From contig NZ_AOHX01000029.1 in NCBI RefSeq assembly GCF_000337735.1, forward strand, positions 1 through 51,657: 51,657 bases of DNA, read 5' to 3'. Each line of letters opens with the position of its first letter. Position 1 is the stretch's first letter. The notes beneath the pieces are model-generated. The model searched no databases and had not been told where the DNA came from. It saw nothing but the letters and a program-made list of their open reading frames with translations. This DNA comes from Natronorubrum sulfidifaciens JCM 14089. GTDB lineage: Archaea; Halobacteriota; Halobacteria; Halobacteriales; Natrialbaceae. Both the position numbers and the translations under genes were made by a program. This document shows positions 1-51,657 of this stretch, one piece after another.

Positions 1-9
1 GCCCGCTAG

Positions 10-28
10 AGATGTGTATAAGAGACAG
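10..28 (+). other. Nextera transposon mosaic end (library adapter)
   Basis: Bases 10-28 read AGATGTGTATAAGAGACAG, the 19-base Tn5 mosaic end used in Nextera libraries. It is a sequencing artefact, and bases 1-9 are therefore also unlikely to be genomic. Translated, it gives the familiar contaminant peptides MCIRDR on the plus strand and VSYTHL on the minus strand, so any protein carrying these at its end is chimeric. Confidence 0.97.
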
Positions 29-341
29 GCCCCTCGTAGATGAGCTGGACGCCGGCTGCCTGCGTGGCGATCCCGTTGGGTTCAGTCGCGCTGTCGGTGC
101 TGTGCTCGGTTCCACGGTCGTCCGTATGATTCGAGACGGACTGGCCGCGTGGGGAGTCGGCCTCGAGGTCACGGATACCGCGTCCATCGGGCGCTGTTGC
201 TGTGGCACTCTCGAGAGTGAGCACGCCGGGAACCATCGAAGCCTCGTCGAGGGTTGCCTCGATGAACTCGTGTAGCTGCGGTGGTTCCACGTCCGCGATG
301 GCCTCGGAGGCGGCCCGCCGACAGCTGTCGGCTTGTTCCAT
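29..341 (-). CDS. Partial DUF7114-like protein, N-terminal part, cut by adapter
   Basis: About 104 residues from the ATG at 341-339 to the adapter junction. The start MEQADSCRRAASEAIADV and the end VQLIYEG resemble a haloarchaeal family I recall as DUF7114, sometimes labelled polyprenyl-synthetase-like. The family name comes from memory and the function is not established. The middle is a low-complexity acidic and polar stretch, then the sequence runs into Nextera adapter instead of continuing, so the C-terminal part is missing from the data and is not biologically truncated. It is divergent from the enoyl-CoA hydratase gene at 403, with about 60 bases between them that must hold both promoters. 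Confidence 0.7.
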
Positions 342-402
342 TGGAAGGGAGTTACGACGGAGGAGGCAAAGACCTTTGGAAACGTCGGGTACACTGGCGT
401 AC

Positions 403-1113
403 ATGATCGATGTCGAGACCGATGCCGACCGCACGATCCGAACCGTGACGATCGACCGCCCCGAGGCGAGAAACGCGCTGACCGTCGAGGCCCTCGAGGC
501 CCTCGAGGCGGCGATCGACGAGGCCGACGAGCCGGTCATCTACCTCCGCGGCAACGGCCCTGCGTTCTGTGCAGGTGCGGATCTCGAGACCGTCAGCGGG
601 CTCGAGGGCGACCGCGAACAGGCTGTCGAGTTCGCCCGACTGGGCCAACGTGTCGCCCGGACGATCGAGGACTCGCCAGCCGTCGTCGTCGCCGGAATCG
701 ACGGTCCGGCCCGCGGTGGGGGTCTCGAGTTCGCGCTGGCCTGTGACGTCCGCGTGGGCACGCCCGAGTCGACCTACGGCGAACCTGGCGTCACCTTCGG
801 GCTGTTCGGTGCTTGGGGTGGCACCGTCCGACTCCCGCGCGTGATCGGGGAGGGTGACGCCCTCGAGTTCGCGCTCTCGGGACGGGCCGTCGACGCCGAG
901 GAAGCGCGTCGGATGGGGCTGATCTCCCGAATCGAAGCCGACCCGCGCGTCGTCGCCGAAGAGATCGCCGCAAACGCCGCCGACACGCTCGCCGTGTTGA
1001 AACGCCGGATTCGGGACGACAGCGAACGCGCGACACAGGAACGACTCGAGGCACAGGCCTTCGGCGACCTTGTCGAGGCCCACGCCGACGATATCGACGC
1101 GTTGCTCGAGTAA
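403..1113 (+). CDS. Enoyl-CoA hydratase/isomerase family protein
   Basis: A 236-residue crotonase-fold protein expected to hydrate or isomerise enoyl-CoA esters in cytoplasmic fatty-acid or amino-acid breakdown. Family signatures are visible: an N-terminal TIDRPEARNAL strand, the oxyanion-hole segment GNGPAFCAGADLETV near residues 48-62, and the second oxyanion/active-site region ARGGGLEFALACD followed by GEPGVTFGLFGAWGGT. It is shorter than typical 255-265 residue crotonases, mostly at the C-terminus. The ATG at 403 was chosen because MIDVETDADRTIRTVTIDRP matches the family N-terminus and a weak TATA-like CTTTGG lies about 27 bases upstream. The upstream open frame overlaps the divergent gene and was not used. 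The exact substrate cannot be told; hydratase versus isomerase is open. Confidence 0.88.
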   Translation: MIDVETDADRTIRTVTIDRPEARNALTVEALEALEAAIDEADEPVIYLRGNGPAFCAGADLETVSGLEGDREQAVEFARLGQRVARTIEDSPAVVVAGIDGPARGGGLEFALACDVRVGTPESTYGEPGVTFGLFGAWGGTVRLPRVIGEGDALEFALSGRAVDAEEARRMGLISRIEADPRVVAEEIAANAADTLAVLKRRIRDDSERATQERLEAQAFGDLVEAHADDIDALLE

Positions 1114-1188
1114 GGACGGAAACTGCCCGTCTCACGGAATGTGTTCGCGTCATAACCATTATTTTGCGACCGATCGTACGACGGGTCG

Positions 1189-1728
1189 ATGCCTAATCCA
1201 GTCTTTCTCTCCGGCGACCGTATCGATCTTCGGCCGATCGAGGAGGGTGACCTCGAGTTCCTCCAACGACACGTCAACGACCCGCGGATCTGGCGGGCGA
1301 TCGGCCGTTCGAAGCCGCTCAACCGCGTGCAGGAACGGGCGTTCTTCGACGATGTCGTCTGTGACGATGAGTCAATCCAGTTGCTGATCGTCGCCGAGTC
1401 GACGCCGGTGGGAACGATCGGACTCCACTCGATCGACTGGCCCTCGAGCCGGGCGGAACTGGGCTACTGGATCGCGCCCGACCACCAGCAGTGTGGCTAT
1501 GGCTCCGAGGCGGCGGCACGGATCGTCGCGTACGCGTTCGATCAACTCGGTCTCCACCGGATCGCCGCCCGCGTCTTTGCGTTCAACGATCCCTCGCGAC
1601 GCCTCCTCGAGTCAGTTGGATTCGTACAGGAGGGTGTCCACCGGGACGTCGAGTTCATCGACGGCGAGTACCAAGACGCCTACTGGTACGGGCTACTCGA
1701 GGATGAGTGGCGCTCGGAGACGGCGTAG
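1189..1728 (+). CDS. GNAT family N-acetyltransferase (RimJ/RimL type)
   Basis: A 179-residue protein of the RimJ/RimL-like GNAT family, which transfers acetyl from acetyl-CoA to an amino group, often a protein N-terminus. The N-terminal DRIDLRPIEEGDLEFLQRHVND is the usual opening, and the acetyl-CoA loop region reads ELGYWIAPDHQQCGYGSEAAARIVAYAFDQL in consecutive parts, followed by RIAARVFAFNDPSRRLLESVGF, the typical C-terminal motif. A TATA-like ATTATTTT lies about 27 bases before the ATG, so the mRNA is probably leaderless. It converges on nadE with a 27-base gap. The acceptor substrate is unknown. Confidence 0.88.
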   Translation: MPNPVFLSGDRIDLRPIEEGDLEFLQRHVNDPRIWRAIGRSKPLNRVQERAFFDDVVCDDESIQLLIVAESTPVGTIGLHSIDWPSSRAELGYWIAPDHQQCGYGSEAAARIVAYAFDQLGLHRIAARVFAFNDPSRRLLESVGFVQEGVHRDVEFIDGEYQDAYWYGLLEDEWRSETA

Positions 1729-1755
1729 GTGGCTGCGCGCGGTCTCTGTCACCGA

Positions 1756-2550
1756 TCAGTGCAGCGGTTTCGGTGCCGGCGGCACCCGACGTTTGTGCTC
1801 GCTTCGCTCGTACATTCCGCGAACCTTCTCGACGGTCGTGTCGTCGACCTCGAGCAGCCGGCAGGTCGCCGCGACCGACAGCGGGCCGTCGATGTGGGTC
1901 GCGAGGATCGAATCGAGCGTCTCGTAGCTAATTCCTAACTCGTCTTCGTCGGTCTGGTCGGCCCACAGCTCCGCCGTCGGCGGCTTCGAGACGAGGTCTT
2001 CGGCGACGCCCATGTGGCGTGCGAGCTGGCGAACCTGTGCTTTGTAGAGGTTCCCGATCGGATGGCAGTCGACTGCGCCGTCGCCGTATTTGGTGAAGTA
2101 GCCCACCGCCGCCTCGCTTCGGTTGCCGGTGCCGATGACCAGCCGGTGCTCGTGGTTGGCCACGAGGTAGTTCAGAACGGCTCGAACCCGCGCTCGAGCG
2201 TTGCCGACGGCTTCGTGGTCGCCTTCGGCGTCGGGGTAGGCCGCAAGCAACGAGTCGATGATCGGCTCGAGTTCGATGACGTCGTAGCTGATCTCGAGGC
2301 TCTGGGCGACCCGTTCGGCGTCGCTCATGTTCTCGTCGCTGCTGACGGTTCCCGGGAGGACGAGGCCGTGGACGTGCTCGACGCCGAGTGCCTCGACGAG
2401 GAGGTGGGCAGTGAGCGTGCTGTCGATCCCCCCCGAAAGACCGAGCACGGCACCGTCGACACCGGCAGCGTCGGCCTGCTCCCGGATGAACTCGATGATA
2501 TGCTCGTGGTGCTTGTCGAGTTCCGCGTCGGAAAAGCGAAGGTCGATCAT
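1756..2550 (-). CDS. nadE: NAD+ synthetase (ammonia-dependent)
   Basis: NadE converts deamido-NAD (nicotinic acid adenine dinucleotide) plus ATP and ammonia to NAD+, the last step of NAD synthesis. The protein has 264 residues, the size of the synthetase domain alone, with no glutaminase (nitrilase) domain, so it should use ammonia. The ATP-pyrophosphatase loop SGGIDS is at residues 39-44. Conserved segments GTGNRSEAAVGYFTKYGD and HPIGNLYKAQVRQLA follow, and the tail carries YERSEHKR. The ATG at 2550 has a TATA-like CTTAATAC about 27 bases upstream, fitting a leaderless transcript. Nicotinate phosphoribosyltransferase and a nicotinamidase-like gene lie within 7 kb, so most of the deamidated salvage route is local. 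Confidence 0.95.
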   Translation of the reverse strand: MIDLRFSDAELDKHHEHIIEFIREQADAAGVDGAVLGLSGGIDSTLTAHLLVEALGVEHVHGLVLPGTVSSDENMSDAERVAQSLEISYDVIELEPIIDSLLAAYPDAEGDHEAVGNARARVRAVLNYLVANHEHRLVIGTGNRSEAAVGYFTKYGDGAVDCHPIGNLYKAQVRQLARHMGVAEDLVSKPPTAELWADQTDEDELGISYETLDSILATHIDGPLSVAATCRLLEVDDTTVEKVRGMYERSEHKRRVPPAPKPLH

Positions 2551-2711
2551 GTCACCGGATACGGGTGGCTGGGCTTAATACCCATCCCCTACGGCCGATC
2601 AGTGGACGTTTGTTGTATTCTTCTCGCCTGGGTTCCGGCCAGCGCGTCGGCGACGAGGTCGATCGAGATCACTCACCGACGACACAGCGTTGGCACTCGA
2701 GGTCAAACGTG

Positions 2712-3252
2712 AGGTGAGAGGAGTAAGCCCCCTTCTGTTCATCCCGGCATTCGGCTGAGCGTCCGTCCCGTCCGCGGCGACGCCGCGGGGCGTTCGGGCT
2801 ACCACGGCACGGACTTGCACCGGTGAGGGTTCGCCGTTCCATCGATCCTCGGCCGTCTGCGTGTGGTCGATCGCGCCAGTGCGGTCGACGGCTGCTGCCG
2901 CCGACTCACTCACAGTTCACTGAGGGAGCGAACCGCGTACGCGACCCACGGGTTCGAACCGTGCAGAGTCGATCACACACCCTCTGCGGGTTAGCTCCCC
3001 GCCCTCTCGGACGGGTTCGCACGCATCATCGGTCGGGCCGAGACGTGTCGTTTCTGTTCCAGAGCCAGCGGTCTCCCGCTCCGGACTTGCGCCCGGTCAC
3101 CTGCCCGAACAGGTGGGGGGACTTTCCTCGCGCCCGTTGTGCGACTCGACGAGTCGGGCAACGGTACTGCATGATCCATCTCATGGACAGACCACGCCAT
3201 ATGATCACACTGTCGCCAGTGTGACCACCGCGGCAGCCAGGCTCTCTCTCCC
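2712..3252 (-). ncRNA. rnpB: RNase P RNA (archaeal type A)
   Basis: The catalytic RNA of RNase P, which trims tRNA 5' leaders. On the minus strand the universal 5' core GAGGAAAGTCC is at 3129-3119, AACAGAAACG of the P4 region near 3058-3048, GCAAGTCCG occurs twice, and the 3' core ACAGAAGGGGGCTTACTCC is at about 2738-2720. A TATA-like CTTATT near 3282-3277 suggests a 5' end near 3252; both ends are approximate. A helix between 2980-2970 and 2873-2861 (GTGTG..GATCG paired with CGATC..CACAC) closes a P12-side domain that holds extra hairpins at 2947-2963 and about 2887-2908. At roughly 540 bases the gene is long for a haloarchaeal RNase P RNA, which I recall as about 435 in Haloferax. Confidence 0.9.
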
Positions 3253-3356
3253 AGTTGGGGTAGGGGCGTCGGCCGAATAAGTCCCCCGGTCGCCGTGGGA
3301 ACACCGACCAGACGGAATGGAAGCGTTTTAGGACGCCACCTACCATGTACAGTTGT

Positions 3357-3956
3357 ATGTCCCAGCGACAGGGCGTCAACCTTTCCTACGAGGACGGTGC
3401 ACGCGCCGTCGAACTCGCGCGTGAATCCGTCGAATCTTACGTACAACACGGCCAACGAGAACAACCGGGCAGCATGCGTGAGGCCTTTTACGAGCGAACC
3501 GGCGCGTTCGTCCGTCTCGAGTCGACCCGTGGCCGCGGCAGCCTCCGTGGCTGTGCCGGTGGCTATCAGTCGGCCGACCAGCTCGGTCACGTCATCGTCG
3601 ACGCGGCGATCGAAGCCGCAAGCGGGGACTCGTGTGGCTCGGAAGTGACTCCCTCGGAACTCCCGAACCTCACCGTCTCGGTCTGTACCGTCAAAAACGT
3701 CGTCCTGACCGATGATCCGCTGGCAGATCTCGAACTCGGAACACACGGCGTCGCGATCGACGGCGGCGAGGGTGGCTGGCTCTACCCGACGGTGCCCGTC
3801 GAGAACGGCTGGAGTGCCCGCGAGTATCTCGATCGGACGTGTCGAAAAGCCAAACTCGCACCGGGCGCGTGGCAGGACGACGATGTCATCGTCACGCTGT
3901 TCGAAGGACAGGTGTTCCGCGAGCGCGAAGCCGACGGCAGCATCGAGCAGCTATAA
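3357..3956 (+). CDS. AMMECR1 (TIGR00296) domain protein
   Basis: A 199-residue protein of the AMMECR1 family, conserved in archaea and eukaryotes but of unknown biochemical role. Family landmarks are visible: GAFVRLES, then the glycine/cysteine signature RGRGSLRGCAGG (family consensus around LRGCIG), then LTVSVCTVKNVVLTDDP and GTHGVAIDGGEGGWLYP, with a VFREREADGSIEQL tail. A start at 3357 (MSQRQG) best fits the family; an in-frame ATG at 3345 is possible, because the TTTTA box near 3316 would put the transcript start at about 3345. It is divergent from rnpB, with which it shares the intergenic space. Confidence 0.88.
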   Translation: MSQRQGVNLSYEDGARAVELARESVESYVQHGQREQPGSMREAFYERTGAFVRLESTRGRGSLRGCAGGYQSADQLGHVIVDAAIEAASGDSCGSEVTPSELPNLTVSVCTVKNVVLTDDPLADLELGTHGVAIDGGEGGWLYPTVPVENGWSAREYLDRTCRKAKLAPGAWQDDDVIVTLFEGQVFREREADGSIEQL

Positions 3957-4044
3957 CGGACCGCGCCGAGATGGAGCGCAGACGATAGCGCAGTCGTTCC
4001 ACAGCGTATTCTACAGGCAATCGAATCGAGAGCCACTGCTCAAG

Positions 4045-5208
4045 TTAGTAATCAGTCGGATGCCGGAAGCCGACCGTTTCGGCGTCATCGAGACACCGCT
4101 CGGTCGCTTCCTCGAGGTCGAACTCCCGGACGACCTCGCCGTCTCGAATCAGTGGCTCGAGCAGGGCGTCGCCGTTTTTCGGCCCATCGTCGTCGGCGAG
4201 CGCGATGTGGTGGTCACCGTCTGCGGTTCGGTACACGTCTTTCACGCCGGAGAGCTTGCCCCGCTTTGAGATTGGGTCGCCTTCAATGGCGACGATATCG
4301 AGACTGAAATCGACCGAATCGGCGCTCGTGATGTGGCTGCCGACGCCGAAGCCGTCGGCGACATCGCGCAGGTTTGCAATCGCCTCGGGGCCGAGGCCGC
4401 CGCTACAGAAGATGTCGACGTCCTCGTGGCCGCGTGCATCGAGTTCCCACCGAACTTCGCGGATGATGTGTCGGAAGTCGCCGCGTCGGGACCCCGTCGT
4501 GTCGATCCGAACGCCGTCGAGGTCGTCGCCGAGCGTTTCGGCGGCCAGCAGACTCTCGCTTTTCTCGTCCCAGAAGGTATCCGCGAGAGCGATCCGCGGG
4601 ACGTCCGCGCCGACGGCCTCGTCGAACGCCTGCCACGCGTCGGCCTGATTGCCCTCGCCGAAACAGAACATGAGCGCGTGGGGCATCGTCCCGCCAGCCT
4701 CGCGACCGAGAATATCGCCCGCGGCGACGTGCGAGAACCCATCGAGGCCGGCAAGCAACGCGGCCCGTTCGACCGTCGCAGCGATCGAGGGATGGACGTG
4801 ACGCGCACCGAACGAGAGGACGGTCGACTCAGGAGCCGCCAGTCGCGCCTCGAGGGCGGCCGTCGCGAACCCACTGGGCTGAGAGAGAAATCCGAGCAGC
4901 GAAGTCTCGAGTTCGGCGAACTCGAGGTAGGGGCCCTCGATTCGCATCACTGGACCGCCGTCGAACAGCTGGCCGTCGGGCACGGCATCGATATCGACAT
5001 CGCGGCCCTCGAACAGCGTAGCGACGTCTTTGACACCGGTGAAGACCTCGAACGAACCGGTAGGGAACTGATCAGCGGTCACCTCGGCGACGACGTGGGG
5101 GTTTTTCCCCGCGTGTTCGAGGGTGCTCCGAGTGCGCTCGAAGTACGCATCCGTCGCGCGGCCCTCGAGGATCGCCGCCGCTGGGACGGTTCCGAACGGG
5201 TTTGACAT
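4045..5208 (-). CDS. pncB: Nicotinate phosphoribosyltransferase
   Basis: Joins nicotinate to PRPP (with ATP) to give nicotinate mononucleotide, the entry of the Preiss-Handler route to NAD. 387 residues, the size of the short archaeal/TaNAPRTase-like form. Visible features: an N-terminal TDAYFERT substrate loop, the RHVHPSIAATVER segment holding the candidate catalytic histidine, IALADTFWDEKSES, and the phosphate-binding DTTGSRRGDFRHIIREVRWE followed by DIFCSGGLG. The ATG at 5208 has a CTTATTTG box about 27 bases upstream, so translation is probably leaderless. With nadE upstream and the nicotinamidase-like gene at 8506 it forms a loose NAD salvage neighbourhood, not an operon. Confidence 0.93.
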   Translation of the reverse strand: MSNPFGTVPAAAILEGRATDAYFERTRSTLEHAGKNPHVVAEVTADQFPTGSFEVFTGVKDVATLFEGRDVDIDAVPDGQLFDGGPVMRIEGPYLEFAELETSLLGFLSQPSGFATAALEARLAAPESTVLSFGARHVHPSIAATVERAALLAGLDGFSHVAAGDILGREAGGTMPHALMFCFGEGNQADAWQAFDEAVGADVPRIALADTFWDEKSESLLAAETLGDDLDGVRIDTTGSRRGDFRHIIREVRWELDARGHEDVDIFCSGGLGPEAIANLRDVADGFGVGSHITSADSVDFSLDIVAIEGDPISKRGKLSGVKDVYRTADGDHHIALADDDGPKNGDALLEPLIRDGEVVREFDLEEATERCLDDAETVGFRHPTDY

Positions 5209-5238
5209 GTCGACGACTTCCCGGGGGAGGCAAATAAG

Positions 5239-6687
5239 CTACCCGTCTGCCGGCGCTGTCGCCGCCGACGGCATCGACGCGGGACCGGGCGCAACGGGCG
5301 CTGTCGTCTCGAGGGGTGTCTGTGCCGACGAGTCCGTCTCGCTCGCGTGGACATCCTCGAGGTCGATCGCCAGCGGCGCGCCGACGATCTCGACTGTGTT
5401 CCCGGAGACGGTGACCCGGTAAGCCCCGCCGAAGGGCTCGCTGTCGGGGATTCGGTAGGCGTCGTCGACAGCATCGACCGGCGTGCCGCCGTTGCGCTCG
5501 AGGAGGGTTCGATAGGCGCCGGCGAACGCCTCGGCGTCGTCGGAGCCCGCCCACTCGAGGTGCCAGACGTAGCCCGTCCGGTCGTCTTCGGCCGTATCCA
5601 GATAGACCTGAAACGTGTCGCCGGCCCAGCCGTCGGTCGTCGGATGGGAGTAGTTGTACGGCGAGAGGTCGGTGCTGCCCTCGCTCAGCGGGCGATCGAT
5701 GACGCCGTTTGCCCACAGCGTCGCGAACAGGGTTGCCTCACCGATCGTCTCCGTGTGGGGGTCGCCCTCGGGGCTGTAGGCAACCCACTCCTCGCTCGAG
5801 CGATCGGGGATCTCGACGGCGACCGGCTCGTCGTCCGGATAGCGTTCGGGATGGATCAGCTGGCTGGTACTCGCCGGATAGCGCTCGTAGGCGCGGTCGA
5901 CGGCGTCCCAGCCGCCGCGGTCGTGCAGGTGGGCGACGAACGGTGCCCCCTCGGAGTACGGCGCGTAAATCGAGAGAAAGAGGCCGACGTTGAACGGCCG
6001 ATCGGTCGGCGAGCCGTCGGCTGCCGGTCGTTCGTGATCGGCCAGACACTGCCACGTCGTGGCACAGCGTTGTTCGTACAGGTGTGGCACGTAGTTCGCC
6101 TCGCCCTCGAGCAAGCCGAGTTCGGCCCGCTGTTCGTCGATCGTCTCACCGTGGCGCTCGATGCCGAAGTGTTGGTCCTGTAGCGCGTGCACCAGTTCGT
6201 GGACTAGTGTCTCGCGGTCGATGCGGATGCCGTCGGTGTCGTCTCCAACGATGACGATCCGGTCGCTCGTGTAGTAGCCTTGCACCGCGGTGCCGTAGAG
6301 GTCGTCTCTCGCTTGATTGGCGTCCGTTTCGCCGTCGACGACGAACGCGCCACGCCAGAGTTCGTTCGTAAACACCGAGGCTGACCCCGACTCGTGGCGC
6401 TGGCTCAGATACTCCTCTCTGGAAATAACCTCGAGTTCCACGTCGTGTTTGAACTTCAGCTCACGGACGACCTCGATTCTGGCCATCGAACGGTATTTGA
6501 CGGCCTCGAGTTGAGCCGCAGTTAAGGCCTCGTTGTCGTCGAACTCGAACGTGTCGTCGTGGGCGTAGTCACCGACGACACCGAGTTCGCGGTCGGTATC
6601 GAACTGGTCCGGTGACTGGGGAAGCGTACAGCCAGCGAGGACGACCAGTGCCACGACCGCAAACAGTGCGAGTCGGCTCCGAGACAT
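5239..6687 (-). CDS. Hvo_1808-type surface lipoprotein with HExxH motif
   Basis: 482 residues. The N-terminus is a lipoprotein signal, hydrophobic core then LAGC with the lipidation cysteine at residue 20, so it should be anchored outside the membrane. A zinc-protease-like HELVHALQDQHFG lies near residues 160-172, followed about 30 residues later by LLEGEANYV, a plausible third-ligand glutamate as in gluzincins. The family, as I recall it, is named after a Haloferax surface protein; proteolytic activity is inferred from the motif only. The start is 4 bases after the stop of its paralogue at 6691, so the two are one transcription unit. The N-terminal third (MARIEVVRELKFKHDVELEV) is closely matched in the paralogue (MARVEVIRELTFEDDVPVEV), pointing to tandem duplication. 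Confidence 0.85.
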   Translation of the reverse strand: MSRSRLALFAVVALVVLAGCTLPQSPDQFDTDRELGVVGDYAHDDTFEFDDNEALTAAQLEAVKYRSMARIEVVRELKFKHDVELEVISREEYLSQRHESGSASVFTNELWRGAFVVDGETDANQARDDLYGTAVQGYYTSDRIVIVGDDTDGIRIDRETLVHELVHALQDQHFGIERHGETIDEQRAELGLLEGEANYVPHLYEQRCATTWQCLADHERPAADGSPTDRPFNVGLFLSIYAPYSEGAPFVAHLHDRGGWDAVDRAYERYPASTSQLIHPERYPDDEPVAVEIPDRSSEEWVAYSPEGDPHTETIGEATLFATLWANGVIDRPLSEGSTDLSPYNYSHPTTDGWAGDTFQVYLDTAEDDRTGYVWHLEWAGSDDAEAFAGAYRTLLERNGGTPVDAVDDAYRIPDSEPFGGAYRVTVSGNTVEIVGAPLAIDLEDVHASETDSSAQTPLETTAPVAPGPASMPSAATAPADG

Positions 6688-6690
6688 TGG

Positions 6691-8373
6691 CTACCGTTTC
6701 GACGGCGGCGTCATATACTGATCGCTGCGCTCGGGTGCGCTCGCTAGCTGTGTCCGGCGACCGATCCAGCCACGAACGGAGCCGTCGTTCCGTCTCGCCA
6801 CGAGAACCCCGATCGAGATGCCGAACACCGCTCCGGGGCCGGCAAAGCCGGGGAGTGAGTCGCTGTTCTCGTCGTCGGCGTCATCGCCGTCGTCCACGGC
6901 GACACGCTCGAGCGTGTCCTCACCGTCGGGGGCGACACCAGCCGCGATCCCCTCGAGGTCGTCGACCGACGGCGCACGGACGATCGTCACCGTCTCGCCG
7001 TCGTGTTCGATGGCGTACGCCCCGGGGAACTCGTCGTCGACCACGTAGGTGTCCTGTCGGTCGTCGACGGGGTCGGCGTCGTGGATTTCGAGCAACTCGA
7101 GATAGCCCGTGAGGAACTGCTGGGCGTCCTCGCTCGAGCGCCACTCTGTTTCCCAGACGTAGCCGGTATCGGCAGGTTCGGGGTTGTCAGCATCCGCATC
7201 GACGTACAGGTGCAGTTCGTCGCCGGCCCAGCCGTCCGTGTACGGCTGGTCGTAATCGTACCCGGAGAGGCCGTCCGCGAGGAGTGCATCGGCGTCGATC
7301 ACGGACGGCTGCCCCCGATCGTGGACGTCTGCGCCGAACATCGACACCATCGCGGCCTCGCCGGCCGTCTGTGTCGTGGGTTCGCCGTCGACCTCGAGAC
7401 GGTCCCAGTCGTCGCTCGAACGGTCGTCGATCGTGATCTCGACTGGCTCGCGCTGGTCGTCCGTATGGATTACCGTCGACGAACTCGTCGGCGGCTCGTC
7501 GTAGGCCACGTTCACTGCCGTCCAGCCGTCATCGGCCTCGAGCAGGGTGTCGATGTACGCCGGGCCGTCGTTGTACGGCTGGTACAGCGTCATGTAGAGC
7601 CCCCAGTTCACCTCACCGAACTGGTCGGCGTGGGAGTCGCCGGGGGTGAGACAGTCCCAGTCGGCCCCACATCGTTGGTCGTACTCGTCTTCGACCCAAA
7701 CGGCATCGCCTTCGATGAGACCGTTCGTCGCGGCATCCTGATCGATCGTCTCTCGGTCGTAGCTCGTCAGATCGTACTGCTGGTCTTGGAGCGCGTGGAG
7801 CAGTTCGTGGCCGAGGATGACCTCGTCCAGTTCGGGCGTCTCCGTGTTGTCCGAGACGAGCACGACCTGATCGGTCTCCGGATCGTAGTAGCCGCCGACA
7901 GCGCCGCCGTACATCGCCTCGAGGGCGTCTTCCGCGTCGGTGTCTCGGTCGACCATGAACAGCGCCTCGTAGGTGACGTCCTGTTCGAGGCGTTCGTCGT
8001 CGCTCAACTCGAGGAAGACGTCGTCGTGGTCGTCGGCGAACTCCTCGCGGGAGATGACCTCGACCGGCACGTCGTCCTCGAAGGTGAGTTCACGAATCAC
8101 TTCGACGCGTGCCATCGATCGGGAGACGACTGCCTCGAGTTCGGCGTCGTCGACGACGGCACCGTCACGGTCGTCGACGGGAAGTGTATCGTCGTACCAG
8201 TAGCCGTTGACGTAGCCAACGGTGTCTTCGGTGGTGGGATCGGCCGGGCGGTCGGCCGAATCGTCTCCGGACAGCCCCGGGACCATCCCACCGGCTACGG
8301 CCAGTGTCAGGACGAGTGCCGATATCGCAACGAGAGCAACGAACAGTCGCGTCCGCGTCAGTGTGGCCGTCAT
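6691..8373 (-). CDS. Hvo_1808-type surface protein with HExxH and PGF-CTERM-like tail
   Basis: 560 residues and first gene of the pair. An N-terminal signal/anchor segment (LFVALVAISALVLTLAVAGG) lacks a lipobox. HELLHALQDQQYDL lies near residues 185-198, followed by LIEGDAVWVEDEY, so the metalloprotease-like site is conserved as in the downstream paralogue. Near the C-terminus an acidic linker leads to LPGFAGPGAVFGISIGVLVARR, which resembles the PGF-CTERM signal that archaeosortase A processes for lipid attachment. Unusually, about 30 residues follow the arginine pair, whereas such signals normally end there. The paralogues thus appear anchored by different routes. A CTTTTGATG box about 35 bases upstream could serve the operon. 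Protease activity is inferred. Confidence 0.85.
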   Translation of the reverse strand: MTATLTRTRLFVALVAISALVLTLAVAGGMVPGLSGDDSADRPADPTTEDTVGYVNGYWYDDTLPVDDRDGAVVDDAELEAVVSRSMARVEVIRELTFEDDVPVEVISREEFADDHDDVFLELSDDERLEQDVTYEALFMVDRDTDAEDALEAMYGGAVGGYYDPETDQVVLVSDNTETPELDEVILGHELLHALQDQQYDLTSYDRETIDQDAATNGLIEGDAVWVEDEYDQRCGADWDCLTPGDSHADQFGEVNWGLYMTLYQPYNDGPAYIDTLLEADDGWTAVNVAYDEPPTSSSTVIHTDDQREPVEITIDDRSSDDWDRLEVDGEPTTQTAGEAAMVSMFGADVHDRGQPSVIDADALLADGLSGYDYDQPYTDGWAGDELHLYVDADADNPEPADTGYVWETEWRSSEDAQQFLTGYLELLEIHDADPVDDRQDTYVVDDEFPGAYAIEHDGETVTIVRAPSVDDLEGIAAGVAPDGEDTLERVAVDDGDDADDENSDSLPGFAGPGAVFGISIGVLVARRNDGSVRGWIGRRTQLASAPERSDQYMTPPSKR

Positions 8374-8505
8374 TTCGGGGAGATAGGAATCGTACGAAGG
8401 CGACCATCAAAAGACCGCTGGTCGGCGACAACGGACACTGACAGCAGAGTTGGGGCCGACCCGTCGCGAACGTTTTTACGGCCCGTCTCGTAGTGGTTCG
8501 TACAG

Positions 8506-9087
8506 ATGCATCTCGAGCCAGCGACCACGGCCGTCGTCGTCGTCGACATGCAAAACGGCTTCTGTCATCCTGACGGCTCGCTGTACGCGCCGGGCAGCGA
8601 GGCGGTCATCGAGCCGATCGCTGCCCTCATCGAGCGGGCCCGCGACGCCGGCGCGTGGCTGGTCTACACGCGGGATGTCCACCCACCGGGACAGTTCGAC
8701 GACGCCCACTACTACGACGAGTTCGAACAGTGGGGCGAACACGTCCTCGAGGGCTCCTGGGAGGCAGAAATCGTCGACGGACTCCCGGCCGACGAGGCCG
8801 ATCTCGTCGTCGAAAAACACACCTACGACGCCTTTTACAATACGGAACTCGAGGGCTGGCTCAACGCCCGCGGGATACACGATCTGGTGATCTGTGGCAC
8901 CCTCGCCAACGTCTGTGTCCTCCATACTGGTGGCAGCGCAGGGATTCGTGACTTCCGGCCACTCATGGTCGACGACTGCATCGGTGCGATCGAAGACGAC
9001 CACCACGAGTACGCTTTAGACCACGCCGAGTGGTTGTTCGGCGAGATCGTCACGAGCGACGCCCTCGAGTTCGACAGCACGAAGTGA
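8506..9087 (+). CDS. Cysteine hydrolase, nicotinamidase/isochorismatase family
   Basis: 193 residues with the catalytic triad of the isochorismatase-like superfamily in place: D14 in VVVVDMQNGF, K104 in VVEKHTYDAF and nucleophile C137 in GTLANVCVLHT. The family cleaves amides or isochorismate through a covalent cysteine intermediate. The FYNTELEGWLNARGI segment and the nearby pncB and nadE make nicotinamidase (nicotinamide to nicotinate) the most likely reaction, which would feed pncB, but the sequence does not exclude another amide substrate. A GTTTTTA box lies about 30 bases before the ATG. The gene is divergent from the surface-protein operon. Confidence 0.85.
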   Translation: MHLEPATTAVVVVDMQNGFCHPDGSLYAPGSEAVIEPIAALIERARDAGAWLVYTRDVHPPGQFDDAHYYDEFEQWGEHVLEGSWEAEIVDGLPADEADLVVEKHTYDAFYNTELEGWLNARGIHDLVICGTLANVCVLHTGGSAGIRDFRPLMVDDCIGAIEDDHHEYALDHAEWLFGEIVTSDALEFDSTK

Positions 9088-9122
9088 GAGCGTTTTCAAC
9101 GCGGCCCTTCCAATGAGGTGGT

Positions 9123-9251
9123 ATGGACACCCATCGGTCCGCACGGAGACTGGATCTCGATCGAACGGCGCTATTGCCGGGCGAGCCGTCGACCAACTAC
9201 CCAGTAACGGAGCCGACAGTCGACAGCACTGCACGCGAGTGGTCGACATGA
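9123..9251 (+). CDS. Possible small ORF overlapping the next gene (ATGA)
   Basis: A 42-residue frame starting MDTHRSARRLDLD. It is not recognised as any family. Its support is indirect: it fills the space after the hydrolase gene, its third codon positions are GC-rich, and its TGA stop overlaps the ATG of the following membrane ORF as ATGA, the typical sign of translational coupling. The composition is polar with no membrane segment. It could be random, since GC-rich DNA carries many open frames. Confidence 0.3.
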   Translation: MDTHRSARRLDLDRTALLPGEPSTNYPVTEPTVDSTAREWST

Positions 9252-9409
9252 GTTCGCGCCGACTGCGCTCGATGTATCTTCTCGGCATCGGGCTGAACGC
9301 GATCGCATTGGTGTATGCCGCCATGGACGGTTCGCCGCTGTTCGCGGGGACGTTCGGCCTCGTTATGGTCTATCTCGGCGTGCGCTACTGGATGGTGACG
9401 AACGAGTGA
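9248..9409 (+). CDS. Small two-helix membrane protein
   Basis: 53 residues, starting MSSRRLRSMYLLGIGLNAI. Two hydrophobic stretches (about residues 9-25 and 30-48) separated by DGSPLF suggest a helical hairpin in the membrane with both ends inside; SSRRLR at the N-terminus is a positive-inside signal. It resembles many unnamed short haloarchaeal membrane proteins and no function can be assigned. The frame is open upstream to 9113, but that part looks non-coding, and the ATGA overlap with the ORF before it supports the start at 9248. The stop codon is followed after one base by an inverted-repeat element. Confidence 0.55.
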   Translation: MSSRRLRSMYLLGIGLNAIALVYAAMDGSPLFAGTFGLVMVYLGVRYWMVTNE

Positions 9410-9410
9410 T

Positions 9411-9570
9411 ACTGTCGGACAGCAGTCAGTAAGAAGTCGGTCTCGAATTCGCGGCCGTTGAGCAACCCCGTGGGTTGCGATGCCCAGCAGAACGCAGCCG
9501 TTCTGCGGACGTCTCCGAGGGTGACGGCCGCAGGAGCGTGATCGATCTTCGAATAGTGCTGTCCGACAGT
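9411..9570. mobile_element. 160-bp MITE-like element with perfect 14-bp TIRs
   Basis: ACTGTCGGACAGCA at 9411-9424 is repeated as its exact reverse complement TGCTGTCCGACAGT at 9557-9570. Inside lie three more stems: GCGGCCGT 9451-9458 with ACGGCCGC 9524-9531, GCAACCC 9462-9468 with GGGTTGC 9472-9478, and GCAGAACG 9487-9494 with CGTTCTGC 9499-9506. The whole unit can fold as a branched cruciform or as a structured RNA. It has no coding capacity, so it fits a non-autonomous transposon. No clear target-site duplication is visible, and it begins one base after a stop codon. Confidence 0.72.
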
Positions 9571-9656
9571 CTGGGCCATCCTGAGACTCGCTGACACTAA
9601 AAGCGTGTCCGACTGCAGGTGAGGTCGTATCCCGCTGGATATCGAAGCCGAATCCA

Positions 9657-9824
9657 ATGCTCGAGTCGGTTCCAGTCTCCGTCGAAGCAGCGATCTACCT
9701 CTACTTCGTCGCCGTGGCTGCGATTGGCTGTTATCTCCACGGACGGCTCTGGCTCGGCCATCGGGGCCGGAACCGCACGAGTGATTCGAAGCGAGCGACC
9801 ACCCAAACTGACGAGGGGACCTGA
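9657..9824 (+). CDS. Small single-pass membrane protein (hypothetical)
   Basis: 55 residues, starting MLESVPVSVEAAIYLYFVAV. One hydrophobic helix (about residues 11-30) is followed by a basic stretch GRLWLGHRGRNR and a polar tail ending TQTDEGT, so the C-terminus should be cytoplasmic. Third-position GC is high across the frame, which supports coding. It converges with the thioesterase gene at 9860 and lies downstream of the 160-bp inverted-repeat element. Not recognised; function unknown. Confidence 0.45.
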   Translation: MLESVPVSVEAAIYLYFVAVAAIGCYLHGRLWLGHRGRNRTSDSKRATTQTDEGT

Positions 9825-9859
9825 CCAGACGGCTGCATCGCCTCGAGACGGATCGCCGC

Positions 9860-10345
9860 TTATTCGGGCCGGAAGATACGAAACGCACCCTGTCCAGTCG
9901 CGACTTCTCGTGTCTCGCCGTCAGGTGTGGTGCTCTCGACCATGATCTCGCTGACGCCGACGCTGCCGCCGACACGGATCACGTTCGCCGTCGCGACGAG
10001 GTCGCCGACCGCAGGACGGAGATAGTTGACGTTCAGGTTGATCGTCGCGATCCGTGCATCGAAGGGGTTGTCCATGGCCGTCCGCAGGGCGAGGCCACCT
10101 GCCGTGTCAATCAGCGTCGCAGCGATCCCGCCGTGGAGATCCGCTCGCCCGTCACCCGACGGAGTCGGTCGCTTGTTGCTCAGTTTCTCGTCGTACGGCA
10201 CCGACAGCGTCATCGTCCCCTCACCGATGTGTTCGACGGTCGTTCCGATCCACGAGAGGAACTCCTGATTCTCCTCGATGAAGTACTGGAGGAGATTCTC
10301 GAGATCGGCGAACTCCTCGGGAGTGGGCTGCGTGTCGTCGGTCAT
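9860..10345 (-). CDS. PaaI-type hotdog thioesterase
   Basis: 161 residues of the PaaI/YdiI-like hotdog thioesterase family, expected to hydrolyse an acyl- or aryl-CoA in the cytoplasm. The helix signature LHGGIAATLIDTAGGLAL lies at about residues 71-88, with the glycine pair and the aspartate that usually supports catalysis, followed by INLNVNYLRPAVGDLVATANVIRVGGS, the typical central strands. A CTCTTTAC box lies about 27 bases upstream of the ATG. The substrate is unknown; there is no linked phenylacetate pathway gene. Confidence 0.88.
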   Translation of the reverse strand: MTDDTQPTPEEFADLENLLQYFIEENQEFLSWIGTTVEHIGEGTMTLSVPYDEKLSNKRPTPSGDGRADLHGGIAATLIDTAGGLALRTAMDNPFDARIATINLNVNYLRPAVGDLVATANVIRVGGSVGVSEIMVESTTPDGETREVATGQGAFRIFRPE

Positions 10346-10449
10346 GCCCTGTGGTCTGCTATCGACGCTCTTTACGGCTACGTTTCTCGATTGTCACGTT
10401 GTCGAGGGTTGATTCATGACATCGTCGCTTATCCTCACCCCCTCCCCGT

Positions 10450-11319
10450 TCAGCGTCCAGCTCTCGAGCGAACCCGAACCCGAACCCGCTCGCCACGTTC
10501 GAACACACGATCCGGACAGATCAGCTTCGCGCCGAAGTCGGCGTCTCGAGCACAAAACAGCGACAGGCCGGTGATCGCCTCGCCGTTGGCCGTGACCACG
10601 ACGTCGTCCCACGTGATCGTGCGGCCGTCGGCGACGCCGAGTCGGTCGCTGTTCAACGAGACGATTCCGTCCTGACCGGCACCGTGAACCCCGCCACCAT
10701 CGTAGTGTGGAAGCCCGCCGTCGAGAACGCCACCATCATCCGCCCGAACACCGGCGAACGCCTCGCCCGGTGCGGGATGTGTCGGTGCATCGAGGACGGC
10801 GTATGTCTCGCCAGTCGCGACGACCGTTCCGGTGCCGTCCCACGCGAGCGGGCGAACGTCGACACCTACCTCGAGTGGGAGCGACCCCGACGCGCGGTGA
10901 AGGTTCTGGTCGGGCCGGCGAAAGCCGACGTGGAGGTGGTTGTCGACCCACGGGGCAAAGAAGCCGGCCCGGACGAGGTCGCCCAGTGACTCGCCCCGCT
11001 CGACGTGCTGGCCCGCCTCGACGGACGGGTTGACGTGGAGAATCCGGACGACGAGTCCCTCGAGGGTGGCCGGGCTGTCACACTCGAGGAGGATCAAGTA
11101 ATCGTGTTCGGCCGCGTAGGGTTTCGACGGCGCGCGAACGGCTCTGGTCTCGCGGACGGTTCCGGAAACGGGACTGGGCGCGGCGGTCGTCCGGCCGTCC
11201 CGGAGCGTCCCGGGATAGAGGTCGATCGCACATCCCTCATCGTGGGCGGGATACGGCGAGTTGTACAGCGAGAAGCGTTCGTACTGTTCGAGCGTCGTCT
11301 CGGGGAGCGTCACGGCCAT
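10450..11319 (-). CDS. M23/LytM-like beta-barrel protein
   Basis: 289 residues without a signal peptide. The pattern HDEGCAIDLYPG near residues 26-37, a central HVERGESLGDLV segment and NHLHVGFR near residue 130 resemble the HxxxxD...HxH zinc-site layout and the duplicated-hybrid barrel of M23 peptidases. Haloarchaea lack murein, so a peptidoglycan role is excluded by biology, and a peptidase or a biotinyl/lipoyl-like carrier fold are both possible. The C-terminal part (ITWDDVVVTANGEAITGLSLFCA) is a separate unrecognised region ending in an arginine-rich tail. It is divergent from the lipoate-ligase-like gene at 11381, with only 61 bases between. Confidence 0.65.
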   Translation of the reverse strand: MAVTLPETTLEQYERFSLYNSPYPAHDEGCAIDLYPGTLRDGRTTAAPSPVSGTVRETRAVRAPSKPYAAEHDYLILLECDSPATLEGLVVRILHVNPSVEAGQHVERGESLGDLVRAGFFAPWVDNHLHVGFRRPDQNLHRASGSLPLEVGVDVRPLAWDGTGTVVATGETYAVLDAPTHPAPGEAFAGVRADDGGVLDGGLPHYDGGGVHGAGQDGIVSLNSDRLGVADGRTITWDDVVVTANGEAITGLSLFCARDADFGAKLICPDRVFERGERVRVRVRSRAGR

Positions 11320-11380
11320 CGTCTGTCTGGTTCGACTGGGCAGCGGGAGCGTTTAGGTCCATCGGGTGCAAACGGTGGCT

Positions 11381-12097
11381 ATGCGAGTACTCCGGGGCCG
11401 TGCGGCGACGATCGAAGCCGACCGTGAGGTGAGCGACGACCTCCTCTCGGCGGCTGCCGACGGCGAGCCAGCCGTCCGCGTCTGGACGCCCCACCAACAG
11501 GTCGCGTTCGGCCGCCGGGACCGACGGCTCGAGGGTTACGGCGACGCTGCCGAATTCGCCCGCGAACGTGGCTTCCCACCCGTCGAGCGAGCCGTCGGTG
11601 GGCGCGCGGTCGCCTACGACGGCGAGACGACGCTCGCGTTCGTCCGCGCCGAACCGGCCGCGGACTTCCGTCGCGGGACGACCGCCCGGTACAAGCGGAC
11701 CACAGCCGCCGTCGAACGGGCGCTTCGCTCGCTCGAGGCCGACCTCGAGGTCGTCGCCGGCGAGCCCGAGGACTCATTCTGTCCGGGGACTCACTCGCTG
11801 TCGGTCGTCGGACCGAACGGCCGACGGCGGAAGATCGCTGGCCTCGCCCAGCGGGTCACACAGGACGCCGCCGTCGTCGCCGGCATCGTCCTCGTCGAGA
11901 GCCACGACAGCCTCAAAACCGTCCTCGAGGGTGTGTATGACCGACTCGACGTCGCGTTCGAACCCGCGTCGGTCGGTGCCGTTACAGCCGGCGACGCGTC
12001 AGACCCGGCTGTCGTTCGCACAGCACTGGAGGACGCCCTCATCGGCGAGGGGGCGACGGACATCGCCATCGACGCCATCGGCGAAGACGGCGAGTGA
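11381..12097 (+). CDS. Lipoate-protein ligase A family protein
   Basis: 238 residues of the BirA/LplA superfamily, which attaches lipoate or octanoate to carrier lysines. Visible: WTPHQQVAFGRRD, the family glycine motif VERAVGGRAVAYDGETTLAF (consensus RRxxGGGAVxHD), DSFCPGTHSLSV and RKIAGLAQRVTQDAAVVAGIVLV, the KIAG segment with the presumed ligand lysine. The family arginine pair is VER here and the histidine is replaced, so octanoyltransferase or another acyl-transfer role is possible. The ATG at 11381 was preferred to a GTG at 11366 because GTTTAG at 11351-11356 gives a leaderless start there. Confidence 0.82.
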   Translation: MRVLRGRAATIEADREVSDDLLSAAADGEPAVRVWTPHQQVAFGRRDRRLEGYGDAAEFARERGFPPVERAVGGRAVAYDGETTLAFVRAEPAADFRRGTTARYKRTTAAVERALRSLEADLEVVAGEPEDSFCPGTHSLSVVGPNGRRRKIAGLAQRVTQDAAVVAGIVLVESHDSLKTVLEGVYDRLDVAFEPASVGAVTAGDASDPAVVRTALEDALIGEGATDIAIDAIGEDGE

Positions 12098-12182
12098 TGA
12101 GAGTGCAGGTAACGTTTTTCCGCTTGGCGTCTTCGAACTCGAGTATGCACGCTCGAGTGCCACCGGCCGTGGAGGGGAGTCG

Positions 12183-12695
12183 ATGACCGACGATCGGCCC
12201 GACGAAGCAGGAGTACGCTGGACGGAGCTCCTCGAGGATGCGACGACCATCGCCGAGGAGTACCGGGAGAACGGCTGGGATGCGATCGTCTTGGAGCCGA
12301 CCGCGATCTCACCGATCGAACGCGCAGATCGGCTCGGGCTCGATGTCGTGGTCTCGAGCGAAGCCTACGACCTCGTTGAGGCGCTCGTCGAGGACGGCGA
12401 TGTCACCATCACCGCTGCCGACGTCTACTACCGGCCACCGGAACGCGACGCACACGAACGGATCGCCCTCGTCGTCGAGCGCGACGACGAGCGGGAAACG
12501 GCGATTTTCGTCCCGTTGACCTACAATCTCGACGACTCTCGATCCGTCTTCGAGACGGCGCTTGCCGAGGAGGAACTGCTGGTTTACGTCACGGCGGCGA
12601 CCGACGCCGAGGCCGACCGCTGGGTCAGCTTCTCACACGAAGACCCCTCGCTGTTCCTCGAGGAAGCGGACGTTCGAAGCTGGGGCGAGCAGTAG
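12183..12695 (+). CDS. Haloarchaeal hypothetical protein
   Basis: 170 residues, highly acidic and soluble, beginning MTDDRPDEAGVRWTELLEDA. It reads as a compact alpha/beta protein: TTIAEEYRENGWDAIVLEP, then AEDRL-type helices and strands such as ERIALVVERDDERETAIFVP and ELLVYVTAATDAEADRWVSF. No catalytic motif is visible and I do not recognise the family with confidence, although close homologues are expected across haloarchaea. It follows the lipoate-ligase-like gene by 85 bases on the same strand and may be co-transcribed. Confidence 0.75.
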   Translation: MTDDRPDEAGVRWTELLEDATTIAEEYRENGWDAIVLEPTAISPIERADRLGLDVVVSSEAYDLVEALVEDGDVTITAADVYYRPPERDAHERIALVVERDDERETAIFVPLTYNLDDSRSVFETALAEEELLVYVTAATDAEADRWVSFSHEDPSLFLEEADVRSWGEQ

Positions 12696-12732
12696 CGCGC
12701 CGTCGACCGTACACGACTCACCGACGGGAGAG

Positions 12733-13767
12733 TTACTCGCGGAGCCACTCCAGCAGATCGCTGAGAGTGATCGGTTGTTGTGATGGCTCACCGCACGACC
12801 CGGACTCGAACGTTCCGTTGAGTGCCATCGAGTGGTCGTCGTAGTAGGCATAGAGGTTCTTTGGGGCCTCGTATCGACCACCGTAGTGTCCGACGGGGCC
12901 GGTCGTGTCGATGATATTGTCCTCGAGGTCGGTCGTAAACCGGATGTCATCACGCTCATAGATGGGCTCGCCATCGAGCCAGTATCGGACGATGCCGTCG
13001 TCGTTGGCCTCGCCGCCGGCCATCGTGTTTACACGGACGTAGTACTCGAACTCGTACCACACTCCCGATTCGATTTCGGGTGTAGCGAGCGCGTACGGTT
13101 CGCCGTCGATGAGATAATCGTGGTCGCCAACGCCATCATCGTCGCTCATGTGGTAGGTGTTCGAGAGGAGATGAAACGGTCCTTCGGGGTCAGTCTCTCG
13201 ACTGGTCACGTACAGCCGATTGCTCCAGCCGTTGGTCCCATCAGGGACGCCACCGCCAGCGCTCCCCTCGCCCAACGCGATTGCACAGTTCCAGAGTCGG
13301 CAGTTCGACGGCTGTCGCCCCTCCATCGACCAGTTGGAGTTGAGCGCAAAACTGACGCGTCCATTGAGTTCGACCAGCCCGTCGTCAAACTGGTAGTGCG
13401 TGCTCGCACCCCAGTGATCGTCTTCACGAATCCGCAGCTGAAGGGCCGTTTCCCCAGTGTTGGTCGGACTCGAAACGAACGAAAGGTTGTCGGGATCGCC
13501 GTTCGACAGCCAGTAGACGTCGTCCCAGCTGTCGTAGTCGTCGTACTCGAGGGTAATTACTTCATCCGCATCCGGCCCGTCACACGCCGCGCTCGCCCTG
13601 TCAACTGCCGTGCCTGTACCGCCGAGCAGACTGCCGGCACCCAAGAGCCCACCCAGACGAAGCGTTCGTCGTCTGGTCACGCCGTCGGACGCCGTCGATA
13701 CCCTCGCGTCAGTTCGGTCGCAATCGCCTGATCCGTGCCCATCACGGGAGTTAGTGATCGTCTCCAT
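12733..13767 (-). CDS. Tat-exported protein with polysaccharide-lyase-like (PL14-like) domain
   Basis: 344 residues. A twin-arginine signal VTRRRTLRLGGLLGAGSLLG near residues 29-48 is followed by an alanine-rich cleavage region, so the protein should be exported folded. The mature part resembles secreted beta-jelly-roll lyases: LRIREDDHWGASTHYQF, RVSFALNSNWSMEG, YEFEYYVRVNTM and DGIVRYWLDGEPIYERDDI, the last similar to the DGxxxxWxDG strand pair of PL14-type alginate/glucuronan lyases. Substrate and activity are inferred from fold resemblance only. The tail QPITLSDLLEWLRE is a short helix after a cysteine-containing linker. The upstream region has an AT-rich TTTTGATACTATTA box for the promoter. 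Confidence 0.62.
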   Translation of the reverse strand: METITNSRDGHGSGDCDRTDARVSTASDGVTRRRTLRLGGLLGAGSLLGGTGTAVDRASAACDGPDADEVITLEYDDYDSWDDVYWLSNGDPDNLSFVSSPTNTGETALQLRIREDDHWGASTHYQFDDGLVELNGRVSFALNSNWSMEGRQPSNCRLWNCAIALGEGSAGGGVPDGTNGWSNRLYVTSRETDPEGPFHLLSNTYHMSDDDGVGDHDYLIDGEPYALATPEIESGVWYEFEYYVRVNTMAGGEANDDGIVRYWLDGEPIYERDDIRFTTDLEDNIIDTTGPVGHYGGRYEAPKNLYAYYDDHSMALNGTFESGSCGEPSQQPITLSDLLEWLRE

Positions 13768-14006
13768 CCGAACTGGAGTAGCCGCGCATCGGTAATAGTA
13801 TCAAAACCACTACCTGAAAATAACCACACCATCACTGACCGCGACGAACAGTTGTCGATACTGGGACAGTACGCGTCGCGTGACTGTCATCGCAGCTACT
13901 ACCTGCGGGCGTGGGTCGCCGTACTAAATCCGAGTCGGCCACCTGAAATCGCACGCTACTGCTACAGGCAGACCGTTGGGCCGTGTACAACAGTCCTGTG
14001 GGCCGG

Positions 14007-14651
14007 CTACTCCTCGTCTTGGGCTCGCAGTTCCTCGCTTGCCTCACGGACTTCTCGCATCACACTCGAGATCCGTTCTTCAGCCTCGAGTTCCTCCTCG
14101 ACAGAGAGGTCGACGCCTTCGACCTCGAGGAGGAATTTGGCGACTTCGGTCGATTCGTACATCACGTCATCGAGTTCTTCGGCGGTGAAGAAATCACACA
14201 TCGCGCCGTAGAGGAAGGTCGCCCCTGCCTTGCGGACTTTCTCCTCGAAGGAGGCTCGAGCCTGATTGACCGCCTGTGGCGTGTAGGTATCGGTCATGAA
14301 GGGGACGAGTTCGGGCAGATTCTCGCCGATTTTGGTCATCTCGACGCCGGTTTCGGTCCGGAAATCGGAACAGAGGCGGGCGATTGCCCACTCTCGAGCG
14401 GTGACGTAGGTCCGGTCGCGAAGGAACTCGTTGACCCGGTCGTACTGTGCCCCGTCCATCTTTGTGAACCGCGCGTATTTCTGGACGTCCGCGGGCGGCT
14501 CGTCTGCGTCCGGCTCGGGGTCCGGGACGCCCGGCATCGTGTCGTCTGTGTCGTCAGTCCCTGCGGTCTCAGTACTCGTCTCCGTCTCGGCGTCGGCTGT
14601 GGCGTCCGAGTCGGCATCGAATCGGGAAGCGTCCAGTCCGTCCTCGTCCAT
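14007..14651 (-). CDS. DUF5806-like haloarchaeal protein
   Basis: 214 residues. The first 50 are a low-complexity acidic/threonine linker, then a conserved helical domain begins ADVQKYARFTKMDGAQYDRV, continuing with TYVTAREWAIARLCSDFRT and AGATFLYGAMCDFFTAEELD. I recall this as a haloarchaeal domain family (DUF5806); function unknown. The tail EVEGVDLSVEEELEAEERIS is a probable coiled coil. A GTG two codons upstream (14657) is possible, but the ATG at 14651 lies about 27 bases from a TTACG box. It is divergent from the thiolase gene. Confidence 0.78.
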   Translation of the reverse strand: MDEDGLDASRFDADSDATADAETETSTETAGTDDTDDTMPGVPDPEPDADEPPADVQKYARFTKMDGAQYDRVNEFLRDRTYVTAREWAIARLCSDFRTETGVEMTKIGENLPELVPFMTDTYTPQAVNQARASFEEKVRKAGATFLYGAMCDFFTAEELDDVMYESTEVAKFLLEVEGVDLSVEEELEAEERISSVMREVREASEELRAQDEE

Positions 14652-14807
14652 GGCCACGTGTTGGACCGTCGAACGTAAGGCTGTGAAGGTTTTCGACCGA
14701 CTGGTCGGGTGTCGATCCGAGGCCTCGAGAGAAAAGCAACTGTAAACCGTTTGTGTGTGTCTGTGAGTTCTGCCGGATTTAAGTTCGTCAGGGACATTCG
14801 GTAGTAT

Positions 14808-15944
14808 ATGTCACAGACGCCAGTCGTAGTCGAGGCAGTCCGGACTCCACAGGGGAAAGAAGACGGTGTGTACGCCGATGTCCGCAGTGAAGACCTCTCG
14901 GTGCCGTTGATCGACGAAATCCTCGCGGAGAGCGGCCTCTCGGGCGAGGAGATCGACGATCTGATGTGGGGCTGTGCCCAGCAACGCAGCGAGCAGGGGA
15001 ACAACATGGCCCGCGTCATCGCCTTGCTCTCCGAGTTGGGCGAGAGCGTCCCGGCAACGACGATCAACCGCTGGTGTGCCTCCTCGATGCAGTCAGTTAT
15101 CTCCGCCGCCGACGCCATCGCGGCCGGCAACCGCGACGCCATCATCGCTGGCGGCGTCGAGAACATGAGTCGTGTTCCGATGGGTGAGAACATGGGCAGC
15201 GTCCACCCACGAATGGCCGAACTCTACAACATTGGCGAACTCCAGATGGGGATGACCGCCGAGAAGGTCGCCGAAGAGTACGGCGTCAGCCGCGAACAAC
15301 AGGACGAGTACGCCGCCCGGAGCCAGCAACGCGCCACCGAAGCCACCGAAGAAGGCCGCTTCGACGACGAGATCGTCCCGATCGAAACCGAGGACGGCAC
15401 CGTCTCCGAAGACGAAGGCATCCGTCCCGGAACGACCGCCGAAAAACTCGGCGAACTCCCGACCGTCTTCAAATCCGACGGCACCGTCACACCCGGCAAC
15501 GCCTCTCAGATCTCCGACGGCGCATCGGCACTGTTGATTACGAGCGAAGCCTTCGCCGAGGAACACGACCTCGAGATCCTCGCCGAGGTCGGGATGAACA
15601 ACGTCGCCGGCGTCGACCCGACCGTGATGGGTGTCGGCCCGGTGCCCGCGACCGAAGGCTTACTCGAGCGAAACGGACGCGAGATCGACGACTACGATCT
15701 GGTCGAACTCAACGAGGCCTTCGCCAGTCAGGCGGTCTACTCACGCGACCAACTCGGGATCGATCCCGAGATCTTCAACGTCAACGGCGGTGCAATCGCG
15801 CTTGGCCACCCACTCGGCGCGTCGGGTGCTCGCCTTCCCGTCACCTTGATTCACGAACTCCAGAAACGCGGCGGCGGTCGCGGACTGGCGACGCTGTGTG
15901 TCGGCTTCGGGCAGGGGGCGGCGATCGAGTTCGACGTCAACTGA
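14808..15944 (+). CDS. Thiolase (acetyl-CoA C-acyltransferase)
   Basis: 378 residues, full length for thiolase. It condenses two acyl-CoAs or cleaves 3-ketoacyl-CoA. The nucleophilic cysteine is C90 in [12 protein letters not shown], the conserved histidine lies in [16 protein letters not shown] and the second cysteine is C364 in [11 protein letters not shown], so all three catalytic groups are present. NEAFASQA marks the thiolase-II region. A GATTTAAG box about 27 bases before the ATG indicates a leaderless mRNA. With the enoyl-CoA hydratase (403) and acyl-CoA ligase (23195) it may serve beta-oxidation, but they are not linked in an operon. Biosynthetic (acetoacetyl-CoA) use is equally possible. 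Confidence 0.94.
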
Positions 15945-16013
15945 TACGGACCGTCGTTTCCAGCGACCTCGCGTGACCGGGTATTTAGATAGCTCCGGAC
16001 CGATACTCTCGGT

Positions 16014-16349
16014 ATGAGCACGCTACTGCTGGCGCTCCTCGTCGGCATCCCGCTCGCGTGGCATCTCGGGCTCACCGCCTTTACGTACTACGACGCCGGG
16101 AAAGTCGGTCTCGAGCCGCCGATGAAGTGGACAGCAATCACCTTCTGTATCCCGATTTTCGGCTTTTTCATCTACATCTTCGAGCGCAGCGAACTGTCCT
16201 ACGATCCGGAGACCGATCCCTACCGGGGGAACAACTTCAATATCCATCCCTCACGGGCCGACGACGCGCCGCTTCGCTCACGCGGTGACGACCGACTCTC
16301 GGTCGATGACGACGAGTGGGACAACCACGACGAAGACGAGTCACGCTAG
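16014..16349 (+). CDS. Small membrane protein with acidic tail
   Basis: 111 residues. Two membrane helices (about residues 2-24 and 40-56, the second rich in FGFFIYIF) are followed by a soluble, strongly acidic C-terminal tail with DPETDPYRGNNFNIHPSRAD. The pattern fits a phospholipase_D-nuclease-N-like/PLDc_N small membrane protein of two helices, but I cannot assign it firmly. A TATTTAGAT box about 27 bases upstream supports the ATG at 16014. It is a monocistronic unit between the thiolase and a remnant gene. Confidence 0.7.
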   Translation: MSTLLLALLVGIPLAWHLGLTAFTYYDAGKVGLEPPMKWTAITFCIPIFGFFIYIFERSELSYDPETDPYRGNNFNIHPSRADDAPLRSRGDDRLSVDDDEWDNHDEDESR

Positions 16350-16405
16350 CATCTGTGATCAGCGAGGGACGCGGTGACGACAGCCCTCGCCGTTGAACAC
16401 CGATG

Positions 16406-16481
16406 GTAGCCGCTGAACGTCGCTGTACACCTGATCGAACCACAGCTGTGCGATCAGTGTGGAAATCGTTTCAGTTGTTAC
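16406..16481. mobile_element. Short MITE/hairpin element, copy 1
   Basis: A 76-bp imperfect inverted repeat. The left arm starts GTAGCCGCTGAACGTCG and the right arm ends CGTTTCAGTTGTTAC; the inner arms share CTGATCG and CACAG in inverted order. The same arm sequences (CTGAACGTC, CTGTGCGAT, TTCAGTTGTTAC) occur at 51185-51401 with a longer centre, so this is a repeated family within the window. The right end supplies the last codons and stop of the broken gene that follows. Confidence 0.6.
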
Positions 16482-16711
16482 TACAGAGTCCGTGGCGCTG
16501 GCGACACGCCTCGGAGATCACCGCCCGAAACCATTTCCGTTCACCACAGCCGTGACAGAGTTGGTCCCACTCGAACTCGAGATCGAGTTCGTCGCTCGTC
16601 GACTCGCGGTGCTGGTTCGTGACCGACCCGCGCGGTGGTCGTTGCGTCCGGATCGATCCACGTGCTCGACCACTCTCTACTCCCCGTTGATTCCCCCGGG
16701 TCCGTTGCCAT
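16471..16711 (-). pseudogene. Frameshifted small zinc-motif gene, 3' end in a MITE
   Basis: Two reading frames are needed. From an ATG at 16711 the frame MATDPGESTGSREWSST...ATTTARVGHE has GC-rich third positions. After about 16610 the signal moves to the adjacent frame, which reads DELDLEFEWDQLCHGCGERK and ends CSNN. A single extra base between 16640 and 16600 would explain it. CHGCG suggests half of a zinc ribbon. The last codons and stop lie in the inverted-repeat element at 16406-16481, so the original C-terminus, perhaps with the second CxxC, is likely lost. It could also be an intact short gene with one sequencing indel. Confidence 0.45.
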
Positions 16712-16827
16712 CTCGAGTACAGTTTCGAGACGGTCATGGTATAAGTACGATTTCCGTACCACTCGTATTCGGCGGGGAAATGACGTGTTAAGACGGGTTC
16801 GTGTACGGAAAAGCAGTATTTTGAGTC

Positions 16828-18519
16828 TTAGTCGTCGGCCGGCGTTCCGGTCACACCGGACTCCTCGAGTCGATCCGCGGGAACGGTGCCGTCGTCGTCC
16901 CAGCCACGTTCCTCGTAGTACGCCGCGAGTCCCTCCTCGAAGCCGGGGATCTCGTACGGGAGTCGGTCGTCGTCGCGGTCGAAGCCACGCTGGTTGTTGA
17001 AGTGACGCTCGAGCGAGACGACGGTGCCGCCGAGCTCGAGCAGGTCCTCGTAGTCGGCGTCGAGCAGCGTCTCGAGGCGGTCGGGGGTGACGAAGTCACG
17101 CGAGAACTTACAGAGGACGCCGCTGTCTTTGATGACGTTGACGTTCTCGAGTTCGATGATCTTCGGTGGCTTGTTCTCGAGGCCCTGTTTGTCGAAGGCT
17201 CGATCCGCGTCGACGAGTGGGTACTCGTAGGGGTAGAACTCGGCGTACATGTGGTCGGCTCCGCGATTCGAGGTAGCAAAGGAGAGGCCCTGCCCGTTGA
17301 GCGTTCGGCCGTCGTGGGCGGGGAACTCCATGCCCTTGACGGTCCAGTTGTCGACGCCAAGGTCCTCGTGGATGCGGTCGATCCCCTCGGCGAGCGTGTC
17401 GCCAACGCCCTCGCGGTGGGCAATCTTTTCGACGAGGTCGTGGATCAACTCGACGTTGCCAAACTCGTCTTCGCTGGCGAGATAGGCAGCGATGGTGTCA
17501 CCGGCGGAGATCGTGTCAACCCCGTATACGTCACAGAGCTTGTTCGATTGCATCACGTCGACGATGTCGTCGACGCCCGAGTTCGAACCGAAGGCCATGA
17601 CGGTCTCGTACTCGGGGCCTTCGGTCTCGAGGCCGCTTTCCTCGTCTCTGGTTGGCAGTTTGCAGGCGAACGCACACGCCGAACAGGTCCCTTTCTTGTA
17701 CTTTTTCTCCTCGACGCGGTCGCCGCTGATGCCTTCGGCGCCCTCGAAGGACAGTTCGGAGAAGTACCGCGTCGGGAGGGCCTCGACCTCGTTTGCGTAC
17801 TCGGTCATCGAGGAGGTGCCCTGTCGTTTCATGATGTGATCCGACTGGGCGGCCTCGCCGTGAATCTCCATTTGCAGCGGCGGAATCTCGACCTCGTGGG
17901 TCGAGTCGCCGTCGAAGGTGATCGCCTTGACGTTTTTCGAGCCGAGGACGGCACCGAGGCCGCCGCGGCCAAAGGCGCGCTCTTCGGAGGTCATAATCGA
18001 GGCGAAGCGAACCTGATTCTCGCCGGCCGGACCGATGACGACGGTGTGTTCGGCCTCGAGGCCGTGTTCGTCCTCGATGTACTCGCAGGTCTCGGGGACG
18101 GTCGCGTCCTCGAGGTCGGGGACGGGTTCGAACTCGACGCCCTCGTCGGTGACGTGGACGATGACGAGGTCGTCGCTCGCGCCGGTGATCTCGACGGCGC
18201 TGTAGCCCGTTCCGGTGAAGTTCCGCGAGAGGAACCCGCCGGCGTTCGAGGAGAGCAAGCCGTCGGTCAGCGGCGAGACGGCCGTCGCCGACATCCGGCC
18301 GGTAAAGCTCATCGTCGAGTGTTGGAGTGGACCCGTTGCCAAAAAGAGGCTGTTTTCGGCCCCCAGCGGGTCGACATCGAACGGCACTCGGTCGTAGGCG
18401 AGTTTCGTACCGAGCGCACGCCCGCCGAGGAACGACTCGAGGAGGTCGTCGATCGGTTCCGTTTCGGCGGTTCGGTCGCCGACATCGACCGTACACAGCG
18501 GTCCCTGGACGTGTTTCAT
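16828..18519 (-). CDS. Aldehyde:ferredoxin oxidoreductase family protein
   Basis: 563 residues of the tungsten/molybdopterin AOR family, which oxidises aldehydes to acids with ferredoxin. The N-terminal domain carries DLLESFLGGRALGTKLAYD and GPLQHSTMSFTGRMS of the pterin-binding domain. The [4Fe-4S] cysteines are the CSACAFAC cluster (C-x2-C-x3-C) near residue 286, and a distal LCKF cysteine, so the cluster site looks complete. The ATG at 18519 (MKHVQGPLCTVDV) is chosen over an upstream frame because a CATTTTGC box lies about 27 bases before it and the family starts here. The aldehyde substrate is unknown; haloarchaeal AORs remain poorly characterised. Confidence 0.92.
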   Translation of the reverse strand: MKHVQGPLCTVDVGDRTAETEPIDDLLESFLGGRALGTKLAYDRVPFDVDPLGAENSLFLATGPLQHSTMSFTGRMSATAVSPLTDGLLSSNAGGFLSRNFTGTGYSAVEITGASDDLVIVHVTDEGVEFEPVPDLEDATVPETCEYIEDEHGLEAEHTVVIGPAGENQVRFASIMTSEERAFGRGGLGAVLGSKNVKAITFDGDSTHEVEIPPLQMEIHGEAAQSDHIMKRQGTSSMTEYANEVEALPTRYFSELSFEGAEGISGDRVEEKKYKKGTCSACAFACKLPTRDEESGLETEGPEYETVMAFGSNSGVDDIVDVMQSNKLCDVYGVDTISAGDTIAAYLASEDEFGNVELIHDLVEKIAHREGVGDTLAEGIDRIHEDLGVDNWTVKGMEFPAHDGRTLNGQGLSFATSNRGADHMYAEFYPYEYPLVDADRAFDKQGLENKPPKIIELENVNVIKDSGVLCKFSRDFVTPDRLETLLDADYEDLLELGGTVVSLERHFNNQRGFDRDDDRLPYEIPGFEEGLAAYYEERGWDDDGTVPADRLEESGVTGTPADD

Positions 18520-18727
18520 ATGTGGGCTACTCGCATTCGTGGCCGCAAAATGGTACCGGTTCCTGTCGGTAAACTGTCTTCTCATCCCGGTAGGCGCGTT
18601 GCTCGTCCCGTTTTCGCTGGCGGGCAGGCGCGATCAGCAGACCACCGGTCGGCAGCTCGGAGACGGCAGCGGGCAGCGTCGGCGATCGGTCGTCAGGATA
18701 TATACGGCCGCAGTGTGAGAAGCGGGT

Positions 18728-19297
18728 ATGTCACGGTCGGCGGAGGGGTCCGACGAGACGACGATCGACGACTTGTACGAGCAACTCGAGACGCTGGCGG
18801 AGACGGTCGACGATCCCCACGAGCGAACGGAAGTCCGCCGAACGATGCGGCTGGCCGATCGCCTCTCACATAACGGGATGGTCAATCGGGTGATCACCGA
18901 GTTTACGGGCAAGGACAAAGCGGAGGCGTTCGTCGGCAGCGTCGTCATCGGCATGCCCTTGCTCGTCGAAGATGGCGTCCTCGAGATCGGCGAGTTCCTC
19001 GCGACGACGCCGGCGTTTTTCGTCGTAAACCTCGCCCTCGCCGCCGCGCTCGTCGTCGGTATCCTCTACGTCGCCGACTTCCGGGAGGTGCAGATCCACA
19101 ACCCCTATTTCGGTGTCGTTCCTCGACGCCCCGTCTGGGTGCTCGGTATCGCGTTCACGACCGCGACGGCGATGATGACGCTGTGGGGACGGGTGACGTG
19201 GGACGAGCCCTGGGTAAACCTCTGTCAGGTGTCGGTGATCTTCACGGCGATGGCGATCGGTGGCTCGTTGGGCGACATCCTCCCGGGCGAGGACTGA
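18728..19297 (+). CDS. DUF2391-family membrane protein
   Basis: 189 residues. A soluble helical N-terminal part (TTIDDLYEQLETLAETV...HERTEVRRTMR) with coiled-coil character is followed by four hydrophobic segments: about residues 74-92, 98-118, 134-152 and 162-182. I recall the family as DUF2391 (TIGR02587-like integral membrane proteins), function unknown. A strong ATATATAC box at 18698-18705 sits 27 bases before the ATG, so the transcript is leaderless. It is divergent from the aldehyde oxidoreductase gene. Confidence 0.8.
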   Translation: MSRSAEGSDETTIDDLYEQLETLAETVDDPHERTEVRRTMRLADRLSHNGMVNRVITEFTGKDKAEAFVGSVVIGMPLLVEDGVLEIGEFLATTPAFFVVNLALAAALVVGILYVADFREVQIHNPYFGVVPRRPVWVLGIAFTTATAMMTLWGRVTWDEPWVNLCQVSVIFTAMAIGGSLGDILPGED

Positions 19298-19346
19298 GAC
19301 GGACCGTTGTCCCGATCTCCCGGCGATCACGGGCGATGGGCGACGA

Positions 19347-19953
19347 TCAGTGCCGACCGCAGACCGTCTGAGGTGCCGCCAGCATAGGACTATCTCGGGC
19401 GTCAGTAACCCGAATCGCGACGCCGTCGTCCTCCCAAAGTGCGACTCGAACGGTCGCTGTCCGCAACGTGACGCTCGTTTCCGCCGTCGATTTGGATTGA
19501 AACAGCGTGTTTAGCGACTCGGGGTCGAGTTCGTCATACCGGTCGGAATCGGCCCAGCGCAGGTCGGCTCCCCTGTGGTCGGCGACCGCAGCCAGTATTG
19601 CCTCGGTCAGCGATCGCTCCTGCTCCGCCCGGTAGGCCGCTCGAGTCGTGATTTCGGGGGCGATCCCCGCAGTCGACACCGCCATCGGCTTGAGTCGCTG
19701 CCCGCGATCGGCCGTCAGAATCCCCTCGAGGAGCGTCTGCGCGGTGTCGTCTCGGAGAACGACCACCCCGTCACGGTAGTCGACCACTCCGGCGTCGTCC
19801 AGTTTCGGCAGCTGGGTGTGTTCGAGTTCGGTCGCAACTGCGACCGGCGAGCGGTCGAACACCGGGCCGCAGTTCGACACCGCTTGCCTGCTCGAGTGTG
19901 CCGCCGAGTAAGAACACCTCCGCGTCGACCGTGAATTCGAGGATGACGACCAT
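19347..19953 (-). pseudogene. Broken regulator: Bat-like N-terminus, DUF7344-like and HalOD1 remnants
   Basis: Three pieces on the minus strand are out of register. An ATG at 19953 gives MVVILEFTVDAEVFLLGGTL, the usual opening of haloarchaeal bacterio-opsin-activator-type (HTH_10) regulators, but it stops being sensible after about 25 residues. The next frame carries ELEHTQLPKLDDAGVVDYRDG, the end of a DUF7344-type winged helix, then a HalOD1-like output domain (LTEAILAAVADHRG...DELDPESLNTLFQ...TVRVALWEDDGVAI). The body from 19880 has only a GTG start. The likely history is a deletion that joined the head of one regulator to the tail of another. The HalOD1 part may still be expressed. Confidence 0.6.
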
Positions 19954-20029
19954 GGCTACTGTTGGTACCCGATGGAGATACAGTATCATTCACGAACGCT
20001 TACGACCCCGGAGGCGTATCTTGGGACAG

Positions 20030-20602
20030 ATGGTTGGCCACGACTCCGCCGCCGATGTCTACACGCAGGCGTTGCCGGTTATCCTCATCAGCCTCGTGGC
20101 AGGGCTGTTCGCAGGAACGTTACTCGGTACCGAGACCATGCGCGAGGGGATCGAGAGCGTTCCCGGAATTCTATTGTTGCTCCCCGCGTTTCTCGCGACG
20201 CGTGGTGGTGTCTACGGCTCACTGGGGGCTCGGCTCTCGAGTGGGCTTCATCAGGGGGTGATCGATCCCCACTTCGAGTGGAACGATCGCCTGCGAAACG
20301 CGGTCATCGCCTCGTTTCTCAACGGGATGATCGTCTCTATTTTTATCGCCGTGCTCGCCTGGGGTGTCTTGCTCGCTCTCGGGCGGAATGGCAGCCTGCT
20401 CGAGTTGGTGATTATCCTCACTGTCGCCGCGCTGTTGAGCGCGTTCGCGATGCTCGGGGTGTTGCTTACCGTGATCTTCAAAGGGTATCGACGAGGACTC
20501 GACCCTGACAACGTCATCGGCCCGGTCGTGACGACCGTCGGTGACGTCTTCGGCGTCGCGTTCTTGCTTATCGGTATCGCCGTCGCGGGGGTGTTACTGT
20601 GA
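20030..20602 (+). CDS. MgtE/SLC41-type transporter half, subunit 1 (pair A)
   Basis: 190 residues and about five membrane helices. Signature segments of the MgtE/SLC41 membrane domain are visible: LLPAFLATRGGVYGSLGARL, SSGLHQGVIDPHFEWNDRL, VIFKGYRRGLDPDNVIGPVV and TTVGDVFGVAFL. DPDN and the aspartate in TTxGDxFG correspond to the divalent-ion pore region of MgtE. The family usually has this domain without the N-terminal CBS sensor in archaeal SLC41-like proteins. The start at 20030 (MVGHDS) follows from homology with pair B. It overlaps the next gene by four bases (GTGA), so the two halves are translationally coupled and probably form one heterodimeric channel, likely for Mg2+. Confidence 0.85.
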   Translation: MVGHDSAADVYTQALPVILISLVAGLFAGTLLGTETMREGIESVPGILLLLPAFLATRGGVYGSLGARLSSGLHQGVIDPHFEWNDRLRNAVIASFLNGMIVSIFIAVLAWGVLLALGRNGSLLELVIILTVAALLSAFAMLGVLLTVIFKGYRRGLDPDNVIGPVVTTVGDVFGVAFLLIGIAVAGVLL

Positions 20603-21201
20603 GCGCCGGTGGCGACGTCTTACACGGCGAAGATCTGGACGACAACCCGACCACGGAGTGGTCCGTCTCGAGTATCGTGACGACGCTCGTCCCGTTGCTC
20701 GTTGCCCTCTCGATCCTGCAGATGGTCTCCGGGACCGTCCTCGAGACGTTCGAAGAGCAACTCCTCGAGAACCCGTCGCTGCTGATTCTCGTCCCGGTGA
20801 TGATCGGGACTGCCGGTAACCTCGGCTCGATCATGTGCTCGCGGCTGGCGACTCAGCTTCATCTGGGGACGCTCGAGTTCTCGCCGACGAACCCTGACAT
20901 CCGGTCGAACGTGGGTGCGGTCATGGGGCTTGCAGCGACCGTGTTCAGCCTGCTCGGGATCGCCTCGTGGCTCATCGGCCGTGCGCTCGGCGGCACGTTG
21001 GGGCTCGGAACGCTGCTGCTTATTACGATCGTCAGCGGCATGTTGCTCGCCGTCTGGGTCGTCATCGTCAGCACCGTCTCGGTGTACGGCTCGTACCGAC
21101 TCGGCTACGACCCCGATGATACGACGATCCCCGTCGTCACGAACATCTGTGATATCACGGGCGTTCTCATCCTCTTTGGCGTGGTCTGGGTCGTGTTGTA
21201 A
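20599..21201 (+). CDS. MgtE/SLC41-type transporter half, subunit 2 (pair A)
   Basis: 200 residues, GTG start overlapping the stop of subunit 1. Five hydrophobic segments follow a 20-residue polar head. Conserved parts mirror subunit 1: LVPVMIGTAGNLGSIMCSRL with LATQLHLGTL in place of the ATRG...SSGLHQG region, YDPDDTTIPVVTN in place of DPDNxIGPVVTT, and NICDITGVLILF at the end. This is the second inverted or repeated half of an SLC41-like domain. Ion specificity (Mg2+, or another divalent cation) cannot be told from sequence. It converges on the acyl-CoA ligase gene with a 47-base gap. Confidence 0.85.
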   Translation: MSAGGDVLHGEDLDDNPTTEWSVSSIVTTLVPLLVALSILQMVSGTVLETFEEQLLENPSLLILVPVMIGTAGNLGSIMCSRLATQLHLGTLEFSPTNPDIRSNVGAVMGLAATVFSLLGIASWLIGRALGGTLGLGTLLLITIVSGMLLAVWVVIVSTVSVYGSYRLGYDPDDTTIPVVTNICDITGVLILFGVVWVVL

Positions 21202-21248
21202 ACCGCCGCTGATCGACGTGATTGGGGGCGAGTGTGGCTGGCTGCGGT

Positions 21249-23195
21249 CTATGACTCCGCGTAGATGCGCTCGACACGGTCTTCGAACTCGTCTAAGATG
21301 ACGCGACGTTTCTTTTTCATCGTCGGCGTCAGCATCTCGTTTTCCTCGGTGAACTCCTGTGGCACGAGTTCAAACCGTTTGATCGTCTCGTGTTTCTCGA
21401 AGTTCTCGTTGATGCGGTCGACTTCCTGTTGGATGTATTCGCGGACACGGTCGTCGTCACACACCGCCTGCGGATCGTCGGGGAGGTTGATCCCCTCCGA
21501 ATCTGCCCACTCCTCGAGGTGATCCGAGTTCGGGACCAACAGTGCGCCGATGAACTTCTCGCCGTCGCCGACGACCATACACTGCTCGATGATCTCGCTG
21601 GCCGCGAAGGCGTCCTCGATCGGGGCCGGCGCGACGTTTTTGCCCGTCGAAAGCACCATGATCTGCTTTGCGCGCTCGCGGAACTCGAGGAAGCCGTCGG
21701 GTCGCTGGTGGATGATGTCGCCGGTTCGGAACCAGCCGTCTTCGGTGAACGCGCCAGTGGTCGCACCGGGTTTGTTCCAGTAGCCCTGCGTGACGTTGGG
21801 CCCCTTGACGAGGAGTTCGCCGACGTCGCCGGGGTCGTCCGCAAACGCCGCTTGATCGGCAACGCGCTCGTCGATTTGTACGTCGACGCCGGGCAGGGGG
21901 TAGCCGATGGTCCCGATCTTGACTGCCTCCGGTGGGTTCGTCGAGACGACCGGCGAGGTTTCGGTCAGCCCGTACCCCTCGTAGATCGGCAGCCCCATCG
22001 CGTGATAGAGCTGACAGAGGTCGGTCGAGAGGCTGCCACCGCCGCTGATCAACAGTTCGATCTCCCCGCCGAGGGCCTCCCGAACCGTCGAGAAGACCAG
22101 TTTGTCGGCCAGCTTTCGCTTGGCGTTTAATACCACTCCGGGCGAGTCGGCTTGCTGGTACTCGACACCGACGTCAGTCGCCCACTCGAAGATTCGTTTC
22201 TTGGCCCCTGATTCGCTCGCCTGCTCGCGGATCGCGTCGTAGATCTTCTCGTACACCCGCGGCACGCTCGTCGCCGTCGTCGGCTGGACGGCGCTGAAGT
22301 CCGCCTGCAGCGTATCCGGACTCTCCGCGTACGCGACACAGGCACCGCTTGCGAACAAGACGAAATGACCCGCGGTCCGCTCGAAGACGTGGGCAAGAGG
22401 CAGATACGACACTGCAAGCGACTCCTCGTCGAGCGACGGGGTCCCCTCGGGTTTGTCCGGCCGGGGCGCGAACCGCTTTCGGACCGCATTGACGTTCGAC
22501 CGGAAGTTCCAGTGGGTGAGTTGGACGCCTTTCGGCCGGCCTGTCGTCCCCGAGGTGTAGATCAAACTCGCCAGATCGTCCAGTTCGGGCCCGTCAACGC
22601 GTTCCTGATACGCCTCGAGGTCGAACACCTCCTCGCCGCGATCGTAGACCTCGTTCAGCGTCAGGATGTCCTCGCGGTCGTCGTATCCCGAGAGTTCGTC
22701 CATCGAGACGATGAACTCGAGATCGAGATCGTCTTCGACCTCGAGAACCGTCTCGAGGAGGGCCTCGTTCTCGACGACGACGGCGGATGCATCGGGGTCG
22801 TCGAGCAGATATTCGACCTGACTGGACGAAGAACTCCGATAGACCGTCGTAATGACGGCCCCGGCACCGAGGAGGGCGAAGTCACACTGTGCCCACTCCA
22901 TCCGTGTATCGGCGAAGATTCCGACGCGATCACCCTGTTCGACGCCGAGGTCGTAAAATCCAGCCGAGAGGTTGCGGACGATGTCGCGCATCTCGAGGTA
23001 AGAAAGCGTCCGGAACTCTCCGGCCGTCGCAGCCGGCAGGACCGACGGCGTCAGCGATCGATCGTAGACTCCACCCTTGTACTTTTGGGCTGGTCGATTC
23101 GCGTTTCGCTCGACCGTCTCCTCGAACAGTCGCCCGAGTGTCGTCTCCCCGATGACCTCGTCGTCGTACTCTCGCTCGGCATCCTGCCAGTCCAT
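21249..23195 (-). CDS. Long-chain acyl-CoA synthetase (AMP-forming)
   Basis: 648 residues of the ANL superfamily, making acyl-CoA from a fatty acid, ATP and CoA through an acyl-adenylate. Core motifs are present: the AMP/phosphate loop LIYTSGTTGRPKGVQLTHW near residues 212-230, YGLTETSPVVS for A5, and GWFRTGDIIHQRPDGFLEF with RAKQIMVLSTGKNVAP for A7-A8. Length and the insertion before the C-terminal domain fit the FadD15/eukaryotic ACSL-like subgroup. The C-terminus (LTPTMKKKRRVILDEF) carries the catalytic-lysine region. A box at 23220-23230 (GATTTATCGC) sets a leaderless start at 23195. It probably feeds beta-oxidation or lipid salvage. Confidence 0.93.
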   Translation of the reverse strand: MDWQDAEREYDDEVIGETTLGRLFEETVERNANRPAQKYKGGVYDRSLTPSVLPAATAGEFRTLSYLEMRDIVRNLSAGFYDLGVEQGDRVGIFADTRMEWAQCDFALLGAGAVITTVYRSSSSSQVEYLLDDPDASAVVVENEALLETVLEVEDDLDLEFIVSMDELSGYDDREDILTLNEVYDRGEEVFDLEAYQERVDGPELDDLASLIYTSGTTGRPKGVQLTHWNFRSNVNAVRKRFAPRPDKPEGTPSLDEESLAVSYLPLAHVFERTAGHFVLFASGACVAYAESPDTLQADFSAVQPTTATSVPRVYEKIYDAIREQASESGAKKRIFEWATDVGVEYQQADSPGVVLNAKRKLADKLVFSTVREALGGEIELLISGGGSLSTDLCQLYHAMGLPIYEGYGLTETSPVVSTNPPEAVKIGTIGYPLPGVDVQIDERVADQAAFADDPGDVGELLVKGPNVTQGYWNKPGATTGAFTEDGWFRTGDIIHQRPDGFLEFRERAKQIMVLSTGKNVAPAPIEDAFAASEIIEQCMVVGDGEKFIGALLVPNSDHLEEWADSEGINLPDDPQAVCDDDRVREYIQQEVDRINENFEKHETIKRFELVPQEFTEENEMLTPTMKKKRRVILDEFEDRVERIYAES

Positions 23196-23353
23196 ATATG
23201 TGTGACAGTACCTCCCGTGCGATAAATCATGATGAAACGGCAGACATCAGTAGCCGTGTTTATTTTGGGCGAGCCGGCACCGCCGACGACACGCCGGCAC
23301 TGATGCGGCTTCCTGTCATACGGACCACCGGCACATCGGAACCGTCGTCCGTC

Positions 23354-24280
23354 TCAGTCGCGGTGATCGAGATAGCCGAGTACGCCTCGTGTGTTCATGA
23401 TCGCCTCGGCGCGTGCCTTGCGCTCGCCCCAGATCTCGGCCTTGTCGGTCGTCTCGGCGAAGTACTCCATGACGGCCTCGTCGTCCTCGAGTTCCGCGCG
23501 TTTCGTTTCGACGGCCTCGACCCACTCGCTGAGGACGGTCGCGTACTCATCGAGCGCCTCAGCAGCGTCGTCGCCGACCGCTCGGGGTCCGAAGTGCGTG
23601 TACAGCAACACGTCCGGATCGATCGATTTCAGCGTCTCGACGTCCTCGAGACACTCCTCGAGATTGAAGTCCGACGGTGGCGAGGTTTCGGTCATGGTCT
23701 CGGTTTCGGGAATCCAGATGCCCGCCGCGTCACCGACGAAGACGGCGCTGTTTGCAGGGTCTTCGAAGACGACTTGATGGAACGCGTGTCCGGGTGCGCC
23801 GTGAACGCGAAGGTCGTGTTCGCCGAGGCTGATCCGGTCGCCATCTTCGATTTCGACGATTCGATCCTCGGGAATCGGTTTCGGGTCGACGTAGAACTCC
23901 CACTGGTCGCCGACGGCGTTTTTCGTGCCTTCGACCAGCCGTGTTGGATCGACGAGCAGTCCCGCACCGGGTGCCGGAACGTAGACGTCTGCGTTCGGGC
24001 ACGCCTCGGCGAGGAAGCCGGCTCCGCCGGCGTGGTCGAGGTGGATGTGTGTCACGACGATCGCCGCGAGGTCGTCGCAGTCGATGCCGAGTTCGTCGAG
24101 TGCCTCGAGGATCAGTTCGTGGTTCGTTCCGAGCCCGGTTTCGATGACGGCAGGTCGGTCATCGTCGAGAATATACGCAGCACCGTACTCCTCGGTGTCG
24201 TACATGTTTGTATCGAGATAGTAACAGTCCGTACAGTCGCCGGCGGTGACTTCCTTCACCGAACCGATATCCGTTGCCAT
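23354..24280 (-). CDS. MBL-fold metallohydrolase
   Basis: 308 residues with the metallo-beta-lactamase-fold zinc signature THIHLDHAGG near residue 82, a second histidine in HGAPGHAFHQVVF, an aspartate in FVGDAAGIW and a late histidine in LYTHFGPR, so the di-metal site looks complete. The C-terminal 80 residues are a helical extension (TVLSEWVEAVETKRAEL). Such proteins hydrolyse varied esters, thioesters or phosphodiesters; no substrate is indicated. The ATG at 24280 is supported by a CTTTTATCC box about 27 bases upstream; the longer upstream frame was rejected. It is 78 bases downstream of the cation-efflux gene on the same strand but has its own promoter. Confidence 0.88.
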   Translation of the reverse strand: MATDIGSVKEVTAGDCTDCYYLDTNMYDTEEYGAAYILDDDRPAVIETGLGTNHELILEALDELGIDCDDLAAIVVTHIHLDHAGGAGFLAEACPNADVYVPAPGAGLLVDPTRLVEGTKNAVGDQWEFYVDPKPIPEDRIVEIEDGDRISLGEHDLRVHGAPGHAFHQVVFEDPANSAVFVGDAAGIWIPETETMTETSPPSDFNLEECLEDVETLKSIDPDVLLYTHFGPRAVGDDAAEALDEYATVLSEWVEAVETKRAELEDDEAVMEYFAETTDKAEIWGERKARAEAIMNTRGVLGYLDHRD

Positions 24281-24358
24281 ACCGGTAGGCCCGTTGGCGG
24301 ATGGGATAAAAGCTACGTCACCGCACCGCACACCGAGCCAGCCTACGTCGGTCGGCGG

Positions 24359-25264
24359 TCAACAGTCGTCCGGACAGTCCTTCCACTCGCCGATCCCCGA
24401 GGGGTCGAGATGGACGTGGGCATCCCCGACGTCCTCTATGTCACGCAGCCAGTCGACGAGCGTCGATTCGACGTCGTGGGCCTGCCGAAACGGCATGTCG
24501 CCATCGACTTCGACGTGAACTTCGACCTCGAGGACGGGACCGTCGTAGAAGACGGTCAGATCGTGGACGCCCCGGACTTCGGGGTGGGCTCGCAACGTCT
24601 CGGTGACTTCCATTCGCGTCTCTGGATCGGGAGCCGCACCGATGAGATAATCGACGTTCTCACGGCTGATCTCGACGCCTTGATAGACGACCAGCAGGCT
24701 GACGAGCGCACCGGCGACCGGGTCAAGCAGCGGGTAGCCAAGCAGGACACCGAGGACGCCGACGACGGCAGCCAGCGAGGTGTAGATATCGTTGAGACAG
24801 TCCGTCGCCAGCGCCTTGAGCGCCGTCGAGTTCAGGTCCTCGTTGATCCAGCTCGTATAGCGGTAGACGAGGTACATGTCGACGATTGCGAAGGCGAGCG
24901 CCCCGAACAGCAGCGGACTGAAGCTGACCTCGACGCCGTAGAGCAGCCCCTGTGCGGATTCGTACAGCAGATTCAAGCCGAGTAATGCGATGACGCTCCC
25001 AACGAACAGGGCCGTGAGTGGCTCGATCCGATCGTGGCCGTGAGGGTGGGTGTCGTCGGGCTCGTCGTACGAACTCCGTCCCCAGATCAACACGACGATG
25101 CTCGCGACGAGGTCGGCGACCGAGTGAGCCGCGTCGGCAAGGAGCGCGACACTCCCGAACGCAAGCCCGGCAGCCCCTTCGACGATGATCTTTACTGCGT
25201 TGCCGAGAACGTTCGCCCACGAGGCGCGTGCGAACCCGCGTCGTTCGTTCTCGGCATCAGCCAT
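24359..25264 (-). CDS. Cation diffusion facilitator (CDF) transporter
   Basis: 301 residues. Six predicted membrane helices with the CDF pattern: ASWANVLGNAVKIIVEG, SVALLADAAHSVADLVASIV (helix 2 with the metal-site D..HS..D), and DCLNDIYTSLAA (helix 5 with D..ND). A histidine loop DDTHPHGHDRIEPL precedes helix 3. The cytoplasmic ferredoxin-like domain follows (EVTETLRAHPEVRGVHDLTVF, VEVHVEVDGDMPF), ending WKDCPDDC, a tail with two cysteines. It should export a divalent cation such as Zn2+, Mn2+ or Fe2+ against protons. A perfect inverted repeat overlaps its core promoter (25271-25289), suggesting metal-responsive repression. Confidence 0.92.
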   Translation of the reverse strand: MADAENERRGFARASWANVLGNAVKIIVEGAAGLAFGSVALLADAAHSVADLVASIVVLIWGRSSYDEPDDTHPHGHDRIEPLTALFVGSVIALLGLNLLYESAQGLLYGVEVSFSPLLFGALAFAIVDMYLVYRYTSWINEDLNSTALKALATDCLNDIYTSLAAVVGVLGVLLGYPLLDPVAGALVSLLVVYQGVEISRENVDYLIGAAPDPETRMEVTETLRAHPEVRGVHDLTVFYDGPVLEVEVHVEVDGDMPFRQAHDVESTLVDWLRDIEDVGDAHVHLDPSGIGEWKDCPDDC

Positions 25265-25270
25265 ACATTT

Positions 25271-25289
25271 GTTTAGAGAGAGTCTAAAC
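25271..25289 (-). promoter_or_regulatory. Palindromic operator over the CDF promoter
   Basis: GTTTAGA - GAGAG - TCTAAAC: perfect 7-base arms around a 5-base spacer, centred about 16 bases before the CDF ATG and overlapping the AGTTTAGA stretch that serves as its TATA-like box. The arrangement would block promoter access when a dimeric regulator binds. The TTTAG/CTAAA half sites are reminiscent of DtxR/MntR/SirR-family operators; the identity of the regulator is inferred, and no regulator gene is adjacent. Confidence 0.55.
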
Positions 25290-25374
25290 TTGGGTCTTTT
25301 CCTTCCGATCTCGAGACGTGTGGAACGCTGTCGTATCGCAATTTTCATCACGCCGCTGTGAGTACCACGCCGTA

Positions 25375-25440
25375 TCCGGGCGATGGGGCCCGCCTGATCC
25401 AACCGCCGGACCGCTCGCCGTCGGCACGAGTCGTCTACGC
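25375..25440 (+). promoter_or_regulatory. Fluoride riboswitch (crcB RNA motif)
   Basis: GGGCGATGGGGCCCGCC at 25378-25394 matches the fluoride aptamer core (GGCGATGRxGYxCGCC), followed by CAACCGCC (25399-25406) and a closing GGC...TCGTCTAC (25423-25438), the positions of the pseudoknot and 3' core. A CAATTTTCATC box at 25339-25349 places transcription start near 25370, so the aptamer is at the extreme 5' end. A hairpin GTGGCT...AGCCAC at about 25462-25489 next to the ATG at 25494 could be the expression platform. The downstream genes encode fluoride channels. Confidence 0.85.
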
Positions 25441-25493
25441 GACGATCGGCCGACCGAGAGGGTGGCTGACGGTCCCTGTCTGTAGCCACAGTC

Positions 25494-25904
25494 ATGACAG
25501 CAGCCCACCCCCTCGCTCGACTCGAGACGCTTGCACTGATCGGTATCGGTGGTTTCGCCGGTTCGAACCTCCGATACTTCTCACTCGGCCTGCTATCTGA
25601 TCTGCAGGCCGTCTTGTTGGTCAACGTGCTGGGCTGTTTCGTCCTCGGCTTTCTCGTGTACGAAGCCGAGTACACCGATTATATCGGGCGAGAGTCACGG
25701 ATCGTCTTCACGACTGGCTTTCTCTCCTCGCTGACGACCTACAGCACGTTTGCGGTCCAGACCGCGACGGCAGCCGAGCCGCTGGTGCTCGTCGCCGTCG
25801 TCGCCGGCAACTACGGGCTGGGTTTTGTGAGTGTCCTCGGGAGCCGGACCCTCGCACGCCGACTTCGTGACCGCACATCCACTGTCGGCGGTGAGACGGC
25901 ATGA
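25494..25904 (+). CDS. crcB: CrcB/Fluc fluoride channel subunit 1
   Basis: 136 residues, four hydrophobic helices. Family signatures: GIGGFAGSNLRYFSL in helix 1 (GGxxGAxxRY), LVNVLGCFVLGFLVYE with the conserved pore-site asparagine, and TTGFLSSLTTYSTFAVQT in helix 3, matching the phenylalanine-box and TTxST region. The channel lets fluoride leave the cell. Archaeal and many bacterial Fluc channels work as dimers, and this gene overlaps the second subunit by ATGA, pointing to a heterodimer of unequal halves. A fluoride riboswitch leads the transcript, so expression is likely fluoride-dependent. Confidence 0.93.
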   Translation: MTAAHPLARLETLALIGIGGFAGSNLRYFSLGLLSDLQAVLLVNVLGCFVLGFLVYEAEYTDYIGRESRIVFTTGFLSSLTTYSTFAVQTATAAEPLVLVAVVAGNYGLGFVSVLGSRTLARRLRDRTSTVGGETA

Positions 25905-26356
25905 GTCTCGAGCCCACGGCGTTGGGCGGCGTGCTCGAGGCCGTGCTCGTCGGGCTGGCGTTTCTCGATCCCGATCTCCTCACGGCCGTGACGTTCGACC
26001 CCGAACCTGCCCACATCGTCGGCACTGGTGGCGCGATCGGCGCGATACTGCGTCACCTGATCTATCTCCAGTTCTCGAGCGACCGGTTCCCGTGGCCGAC
26101 GCTTGCCGTCAACGTCGCCGGGAGTTTCGGCTTCGGCGCGGCGATCTTTGCGGGTGCCGGCGAGACGACGATCCAGCTGGTCGGGATCGGAATCTGTGGC
26201 GCGTTCACGACGTTCTCGTCGTTTTCGGTCGAGACCGTCCAGCTCTACGAACGCGGTGATCGGCTGCTGGCCGTCGCGAACGCGACAGGAAATCTCGTCC
26301 TCTCGCTTGCGGCGATCGGGATCGCATGGATCGTCGTCACAGCAGGCCCGTTTTGA
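25901..26356 (+). CDS. crcB: CrcB/Fluc fluoride channel subunit 2
   Basis: 151 residues. Compared with subunit 1 it has an extra 30-residue head (SLEPTALGGVLEAVLVGLAF) before the channel core. Core signatures are intact: HIVGTGGAIGAILRHLIYL, TLAVNVAGSFGFGAAIF with the pore asparagine, and GICGAFTTFSSFSVET. The second subunit keeps the canonical TTFSSF motif, whereas subunit 1 has TTYSTF, so the two pores in a heterodimer may be unequal. Translation is coupled to subunit 1 by the ATGA overlap. The role is fluoride export at the membrane. Confidence 0.93.
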   Translation: MSLEPTALGGVLEAVLVGLAFLDPDLLTAVTFDPEPAHIVGTGGAIGAILRHLIYLQFSSDRFPWPTLAVNVAGSFGFGAAIFAGAGETTIQLVGIGICGAFTTFSSFSVETVQLYERGDRLLAVANATGNLVLSLAAIGIAWIVVTAGPF

Positions 26357-26386
26357 GGTCGCCACGGCTGTGGGAAATCAGGTGGT

Positions 26387-26661
26387 TCAGTCAGCAGCGC
26401 CGCGAACGACCGTCACCGGCACCGTTGCCAGCGAACGATCTGTTCTGCGACGCTGCCAAGCAGGTATCGAGCCGTCCCCTCGCGCCCGTGACTGCCGATG
26501 ACGATACCGTCGATCGCGTGCTCGTCGGCGTCCTCGAGCATCGGACCGACGACGTACAACACCGTCAGCCGGGCGTCCGGAAACTGCTCGAGTGCATCCT
26601 CGACGCGGAGCGGGCCGGTGTGGTGCCATCGAACGGGGCCAGAACAGAACTGACGCGTCAT
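26387..26661 (-). pseudogene. Degraded universal stress protein (UspA)
   Basis: The C-terminal UspA signature is clear: DGIVIGSHGREGTARYLLGS (nucleotide-binding GxxG/GS loop), then AEQIVRW. A frame change in GTTCGCTGG is needed to continue into LATVPVTVVRGAAD, the expected last strand. Upstream, ARLTVLYVVGP is directly joined to MLEDADEHAIDGIVIG, so about 40 residues between the first half and the loop are missing, and the usual N-terminal start (strand plus ATP-binding aspartate) is not readable. A deletion plus a frameshift indicates a dead gene. Converges with the fluoride channel operon. Confidence 0.65.
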
Positions 26662-26883
26662 ACACGGGATACGATCGCTCGAGCAAAAGAACCGTGGAGG
26701 TCGGCGTCTCGCCCGACAGCAGTGTCTGGATCAGGACGGCTGCGATCAGTGTGCCACTCGTGTTCTCTCTCATGACGGACGACCATTGCCACCACCGGTC
26801 GGGATCACACAGATTGCAACGAGAACGATCTGACTGCGATCTGAGAGCAAGGCCGAGTCTGATAGCAGCCACGGTCTAGATGC

Positions 26884-26898
26884 TCTTGACCGTCAAGA
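26884..26898 (+). promoter_or_regulatory. Inverted repeat upstream of MgtE-like pair B promoter
   Basis: TCTTGAC-C-GTCAAGA is a perfect 7-base inverted repeat with one central base. It lies about 25 bases upstream of the TATA-like CGTTTAAC (26918-26925), which is itself 27 bases before the ATG at 26949. That position suits an activator or repressor site for the transporter operon. Nothing identifies the regulator. The surrounding stretch 26662-26948 otherwise shows no gene. Confidence 0.4.
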
Positions 26899-26948
26899 CC
26901 GGCGTTCAGTCTCGGTACGTTTAACATCGTACTGGAAGATGCACTGAT

Positions 26949-27518
26949 ATGAGCGTTCGCGACGATGTCTGGCGGATCTATCGTGAAACGATCCCGATCC
27001 TGTTCGTCGCACTCGGCGGTGGGCTCTTCGCTGGTGTGGTTCTCGAGGGTGTCCTCGAGAGCGTCGACCGGTTTCCGGGGCTGCTCGTGATGGTCCCGGT
27101 GTTTCTGGCGACGCGAGGGAACGTCTACGGGGCGCTCGGTGGGCGGATCTCGAGTGGGCTCCATCAGGGGCTGATCGATCCCCACTTCGAGTGGGACGAA
27201 CGACTCGTGAACGCAGTTACGGCCTCGTTTATCAACGGCATCGGGATCTCCATCGTGATCGGGATCATCACGTGGCTCGCCCTCCAACTGCTTGGCTGGG
27301 AGGCTGCTGCCCTGTATGAGTTCGTCGGCATCATGCTGATCTCGGGTGTGTTGACCTCGATCGTCCTCATCTTCGGGTTGCTCACGGTGATCTTCGCCGG
27401 CTACAAACGCGGCTACGATCCCGACAACCTCGTCGGACCGATCGTCACCACGCTCGGTGATATCTTCGGCATGCTCTTTTTGCTGTTCGCGATCGGAATC
27501 GTGGAGGTGCTCGCCTGA
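26949..27518 (+). CDS. MgtE/SLC41-type transporter half, subunit 1 (pair B)
   Basis: 189 residues, paralogue of the protein at 20030: VPVFLATRGNVYGALGGRIS, SSGLHQGLIDPHFEWDERL, VIFAGYKRGYDPDNLVGPIV and TTLGDIFGMLFLLFAI align segment by segment. About five membrane helices; the pore aspartates are kept. GTTTAAC sits 27 bases before the ATG, so the mRNA is leaderless. Its TGA overlaps the next ATG (TGATG), the same coupled arrangement as in pair A. Likely forms a divalent cation (Mg2+) channel with subunit 2. Confidence 0.87.
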   Translation: MSVRDDVWRIYRETIPILFVALGGGLFAGVVLEGVLESVDRFPGLLVMVPVFLATRGNVYGALGGRISSGLHQGLIDPHFEWDERLVNAVTASFINGIGISIVIGIITWLALQLLGWEAAALYEFVGIMLISGVLTSIVLIFGLLTVIFAGYKRGYDPDNLVGPIVTTLGDIFGMLFLLFAIGIVEVLA

Positions 27519-28102
27519 TGGTCTCGACAGGCGGTTCGGGGCCGCTTGGCTCGTGGACGGTCCGCAGCATCGTCGGTAACATGTTCCCGCTTCTGATCGT
27601 GCTCTCGATTATCGTCCTCGCCGCCGGGATCACGCTCGAGGACGCCGAGGAGATGCTTTCGGAGTACGCGCTGCTCGCGGTGATGGTCCCGACGATGGTC
27701 GATATGGGTGGCAATCTCGGTGCGATCTTGAGTTCGCGACTGTCGACGCGACTGCATCTCGGAACGGCACGGATCGACCTGCGTGACCGGGAACTGTGGG
27801 CCAACGTGCTCGCAGTCTTGGCGCTCGCGATAACGATCTTCACTGCGCTTGCAGTGGGGGCCTGGCTCCTCGGACAGTTGCTGGGCATCGCGATGGCGCT
27901 GTCGACGCTGTTGTTGATCTCGCTGACCAGCGGGCTGTCGGTCGCCGTCATCGCGATCGTCTTCAGCTTCGCGGCGACGTATGCCTCCTATCGCATGGGG
28001 ATCGACCCCGACGATACGACGATCCCGATCGTCACCAATGTCGTCGACGTCTTCGGGATGGTCATCTTCATCGGCGTCTCGGCGCTGGTCCTCGGATTCT
28101 AA
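27518..28102 (+). CDS. MgtE/SLC41-type transporter half, subunit 2 (pair B)
   Basis: 194 residues, paralogue of the protein at 20599: MVPTMVDMGGNLGAILSSRL followed by STRLHLGTARIDL, and IDPDDTTIPIVTNVVDVFGM at the end. In pair A the matching first segment is IGTAGNLGSIMCSRL, so pair B has VDMGGNLG with an extra acidic residue at the entry. Five hydrophobic helices. A small membrane ORF and a PhoU/TrkA_C-type regulator lie just downstream. Ion specificity is inferred from the family only. Confidence 0.87.
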   Translation: MVSTGGSGPLGSWTVRSIVGNMFPLLIVLSIIVLAAGITLEDAEEMLSEYALLAVMVPTMVDMGGNLGAILSSRLSTRLHLGTARIDLRDRELWANVLAVLALAITIFTALAVGAWLLGQLLGIAMALSTLLLISLTSGLSVAVIAIVFSFAATYASYRMGIDPDDTTIPIVTNVVDVFGMVIFIGVSALVLGF

Positions 28103-28247
28103 GCCCCAGTCCGCCGTCCGAACCCCTCGTCATCGCCACGTCTGTCGAGCGTCTGACTGAGCTTCAAGTATCGCGACGATGGCAAACTGTGTATGTCGTC
28201 TGCACTGTTCCACCAGCACCACCACCATACGCGAGGCGAGTCCACAG

Positions 28248-28388
28248 ATGATTGAACTCCTTCGAACGAGACGGATCGAAGACCCCAAACACACGCTCTT
28301 CCCGTTTGCCCTCGCGATCGTCGTCGCCGTCCTCGGGGCGTTTGTCTACCTCGAACTCGTCGGTCTCCTGCTCGAGGTCGCCAGCTAA
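28248..28388 (+). CDS. Small single-pass membrane protein
   Basis: 46 residues: a charged head MIELLRTRRIEDPKHTLF, one hydrophobic helix PFALAIVVAVLGAFVYLELV and a short tail. The positive head suggests N-in topology. It follows the MgtE-like pair by 145 bases on the same strand and could be an accessory peptide of the transporter, but that is only positional. Third-position GC is high and the ATG is preceded by no clear ribosome-binding site. Not recognised as a named family. Confidence 0.55.
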   Translation: MIELLRTRRIEDPKHTLFPFALAIVVAVLGAFVYLELVGLLLEVAS

Positions 28389-28417
28389 CCGAAAATCAGC
28401 ACGCCCCACAGTACGGA

Positions 28418-29626
28418 TCAGGCCTGTGCTAACTCCTCGAACGCTGCCGCAGCCGTCCGCGTCCCTTTGGAGATGAGCACGTCGCCGCCCCGAAGGCTGG
28501 CGTCGGCGTCGGCAACGAGCAGCCAGCCCTCGTCGGGACGGCGGATGGCGATCACCGACATCGTCGACTCGACGTCAGGGACACCGTTCGTTATCGCCGT
28601 GCCGTCGAGTTCACTCCCCGGTTCGATCTCGACGCGTGTGATGAGTTCGTCACTCTCCTGGACGGCGAGTTGCACGACCGGGTGTACGTCGATCTCTCGG
28701 AGCACACCCTCGCTGATGTCGATCGCTGCGTCGCTGATCACTTCCGTGCTGGTCCCCAGCCGAATGAGTCCTCGCAACACCACCGGGTCCTCCGCGTCGG
28801 CGGCCGCTCGAAGCGTCCACGCTTCGAAGCGTGACTGTAACGCGTCGACCTCGATCTCTAAGTTTCGGACCTCCTCGGCCAGTTGCGCGCTGTCGAACAG
28901 CACGCTGCTGTAGGCCAGATCGACCGCCAGCTCCGAGAGGTTCTTCATGTGGATGATCGTGTCCACCGCCCGCTCGAGATCTTCGATTCCGGGGTCCTCG
29001 ATGGTCGGGGTCTCGTATCGCTCGCCGGTCAGCTCCTCGAACACCTTGCCGATCGCCGGATCGGGACCACGGAGCAACGCGACGTCGTCGGACGCGACAG
29101 TCGTCTCCGGACCGGGATTGAGTAGCCAGTTGTCCCCCCGTCGGAGCGCGATTACGCGAACCCCCGTCTCGGACTCGAGGTCGATATCAACGAGGGTTCG
29201 ATCCGCATACGCCGACCCCGAATCGACGACACCCCGAACGAGCGTTTCGGCGGCTTCGGGAAGTGCTGCACGCATGGCGTCTGGCAGCCCCATTTCCTCG
29301 AGGACGATTTTCGCGATGTCACCAGCGGCGTCGCTGATCTCACCGGTCGCGGCGACGATCCCCAACACGGGAGCGAGTTCCTCGGCGTCGTCGGGGTTTC
29401 GAACGGCCATCATGAGGCTCATCCGCGCGCGCAACTCGAGGACGTCCATGCGCTGCTCGAGCCGAAGCACCTCCTGTGCGAGATCCGCGTTCCGGTGGAG
29501 CACCGCAGAATACGAGAGATCGATCAGCAGCTCCGCCGTGTCTTTCATCTCGACGAGCACGTCCTTGACGCTGACGGGCTCGTACTCGACCGATACCGAC
29601 GACGCTTCGCCCTCGAGCGGGTCCAT
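28418..29626 (-). CDS. PhoU/TrkA_C tandem regulatory protein
   Basis: 402 residues made of two repeats, each a helical PhoU-like block followed by a TrkA_C (RCK_C)-like block. Repeat 1: DVLVEMKDTAELLIDLSYSA to about residue 130, then VDIDLESETGVRVIALRRGD. Repeat 2: TIIHMKNLSELAVDLAYSSV from about residue 225, then GVPDVESTMSVIAIRRPDEG with GGDVLISKG. No membrane segment and no TrkA_N Rossmann domain are visible, so it is not a complete Trk subunit. Such proteins probably bind a nucleotide or ion and regulate a channel. Its convergence with the MgtE-like operon suggests magnesium or potassium control. TTTTTTTCGAC lies about 27 bases before the ATG. Confidence 0.8.
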   Translation of the reverse strand: MDPLEGEASSVSVEYEPVSVKDVLVEMKDTAELLIDLSYSAVLHRNADLAQEVLRLEQRMDVLELRARMSLMMAVRNPDDAEELAPVLGIVAATGEISDAAGDIAKIVLEEMGLPDAMRAALPEAAETLVRGVVDSGSAYADRTLVDIDLESETGVRVIALRRGDNWLLNPGPETTVASDDVALLRGPDPAIGKVFEELTGERYETPTIEDPGIEDLERAVDTIIHMKNLSELAVDLAYSSVLFDSAQLAEEVRNLEIEVDALQSRFEAWTLRAAADAEDPVVLRGLIRLGTSTEVISDAAIDISEGVLREIDVHPVVQLAVQESDELITRVEIEPGSELDGTAITNGVPDVESTMSVIAIRRPDEGWLLVADADASLRGGDVLISKGTRTAAAAFEELAQA

Positions 29627-29759
29627 ACACCGAACACGGTCCCCCGTCGAAAAAAACGTTTCCTGCGAGCGCTCGCTCGAACTCGGCTATGGTGCCATCA
29701 CAGCCACACCACGCAGCCTTCCGACACGGTTTTGGACGGGCACAAAGAAAGGACGACCA

Positions 29760-31136
29760 ATGCTCGACCGGACCTATCTACGCGACAACGCCGACGAGGT
29801 ACGCGACGCCCTCGACAACCGAGGTGCCGACGTCGACCTCGACGAACTCCTCGAGGTCGACGACCGCTGGCGAGAGCTGAAAGCCCGTGGCGACGACCTG
29901 CGCCACGAGCGCAACCAGATCACCAAACAGATCGGCAAACTCGTTGCCGCTGGGAAAGACGACGAACGCGAGGAGGCGATCGCCCGCTCGAAAGACCTCA
30001 AATCCGAGATCGACGACGTCGAGAGCGAGGCCGCCGACCTCAAAGCCGACCTCAAGCAACGACTCCTCGAAGTCCCGCAGATCCCCCACGAGAGCGTCCC
30101 ACTGGGGATCGACGAGCGACACAACGTCGAGGATCGACGCTGGGGCTTCGACGACCTGCGCGAGCTGCCCGCAGACGTCACGCCCCACTACGAACTCGGC
30201 GAGGAACTGGATATCATCGACGAGGAACGCGGTGCCAAGACGACCGGCGCTGGCTTCTACTTCCTCAAAGGCGACGGTGCGCGACTCGAGCACGCGCTGA
30301 TCCAGTTTATGATGGACATCCATCGCGAGCAGGGATACGTCGACCTCTTCCCGCCGATCCCCGTCAAAAGCGGGGCCATGCGCGGGACCGGCCAACTGCC
30401 GAAGTTCGCCGACGACGCCTACCGTCTGGGCGGCACCAACGAGGAGTACGACGACGACGATCTCTGGCTCTGTCCCACCGCGGAGGTGCCAGTGACCAAC
30501 ATGTACGCCAACGAGATCTTACTGGACGACGATCTCCCGCTCAAACACCAGGCGTACACGCCGAACTTCCGCCGTGAGGCCGGCGAACACGGCACCGAGA
30601 CGCGCGGCATCGTCCGCGTCCACCAGTTCAACAAGGTCGAACTCGTCAACTTCGTCAAACCCGAAGAGAGCTACGACCGCCTCGAGGGCCTGCTCTCGGA
30701 AGCCGAAGCCGTCCTGCAGGAACTCGACCTTCCGTACCGCATCCTCGAACTCTGTACTGGCGATCTGACCTTCGCGAGCGCGAAGACCTACGACATCGAG
30801 GTCTGGGCTCCCGGCGACGACCTCGAGGACGGCCCCGAGGAAGGCGGCCGCTGGCTCGAGGTCTCGAGCGCGTCGAACTTCGAGGAGTTCCAGGCCCGCC
30901 GGGCTGGCCTGCGATACCGGCCAGAACGGCACGAATCGGCCGAGTACCTCCACACCCTGAACGCCTCTGGGCTCGCCCTGCCTCGCGTGATGGTGGCGAT
31001 CCTCGAGTACTATCAGAACGACGACGGCACGGTGACGGTCCCCGAAGCTCTGCGACCGTACATGGGCGGCAAAGAAGTCATCGAGGGCCACGAGAAGGTC
31101 GGCGAATCGGCGCTGGGTGCCGGCGACCGCGAGTAA
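29760..31136 (+). CDS. serS: Seryl-tRNA synthetase
   Basis: 458 residues, the standard (bacterial-type) SerRS. It charges tRNA-Ser. The N-terminal long coiled-coil arm is visible from about residue 28 to 105 (ELKARGDDLRHERNQITKQI, KDLKSEIDDVESEAADLKAD). Class II motifs: TPNFRREAGEHGTETRGI with VHQFNKVEL for motif 2 and SGLALPRVMVAILEYYQ for motif 3. The serine-site TAEVPVTNMYANEI is present. The ATG at 29760 is preceded by a GGTTTTGG box at about -30. Nothing unusual is seen. It is divergent from the PhoU/TrkA_C gene and followed by a 318-base non-coding stretch. Confidence 0.97.
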   Translation: MLDRTYLRDNADEVRDALDNRGADVDLDELLEVDDRWRELKARGDDLRHERNQITKQIGKLVAAGKDDEREEAIARSKDLKSEIDDVESEAADLKADLKQRLLEVPQIPHESVPLGIDERHNVEDRRWGFDDLRELPADVTPHYELGEELDIIDEERGAKTTGAGFYFLKGDGARLEHALIQFMMDIHREQGYVDLFPPIPVKSGAMRGTGQLPKFADDAYRLGGTNEEYDDDDLWLCPTAEVPVTNMYANEILLDDDLPLKHQAYTPNFRREAGEHGTETRGIVRVHQFNKVELVNFVKPEESYDRLEGLLSEAEAVLQELDLPYRILELCTGDLTFASAKTYDIEVWAPGDDLEDGPEEGGRWLEVSSASNFEEFQARRAGLRYRPERHESAEYLHTLNASGLALPRVMVAILEYYQNDDGTVTVPEALRPYMGGKEVIEGHEKVGESALGAGDRE

Positions 31137-31454
31137 CGAACTCGCCATCGGTTGCTGGCGCTGTCGCCACCTCGAGTCGGCGGTGGACTGCGATCTCACC
31201 TGATCAGTCAGCAGCCAGTTCGACACCGTATATTTCTATCTCCTGATAGCAACGCATTCATCCGCGACCGTCCGTGACAGCGACCCAACAGCAACTGCGT
31301 GATCGGAAAACGGCTGTGCGATGGGTGTAAACAGTATGTCTGGTCTGATCCGTTTATCTCACTTCTCAACTGAATGTCTAGATATATTGAATGTACAACG
31401 GTGAAGTAGAAGCATTTACGGCGAATAGCTTGTGTATCTACAATTAGTGATACC
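31137..31454. other. Intergenic region, no gene seen
   Basis: 318 bases between serS and a small acidic gene. No convincing open frame. Bases about 31312-31335 (CTGTGCGATGGGTGTAAACA) resemble the right arm of the MITE family at 51185-51401 (17 of 20 matches to CTGTGCGATGCGTGTGTACA), so a decayed copy is possible. The 3' half is AT-rich (TCTAGATATATTGAATG, CATTTACGG) and must hold the promoter of the next gene. Confidence 0.4.
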
Positions 31455-31667
31455 GTGTCAGAGACGACGTTAGAGACGATCGAACAACTACTAGAAGGAG
31501 CTGCCGAGGAGACGACGAACGCAGAAGTCAGGTACAAACTCAACAGTGCCCGACAACTGCTGAAAATCCTCGAGCATCGCGATGACGCGTTTGATGAAAC
31601 TGTCCACGCCGTCGTCGATGACGAGAAGACCTTAGCACAGTTGCGCGAGTTAGGCTATCTCGATTGA
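31455..31667 (+). CDS. Small acidic haloarchaeal protein
   Basis: 70 residues from a GTG start: MSETTLETIEQLLEGAAEET, then NAEVRYKLNSARQLLKILEH and TLAQLRELGYLD. Wholly helical by appearance and acidic; it resembles a short protein conserved in many haloarchaea, but I cannot name the family. No metal or DNA-binding motif is visible. The stop codon TGA is followed within a few bases by a hairpin resembling an IS200/IS605 end, so an element may have inserted exactly at the 3' end of this gene. Confidence 0.68.
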   Translation: MSETTLETIEQLLEGAAEETTNAEVRYKLNSARQLLKILEHRDDAFDETVHAVVDDEKTLAQLRELGYLD

Positions 31668-31706
31668 CATCCACCACGACTGAAGTCGTGGACTTTCTCC
31701 GTAATT
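31664..31706 (+). mobile_element. Orphan IS200/IS605-like right-end hairpin
   Basis: GACATCCACCACGACTGAAG then TCGTGGACTTTCTCCG. The perfect hairpin CCACGAC-TGAA-GTCGTGG (31674-31691) preceded by GACATCC and followed by ACTTTCTCC matches the right ends I recall for haloarchaeal IS1341/IS605-type TnpB elements, where the same segment is the 3' end of the reRNA. No tnpA or tnpB lies to its left, only the small gene above, so this is a solo end or a PATE-like remnant. Confidence 0.45.
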
Positions 31707-31839
31707 CTGTGTCCGCCAGTTCCGGCGAGATCGCAGAGCGGTCGCAGTCCAACCGATAAATCGTTCCAACAGACACCGTCTGAGAGCGACGCGATTCGCT
31801 CGCGCGCGCCGACAGTAACGCTGTCGCTCACAGTGGTGT

Positions 31840-31887
31840 CGAAAGAAAACCCGAAGATAGTTCGCAGGTGACGGACTCGAGTCCGTC
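31840..31887 (-). terminator. Terminator of the EF-2 gene
   Basis: The palindrome GACGGACTCGAGTCCGTC (31870-31887) begins 12 bases after the EF-2 stop and is followed in the direction of transcription by a T-rich stretch GGGTTTTCTTTC (complement of 31841-31852). Hairpin plus T-tract suits 3'-end formation; in archaea the T-tract is the effective part. Confidence 0.5.
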
Positions 31888-31898
31888 GTGTCGACTGG

Positions 31899-34085
31899 TT
31901 AGATGTAGTCGATGCTTGGTGGCAGTTCGAGCTTCATGCCCTTGCGCTCTCGGATCTCCATGATCTTATCACGCTGGAGGGAGTCGGACATGAATTCGAA
32001 GCCGGCGTTCTCGGTGTTCCAGGAGGCACGACCCTCGGTCGCGCTTCGGATGTCGCTTGCGAAACCAATCATCTCGTCGACGGGTGCGATACCCTCGACG
32101 ACCATGAGGTCACCTTCCTGGTACATGTCGTCGACGCGGCCACGGCGACCCTGAATCTCGCCGGAAGCAGCGCCCATGTGGTCGTTCGGCACGTCGATAC
32201 GGACGTCCTGCATCGGCTCCATCATCTTGATCTGACCGACGATCAGCGACTTGTGGACGGCCTCACGCGTGGCGGGGATGACCTGTGCCGGGCCACGGTG
32301 GATGGTGTCCTCGTGGAGTCGTGCGTCGTGCAGACGGACGAGTACACCCTGGACCGGCTCGTTCGCGAGCGGACCGTTGTCGAGGGCTTCCTCGAGTCCC
32401 TCGATGAACAGCTCCATCGTCTCGTTTAGGTGCTGGATACCTTTGGTCTGGTCGAGCAGGATGTTCGTCCCGTGGATATGCTCGACGACCTGGGAGTCGT
32501 CTTTGTCCATACCGGCTTCCTGGAGCGCTTCACGGCGCTCGAGTTCGGGCATGTCCATCGACGCTTCGCCCATCCGGATCGTCTCGACGATCTCTTCGCC
32601 GAGTGGCTCGACGGAGATGTAGAAGCGGTTGTGACGGTTTGGCGAGATACCCTCGACCTCGTCGCTTACACGGTCGATCGCTTCGCGGTAGACGACGATC
32701 GGCTCACCGGTGTTGACCGGAATGCCCTGGTTCTTCTCGATACGCTGGGTGATGACCTCGAGGTGAAGCTCACCCTGTCCGGAGATCAGGTGCTCGCCGG
32801 TGTCCTCGTTGATCGTAATCTGGATCGTAGGGTCCTCTTTCGAGACCTGACGAAGCGTTTCGATGAGCTTGGGGAGGTCGTCCATCGTCTGAGCCTCCAC
32901 GCTTTTCGTAATGACCGGCTCCGAGATGTGCTCGATCGACTCGAACGGCGTCATCTCGACGCTCGAGACGGTCGAGCCGGCGATGGCGTCGCGCAGGCCA
33001 GTGACGGCTGCGATGTTTCCTGCGGGAACGTGGTCGACTTCCTCGCGTTCGCCACCCATGTAGATCCCGACGGACTGGACGCGGTTTTTGCCGGCGGTGC
33101 CCGAAACGTACAGTTCCTGGCCCTTCTCGAGCGAACCCGAGAAGACACGACCGGAGGCGACTTCGCCCGCGTGGGGGTCCATCGCGATGTCGGTGACCAT
33201 GAAGACGACGTCGCCGTCCTCGTCGACGAGACGCATCCCTTCGGCGAGGTCGGATTCGGCGTCACCACGCCAGATGCGTGGGACACGGCGGGGCTGTGCG
33301 TCGACAGGGTTCGGGAAGTGCTCACAGACCATGTCGAGGACGACGTCCGACAGGGGCGTCCGCTCGTGGAGTTCCTGACGGTTGTCGTTGCGCTCGAGTT
33401 CCATGATCTCGCCGAAGTCCATGCCGGTGCGCTGCATCGACGGCATCGAAACGCCCCACTTGTAGAGGGCGGACCCGAAGCCGACGGTTCCGTCTTCGAC
33501 GGAGACCGTCCAGTCGTCGATGTCATCCATGTCCTCGGTCATGCCACGAATGAGTTCGTTGACGTCGTGGATGACGGCGAGGAGTCGCTCCTGCATCTCT
33601 TCAGGTCCTTCCTGAAGCTCGGAGATCAGGCGGTCGACTTTGTTGATGAACAGCGTTGGCTTGACACCTTCGCGCAGTGCCTGTCGCAGCACCGTCTCCG
33701 TCTGGGGCATGGCCCCTTCGACGGCGTCGACGACGACGAGTGCGCCGTCTACAGCACGCATCGCACGCGTGACGTCGCCACCGAAGTCGACGTGGCCCGG
33801 CGTGTCGATGAGGTTGATGAGATGGTTGGTGTCCTCGTACTCGTGGGTCATCGAAACGTTTGCCGCGTCGATGGTGATCCCACGTTCCTGCTCGTCTTCT
33901 TCCGTGTCCATCGCGAGTTGCTCTCCGGCGGTCTCGTCGGAGATCATGCCGGCACCAGCGAGGAGGTTGTCAGAAAGGGTTGTTTTACCGTGGTCGACGT
34001 GAGCGGCGATGGCGATGTTCCGGATGTGTTCCGGTTCGTCCATCAGCCGTTCACACTCTTGGACGATCTTCTTGCGTCGGCCCAT
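31899..34085 (-). CDS. fusA: Translation elongation factor EF-2
   Basis: 728 residues, standard archaeal length. GTPase that moves tRNA and mRNA after peptide transfer. G motifs: AHVDHGKT at residues 28-35, DTPGHVDF, and NKVDRL. The domain IV tip [11 protein letters not shown] contains the histidine modified to diphthamide. The ATG at 34085 is chosen: [15 protein letters not shown] is the family N-terminus and a CTTTTGA box lies 27 bases upstream; an upstream in-frame extension to 34199 has no support. In most archaea fusA directly follows rps7 in the str operon; here about 7 kb of other genes intervene and fusA has its own promoter. Confidence 0.97.
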
Positions 34086-34289
34086 ATACACCCAGTTACC
34101 GCCAGCGGGGTCAAAAGGGTAGTGTTTCGTCGCCGCCGGAATACGTCGGATATCCCGGTTTTTACGCCTGAATCTCCAACTTACGTGAGTGAATGCCACG
34201 CAACTGTCCCCGATGATCGATGACGCGAGTCACACCCAGCGAACACGGGCGTAACAGACATACACTCTCGAGACTTGGTACTGATACGC

Positions 34290-35045
34290 ATGGATCTTCG
34301 AATACAGGGTCCCGGCCCCACGACGCCGTTTCTCAGCGCTCGAGACCTCTTTGAGACCGAACACGAACTGTCGTTGCCCGTCTACGTCCAGTTTCGAGAC
34401 GATCCGGACGAGCGGACCTGGGCCGGCCACTACGACGACCGGCACGTGTTGAATATGTCGAGACAGGCAGCCTCGAGTGCGATGGCCCGTGAACTCGTTC
34501 TCCACGAGCTTGCCCACATGGCCAGACACGAACAGGAACATCCCTCACACATTCAGTCGACCGAAGAAGTCCTCTATCTCGCACTGGCTGGCAAACGCGT
34601 CGAACGGCGCAAGCTCTCTCACTGCTACCAGATCGCAAATCATATGAAAGACATCTACGCCGACGACATCACGCTCGCCGTCGGCCCGGGTCAGAAACTC
34701 CTCTCCTTTCTCGAGTCCAGCCTCGCGATGGCACTCGCCGATCGGCCCGACCCCCCCTCTCGACCGGGCCTCGAGCGCCTCTCTGCGAGCGCAGACCCAG
34801 ATATTACGGCAGTGAACGCGGCGTTCGCGCTGGCGTTGGCCGAGCGTCACGACCTTGTCGACGACGACCACCGGCTGTACGACCTCGCGCACGTAGCCGC
34901 GATGGACGCCCCTCACGTGGATTTTGCGGGCTTCAAACAGCGATTCCGAGAACTCGCACGCGATCCTGACGCCAGTCTGTACCGCCAACTGCTGGTCGAT
35001 GCGACTCGCGCGTACGTCGGTGGTGAGGGGCTGGCTGCGGAGTGA
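34290..35045 (+). CDS. DUF5781-like protein with HExxH motif
   Basis: 251 residues, soluble. LVLHELAHMARHEQEHPSH near residues 70-88 is a zincin HExxH with a further histidine-glutamate pair, and the following helix carries NHMKDIYADDITLAV. The segment DDPDERTWAGHYDDRHVLNM precedes it, as in SprT-like or minigluzincin proteins. I recall the haloarchaeal family as DUF5781; peptidase activity is inferred from the motif only. The C-terminal half (FALALAERHDLVDDDHRLYDLA) is helical with no further signature. The ATG at 34290 is preceded by an in-frame TTG that was not used. It is divergent from fusA and is often its neighbour in haloarchaea, as far as I recall. Confidence 0.72.
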   Translation: MDLRIQGPGPTTPFLSARDLFETEHELSLPVYVQFRDDPDERTWAGHYDDRHVLNMSRQAASSAMARELVLHELAHMARHEQEHPSHIQSTEEVLYLALAGKRVERRKLSHCYQIANHMKDIYADDITLAVGPGQKLLSFLESSLAMALADRPDPPSRPGLERLSASADPDITAVNAAFALALAERHDLVDDDHRLYDLAHVAAMDAPHVDFAGFKQRFRELARDPDASLYRQLLVDATRAYVGGEGLAAE

Positions 35046-35153
35046 CGGGACGGCAGCGTTCGACCACCGACTACGTGCCATCAGACCCGGTCACAGACTC
35101 GCTTCGGCCCGAACACTTAATGTTTGATGGATCCATGTCTGAAACATATATTG

Positions 35154-35879
35154 ATGCTTTCGCGCAATGATCTGGAGGGCGAGTCGAACGAGGAGCGGTT
35201 CTCCGACGGACTCACCCAACTGAAGCGACAGGGTGCCAGTGTCCTCGTCGTCGGCTCCGTCCAACCAGCTCAGCGTCGAAACCTCTGTCGTCGATTACTT
35301 GGGCGGACGACAGTCACACCACGTCGGCGTGTCCTGGTCTCGACGACCGGACAGAGCCATGATGTCTCCGAGCTACTCGGCAGCGACTCCTGTACCGAAA
35401 CAGCACATACGCTCGTTCGCTACGCGACACAGGCTCGTGGCGCTGTCGCGAGTGATGGCGACTCGAGCACTATGGAACCGATCGCGCCCTCGATCGATGA
35501 CTCGCCGGTTACGACCACCACACTCTCCGAGCTTGGAATCGCCATCTCGAGTGCGATCGAAACGTTCGAACTCGAGTCGAACGGGCTTGCACCCGCAGAA
35601 CTCCGTGTCGGCGTCGAATCGCTGGTTCCCTTGCTCGATGAGTACGGCACCGAACGGGTCTTCAAATTCCTCCACCTGACCAACGGCCGGGTTCGGACTG
35701 CCGACGGGATGGTCCACTACCATCTCCCTATGGACCGTGATTCGGATACCGCATCGGTACTGGCACCGCTGTTCGACATCATCATCGAGCTTCGAGAGCA
35801 ACACGGCGTCCCACAGGAACGCTGGTCGATCGACGATGGCGAGTTACACTCTGGTTGGGTTTCGGTCAGCCAGTCGTAG
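35154..35879 (+). CDS. DUF7504-like protein (RecA/KaiC-like, no Walker A)
   Basis: 241 residues. The N-terminal FSDGLTQLKRQGASVLVVGS with VQPAQRRNLCRRLLG is the pattern I recall for the haloarchaeal DUF7504 family, distantly like RecA/KaiC-type domains; the usual GKT/S of a P-loop is absent, so ATP hydrolysis is doubtful. A serine/threonine-rich linker follows, then a conserved end LRVGVESLVPLLDEYGTERV and HLTNGRVRTADGMVHYHLP. The start is uncertain: CTTAAT at 35116-35121 favours the ATG at 35154, while an ATG at 35127 is in frame. The gene ends 69 bases before the first CHAT gene on the same strand, probably one operon, and is the first gene of the accessory cassette. Confidence 0.68.
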   Translation: MLSRNDLEGESNEERFSDGLTQLKRQGASVLVVGSVQPAQRRNLCRRLLGRTTVTPRRRVLVSTTGQSHDVSELLGSDSCTETAHTLVRYATQARGAVASDGDSSTMEPIAPSIDDSPVTTTTLSELGIAISSAIETFELESNGLAPAELRVGVESLVPLLDEYGTERVFKFLHLTNGRVRTADGMVHYHLPMDRDSDTASVLAPLFDIIIELREQHGVPQERWSIDDGELHSGWVSVSQS

Positions 35880-35948
35880 TCATCGATTGCAGACACGAGC
35901 GACGACCTGCGCTCTGTCCCCCGATCACACCGCTGCTCTCTCCACGCT

Positions 35949-38027
35949 ATGAACCCAACTTTCGAGCCAACGAACGACGGACTGGTGATCATCGATCCGA
36001 TCGAACGCCATCGGTATCAACTCACGACACACGAACCGGTCTCGCTCGAGTCGGTGGAGATGGATCAGGTACAGTATCCCGTGGATGCTGCCGTTAGAAC
36101 GACGACGACGATGCTCACACTGCCGACGAGCAACACCGTCTACGTCCGTGACCGCGACGGATCGATGGTTGCAGAAGTCCGACCGACAGAGCAAGTGTCA
36201 CTGTCGCGCGATCAGTATCTCCTCGACCTGTCCGGCCCGTTGAAGGTGTATGCGCATCTCGAAAGTTCGATCCAGATTTACTCAGACACCGACCGAACGT
36301 ACATCGCTCTCGATGACGCAACAGACGTCCGTCTCGGTGCCCGCTCCTATCACCGGCGTCCAGCAGGAACGGTGACGACGACCGCGGACCCGACGGATAT
36401 GATGCGGGCGATTTCGGCGTTCGGTTCGGCGCTGAAGACGACAACGCCTGAACGGTCGTACCCGACGCTCCGTGGACACCCGCCGAAAATAGAACTCGGA
36501 GACAAGTTACACGTTCCGCCGAGATTTGCAACTCCGGAGACCGGCGTCCGGATCGAGATTCCGAAAACAACCCGTCATGTGTTCGTCGTTGCCCCGCTTG
36601 CGTACTACCTCGGGGCGGAGGTCGTTCCCGGACCCACACCGAAACTCGTCACTGAGCGTGGCTTTACCTATGCTCTCGGTGACGAACCCGATTTCGCAGC
36701 GACTGTCGAACGAGTACTCAAACACGTCTTCTTTCTCGACTGTATCGTCCGCACCGAGGGAACGACTCCACTGCCCCTCCACGAACGAGATGCGATCGAA
36801 CCGGATCTCACGTTCGATATCGAGCGTGTGTACGATCAGTCCCTGTCCGCGCAGCTCGAAACGTATCTCACCGACGTCCCGTTCGAGACCGTCACCCGAC
36901 ACCTCCCCGAGTGGTCGCTCGAGACGCGGCTCCAGCCGGTGCCGGAACGCGTCGAGTTTCTCCCGTTCGTTGCCAACAGCCTCTCGAGCGTTCGTGTTCA
37001 AGACGGGACACAGCCACAAACGGAAACACAGCAAACGGTCTCGACACAGGCGATCGAGGCCTTCGTCCGAGGGGATCTCACTCGGAGTAAGCGTTCAGTC
37101 CGCAGTTCCGAACTGGCGTCGAGTTCGGACGAAACCACGTCAGTACCAACGGTCGAACAACGCTGGAACAGCAGCGGGACAACACAGATTACGAGCAACG
37201 CTCCGCTGTCAGCGTTTCACAACAGTATCGGCCGGCAACCAAAGGCGGACCCGATCGAAATCGAGGTCGTCTGTAACGACGCCACAATGCGTGCCGAACT
37301 CGAGACGGTAGACGGCGTCTACGGAACTCGCGAGGAACTCCCGTTCGACGTGACGGTCCATTACGAACTCTCAGCAGCCGAACTCGAGGCCGTCCTCGAG
37401 ACCGACACTGATTTCCTCCACTTCATTGGCCATATCGATGACGGCGGAATGCGATGTTCGGATGGCACGGTAGATGCATCGTTGCTCGAGACGTCCGGTG
37501 CGAAAGCGTTCCTATTGAACGGCTGCCAATCACACGATCAAGGACTCCAACTCATCGAAGCGGGCAGTATTGGTGGTATCGTAACGCACGACGATGTCGT
37601 CAACAGTGGGGCAATACGTGTCGGGAACACGATCGCACGATTGTTGAACCGAGGCTATCCGCTGTACGCGGCGGTGGAGATTGCCCGAAAGAAGAGCGTG
37701 GTTGGTCAACAATACCATATTGTCGGCGATGGAATGATCGCGATTGCACAACCAAAAAAAGGATTCCCCAATATCTGTTTTGTTTCTAGTGACAAGCACT
37801 GTCTGAATCTCCAAATGGAGTCATACATAACCACTGAAATTGGGATTGGTGCAGTGTTCACCCCCCAGCTCGAGGTAGCAGAATCATATTACATAACGCC
37901 AACAAAGACTAACAAGCTCACCACAACAAAGCATCAACTACAGAGCTTTATTGGCTTAGATACGTTTCCGATAATCCTTGACGATCGTGTGGTTTGGAGC
38001 AACGAGGTCGCTATCGATAAACTCTAG
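35949..38027 (+). CDS. CHAT-domain (caspase-like) protein 1
   Basis: 692 residues, no signal peptide or membrane segment. The C-terminal third has the CHAT peptidase layout: a strand ending TDFLHFIGHIDDGG with candidate catalytic H495 (or H491), then AKAFLLNGCQSHDQGLQLIE with candidate nucleophile C526, then GSIGGIVTHDDVV and a helix NTIARLLNRGYPLYAAVEIA. The N-terminal 400 residues form a conserved domain not recognised, starting LVIIDPIERHRYQL and including a hydrophobic VFVVAPLAYYLGAEVVPG. A 22-residue stretch F158-P179 is identical in the paralogue at 39091. Residues about 340-410 are a low-complexity linker, a possible processing site. Target is unknown; the DUF7503-like peptide beside it is a candidate partner. 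Confidence 0.78.
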   Translation: MNPTFEPTNDGLVIIDPIERHRYQLTTHEPVSLESVEMDQVQYPVDAAVRTTTTMLTLPTSNTVYVRDRDGSMVAEVRPTEQVSLSRDQYLLDLSGPLKVYAHLESSIQIYSDTDRTYIALDDATDVRLGARSYHRRPAGTVTTTADPTDMMRAISAFGSALKTTTPERSYPTLRGHPPKIELGDKLHVPPRFATPETGVRIEIPKTTRHVFVVAPLAYYLGAEVVPGPTPKLVTERGFTYALGDEPDFAATVERVLKHVFFLDCIVRTEGTTPLPLHERDAIEPDLTFDIERVYDQSLSAQLETYLTDVPFETVTRHLPEWSLETRLQPVPERVEFLPFVANSLSSVRVQDGTQPQTETQQTVSTQAIEAFVRGDLTRSKRSVRSSELASSSDETTSVPTVEQRWNSSGTTQITSNAPLSAFHNSIGRQPKADPIEIEVVCNDATMRAELETVDGVYGTREELPFDVTVHYELSAAELEAVLETDTDFLHFIGHIDDGGMRCSDGTVDASLLETSGAKAFLLNGCQSHDQGLQLIEAGSIGGIVTHDDVVNSGAIRVGNTIARLLNRGYPLYAAVEIARKKSVVGQQYHIVGDGMIAIAQPKKGFPNICFVSSDKHCLNLQMESYITTEIGIGAVFTPQLEVAESYYITPTKTNKLTTTKHQLQSFIGLDTFPIILDDRVVWSNEVAIDKL

Positions 38028-38030
38028 CTG

Positions 38031-38156
38031 TTACGGTCCCAAGAAGCCAGTGTTGTTTGCTGCAACAGTTCCTGCCTGAGATAGCACCAGCAGGATCGTA
38101 AACAGCGCGCCGATCATTCGTGGGTGATTCTTGAGGTACTGGGTTAGGTCATCCAT
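38031..38156 (-). CDS. DUF7503-like 41-residue membrane peptide
   Basis: 41 residues, too short for routine gene finding. It begins MDDLTQYLKNHPRMIGALFT and continues as a hydrophobic helix ILLVLSQAGTVAANNTGFLGP. The pattern (charged head, N-H-P-R-M-I-G, helix, S-Q-A-G-T, small tail ending GP) matches what I recall as the haloarchaeal DUF7503 family, whose members often lie near DUF7504 and CHAT genes. It could be a signal peptide-like pro-peptide, a membrane anchor or a pore-forming peptide. The stop is three bases from the convergent CHAT stop; the promoter lies in the AT-rich region 38160-38215. Function unknown. Confidence 0.72.
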   Translation of the reverse strand: MDDLTQYLKNHPRMIGALFTILLVLSQAGTVAANNTGFLGP

Positions 38157-38322
38157 GGTACATTGAATACATACTGTCGCGATAATATAAATTTATTTTA
38201 ATATACCATATAAATAGATAGTAGCGTTATGTGTGTAAGAAGTTGTTTGAAACGTAGAGAAGCCACTACCTCCCCGTGAACAGGTGATAGAGGCCCTCGA
38301 ACGTATATTTTGTCCCGACCCA

Positions 38323-38892
38323 CTACTCGTCGAGCAACTGTCGGAGTGACTGATCGAACTCATCAACCGAGAGTTCGTCACGGATCTCGGCTGCTCGTTT
38401 CCGGGACTCATAGAGGTTGCAGACGATCGATTGATACCGATCGGCGGCATCGATATCGGACTGAAGTTCACTCTCAAGGAGTGCGCGCTCGGTCGAGAGC
38501 CTGAAAAATTCGTTCATTGCCTCCTCGTAGGCACCCTGCAAGAGCAGCCGTTCGATCGTCACGCACAATCTCTCGTCCGAGTGCGGTCCGACGAGGAGTT
38601 CGTTAGCACCACGATCAACAGGGTCGTCGGTGGGTACGTCCTCTGAAAGGACGAGAATCTGCGTCTCCGGAGCGCTCTGTTGAAACGCATCGAGTACACC
38701 GCGCGCGTCGGGCGTCTCGAGTCCCCAGTCGAGAACGAGCAGATCGTACCCAGCACCGATCTGCTCGAGAATAGATTGGTCAAAATCGGCCCTGTGAACA
38801 TCGATAGCGACTCGAGACCGGCTAGTCTCCATCTCAGTCAAAGACACCGTGGGATGGACGACGAAGAGTTGGAATGGAGAGTCCTGCAACAC
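38323..38892 (-). CDS. HalX-domain protein with degenerate receiver
   Basis: 189 residues, GTG start. The first 110 residues follow a response-regulator fold: LFVVHPT strand, GYDLLVLDWGLETPDARGVL with the aspartate position kept, QILVLSEDVPTDD, and ELLVGPHSDERL. The acidic pair after strand 1 is replaced by HP and the strand-5 lysine is missing, so canonical phosphorylation is doubtful. The C-terminal YEEAMNEFFRLSTERALLES followed by a helical stretch fits the haloarchaeal HalX domain. It stands between the two CHAT genes on the opposite strand. It may sense or regulate the cassette. A longer open frame on the plus strand here is a shadow of this gene. Confidence 0.75.
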   Translation of the reverse strand: MLQDSPFQLFVVHPTVSLTEMETSRSRVAIDVHRADFDQSILEQIGAGYDLLVLDWGLETPDARGVLDAFQQSAPETQILVLSEDVPTDDPVDRGANELLVGPHSDERLCVTIERLLLQGAYEEAMNEFFRLSTERALLESELQSDIDAADRYQSIVCNLYESRKRAAEIRDELSVDEFDQSLRQLLDE

Positions 38893-39090
38893 AGCTCGTA
38901 CTACTATCCTCTGGTAGATACTATTAAATGTGGCCGGGAGCGGTCAGAACATTACAACGCATACACATATATCGTGGGGCAGACGAACGACGTTCCCGAT
39001 CGGCCACAACGTATATTTTTCTCTATACAGAAATATTTTATAAGACCGAGCGGCGACAACCACGGATATTTTATTATCACACTTTATTTA

Positions 39091-41076
39091 ATGAAACCAA
39101 AATTCAAGTCGACTTCAAGCGGATTACTGATTGTTGATCCGATCGAGCGCAAGCAGTACCGATTCAAAACCGATACACCAGTCACACCGACGCCAGTTGT
39201 TCCCGATCAACTACCGTACCCGATGGACACAACTGTGGAGATTCAGACTGACGGTTTCAGGGTATTAAGTGACAATAGTATATGTATTCGGAACTCGAAC
39301 GGAACCCTCATCACCGAACTCCAGGCAGACGAGAAGGTGAACCTTCCAAAATCAGAGTATATTCTTGACTTCTCTGGACCACTAAAAGTGTATGTCGTCG
39401 TCGAAAGTACAGTCCATGTCCACGAAGGCATTGGGGAGGCACGGATTTCGTTTGGTGAACCGACCTCAGCAGTGATAAGTGCGCGATCGTATCACACATC
39501 ACCGGCGGCAACGATCACAACGACGACAGAACCAAACGATGTGATGCGCGCAGTCTCGATGTTCGGGTCCGCACTGAAAACGACAACGCCCGAGCGATCG
39601 TACCCGACGCTTCGTGGCCATCCTCCAGCTATCGAACTGGGTACTGATGTTGAAATCCCCGATGAGCTTTCACGACCACAGACGGGTGTTCAAATCGAAA
39701 TCCCACCAACGCTCCAGCATACGTTCGTTGTCGCACCGCTTGCGTACTATCTCGCAGCCGAGGTCGTTCCGGGATCGACGCCGCAACTCGTTACGGAGAC
39801 GGGGTACGTCCATCCACTCGAGGGAGAACACGGGTTTGAACGGACGGTCAAGCAGGTGTTCAAGCAAATCTTCTTGCTCGATTGTATCGTTCGAACGGAA
39901 GGAGAGACACCACTGCCACTGTATGAGCGGGAAGCGATCGAGCCTGTTCTCGAGTTGGACATCGAAGAGATATATGAACGACCGATAGCCGAACAGCTCG
40001 AGGCCTATCTGGCGGTTCCGTTTGAGATGATACAGGCATATCTCCCCAAATGGCAGTTTGAAGTTCATCTCGATCCATTTGCAACAGACTCTCTCGAGTT
40101 ACTGCCGTTTCTTATGGACCATCTCCCAACAATCAAAATAGATACTGCTGCAAGCAAGCCGGCTCGAACAGCTTCGACGACGTCTGTTTCAGTATCCCCG
40201 CTACTCCGGCAGTCCTGGGAAGATGGACGAACTGAGATAACAGGGACAGGAATGCTATCAGCGTTCCAAAATAATATCTCCCAGTCGCCGCGAGACGGAC
40301 CACTTGAGATCGAAGTGATCTGTAACGACTCGGAAATGAGTAAAGAACTAGTATCGGTCCATTGTGCATACCGGAATCGGAATGATTTGCCGCTTGATGT
40401 TACTGTTCATTACGACCTTACGACGGATGAACTCGAGAAGGTCTTTTCTCGAGAAAGCGACTTCGTTCATTATATCGGCCATATCGATACCGACGGGTTT
40501 CGGTGTTCGGATGGTACGATCAGCGCAGCACAGATCGAAACGGTTGGCACAAAAGCGTTCATTCTGAACGCGTGTCGATCTTATGAACAGGGGTTACATC
40601 TCATTGAAGCAGGAGCGATTGGCGGGATTGTCACATTCCGTGAGATAGAAAACAGTGTCGCAGTCAATGCAGGACGTACAATTGCCCGTCTCTTGAATTT
40701 TGGACTGCCACTCTACGGGGCATTACACATCCTCCAAAAGATCGGAGATGGTGAGCAACAGTACCATATCGTTGGTGATGGGTCGCTAACAGTCGTTCAG
40801 ACAAGCCAAGGATCGCCGATAGCAGGTACAATCACTCAGGCAGAGGACGGAAACGACATGATTGTTGATTCATATCTATCACCATCCAAAGATCGGGGTA
40901 GTGTGTATAACTTGACTACAAATATGGCTGAATCATATCGCCTAGTGTTTGGTAAAGTGAGTTTACAGTCAGAGTCAACAGCCGACCTCGTGGAACTCCT
41001 CAATACGGAGCCGTTCCCCGTGTTATTCGACGGAGAACTCCGCTGGAGCACCGACATCAAAACGCACGAGCTGTAG
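39091..41076 (+). CDS. CHAT-domain (caspase-like) protein 2
   Basis: 661 residues, a full-length paralogue of the protein at 35949. The candidate dyad is H464 in SDFVHYIGHIDTDG and C495 in KAFILNACRSYEQGLHLIE, with the same 31-residue spacing as in copy 1. N-terminal LLIVDPIERKQYRFKT, HTFVVAPLAYYLAAEVVPG and the identical F158-P179 block align throughout. The gene is visibly more AT-rich than its neighbours (many AAA, ATT, TAT codons), suggesting recent import or weaker codon adaptation. The ATG at 39091 is preceded by a very AT-rich promoter. The upstream open frame to 38680 is antisense to the HalX gene and rejected. It converges on rps7. Confidence 0.78.
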   Translation: MKPKFKSTSSGLLIVDPIERKQYRFKTDTPVTPTPVVPDQLPYPMDTTVEIQTDGFRVLSDNSICIRNSNGTLITELQADEKVNLPKSEYILDFSGPLKVYVVVESTVHVHEGIGEARISFGEPTSAVISARSYHTSPAATITTTTEPNDVMRAVSMFGSALKTTTPERSYPTLRGHPPAIELGTDVEIPDELSRPQTGVQIEIPPTLQHTFVVAPLAYYLAAEVVPGSTPQLVTETGYVHPLEGEHGFERTVKQVFKQIFLLDCIVRTEGETPLPLYEREAIEPVLELDIEEIYERPIAEQLEAYLAVPFEMIQAYLPKWQFEVHLDPFATDSLELLPFLMDHLPTIKIDTAASKPARTASTTSVSVSPLLRQSWEDGRTEITGTGMLSAFQNNISQSPRDGPLEIEVICNDSEMSKELVSVHCAYRNRNDLPLDVTVHYDLTTDELEKVFSRESDFVHYIGHIDTDGFRCSDGTISAAQIETVGTKAFILNACRSYEQGLHLIEAGAIGGIVTFREIENSVAVNAGRTIARLLNFGLPLYGALHILQKIGDGEQQYHIVGDGSLTVVQTSQGSPIAGTITQAEDGNDMIVDSYLSPSKDRGSVYNLTTNMAESYRLVFGKVSLQSESTADLVELLNTEPFPVLFDGELRWSTDIKTHEL

Positions 41077-41116
41077 GCCCACTGCTCGAGAGGCCGGCAC
41101 TGCCGCTCTCGAGTCG

Positions 41117-41138
41117 CGAAAAACGAAAGAAAACCGGG
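41117..41138 (-). terminator. T-rich terminator of the rpo-str operon
   Basis: Read on the minus strand, the bases just after the rps7 stop are CGGTTTTCTTTCGTTTTTCG, two to three T-runs as used for archaeal transcription termination. No strong hairpin precedes it. It also separates the operon from the convergent CHAT gene, and supports the view that fusA is not part of this transcript. Confidence 0.45.
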
Positions 41139-41141
41139 AGC

Positions 41142-41750
41142 TTAGCGTGCGGCTGCCGCGACGCGCTCTTTCTCTTCTTTCTGACTGACCGCGTAGGTCT
41201 GGACGTCGTAGTTGGCCGCGCCAGTAAGCTGGCTGGCGATGGCCTCTGCGACGGGCGTCGGGGTCTTGAACGAGTCGTTGTAGACGCCTTCAGCGAGGAA
41301 CTTCAGGGCCTGGTCGACACGACGCTGTGGTGCGACGTCGACGGCCTTGGGGACCGAGATGCCACCGTATTTGAGGCGGACGGTCTCCTCGCGTGGGGCT
41401 GCGTTCTCGACGGCGGTGACGAGCACCTGAATCGGGTTCTCGTCGGTGCGCTCGTGGATGAGTTCGAACGCATCACGCACGTGGTTGAGCGTCTGCTGTT
41501 TCTTGCCCGTGTTCTCTTCGGTCTGCATCAAGCGGTTGATAAAGCGCTCGACGATCGAGATCTGGGACTTCTTGAACTGCTTGCTGGCGTGGCGACCGGC
41601 GGTGTGGGCGACCGGCGTCACCGTGATGTAGCGTTCGGTGGATGGGTCGTTGTACGCGATTTCGTCGATTTCCCACGTGCCGAACAGCTTCGCGCCGACG
41701 TCTGCGCCACCTGCGGGGGCGTCTGGGTCGGGTTGGTCTTCTGCAGCCAT
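41142..41750 (-). CDS. rps7: 30S ribosomal protein S7
   Basis: 202 residues. Binds the 3' major domain of 16S rRNA and helps build the small-subunit head. An acidic haloarchaeal N-terminal extension (MAAEDQPDPDAPAGGADV) precedes the S7 core with HASKQFKKSQISIVERFINR, TGKKQQTLNHVRDAFELIHE and RVDQALKFLAEGV, ending in a C-terminal KEEKERVAAAAR. It starts two bases after the rps12 stop, so it is the promoter-distal gene of the rpo-str transcript here. The usual next gene fusA has been displaced. Confidence 0.97.
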   Translation of the reverse strand: MAAEDQPDPDAPAGGADVGAKLFGTWEIDEIAYNDPSTERYITVTPVAHTAGRHASKQFKKSQISIVERFINRLMQTEENTGKKQQTLNHVRDAFELIHERTDENPIQVLVTAVENAAPREETVRLKYGGISVPKAVDVAPQRRVDQALKFLAEGVYNDSFKTPTPVAEAIASQLTGAANYDVQTYAVSQKEEKERVAAAAR

Positions 41751-41752
41751 GA

Positions 41753-42181
41753 TTATCGCACCGGTTTCTCTGCGTTGCCGCGAACCAGTTCTTTCAGCGC
41801 AACACCGTTGACCTTGTCAACCTTGTAGTTGACACCGGAGAGGTCACCCATCGCACGACCCTTTGCCCCACCGATACCAGCGATGGTGACTTCGTCGTGT
41901 TCGTCGATGAAGCTGATTGCGCCGTCACCGGGACAGAACGCGGTGACCTGTTTGCCGTTTTTGATCAGCTGGACTCGGACACACTTTCGGATTGCCGAGT
42001 TGGGCTGTTTTGCTTCGATGCCGACCTTCTCCAGTACAATCCCTCGAGCCTGCGGAGCACCCTCGAGTGGGTCGGACTTCTCGCGAAGTCCACGGGCGCG
42101 GCGCGCGTAGTCAGAGTCGGACCACCGCTGGTTCTGGCGGTCCTTCTTGAGCTTGCGCGCGGCATACTTGCCGTTTGCCAT
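41753..42181 (-). CDS. rps12: 30S ribosomal protein S12
   Basis: 142 residues. S12 sits at the decoding centre. Conserved archaeal features: [18 protein letters not shown] head, [20 protein letters not shown] (the universally conserved PNSAxRK), [17 protein letters not shown] and the KLKKDRQ basic tail elements. The ATG at 42181 (MANGKY) is the family start; an upstream in-frame start exists but has no support. It precedes rps7 by a 2-base gap. The 248 bases before it (42182-42429) show no gene and probably contain a promoter or processing site. Confidence 0.97.
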
Positions 42182-42429
42182 AGTATCCATCGCTATCCGA
42201 CGAAGGCACTTAAGCATCCCTGTTTCGAGTCGCCATTACGCCACGAGAGTCCTCGAGGGACCCCGCTCGCCGAATCTGAGCGCGTTTCGTGACCCGAGTT
42301 ACGGATGGAGAACGGCCTAGCGCGTCTCGGCGGGCGCGAGGAAGCCGAACTGCTCGGCTGCCATTGCGATCGCTAAAACGTGAACGCGATCCGGAAAAGC
42401 CCCGTCGCGAGTAAATCGACCGCAGGTGA

Positions 42430-42873
42430 TCAGATCAACTGCACGTCGTCGATGCCGAAGTGGCGATCGGCGAGGGTTCGTGCAGCCTCGATCGTGCGGC
42501 CGTTCGTTCCGATCGCGACACCACGATCGGAGTCGGCAACTTCGACGTAGGCGACGGTATCGTCGTTTTCGCTGATCGTGACGTTGTATACCGCCGCCGG
42601 GGCGAGTGTGTTCGCGACGAACGTCTCGGAATCGTCAGCGTCTTCGACGAGCCTGACGGGAAGCCCGACGCGCTCTTCGTACTGGCGAACGGTTCGTCCG
42701 TTTGGACCGATCGCCCTGCTCATTTGTCCACTCGAGACGACCACGAGGAGTCGTTTGCCCTCGGTGTCGCCGTCGGTCGGCTCGGTAACGAGACAGTCAG
42801 TGCCGTCGACGCCAGTTACGTCCTCGAACGCGGCGAGATACTGGCGGGCGTCGTCGTCGAGGGTAACACCCAT
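42430..42873 (-). CDS. nusA: NusA-like KH-domain transcription factor
   Basis: 147 residues, consisting of two KH domains only, as in archaeal NusA-like proteins; no S1 domain. KH loops are IGPNGRTVRQYEERVG near residues 55-70 and IGTNGRTIEAARTLAD near residues 123-138. It probably binds nascent RNA with RNA polymerase. It lies 3 bases after rpoA2, the conserved archaeal order, supporting co-transcription with polymerase subunits and ribosomal proteins. Confidence 0.93.
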   Translation of the reverse strand: MGVTLDDDARQYLAAFEDVTGVDGTDCLVTEPTDGDTEGKRLLVVVSSGQMSRAIGPNGRTVRQYEERVGLPVRLVEDADDSETFVANTLAPAAVYNVTISENDDTVAYVEVADSDRGVAIGTNGRTIEAARTLADRHFGIDDVQLI

Positions 42874-42876
42874 CGA

Positions 42877-44076
42877 TCAGTCGGCCTGACTGCTGCCGGA
42901 GCCGGAACTCGTCGACCCCATCCGGAGGTCGACGTCACCGGTACCGAGCTTGATCGGTTTCCCGACGATGACGTTCTCCGTCACGCCGTCTAAGTCGTCG
43001 ACTTCGCCGTGGATTGCAGCGTTGAGCAGGTGGTTGACAGTCACTTCGAACGCCGCCCGGGCCAGCACCGACTCCTTCGATCCGGAGATGCCGTGACGAC
43101 CGATCGACTCGATCTCGCCACGGTTGGTCATCATGTCGGCGACCAACATCAGGTGGCGAACGTTGACGTCGTCAAGTCCCTGCTCGGCCAGCGTGTTGTT
43201 CGTTTCCTCGATGATCGCCTCGCGAGCGGCCTCGATACCGAGGTTGCGGTGGATCTCGTGGATGTTATTACACGTCGTGCGCGAGGCGTCGACACCCTCG
43301 ATCTCGAGGGCGTCACCGAAGGCCGACCCTTCGGTGTAGAGGACGAACTCCTCGCCGTCCTCGAGTTCTTCGCGGCGGATGACAACGCGGGAGATATCCT
43401 CGATCCCTTTGAATGTGATGTCTCGCAGCTCTTCGACGAGCTGGAGCAGATCGCGGTAGGACGGCTCCTCGGGGCCGAACTGGATCTCGGTTCCCTGCTG
43501 GATCGTGCTCACGCCGAGGTTGTCCTCGATGATCGAGGCGACCTCTTCGGGCGTGATCATGCGCTCTTTGAGGGTGTCCTCGTTGAGCGAGATCTGGACG
43601 CGCATGTCCGCGACGTTGGTCGAAACGTCACCCAACGCGAGGATCTTCGTCGCCTCGAGGTTCCAGACGACCTCGTGGGCACGTTCGCGCTCGGTGGCGT
43701 ACTCGTCTTCGAGATAGACGGTCATCATCGGCGTATCCGGGGTCTTCCGGGCGTCGACGAGTTCGATCAGTCGTGGCAGCCCCTGAGTCACGTCGATCTC
43801 TGCGACACCGGCGTAGTGGAACGTGTTCATCGTCAGCTGCGTTCCGGGTTCGCCGATCGACTGGGCGGAGACGGTGCCGACGGGGTCGAGCGGATCGACC
43901 CGCGTGTCGAGATAGCGCGCTTCGACGGCCTTTGCGATGGCGTCTGCGTCCTCGATTGAGATGTCGTCCCTGGCCTCGAGTGTCTCGTAGACGTTGTTCT
44001 TGAGGCGACGGGGGAGATCGGTGTCCTCGACGACAGCGATCATGTCGTCGGTGACGTCGTAGCTAACCTCAGTCAT
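42877..44076 (-). CDS. rpoA2: RNA polymerase subunit A''
   Basis: 399 residues, the C-terminal third of the bacterial beta'/eukaryotic largest subunit, separate in archaea. [20 protein letters not shown] is the trigger loop/bridge-helix side signature near residues 70-89; [19 protein letters not shown] and [20 protein letters not shown] follow. A flexible serine/glycine tail ends the protein. It overlaps rpoA1 by 8 bases. Part of the transcription machinery core. Confidence 0.97.
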
Positions 44077-46990
44077 CGGAGGTCACCTCCGTTGAGTCGA
44101 CAACTCGACTATCCGCATGCTCGGAGAGGTTCGTCGGTGCCGGCTTTCTGGTGACGAACGCTTCTCGTGCCTCCTCGGAGTCGAACTCGGACTCGAGCAC
44201 TCGGTCGGCGATCGAATCGACGTCGATGTCGTTGTCGTCGCCGGACGAGACCAGGACTGGCGACGTGCCGTCCTCGCCGAACTCGAACTGGACGATCGTA
44301 TCCGAGGTGTCCCGGACGGTGCCGTCGTACTGGGTCTCGAGTTCCGAGAGGGCGTTGATCAGCCGGCGCTGGAGATACCCGGACTTGGAGGTTCGGACTG
44401 CAGTGTCGACCAGTCCTTCGCGGCCACCCATCGCGTGGAAGAAGAACTCCCGTGGGGTCAGCCCGCTCGTATAGGAGTTCTCGACGAAGCCGTGGGCCTC
44501 CGCCGAGAGATCGTTCGGCTCGTAGTGGCTGAGGGTTCGGTCCTCGTAGCCACGGTTGATTCGCTCGCCTCGAACTGCCTGCTGGCCGACCGCACCGGCC
44601 ATCTGGGTCAGGTTGAGCATCGACCCACGCGCACCGGAGTTTGCCATGACGACGGCGGGGTTGTCGTCTTCGAAGTGCTCGTCGGCGATGTTCCCGGCGT
44701 TGTCACGCGCACGCGAGAGTGTCTGCATGATCTTCATCTCGAGGGTCTCGTCGAGTGTTCGACCCGGCAGGGACTCGAGTTCGCCCCGTTCGTAGGCTTC
44801 GATGAGTTCCTCGACGCGGTCGTTGGCGTCGTCGATCGTCTCGTCGATGCGAGCCTGTGCCTCGCCGGGGATGGTCTCGTCGTCGATCCCGATCGAGAAC
44901 CCGAAGTGCATGATCGCACGCATCGCCAGCGTCGAAATCTCGTTGACGAAGATCCGGGCGCGCGTGTTGCCGTAGACTTTCGTGATCGTGTCGACGATTT
45001 CGCCACCGAACTCGCCAACCTCGTCTTCGGCAATGGTGCCCTCGAGGAGCTGTCCGTCCTCGATGATGACGTCTTCGCCGATCGTCCCGGTGAACTCGAG
45101 GTTGAGGTCGTTGGGCAGCAGTTCGGAGAAGACGTCGTAACCGGTCCAGAACGGCTTGCCTTCGTCGTCGATTCCGCTTGGCTCGGGCAGCTCGTCGATC
45201 CGCGTCGCACGGAGCAAGTCGAGTGCCTGCGTTTCGTTGAATCGTGGATTGTCGTGGGTGAGCAGGTACGTCCCACTGATGTGGTCCTGAATGGCCCCGA
45301 TGATGTTCTCACCGAATCGGGGTGAGAGCATCTGTTCTTGGACACGCATGAGCACGCGCGCCTCGGCGCGGGCCTCCTCGTTCTGGAGGGCGTGCATGTT
45401 CATCTCGTCGCCGTCGAAGTCGGCGTTGTACGGCGGACAGACGACGGTGTTGAGTCGGAACGTCTTGTACGGCATGACCACGACCTCGTGGGCCATGATC
45501 GACATCCGGTGGAGCGATGGCTGCCGGTTGAAGATGATGATGTCGCCGTCGATGAGATGACGGTTGACCTCCCAGCCGGCCTCGACTTTCTCGGCGAGCT
45601 GTTCGCAGTTCTTCTCGGTGACTTTGAGTCGTCGCCCGTCCGGTCGGCGAACGTAGTTCGCACCGGGGTGGCCTTCCGGCCCGTTCGAGACGAACCGTCG
45701 AGCCTCCTCGAGGTTGCGCTCGGTGACGTTCATCGTCTGAGTCATCTCCTTGGCGACCCGATCCGGGACACCGACCTCGTTCAGGCTCAGCGTCGGGTCC
45801 GGCGAGATGACGGTTCGGTCGGAGAAGTTGACACGTTTCCCGGACAGCGAGCCACGGAAGCGACCTTCTTTCCCTTTGAGTCGCTGGGAGAGGGTTTTGA
45901 GCGGCCGCCCCGAGCGGTGACGAGCGGGTGGCGTTCCCGAAATCTCGTTGTCCATGAAGGTGGTGACGTGGTACTGGAGCAGCTCCCAGAGGTCCTCGAT
46001 GATCAGCTGTGGGGCACCGGCCTCACGGTTCTCCATGAACCGCTGGTTGATCCGGATGATGTCCACGAGTTTGTGGGTCAGGTCGTCTTCGGAGCGCTGG
46101 CCGTTGTCGAGCGTGATCGACGGCCGTGCCGTTACGGGCGGCACCGGCAGCACCGTCAGGATCATCCACTCCGGTCGGGAGCGTTCGGGGTTGATCCCGA
46201 GGACTTCGATGTCCTCGTCGGGGATGGCTTCGAACCAGTCCCGGATGTCGGAGGGCATCAGCTTGTTCGTGTCCTCTTCCGTGAGGTCGATGTCAAGCGC
46301 CTTCTCGATGGACTTGCGCTGACTCTCGCGTGGACGGAACGATCCCGAGAGAATCTCGTTGATCCGAGTGAGGTCGATCTCGGTCTCCTCGGCGAGTTCG
46401 TCCGGCGCCATCCGTTCACCATCCTCACCACCCTGCATCGCCGCCGCGATGCGCTGGGAGTACTCGCTGGTGAGTACCTGCTGGACCTCGTAATACGTCG
46501 TCGGCTTCTCGTGGTCGATGTCGTACTGGATCTCGCCACAGTGTGGACAGCGATCCTTCTTGCGAGCCTGTCGAATCGCAGCTTTGGTTACGTCGTTCAG
46601 ATCGCGGCTCAGTTTTCGCGATTCTTCGATGTCTGCACGGAACTCGTCGCGTTCGTCCTCCGTCAACAGGAGTTTCGAACACTCACGGCACGTGCCACGA
46701 AGCAGGCGTCGAATGAGCTTCGTAAAGCCGACGTGAATCACGGGCGCAGCGAGTTCGATGTGGCCGAAGTGGCCGTTACACGAACCCGAATGTTGGCCAC
46801 AGGTCTTACACTCGAGGCCGGGGTCGATCACGCCGAGTCGGGGGTCCATCAGTCCCATGTCGATGGGGAACCCGTCGTCGTCGTAGGTGTCGGCGGTGAT
46901 GATCTTCGTCGCGCTCATCTCCCGGTACTCTTCGGGCTCCATGAGCCCGAAGTTGATCGCTCCGATGTCTTTTGGTGTGCTGTGTTGCAT
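44069..46990 (-). CDS. rpoA1: RNA polymerase subunit A'
   Basis: 973 residues. It forms the active-site half of archaeal RNA polymerase. The N-terminal zinc site [20 protein letters not shown] and two further pairs CRECSKL and CPHCGEI are present. The catalytic Mg site [12 protein letters not shown], clamp [20 protein letters not shown] and [18 protein letters not shown] are intact. It begins 3 bases after rpoB1 and overlaps rpoA2, as in a tight operon. Confidence 0.98.
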
Positions 46991-46993
46991 GGT

Positions 46994-48823
46994 TTAGACG
47001 GCGTCTGCCAGTTCGAGTCGTGGTGCGATACCCAGCGCCTTCATCTCGTCTAAGAGGAGTTTGAAGGCGTAGCTCATCTCGATCTCGTGGATATCGGTCT
47101 CCTCGTCACAGTTCGGGCAGTAGACACGCCGCTGTTCGACGTTTTCGACCGCGCTCATCCCACACTGCCCACAGACGTGGATGAACTCACGGTCGGACTC
47201 GTCTAGCAGTCGTTCTTTCAGCGTCATCGCGGCCCCGTGGCCGATGAACACGTCCCGTTCCATCTCCCCGATACGAAGCCCACCTTCGCGAGCACGACCC
47301 TCCGTCGGCTGGCGGGTCAGCACCTGCACTGGCCCGCGCGAACGGGCGTGTAGTTTGTTCGAGACCATGTGGTAGAGCTTCTGGTAGAAAATGATCCCAA
47401 CGAAGATCTCGGCCTCGATCTTCTCGCCGGTGACGCCGGAGTACATGACCTCCTTGCCCGCGGAGTTGAAGCCAGCGTCCTCGAGTCCCTCTCGAAGCTC
47501 GGATTCGTCTTCGCCGAGGAACGGCGTGCCGTCGACACGACGGCCTTCCATCGCACCGAGTTTGCCGCCGATCATCTCGAGGATGTGCCCGACGGTCATC
47601 CGCGACGGCAGCGCGTGCGGGTTGAGGACGAGGTCGGGAACGACGCCGTCCTGTGTGAACGGCATGTCTTCTTGTGGGGCAAGGTGGCCGACAACTCCCT
47701 TCTGGCCGTGGCGACTCGCGAACTTGTCCCCGAGTTCGGGGATTCGTTCGTCACGCACCGAGACCTTCGAGAGCTTCGAGCCGTCTTCGCCTTCCATCAG
47801 CGTGACGGTGTCGACGACACCGGATTCGCCAGAGCGCATCGTCACCGACGTCTCGCGGCGTTTCTGTGGCGAGAGACCACCCATATCGTCGGGTTCCTCC
47901 AAGAAGCGTGGCGGGGAGGTCTTCCCGAGCAACACCGAGTTCTCGTCGACTCTGGTCTCGGGGTTGACGAGGCCGTCGTCGTCCAAGTGTGTGTACGCTT
48001 CCTCACCGCGTGCGCCACGAACGTCCTGACTTGGGATTTCGAAGCGGTCTTCCTGTCCACCGGGGTAGCGTCGCTCCTCGCCCTCGTAGGTCCGGAAGAA
48101 ATGCGAGCGAGCGAGTGCACGCTCGACGCTGGCTTTGTTCATGACCAGCGCGTCCTCGATGTTGAACCCTTCATAGCTCATCACGGCGACGACGAAGTTC
48201 TGTGCGGCAGGCCGCTCGTCGAAGCCGATCTGTTCGGTCGTCTGCGTCTTGACCATCGAGAGCTGCGGGTAGTGCAGCAGGTGCTGGCGCGTGTCCGGCC
48301 GGATTCGGTAGTTCGCACTCGGGAGTCCGAGCGACTGTTTGACCATCCCTGCACCCATCGTAATACGCGGGCTGGCGTTGTGTTCTGGGTACGGAATCAT
48401 CCCCGCACCGATCCCGAAGATCAGCTGTGGGTCGATCTCGAGGTGAGTGTGTTTCTCATTGAGATCGTCCTCGTCGACGGCGACGTAGATGTCCTCTTCT
48501 TCCTCGGCGTCGATGAACTCGATGTAGCCGTGGTCGACGAGGTCCTCGAACTCGAGGTCGCCCTGTTCGAGCGCGTCGATCTCCTGATCGGTGATCCGGG
48601 GCTCGCCGTCTTCGACGACCAGCAGTGGGCGTCGTGCACGCCCGGCGTCGGCGTTGACGATCACTTCGCGGGTGCGCTCTTTGACCGAGACGTTGACCAT
48701 CTCGCTGACGTCGCCGATTCGTCGCGCTTCGCGGATCTGTTCTGCGAGTTCGTGCGGGTCAGGGTGTGTCCCGACCAGTGACCCGTTGACGTAGACCTTG
48801 GCTTCTCGTTGTTGGCTGCTCAT
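46994..48823 (-). CDS. rpoB1: RNA polymerase subunit B'
   Basis: 609 residues, C-terminal half of the second-largest subunit, split from B'' in haloarchaea and methanogens. [20 protein letters not shown] is the universally conserved catalytic segment, [19 protein letters not shown] and [20 protein letters not shown] precede it, and the C-terminal zinc ribbon is [14 protein letters not shown]...CPNCDEE. It starts 4 bases after rpoB2. Confidence 0.98.
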
Positions 48824-48827
48824 TGTA

Positions 48828-50408
48828 TTAGTCGTCTGCCGTCGATGTCGATCGTTCGATGCCCTCGAGGCCCGGAATGCCCTCGACGCCCATCGATGCC
48901 AGTTCGCGTTTGAGTTCCTGTTCGTCCTCGACGTTCTGGGAAAGCTCCATCGCCTGTGCGAAGTTCTTCACCAGCCCACAGTTTGGCCCTTCAGGCGTCT
49001 CGGAGGGACAGATACGACCCCACTGGGTCGCGTGTAAGTCCCGTGCCTCGAAGTGGGGCTGACTGCGCGAGAGCGGACTGCGCAGTCGGCGAAGGTGAGA
49101 GAGAACCCCCATGAAGTCCGTCCGATCGACCAACTGGCTCACGCCGGAACGGCCACCGACCCAGTTCCCCGTCGCGATCGGATGCTCGAGGCGTTCGGTA
49201 AGCACGTCCGAGCGCACGACCGTCGACACCGAGAGGTTACGGTTTCGCATGTTCGCGCGCTCGAGTTGGTATTTCACGTCCCGTGCCAGCTTGTTCAGCG
49301 CGGTCCGGAACAGGTCTTTCATCAGGTCGCCGCTGACCTTGAGGCGTTTGTTGGCGTAGTGGTCCTTGTCGTCGGATTCCCGTCGGTTGAGCGCGAGTTC
49401 GAAACAGGCCTCGGCCATCCGACAGAGGTAGTGGGCCTTGTTGATCCGGACGTCTTCTTCCTCGACGCCGTCCTCGTGGAGATGCGGCAGGAGATACCGG
49501 TCGATGACGTAGTTCGCGCGTTTGAGCTGGTAGTTTTTCCCCTGCCCCGACGCGACGCGTTTTCCGAGCGTCTCGATCGCTTCCTCTTCGGTTTGGACCT
49601 CCGCTTCCTCCAAGTTCTCGAGCATGTACTTGACGACCTCGGGGTCGTTCGAGACCTTGTGGACGATCTCCTCGTCGCTCTCGAGGCCAAGCGCACGCAC
49701 GAGCGTCACGAAGTCGATCGAGCCCGACACCGAGGGGAACGAGACCTCGAGGAGGCCGTCACGGGTTCGCTCACACAGCACCAGTGCACGGTAGCCACGG
49801 CGCTGCGAGAAGGTCTTGGCGACCTGAATCTCGTCGCCGTATTTCGTGTCGTACTCGGCGAGGATCTTGTTCGGAGCGAGGTCCTCGCTGGTCATCAGGA
49901 CGCGCTCGGAGCCGTTGACGATGAAGTAACCGCCGGGGTCGGCGGGGTCTTCGCCGATCTCGATCAGCTCCTCGTCGGAGAAGCCGGCGATGTTACATTT
50001 GTCCGAGCCGACCATGATCGGCATCCGACCGATCTTCGTCTCAGTCGAGTCGACGACCCGCTGGTCGCCCTCCTCGCCTTTGACGATCGACATCTCCATG
50101 AAGACGGGCGCGGAGTAGGTGATGTTTCGGAGTCGAGCCTCTTGTGGGTAGAGAAGTTCCTCCGAGCCGTCGGCCTCTCGAACACGCGGCGTCACAACTC
50201 GAACGTCGCCGAGTTCGACGTGGACCGGCTCCTCACCTTCTTTGTCTCCGATATCGGTTTCGATCGTCGCTTTCTCGTCGACGACTTCCTGCATTCCCCG
50301 GTTGAGGAAGGCGTTGAACGAGCGGTAGTGGTGTTCGGCGAGTCGTTCCTTCGAAAAGTATTCGCGCGAAATGTCGCGTCGTTTGGTTCGGTCGAGTTCT
50401 GTTGCCAT
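48828..50408 (-). CDS. rpoB2: RNA polymerase subunit B''
   Basis: 526 residues, N-terminal half of the second-largest subunit. [20 protein letters not shown] is the typical haloarchaeal opening, [20 protein letters not shown] and [16 protein letters not shown] (fork region) are conserved. The split point at the end ([14 protein letters not shown]) matches the archaeal B''/B' boundary. It abuts rpoH directly (stop at 50409, start at 50408). Confidence 0.98.
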
Positions 50409-50636
50409 TTATTCCACCACAAGTCGATAAATAATCGCCTGATCGGTCGTCCGTGAGTTTCGAACGATCTTGACGACGTCACCGGCTTCCGCGTCGTCCG
50501 GCAGTGCGGCATCTGTCCGTTTGATTTTCGGAAGGTCTGTGCGATCGATGTCGTACTCCGAGAGGACCCCCTCGAGGACGTCATCCTCGAGAACGGTGTG
50601 CTCCGGAACGAGTTCGTGTTGGCTTACGTCTACCAT
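50409..50636 (-). CDS. rpoH: RNA polymerase subunit H
   Basis: 75 residues, the archaeal homologue of the C-terminal domain of Rpb5. [20 protein letters not shown] and [20 protein letters not shown], followed by [20 protein letters not shown], match the family. First gene of the rpo-str transcript reading leftward. The promoter lies in the upstream region 50637-50911. Confidence 0.95.
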
Positions 50637-50911
50637 GTGTTGAGGTTGATGTGCGTGTGGGCTATCGGGAAAGAAGCGGCTGTCACGAGATACTACAGGC
50701 AGATACCGGCGGGACGCATTTAACGGTTACTAACTCGATCGGGAGCAAAGGCTATCCGCCCTGGCAAACCAGACCGGAGGTGCCGAGCACATTCGACAAT
50801 AGCCCAGTATCAGTTAAATTCCTTATGGAGTGTGTAACTGTCTGACATAGGCGTGCTCGAGGGCCGTTCCGTGTCCCGATTCACCGTACCATACGACTCT
50901 CGATTGGAAAG
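50637..50911 (-). promoter_or_regulatory. Leader/promoter region of the rpo-str operon
   Basis: 275 bases with no convincing gene. On the minus strand two TATA-like boxes occur: CGTTAAATGCG near 50725-50715, which would give a leader of about 55 bases, and GGAATTTAACTG near 50824-50813, giving one of about 155 bases. Open frames on the plus strand here look random. Confidence 0.4.
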
Positions 50912-51031
50912 CCTTAAGAAGTTCACCGGGAAAGGAAGAGTTGCAGGAAGCCCGGGTGGTGTAGTGGCCCATCATACAACCCTGTCACGGTTGTGACGCG
51001 GGTTCAAATCCCGCCTCGGGCGCTTTCTCAG
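50912..51031 (+). repeat. 120-bp direct repeat, copy 1 (tRNA-Asp cassette)
   Basis: Identical to 51538-51657. It includes the TATA-like CCTTAAGAAG, a 30-base leader, the whole tRNA-Asp gene and nine bases of 3' flank (CTTTCTCAG). Because promoter, leader and gene are all identical, a recent duplication or gene conversion is likely. Confidence 0.9.
50950..51022 (+). tRNA. tRNA-Asp (GTC), copy 1
   Basis: 73 bases. Acceptor GCCCGGG pairs with CTCGGGC (one G-T pair), discriminator G. The anticodon arm is CAACC-CTGTCAC-GGTTG, giving anticodon GTC, and the T arm is GCGGG-TTCAAAT-CCCGC. CCA is not encoded. The TATA-like CTTAAGAA lies about 35 bases upstream. Confidence 0.97.
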
Positions 51032-51184
51032 AACTCAACCTTTCAAAGAGCCAGCTGGCCGTATTGTGTTTTCCGAGCATTGGAGACCACATCGCCGCCA
51101 CTGAACTAACACGCTGAGAAACTCCACAGCGTCCGTACCGCCTCCGTGGCGGTAACCGATCTCACTTCGAACAGAGAACTAGAG

Positions 51185-51401
51185 GTGCCACTGAACGTCA
51201 CTGCACACCGCATCGCACGACAGGAGCGCGGGTCGACGCGACCGTCGGAGCGGCCGCGGGTCGGAGCGAGCGACGTGAGCGAGACCCGCGGAAACGCGAA
51301 CGGGGAGGAACGACCCATGAGCGAGAACCGCGAACTGGCGAGCGGGGAACGACGTGACCTGTGCGCTGTGCGATGCGTGTGTACATCGGTTCAGTTGTTA
51401 C
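51185..51401. mobile_element. MITE/hairpin element, copy 2
   Basis: A 217-bp imperfect inverted repeat between the two tRNA-Asp genes. Left arm GTGCCACTGAACGTCACTGC followed by ACACCGCATCGCACGACAGG; right arm CGCTGTGCGATGCGTGTGTA followed by CATCGGTTCAGTTGTTAC, its approximate reverse complement. The outer arms match the element at 16406-16481. The centre is low-complexity (GAGCGAGCGACGTGAGCGAG) and has no credible gene. Confidence 0.6.
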
Positions 51402-51537
51402 TCTACCTCGACAATCGAGTTAAATGGTAACAAACAGTATGAGTGACATTATCTCATGACTGAAATCTCGTCACAACAGCTGGCTAAACGTGTCTGTGAT
51501 GGATGGTAAACAATCTTATAAATATCTATAACACAAC

Positions 51538-51657
51538 CCTTAAGAAGTTCACCGGGAAAGGAAGAGTTGCAGGAAGCCCGGGTGGTGTAGTGGCCCATCA
51601 TACAACCCTGTCACGGTTGTGACGCGGGTTCAAATCCCGCCTCGGGCGCTTTCTCAG
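51538..51657 (+). repeat. 120-bp direct repeat, copy 2, at the contig edge
   Basis: Exact copy of 50912-51031. The sequence ends on the last base of the shared segment, which is typical where an assembler stops at a repeat it cannot cross. Confidence 0.9.
51576..51648 (+). tRNA. tRNA-Asp (GTC), copy 2
   Basis: Identical in all 73 bases to the gene at 50950-51022, with the same upstream CTTAAGAA box and leader. Whether it is a true second gene or an assembly echo of the first depends on the repeat at the contig end; the upstream flank (AT-rich CTTATAAATATCTATAAC) is different from that of copy 1, which favours a real second locus. Confidence 0.9.

Follow-up and report, generated by a model that had tools for sequence, protein, structure and literature searches.

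A predicted caspase-like CHAT protease family and its probable micropeptide partner DUF7503 in haloarchaea

The five-gene locus and its neighbours

We identified five genes in an island of the 51,657-nucleotide stretch of Natronorubrum sulfidifaciens JCM 14089 DNA analysed here (the window). They encode a DUF7504 protein, two CHAT proteins (CHAT1 and CHAT2), a DUF7503 micropeptide and a HalX-domain protein. Open reading frames, together with Pfam matches for DUF7504, DUF7503 and HalX, placed all five where an earlier note, made from the sequence alone, had put them. The features are as follows.

35154..35879, forward strand: DUF7504 protein (PF24336, E 2.7e-58), directly 5' of CHAT1; weakly KaiC-like
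35949..38027, forward strand: CHAT1, a predicted 692-residue caspase-like CHAT protease (relatives, AlphaFold model, structural matches)
37431..37433, forward strand: codon of the putative catalytic His495 of CHAT1, conserved without exception in 51 relatives and in 39/39 copies paired with DUF7503
37524..37526, forward strand: codon of the putative catalytic Cys526 of CHAT1, likewise invariant in the 51 relatives and the 39/39 paired copies
38031..38156, reverse strand: DUF7503 micropeptide of 41 residues (PF24335, E 2.1e-21; conservation, tail length), convergent with CHAT1; signal-type, its short tail closing with GP
38186..38205 (approximate bounds), reverse strand: AT-rich BRE/TATA-like promoter element, about 35 bases 5' of the DUF7503 start
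38323..38892, reverse strand: HalX-domain protein with a degenerate receiver (PF08663, E 2.9e-6), 5' of DUF7503 on the same strand; apparent lineage add-on
39091 (ATG)..41076, forward strand: CHAT2, a 661-residue paralogue of CHAT1 that retains H464/C495 and has no peptide of its own; apparent Natrialbaceae duplication

The stop codons of CHAT1 and DUF7503 are 3 bases apart. The island is flanked by DUF5781 on one side and by genes read as rps7 and rps12 on the other, and in many Natrialbaceae the island occupies this same place between DUF5781 and rps7. Its G+C content (window 35000-41100) is 49-60%, compared with about 62% around it. Elsewhere in the window, about 600 bases separate two tRNA-Asp(gtc) genes (50950-51023 and 51576-51649).

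The DUF7504 protein scores 197.8 bits against its Pfam model (curated cut-off 27); its reading frame begins at 35124, and comparison with relatives points to ATG 35154 as the start. DUF7504 is a large family, present in 39/39 genomes, and in 54 of 80 loci a member precedes CHAT and shares its strand. The top PDB matches are KaiC (E ~0.4, non-significant), a predicted kinship that is suggestive only. The HalX domain scores 28 bits (Pfam cut-off 23.2), and its receiver is degenerate, as the note had read it: VHPT in place of VEDE removes the acidic pair and the KP motif has no lysine, with the Asp at the phospho-acceptor position retained. This degenerate form is common to five Natrialbaceae relatives, and Haloferax has, in a comparable position, a HalX regulator that is intact. 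CHAT2 clusters with CHAT1 and its near relatives on the CHAT tree and is a local duplication lacking its own peptide; HalX and CHAT2 are both lineage add-ons found mainly in Natrialbaceae. Given that DUF7504 is only partially associated and that HalX and CHAT2 are lineage-bound, we read the five genes as a core pair of CHAT and DUF7503, often joined by a third gene and in this lineage by two more. A single fixed cassette of all five is not supported.

The CHAT proteins and their predicted fold

Counting close and distant relatives, the CHAT1/CHAT2 family occurs in 179 of 194 Halobacteria genomes, including Haloferax species. Some CHAT/DUF7503 loci are plasmid-borne, and in the three plasmid records checked the CHAT gene is annotated as 'hypothetical protein'. 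In both proteins of the window the putative catalytic His and Cys are 31 residues apart (H495/C526 in CHAT1, H464/C495 in CHAT2), which is the spacing originally reported. C503 is also invariant in the 51 aligned relatives; its codon lies at window 37455-37457, in an FxCxDG motif eight residues past the His, and the residue is invariant in 39/39 paired and in nearly all solo copies.

The CHAT proteins of the window have no match of their own among Pfam, NCBIfam or PADLOC models, and 14 of the 51 relatives match Pfam CHAT (PF12770) weakly (E <= 1; best E 7.2e-5). The AlphaFold model of CHAT1 (pLDDT 85.6, pTM 0.86) consists of a beta-sandwich N-terminal part, a middle alpha/beta part and a predicted active CHAT domain at about residues 401-603. 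The model places H495 after strand 487-493 and C526 after strand 518-524, which is the caspase arrangement. Structural matches to the model include gingipain R (Z 16.2), SAVED-CHAT (Z 15.3; Foldseek E 3e-6), separase (Z 14.8) and Craspase (Z 14.5), as well as caspases, with Z ranging from about 10 to 16 over the whole set. Together, the relatives and the model identify the CHAT1/CHAT2 family as CHAT with a predicted caspase-like fold, consistent with both the identity and the fold that had been proposed. CHAT showed neither a clear membrane segment nor a signal peptide. Folded alone, the N-terminal half of CHAT1 gave a best Foldseek E of 3e-3 and a best Z of about 8 (galactose-mutarotase-like proteins and the YidC periplasmic domain); as these matches are at noise level, we claim no fold for it.

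Phylogenetic analysis of CHAT separated a solo clade of 23 rows without DUF7503 from a second group of 57 rows, 39 of them paired. The DUF7503 label changes 4 times on this tree compared with 27 times in shuffles, and none of 500 shuffles was as low. The solo CHATs of the sister clade retain the catalytic pair without DUF7503, indicating that the peptide is dispensable for some family members. Among unpaired copies, 13 of 45 lack one or both of the His and Cys in the alignment; many of these fall into a single, mostly Haloferacaceae group, and a few are fragments. Position 549 is acidic (D or E) in 89 of 109 paired CHATs, and K or R is common there in solo copies.

Two further observations concern copies without the peptide. 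The mostly Haloferacaceae relatives at loci L198-L205 and L209 have lost both catalytic residues and never occur with DUF7503; from their sequences they are apparent pseudoproteases. The solo clade, which includes a further copy from the genome studied here (G000:C45:9399-11477, L143), sits at a stable locus, where a serine hydroxymethyltransferase-like gene and the CHAT gene are divergent and CHAT is usually followed by a TbsP-like regulator gene (names by sequence reading).

DUF7503 and its pairing with CHAT

The first 39 genomes contain 40 DUF7503 genes, every one convergent with a CHAT gene and separated from its 3' end by 6-146 bp. Across 53 Halobacteria genomes (39 + 14), 58 of 59 DUF7503 copies are convergent with a CHAT gene whose 3' end is no more than 233 bp away, an adjacency that a random gene would show about once in 10,000 by rough estimate. 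Co-occurrence above background, which had been set in advance as a test that could refute the proposed association, is thus strongly borne out. Viewed from the other side, DUF7503 lies downstream of CHAT on the opposite strand in 75 of 80 named CHAT loci. The stop-to-stop gap is 3-20 bases in most pairs, and the adjacency is retained in paralogues and plasmid copies. Shuffled proteins used as a control gave no DUF7503 match. The sole non-convergent DUF7503 found (L213, in genome G049) lies 1.4 kb downstream of CHAT and shares its strand.

DUF7503 is present in 44 of the 53 sampled genomes. Of the nine genomes without it, seven also lack CHAT, one (G002) has only a CHAT of the solo clade and one (G048) has a broken CHAT; the joint presence and absence gives a Fisher p of 2.3e-7, a value that ignores relatedness. 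The phylum sample contains 242 further genomes, none of which yielded a DUF7503 match. The DUF7503 gene is a near-obligate partner of CHAT and, because the pairing is so constant, the two very probably cooperate functionally. APC-corrected mutual information between peptide and CHAT was diffuse and revealed no clear contact. CHAT I544 was prominent for peptide positions 12 and -4, a signal that we do not trust; within-cluster shuffles still carry phylogeny.

The micropeptide scores 75.7 bits against the Pfam DUF7503 model (curated cut-off 27), and family members are 38-45 residues long. They share a juxtamembrane motif, YLxx[HN]P[RK]M, on the presumed inner face, followed by a hydrophobic part with conserved G, L, F, T, Q, G and A; conservation peaks at P13, R/K14, M15, G17, L19, F20, T21, Q28, G30 and A34. 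The tail past Ala34 is 7-10 residues long in 109/109 pairs (8 or 9 in 93) and ends in GP in 97, while its sequence is otherwise variable, and an [AV]xA triplet precedes it in about 100 of the 109. DUF7503 thus looks like a signal-type peptide.

Of 72 loci, 53 have a TATA-like element between -60 and -15 of DUF7503, mostly at -33 to -36, and 4 have one in a control stretch; DUF7503 is therefore most likely transcribed from a promoter of its own. Haloferax loci L081-L124 also contain AT-rich repeats such as TTAATTAAGTTAATT 5' of the TATA-like element, which may be a regulator site. The DUF7503 gene is unlisted in all three plasmid gene tables, which are incomplete, and was detected by HMM in the gap beside CHAT.

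The literature searched, with subscription journals mostly outside the search, contained nothing on DUF7503, DUF7504 or haloarchaeal CHAT, in agreement with the view that CHAT with a small membrane-type peptide is undescribed. The widespread CHAT-micropeptide module is real and, apparently, undescribed.

Possible roles of the pair and comparison with known systems

The reading we favour, with moderate confidence, is that CHAT is a protease that either is regulated by its own membrane peptide, DUF7503, or cleaves it, the two constituting a haloarchaeal protease-micropeptide module. The earlier proposal that a CHAT protein may process the peptide, or be anchored by it, is likewise a hypothesis. 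CHAT would be a cytosolic caspase-fold cysteine protease. DUF7503 would be its dedicated partner, transcribed from its own promoter and inserted in the membrane so that the N-terminus faces inwards and the 7-10 residue tail lies on the outer side. CHAT could touch the peptide through its inner motif, YLxx[HN]P[RK]M, which would most likely serve as a docking site for CHAT at the membrane; there the peptide would act as CHAT regulator or substrate. If CHAT docks in this way, a change in the insertion or processing of the peptide would switch its activity. Regulatory input would probably come from the weakly KaiC-like DUF7504 and, in this lineage, from HalX. The acidic residue at 549 and the P-[RK]-M motif of the peptide hint, as a lead only, at an Arg/Lys specificity like that of separase and gingipain R. 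A counterpoint is that the tail, with its uniform length and the [AV]xA signature before it, may be released outside the cell, which docking alone does not explain.

These two features keep alive an alternative that we consider unlikely, in which DUF7503 is a Sec-exported pro-peptide that is cut after AxA to free a 7-10 residue, Gly-Pro-ended signalling peptide, with CHAT or a partner as the intracellular receiver. Signal peptides are usually less conserved in sequence than the signal-like part of DUF7503, which argues against this alternative, as does the size of CHAT (692 residues, no TPR). The Gly-Pro end and the variable tail sequence nevertheless favour it, and the layout of DUF7503 matches that of RRNPP propeptides (PMC10075063). 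Its broadest form, archaeal peptide communication across most haloarchaea in which such an exported DUF7503 peptide controls an intracellular caspase-like CHAT, is rather unlikely. We regard a role in cell death or antiviral defence as decidedly unlikely: here an infection-triggered CHAT would free or activate a membrane-damaging, gasdermin-like DUF7503, or CHAT would restrain DUF7503 as a hydrophobic toxin. In favour of such a role, bacterial CHAT proteases function in defence, the Craspase and SAVED-CHAT structures match the CHAT1 model and some copies are plasmid-borne. However, the presence of the pair is stable and near-universal in the class (DUF7503 in 44 of 53 genomes), unlike patchy defence systems, which makes such a role less likely, and the neighbours are ribosomal and RNA-polymerase genes at a locus that is stable across Natrialbaceae. 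A reading of the locus as a defence island was rejected: the five proteins matched no PADLOC-DB defence model at E <= 10, and no copies were found in viral contigs or phage records.

It is also conceivable, though very improbable, that there is no functional contact and that DUF7503 is a membrane protein unconnected in function with CHAT, its gene merely being carried next to it, for example through a shared convergent terminator or an antisense arrangement. Convergent genes have no common operon, and the 3-20 base gaps of most pairs imply that the transcript ends overlap, both of which fit this explanation. Against it stands the class-wide adjacency in 58 of 59 copies, preserved in paralogues and on plasmids and accompanied by joint absence. 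CHAT-DUF7503, which occurs in Haloferax species (with a DUF7503 match in H. volcanii), is a concrete and genetically tractable candidate pair for archaeal protease control, cell death or peptide signalling.

Among known systems, TPR-CHAT/Csx29 (Craspase) and SAVED-CHAT share the CHAT caspase-fold protease domain and match well over the CHAT part, which for SAVED-CHAT is limited to residues 430-601 of the CHAT1 model. Csx29 has a TPR N-terminus, whereas the N-terminal half of CHAT1 is predicted to be a beta-sandwich or beta-rich, followed by alpha/beta. Their partners are CRISPR or SAVED, none of which was seen here, where the partner is a 41-residue membrane-type peptide. Separase and gingipain R/K (clan CD) share a two-part caspase-like fold, the gingipain match extending over residues 322-602, with about 8-19% identity over the aligned parts; unlike them, haloarchaeal CHAT is without a visible signal peptide and without cohesin.

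RRNPP pairs such as Rgg/SHP likewise combine a tiny signal-type pro-peptide gene with a gene for a large cytosolic protein, and the peptides share a short, variable C-terminal tail. RRNPP propeptides are small, have a hydrophobic core and a mature part formed by the last 4-10 residues, and are encoded by adjacent genes (PMC10075063). The size of DUF7503 (10-100 residues being the pro-peptide range), its adjacency, [AV]xA site and 7-10 residue tail would fit this pattern, but an RRNPP receptor has TPRs and 250-500 residues, and CHAT has 692 residues and no TPR family match. The haloarchaeal pair further differs in having a CHAT protease as partner, in being nearly always convergent and in being archaeal.

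Finally, caspase-like activity has been reported in Haloferax volcanii without a known gene; this activity is an IETDase, which cuts after Asp (PMC3615174). The CHAT family, with its predicted caspase fold, occurs in Haloferax species and is at most a candidate for this activity. Haloarchaeal caspase-like activity has been reported without a recognised caspase-type gene (PMC3615174), and we describe here a widespread family with a predicted caspase fold and invariant putative catalytic residues.
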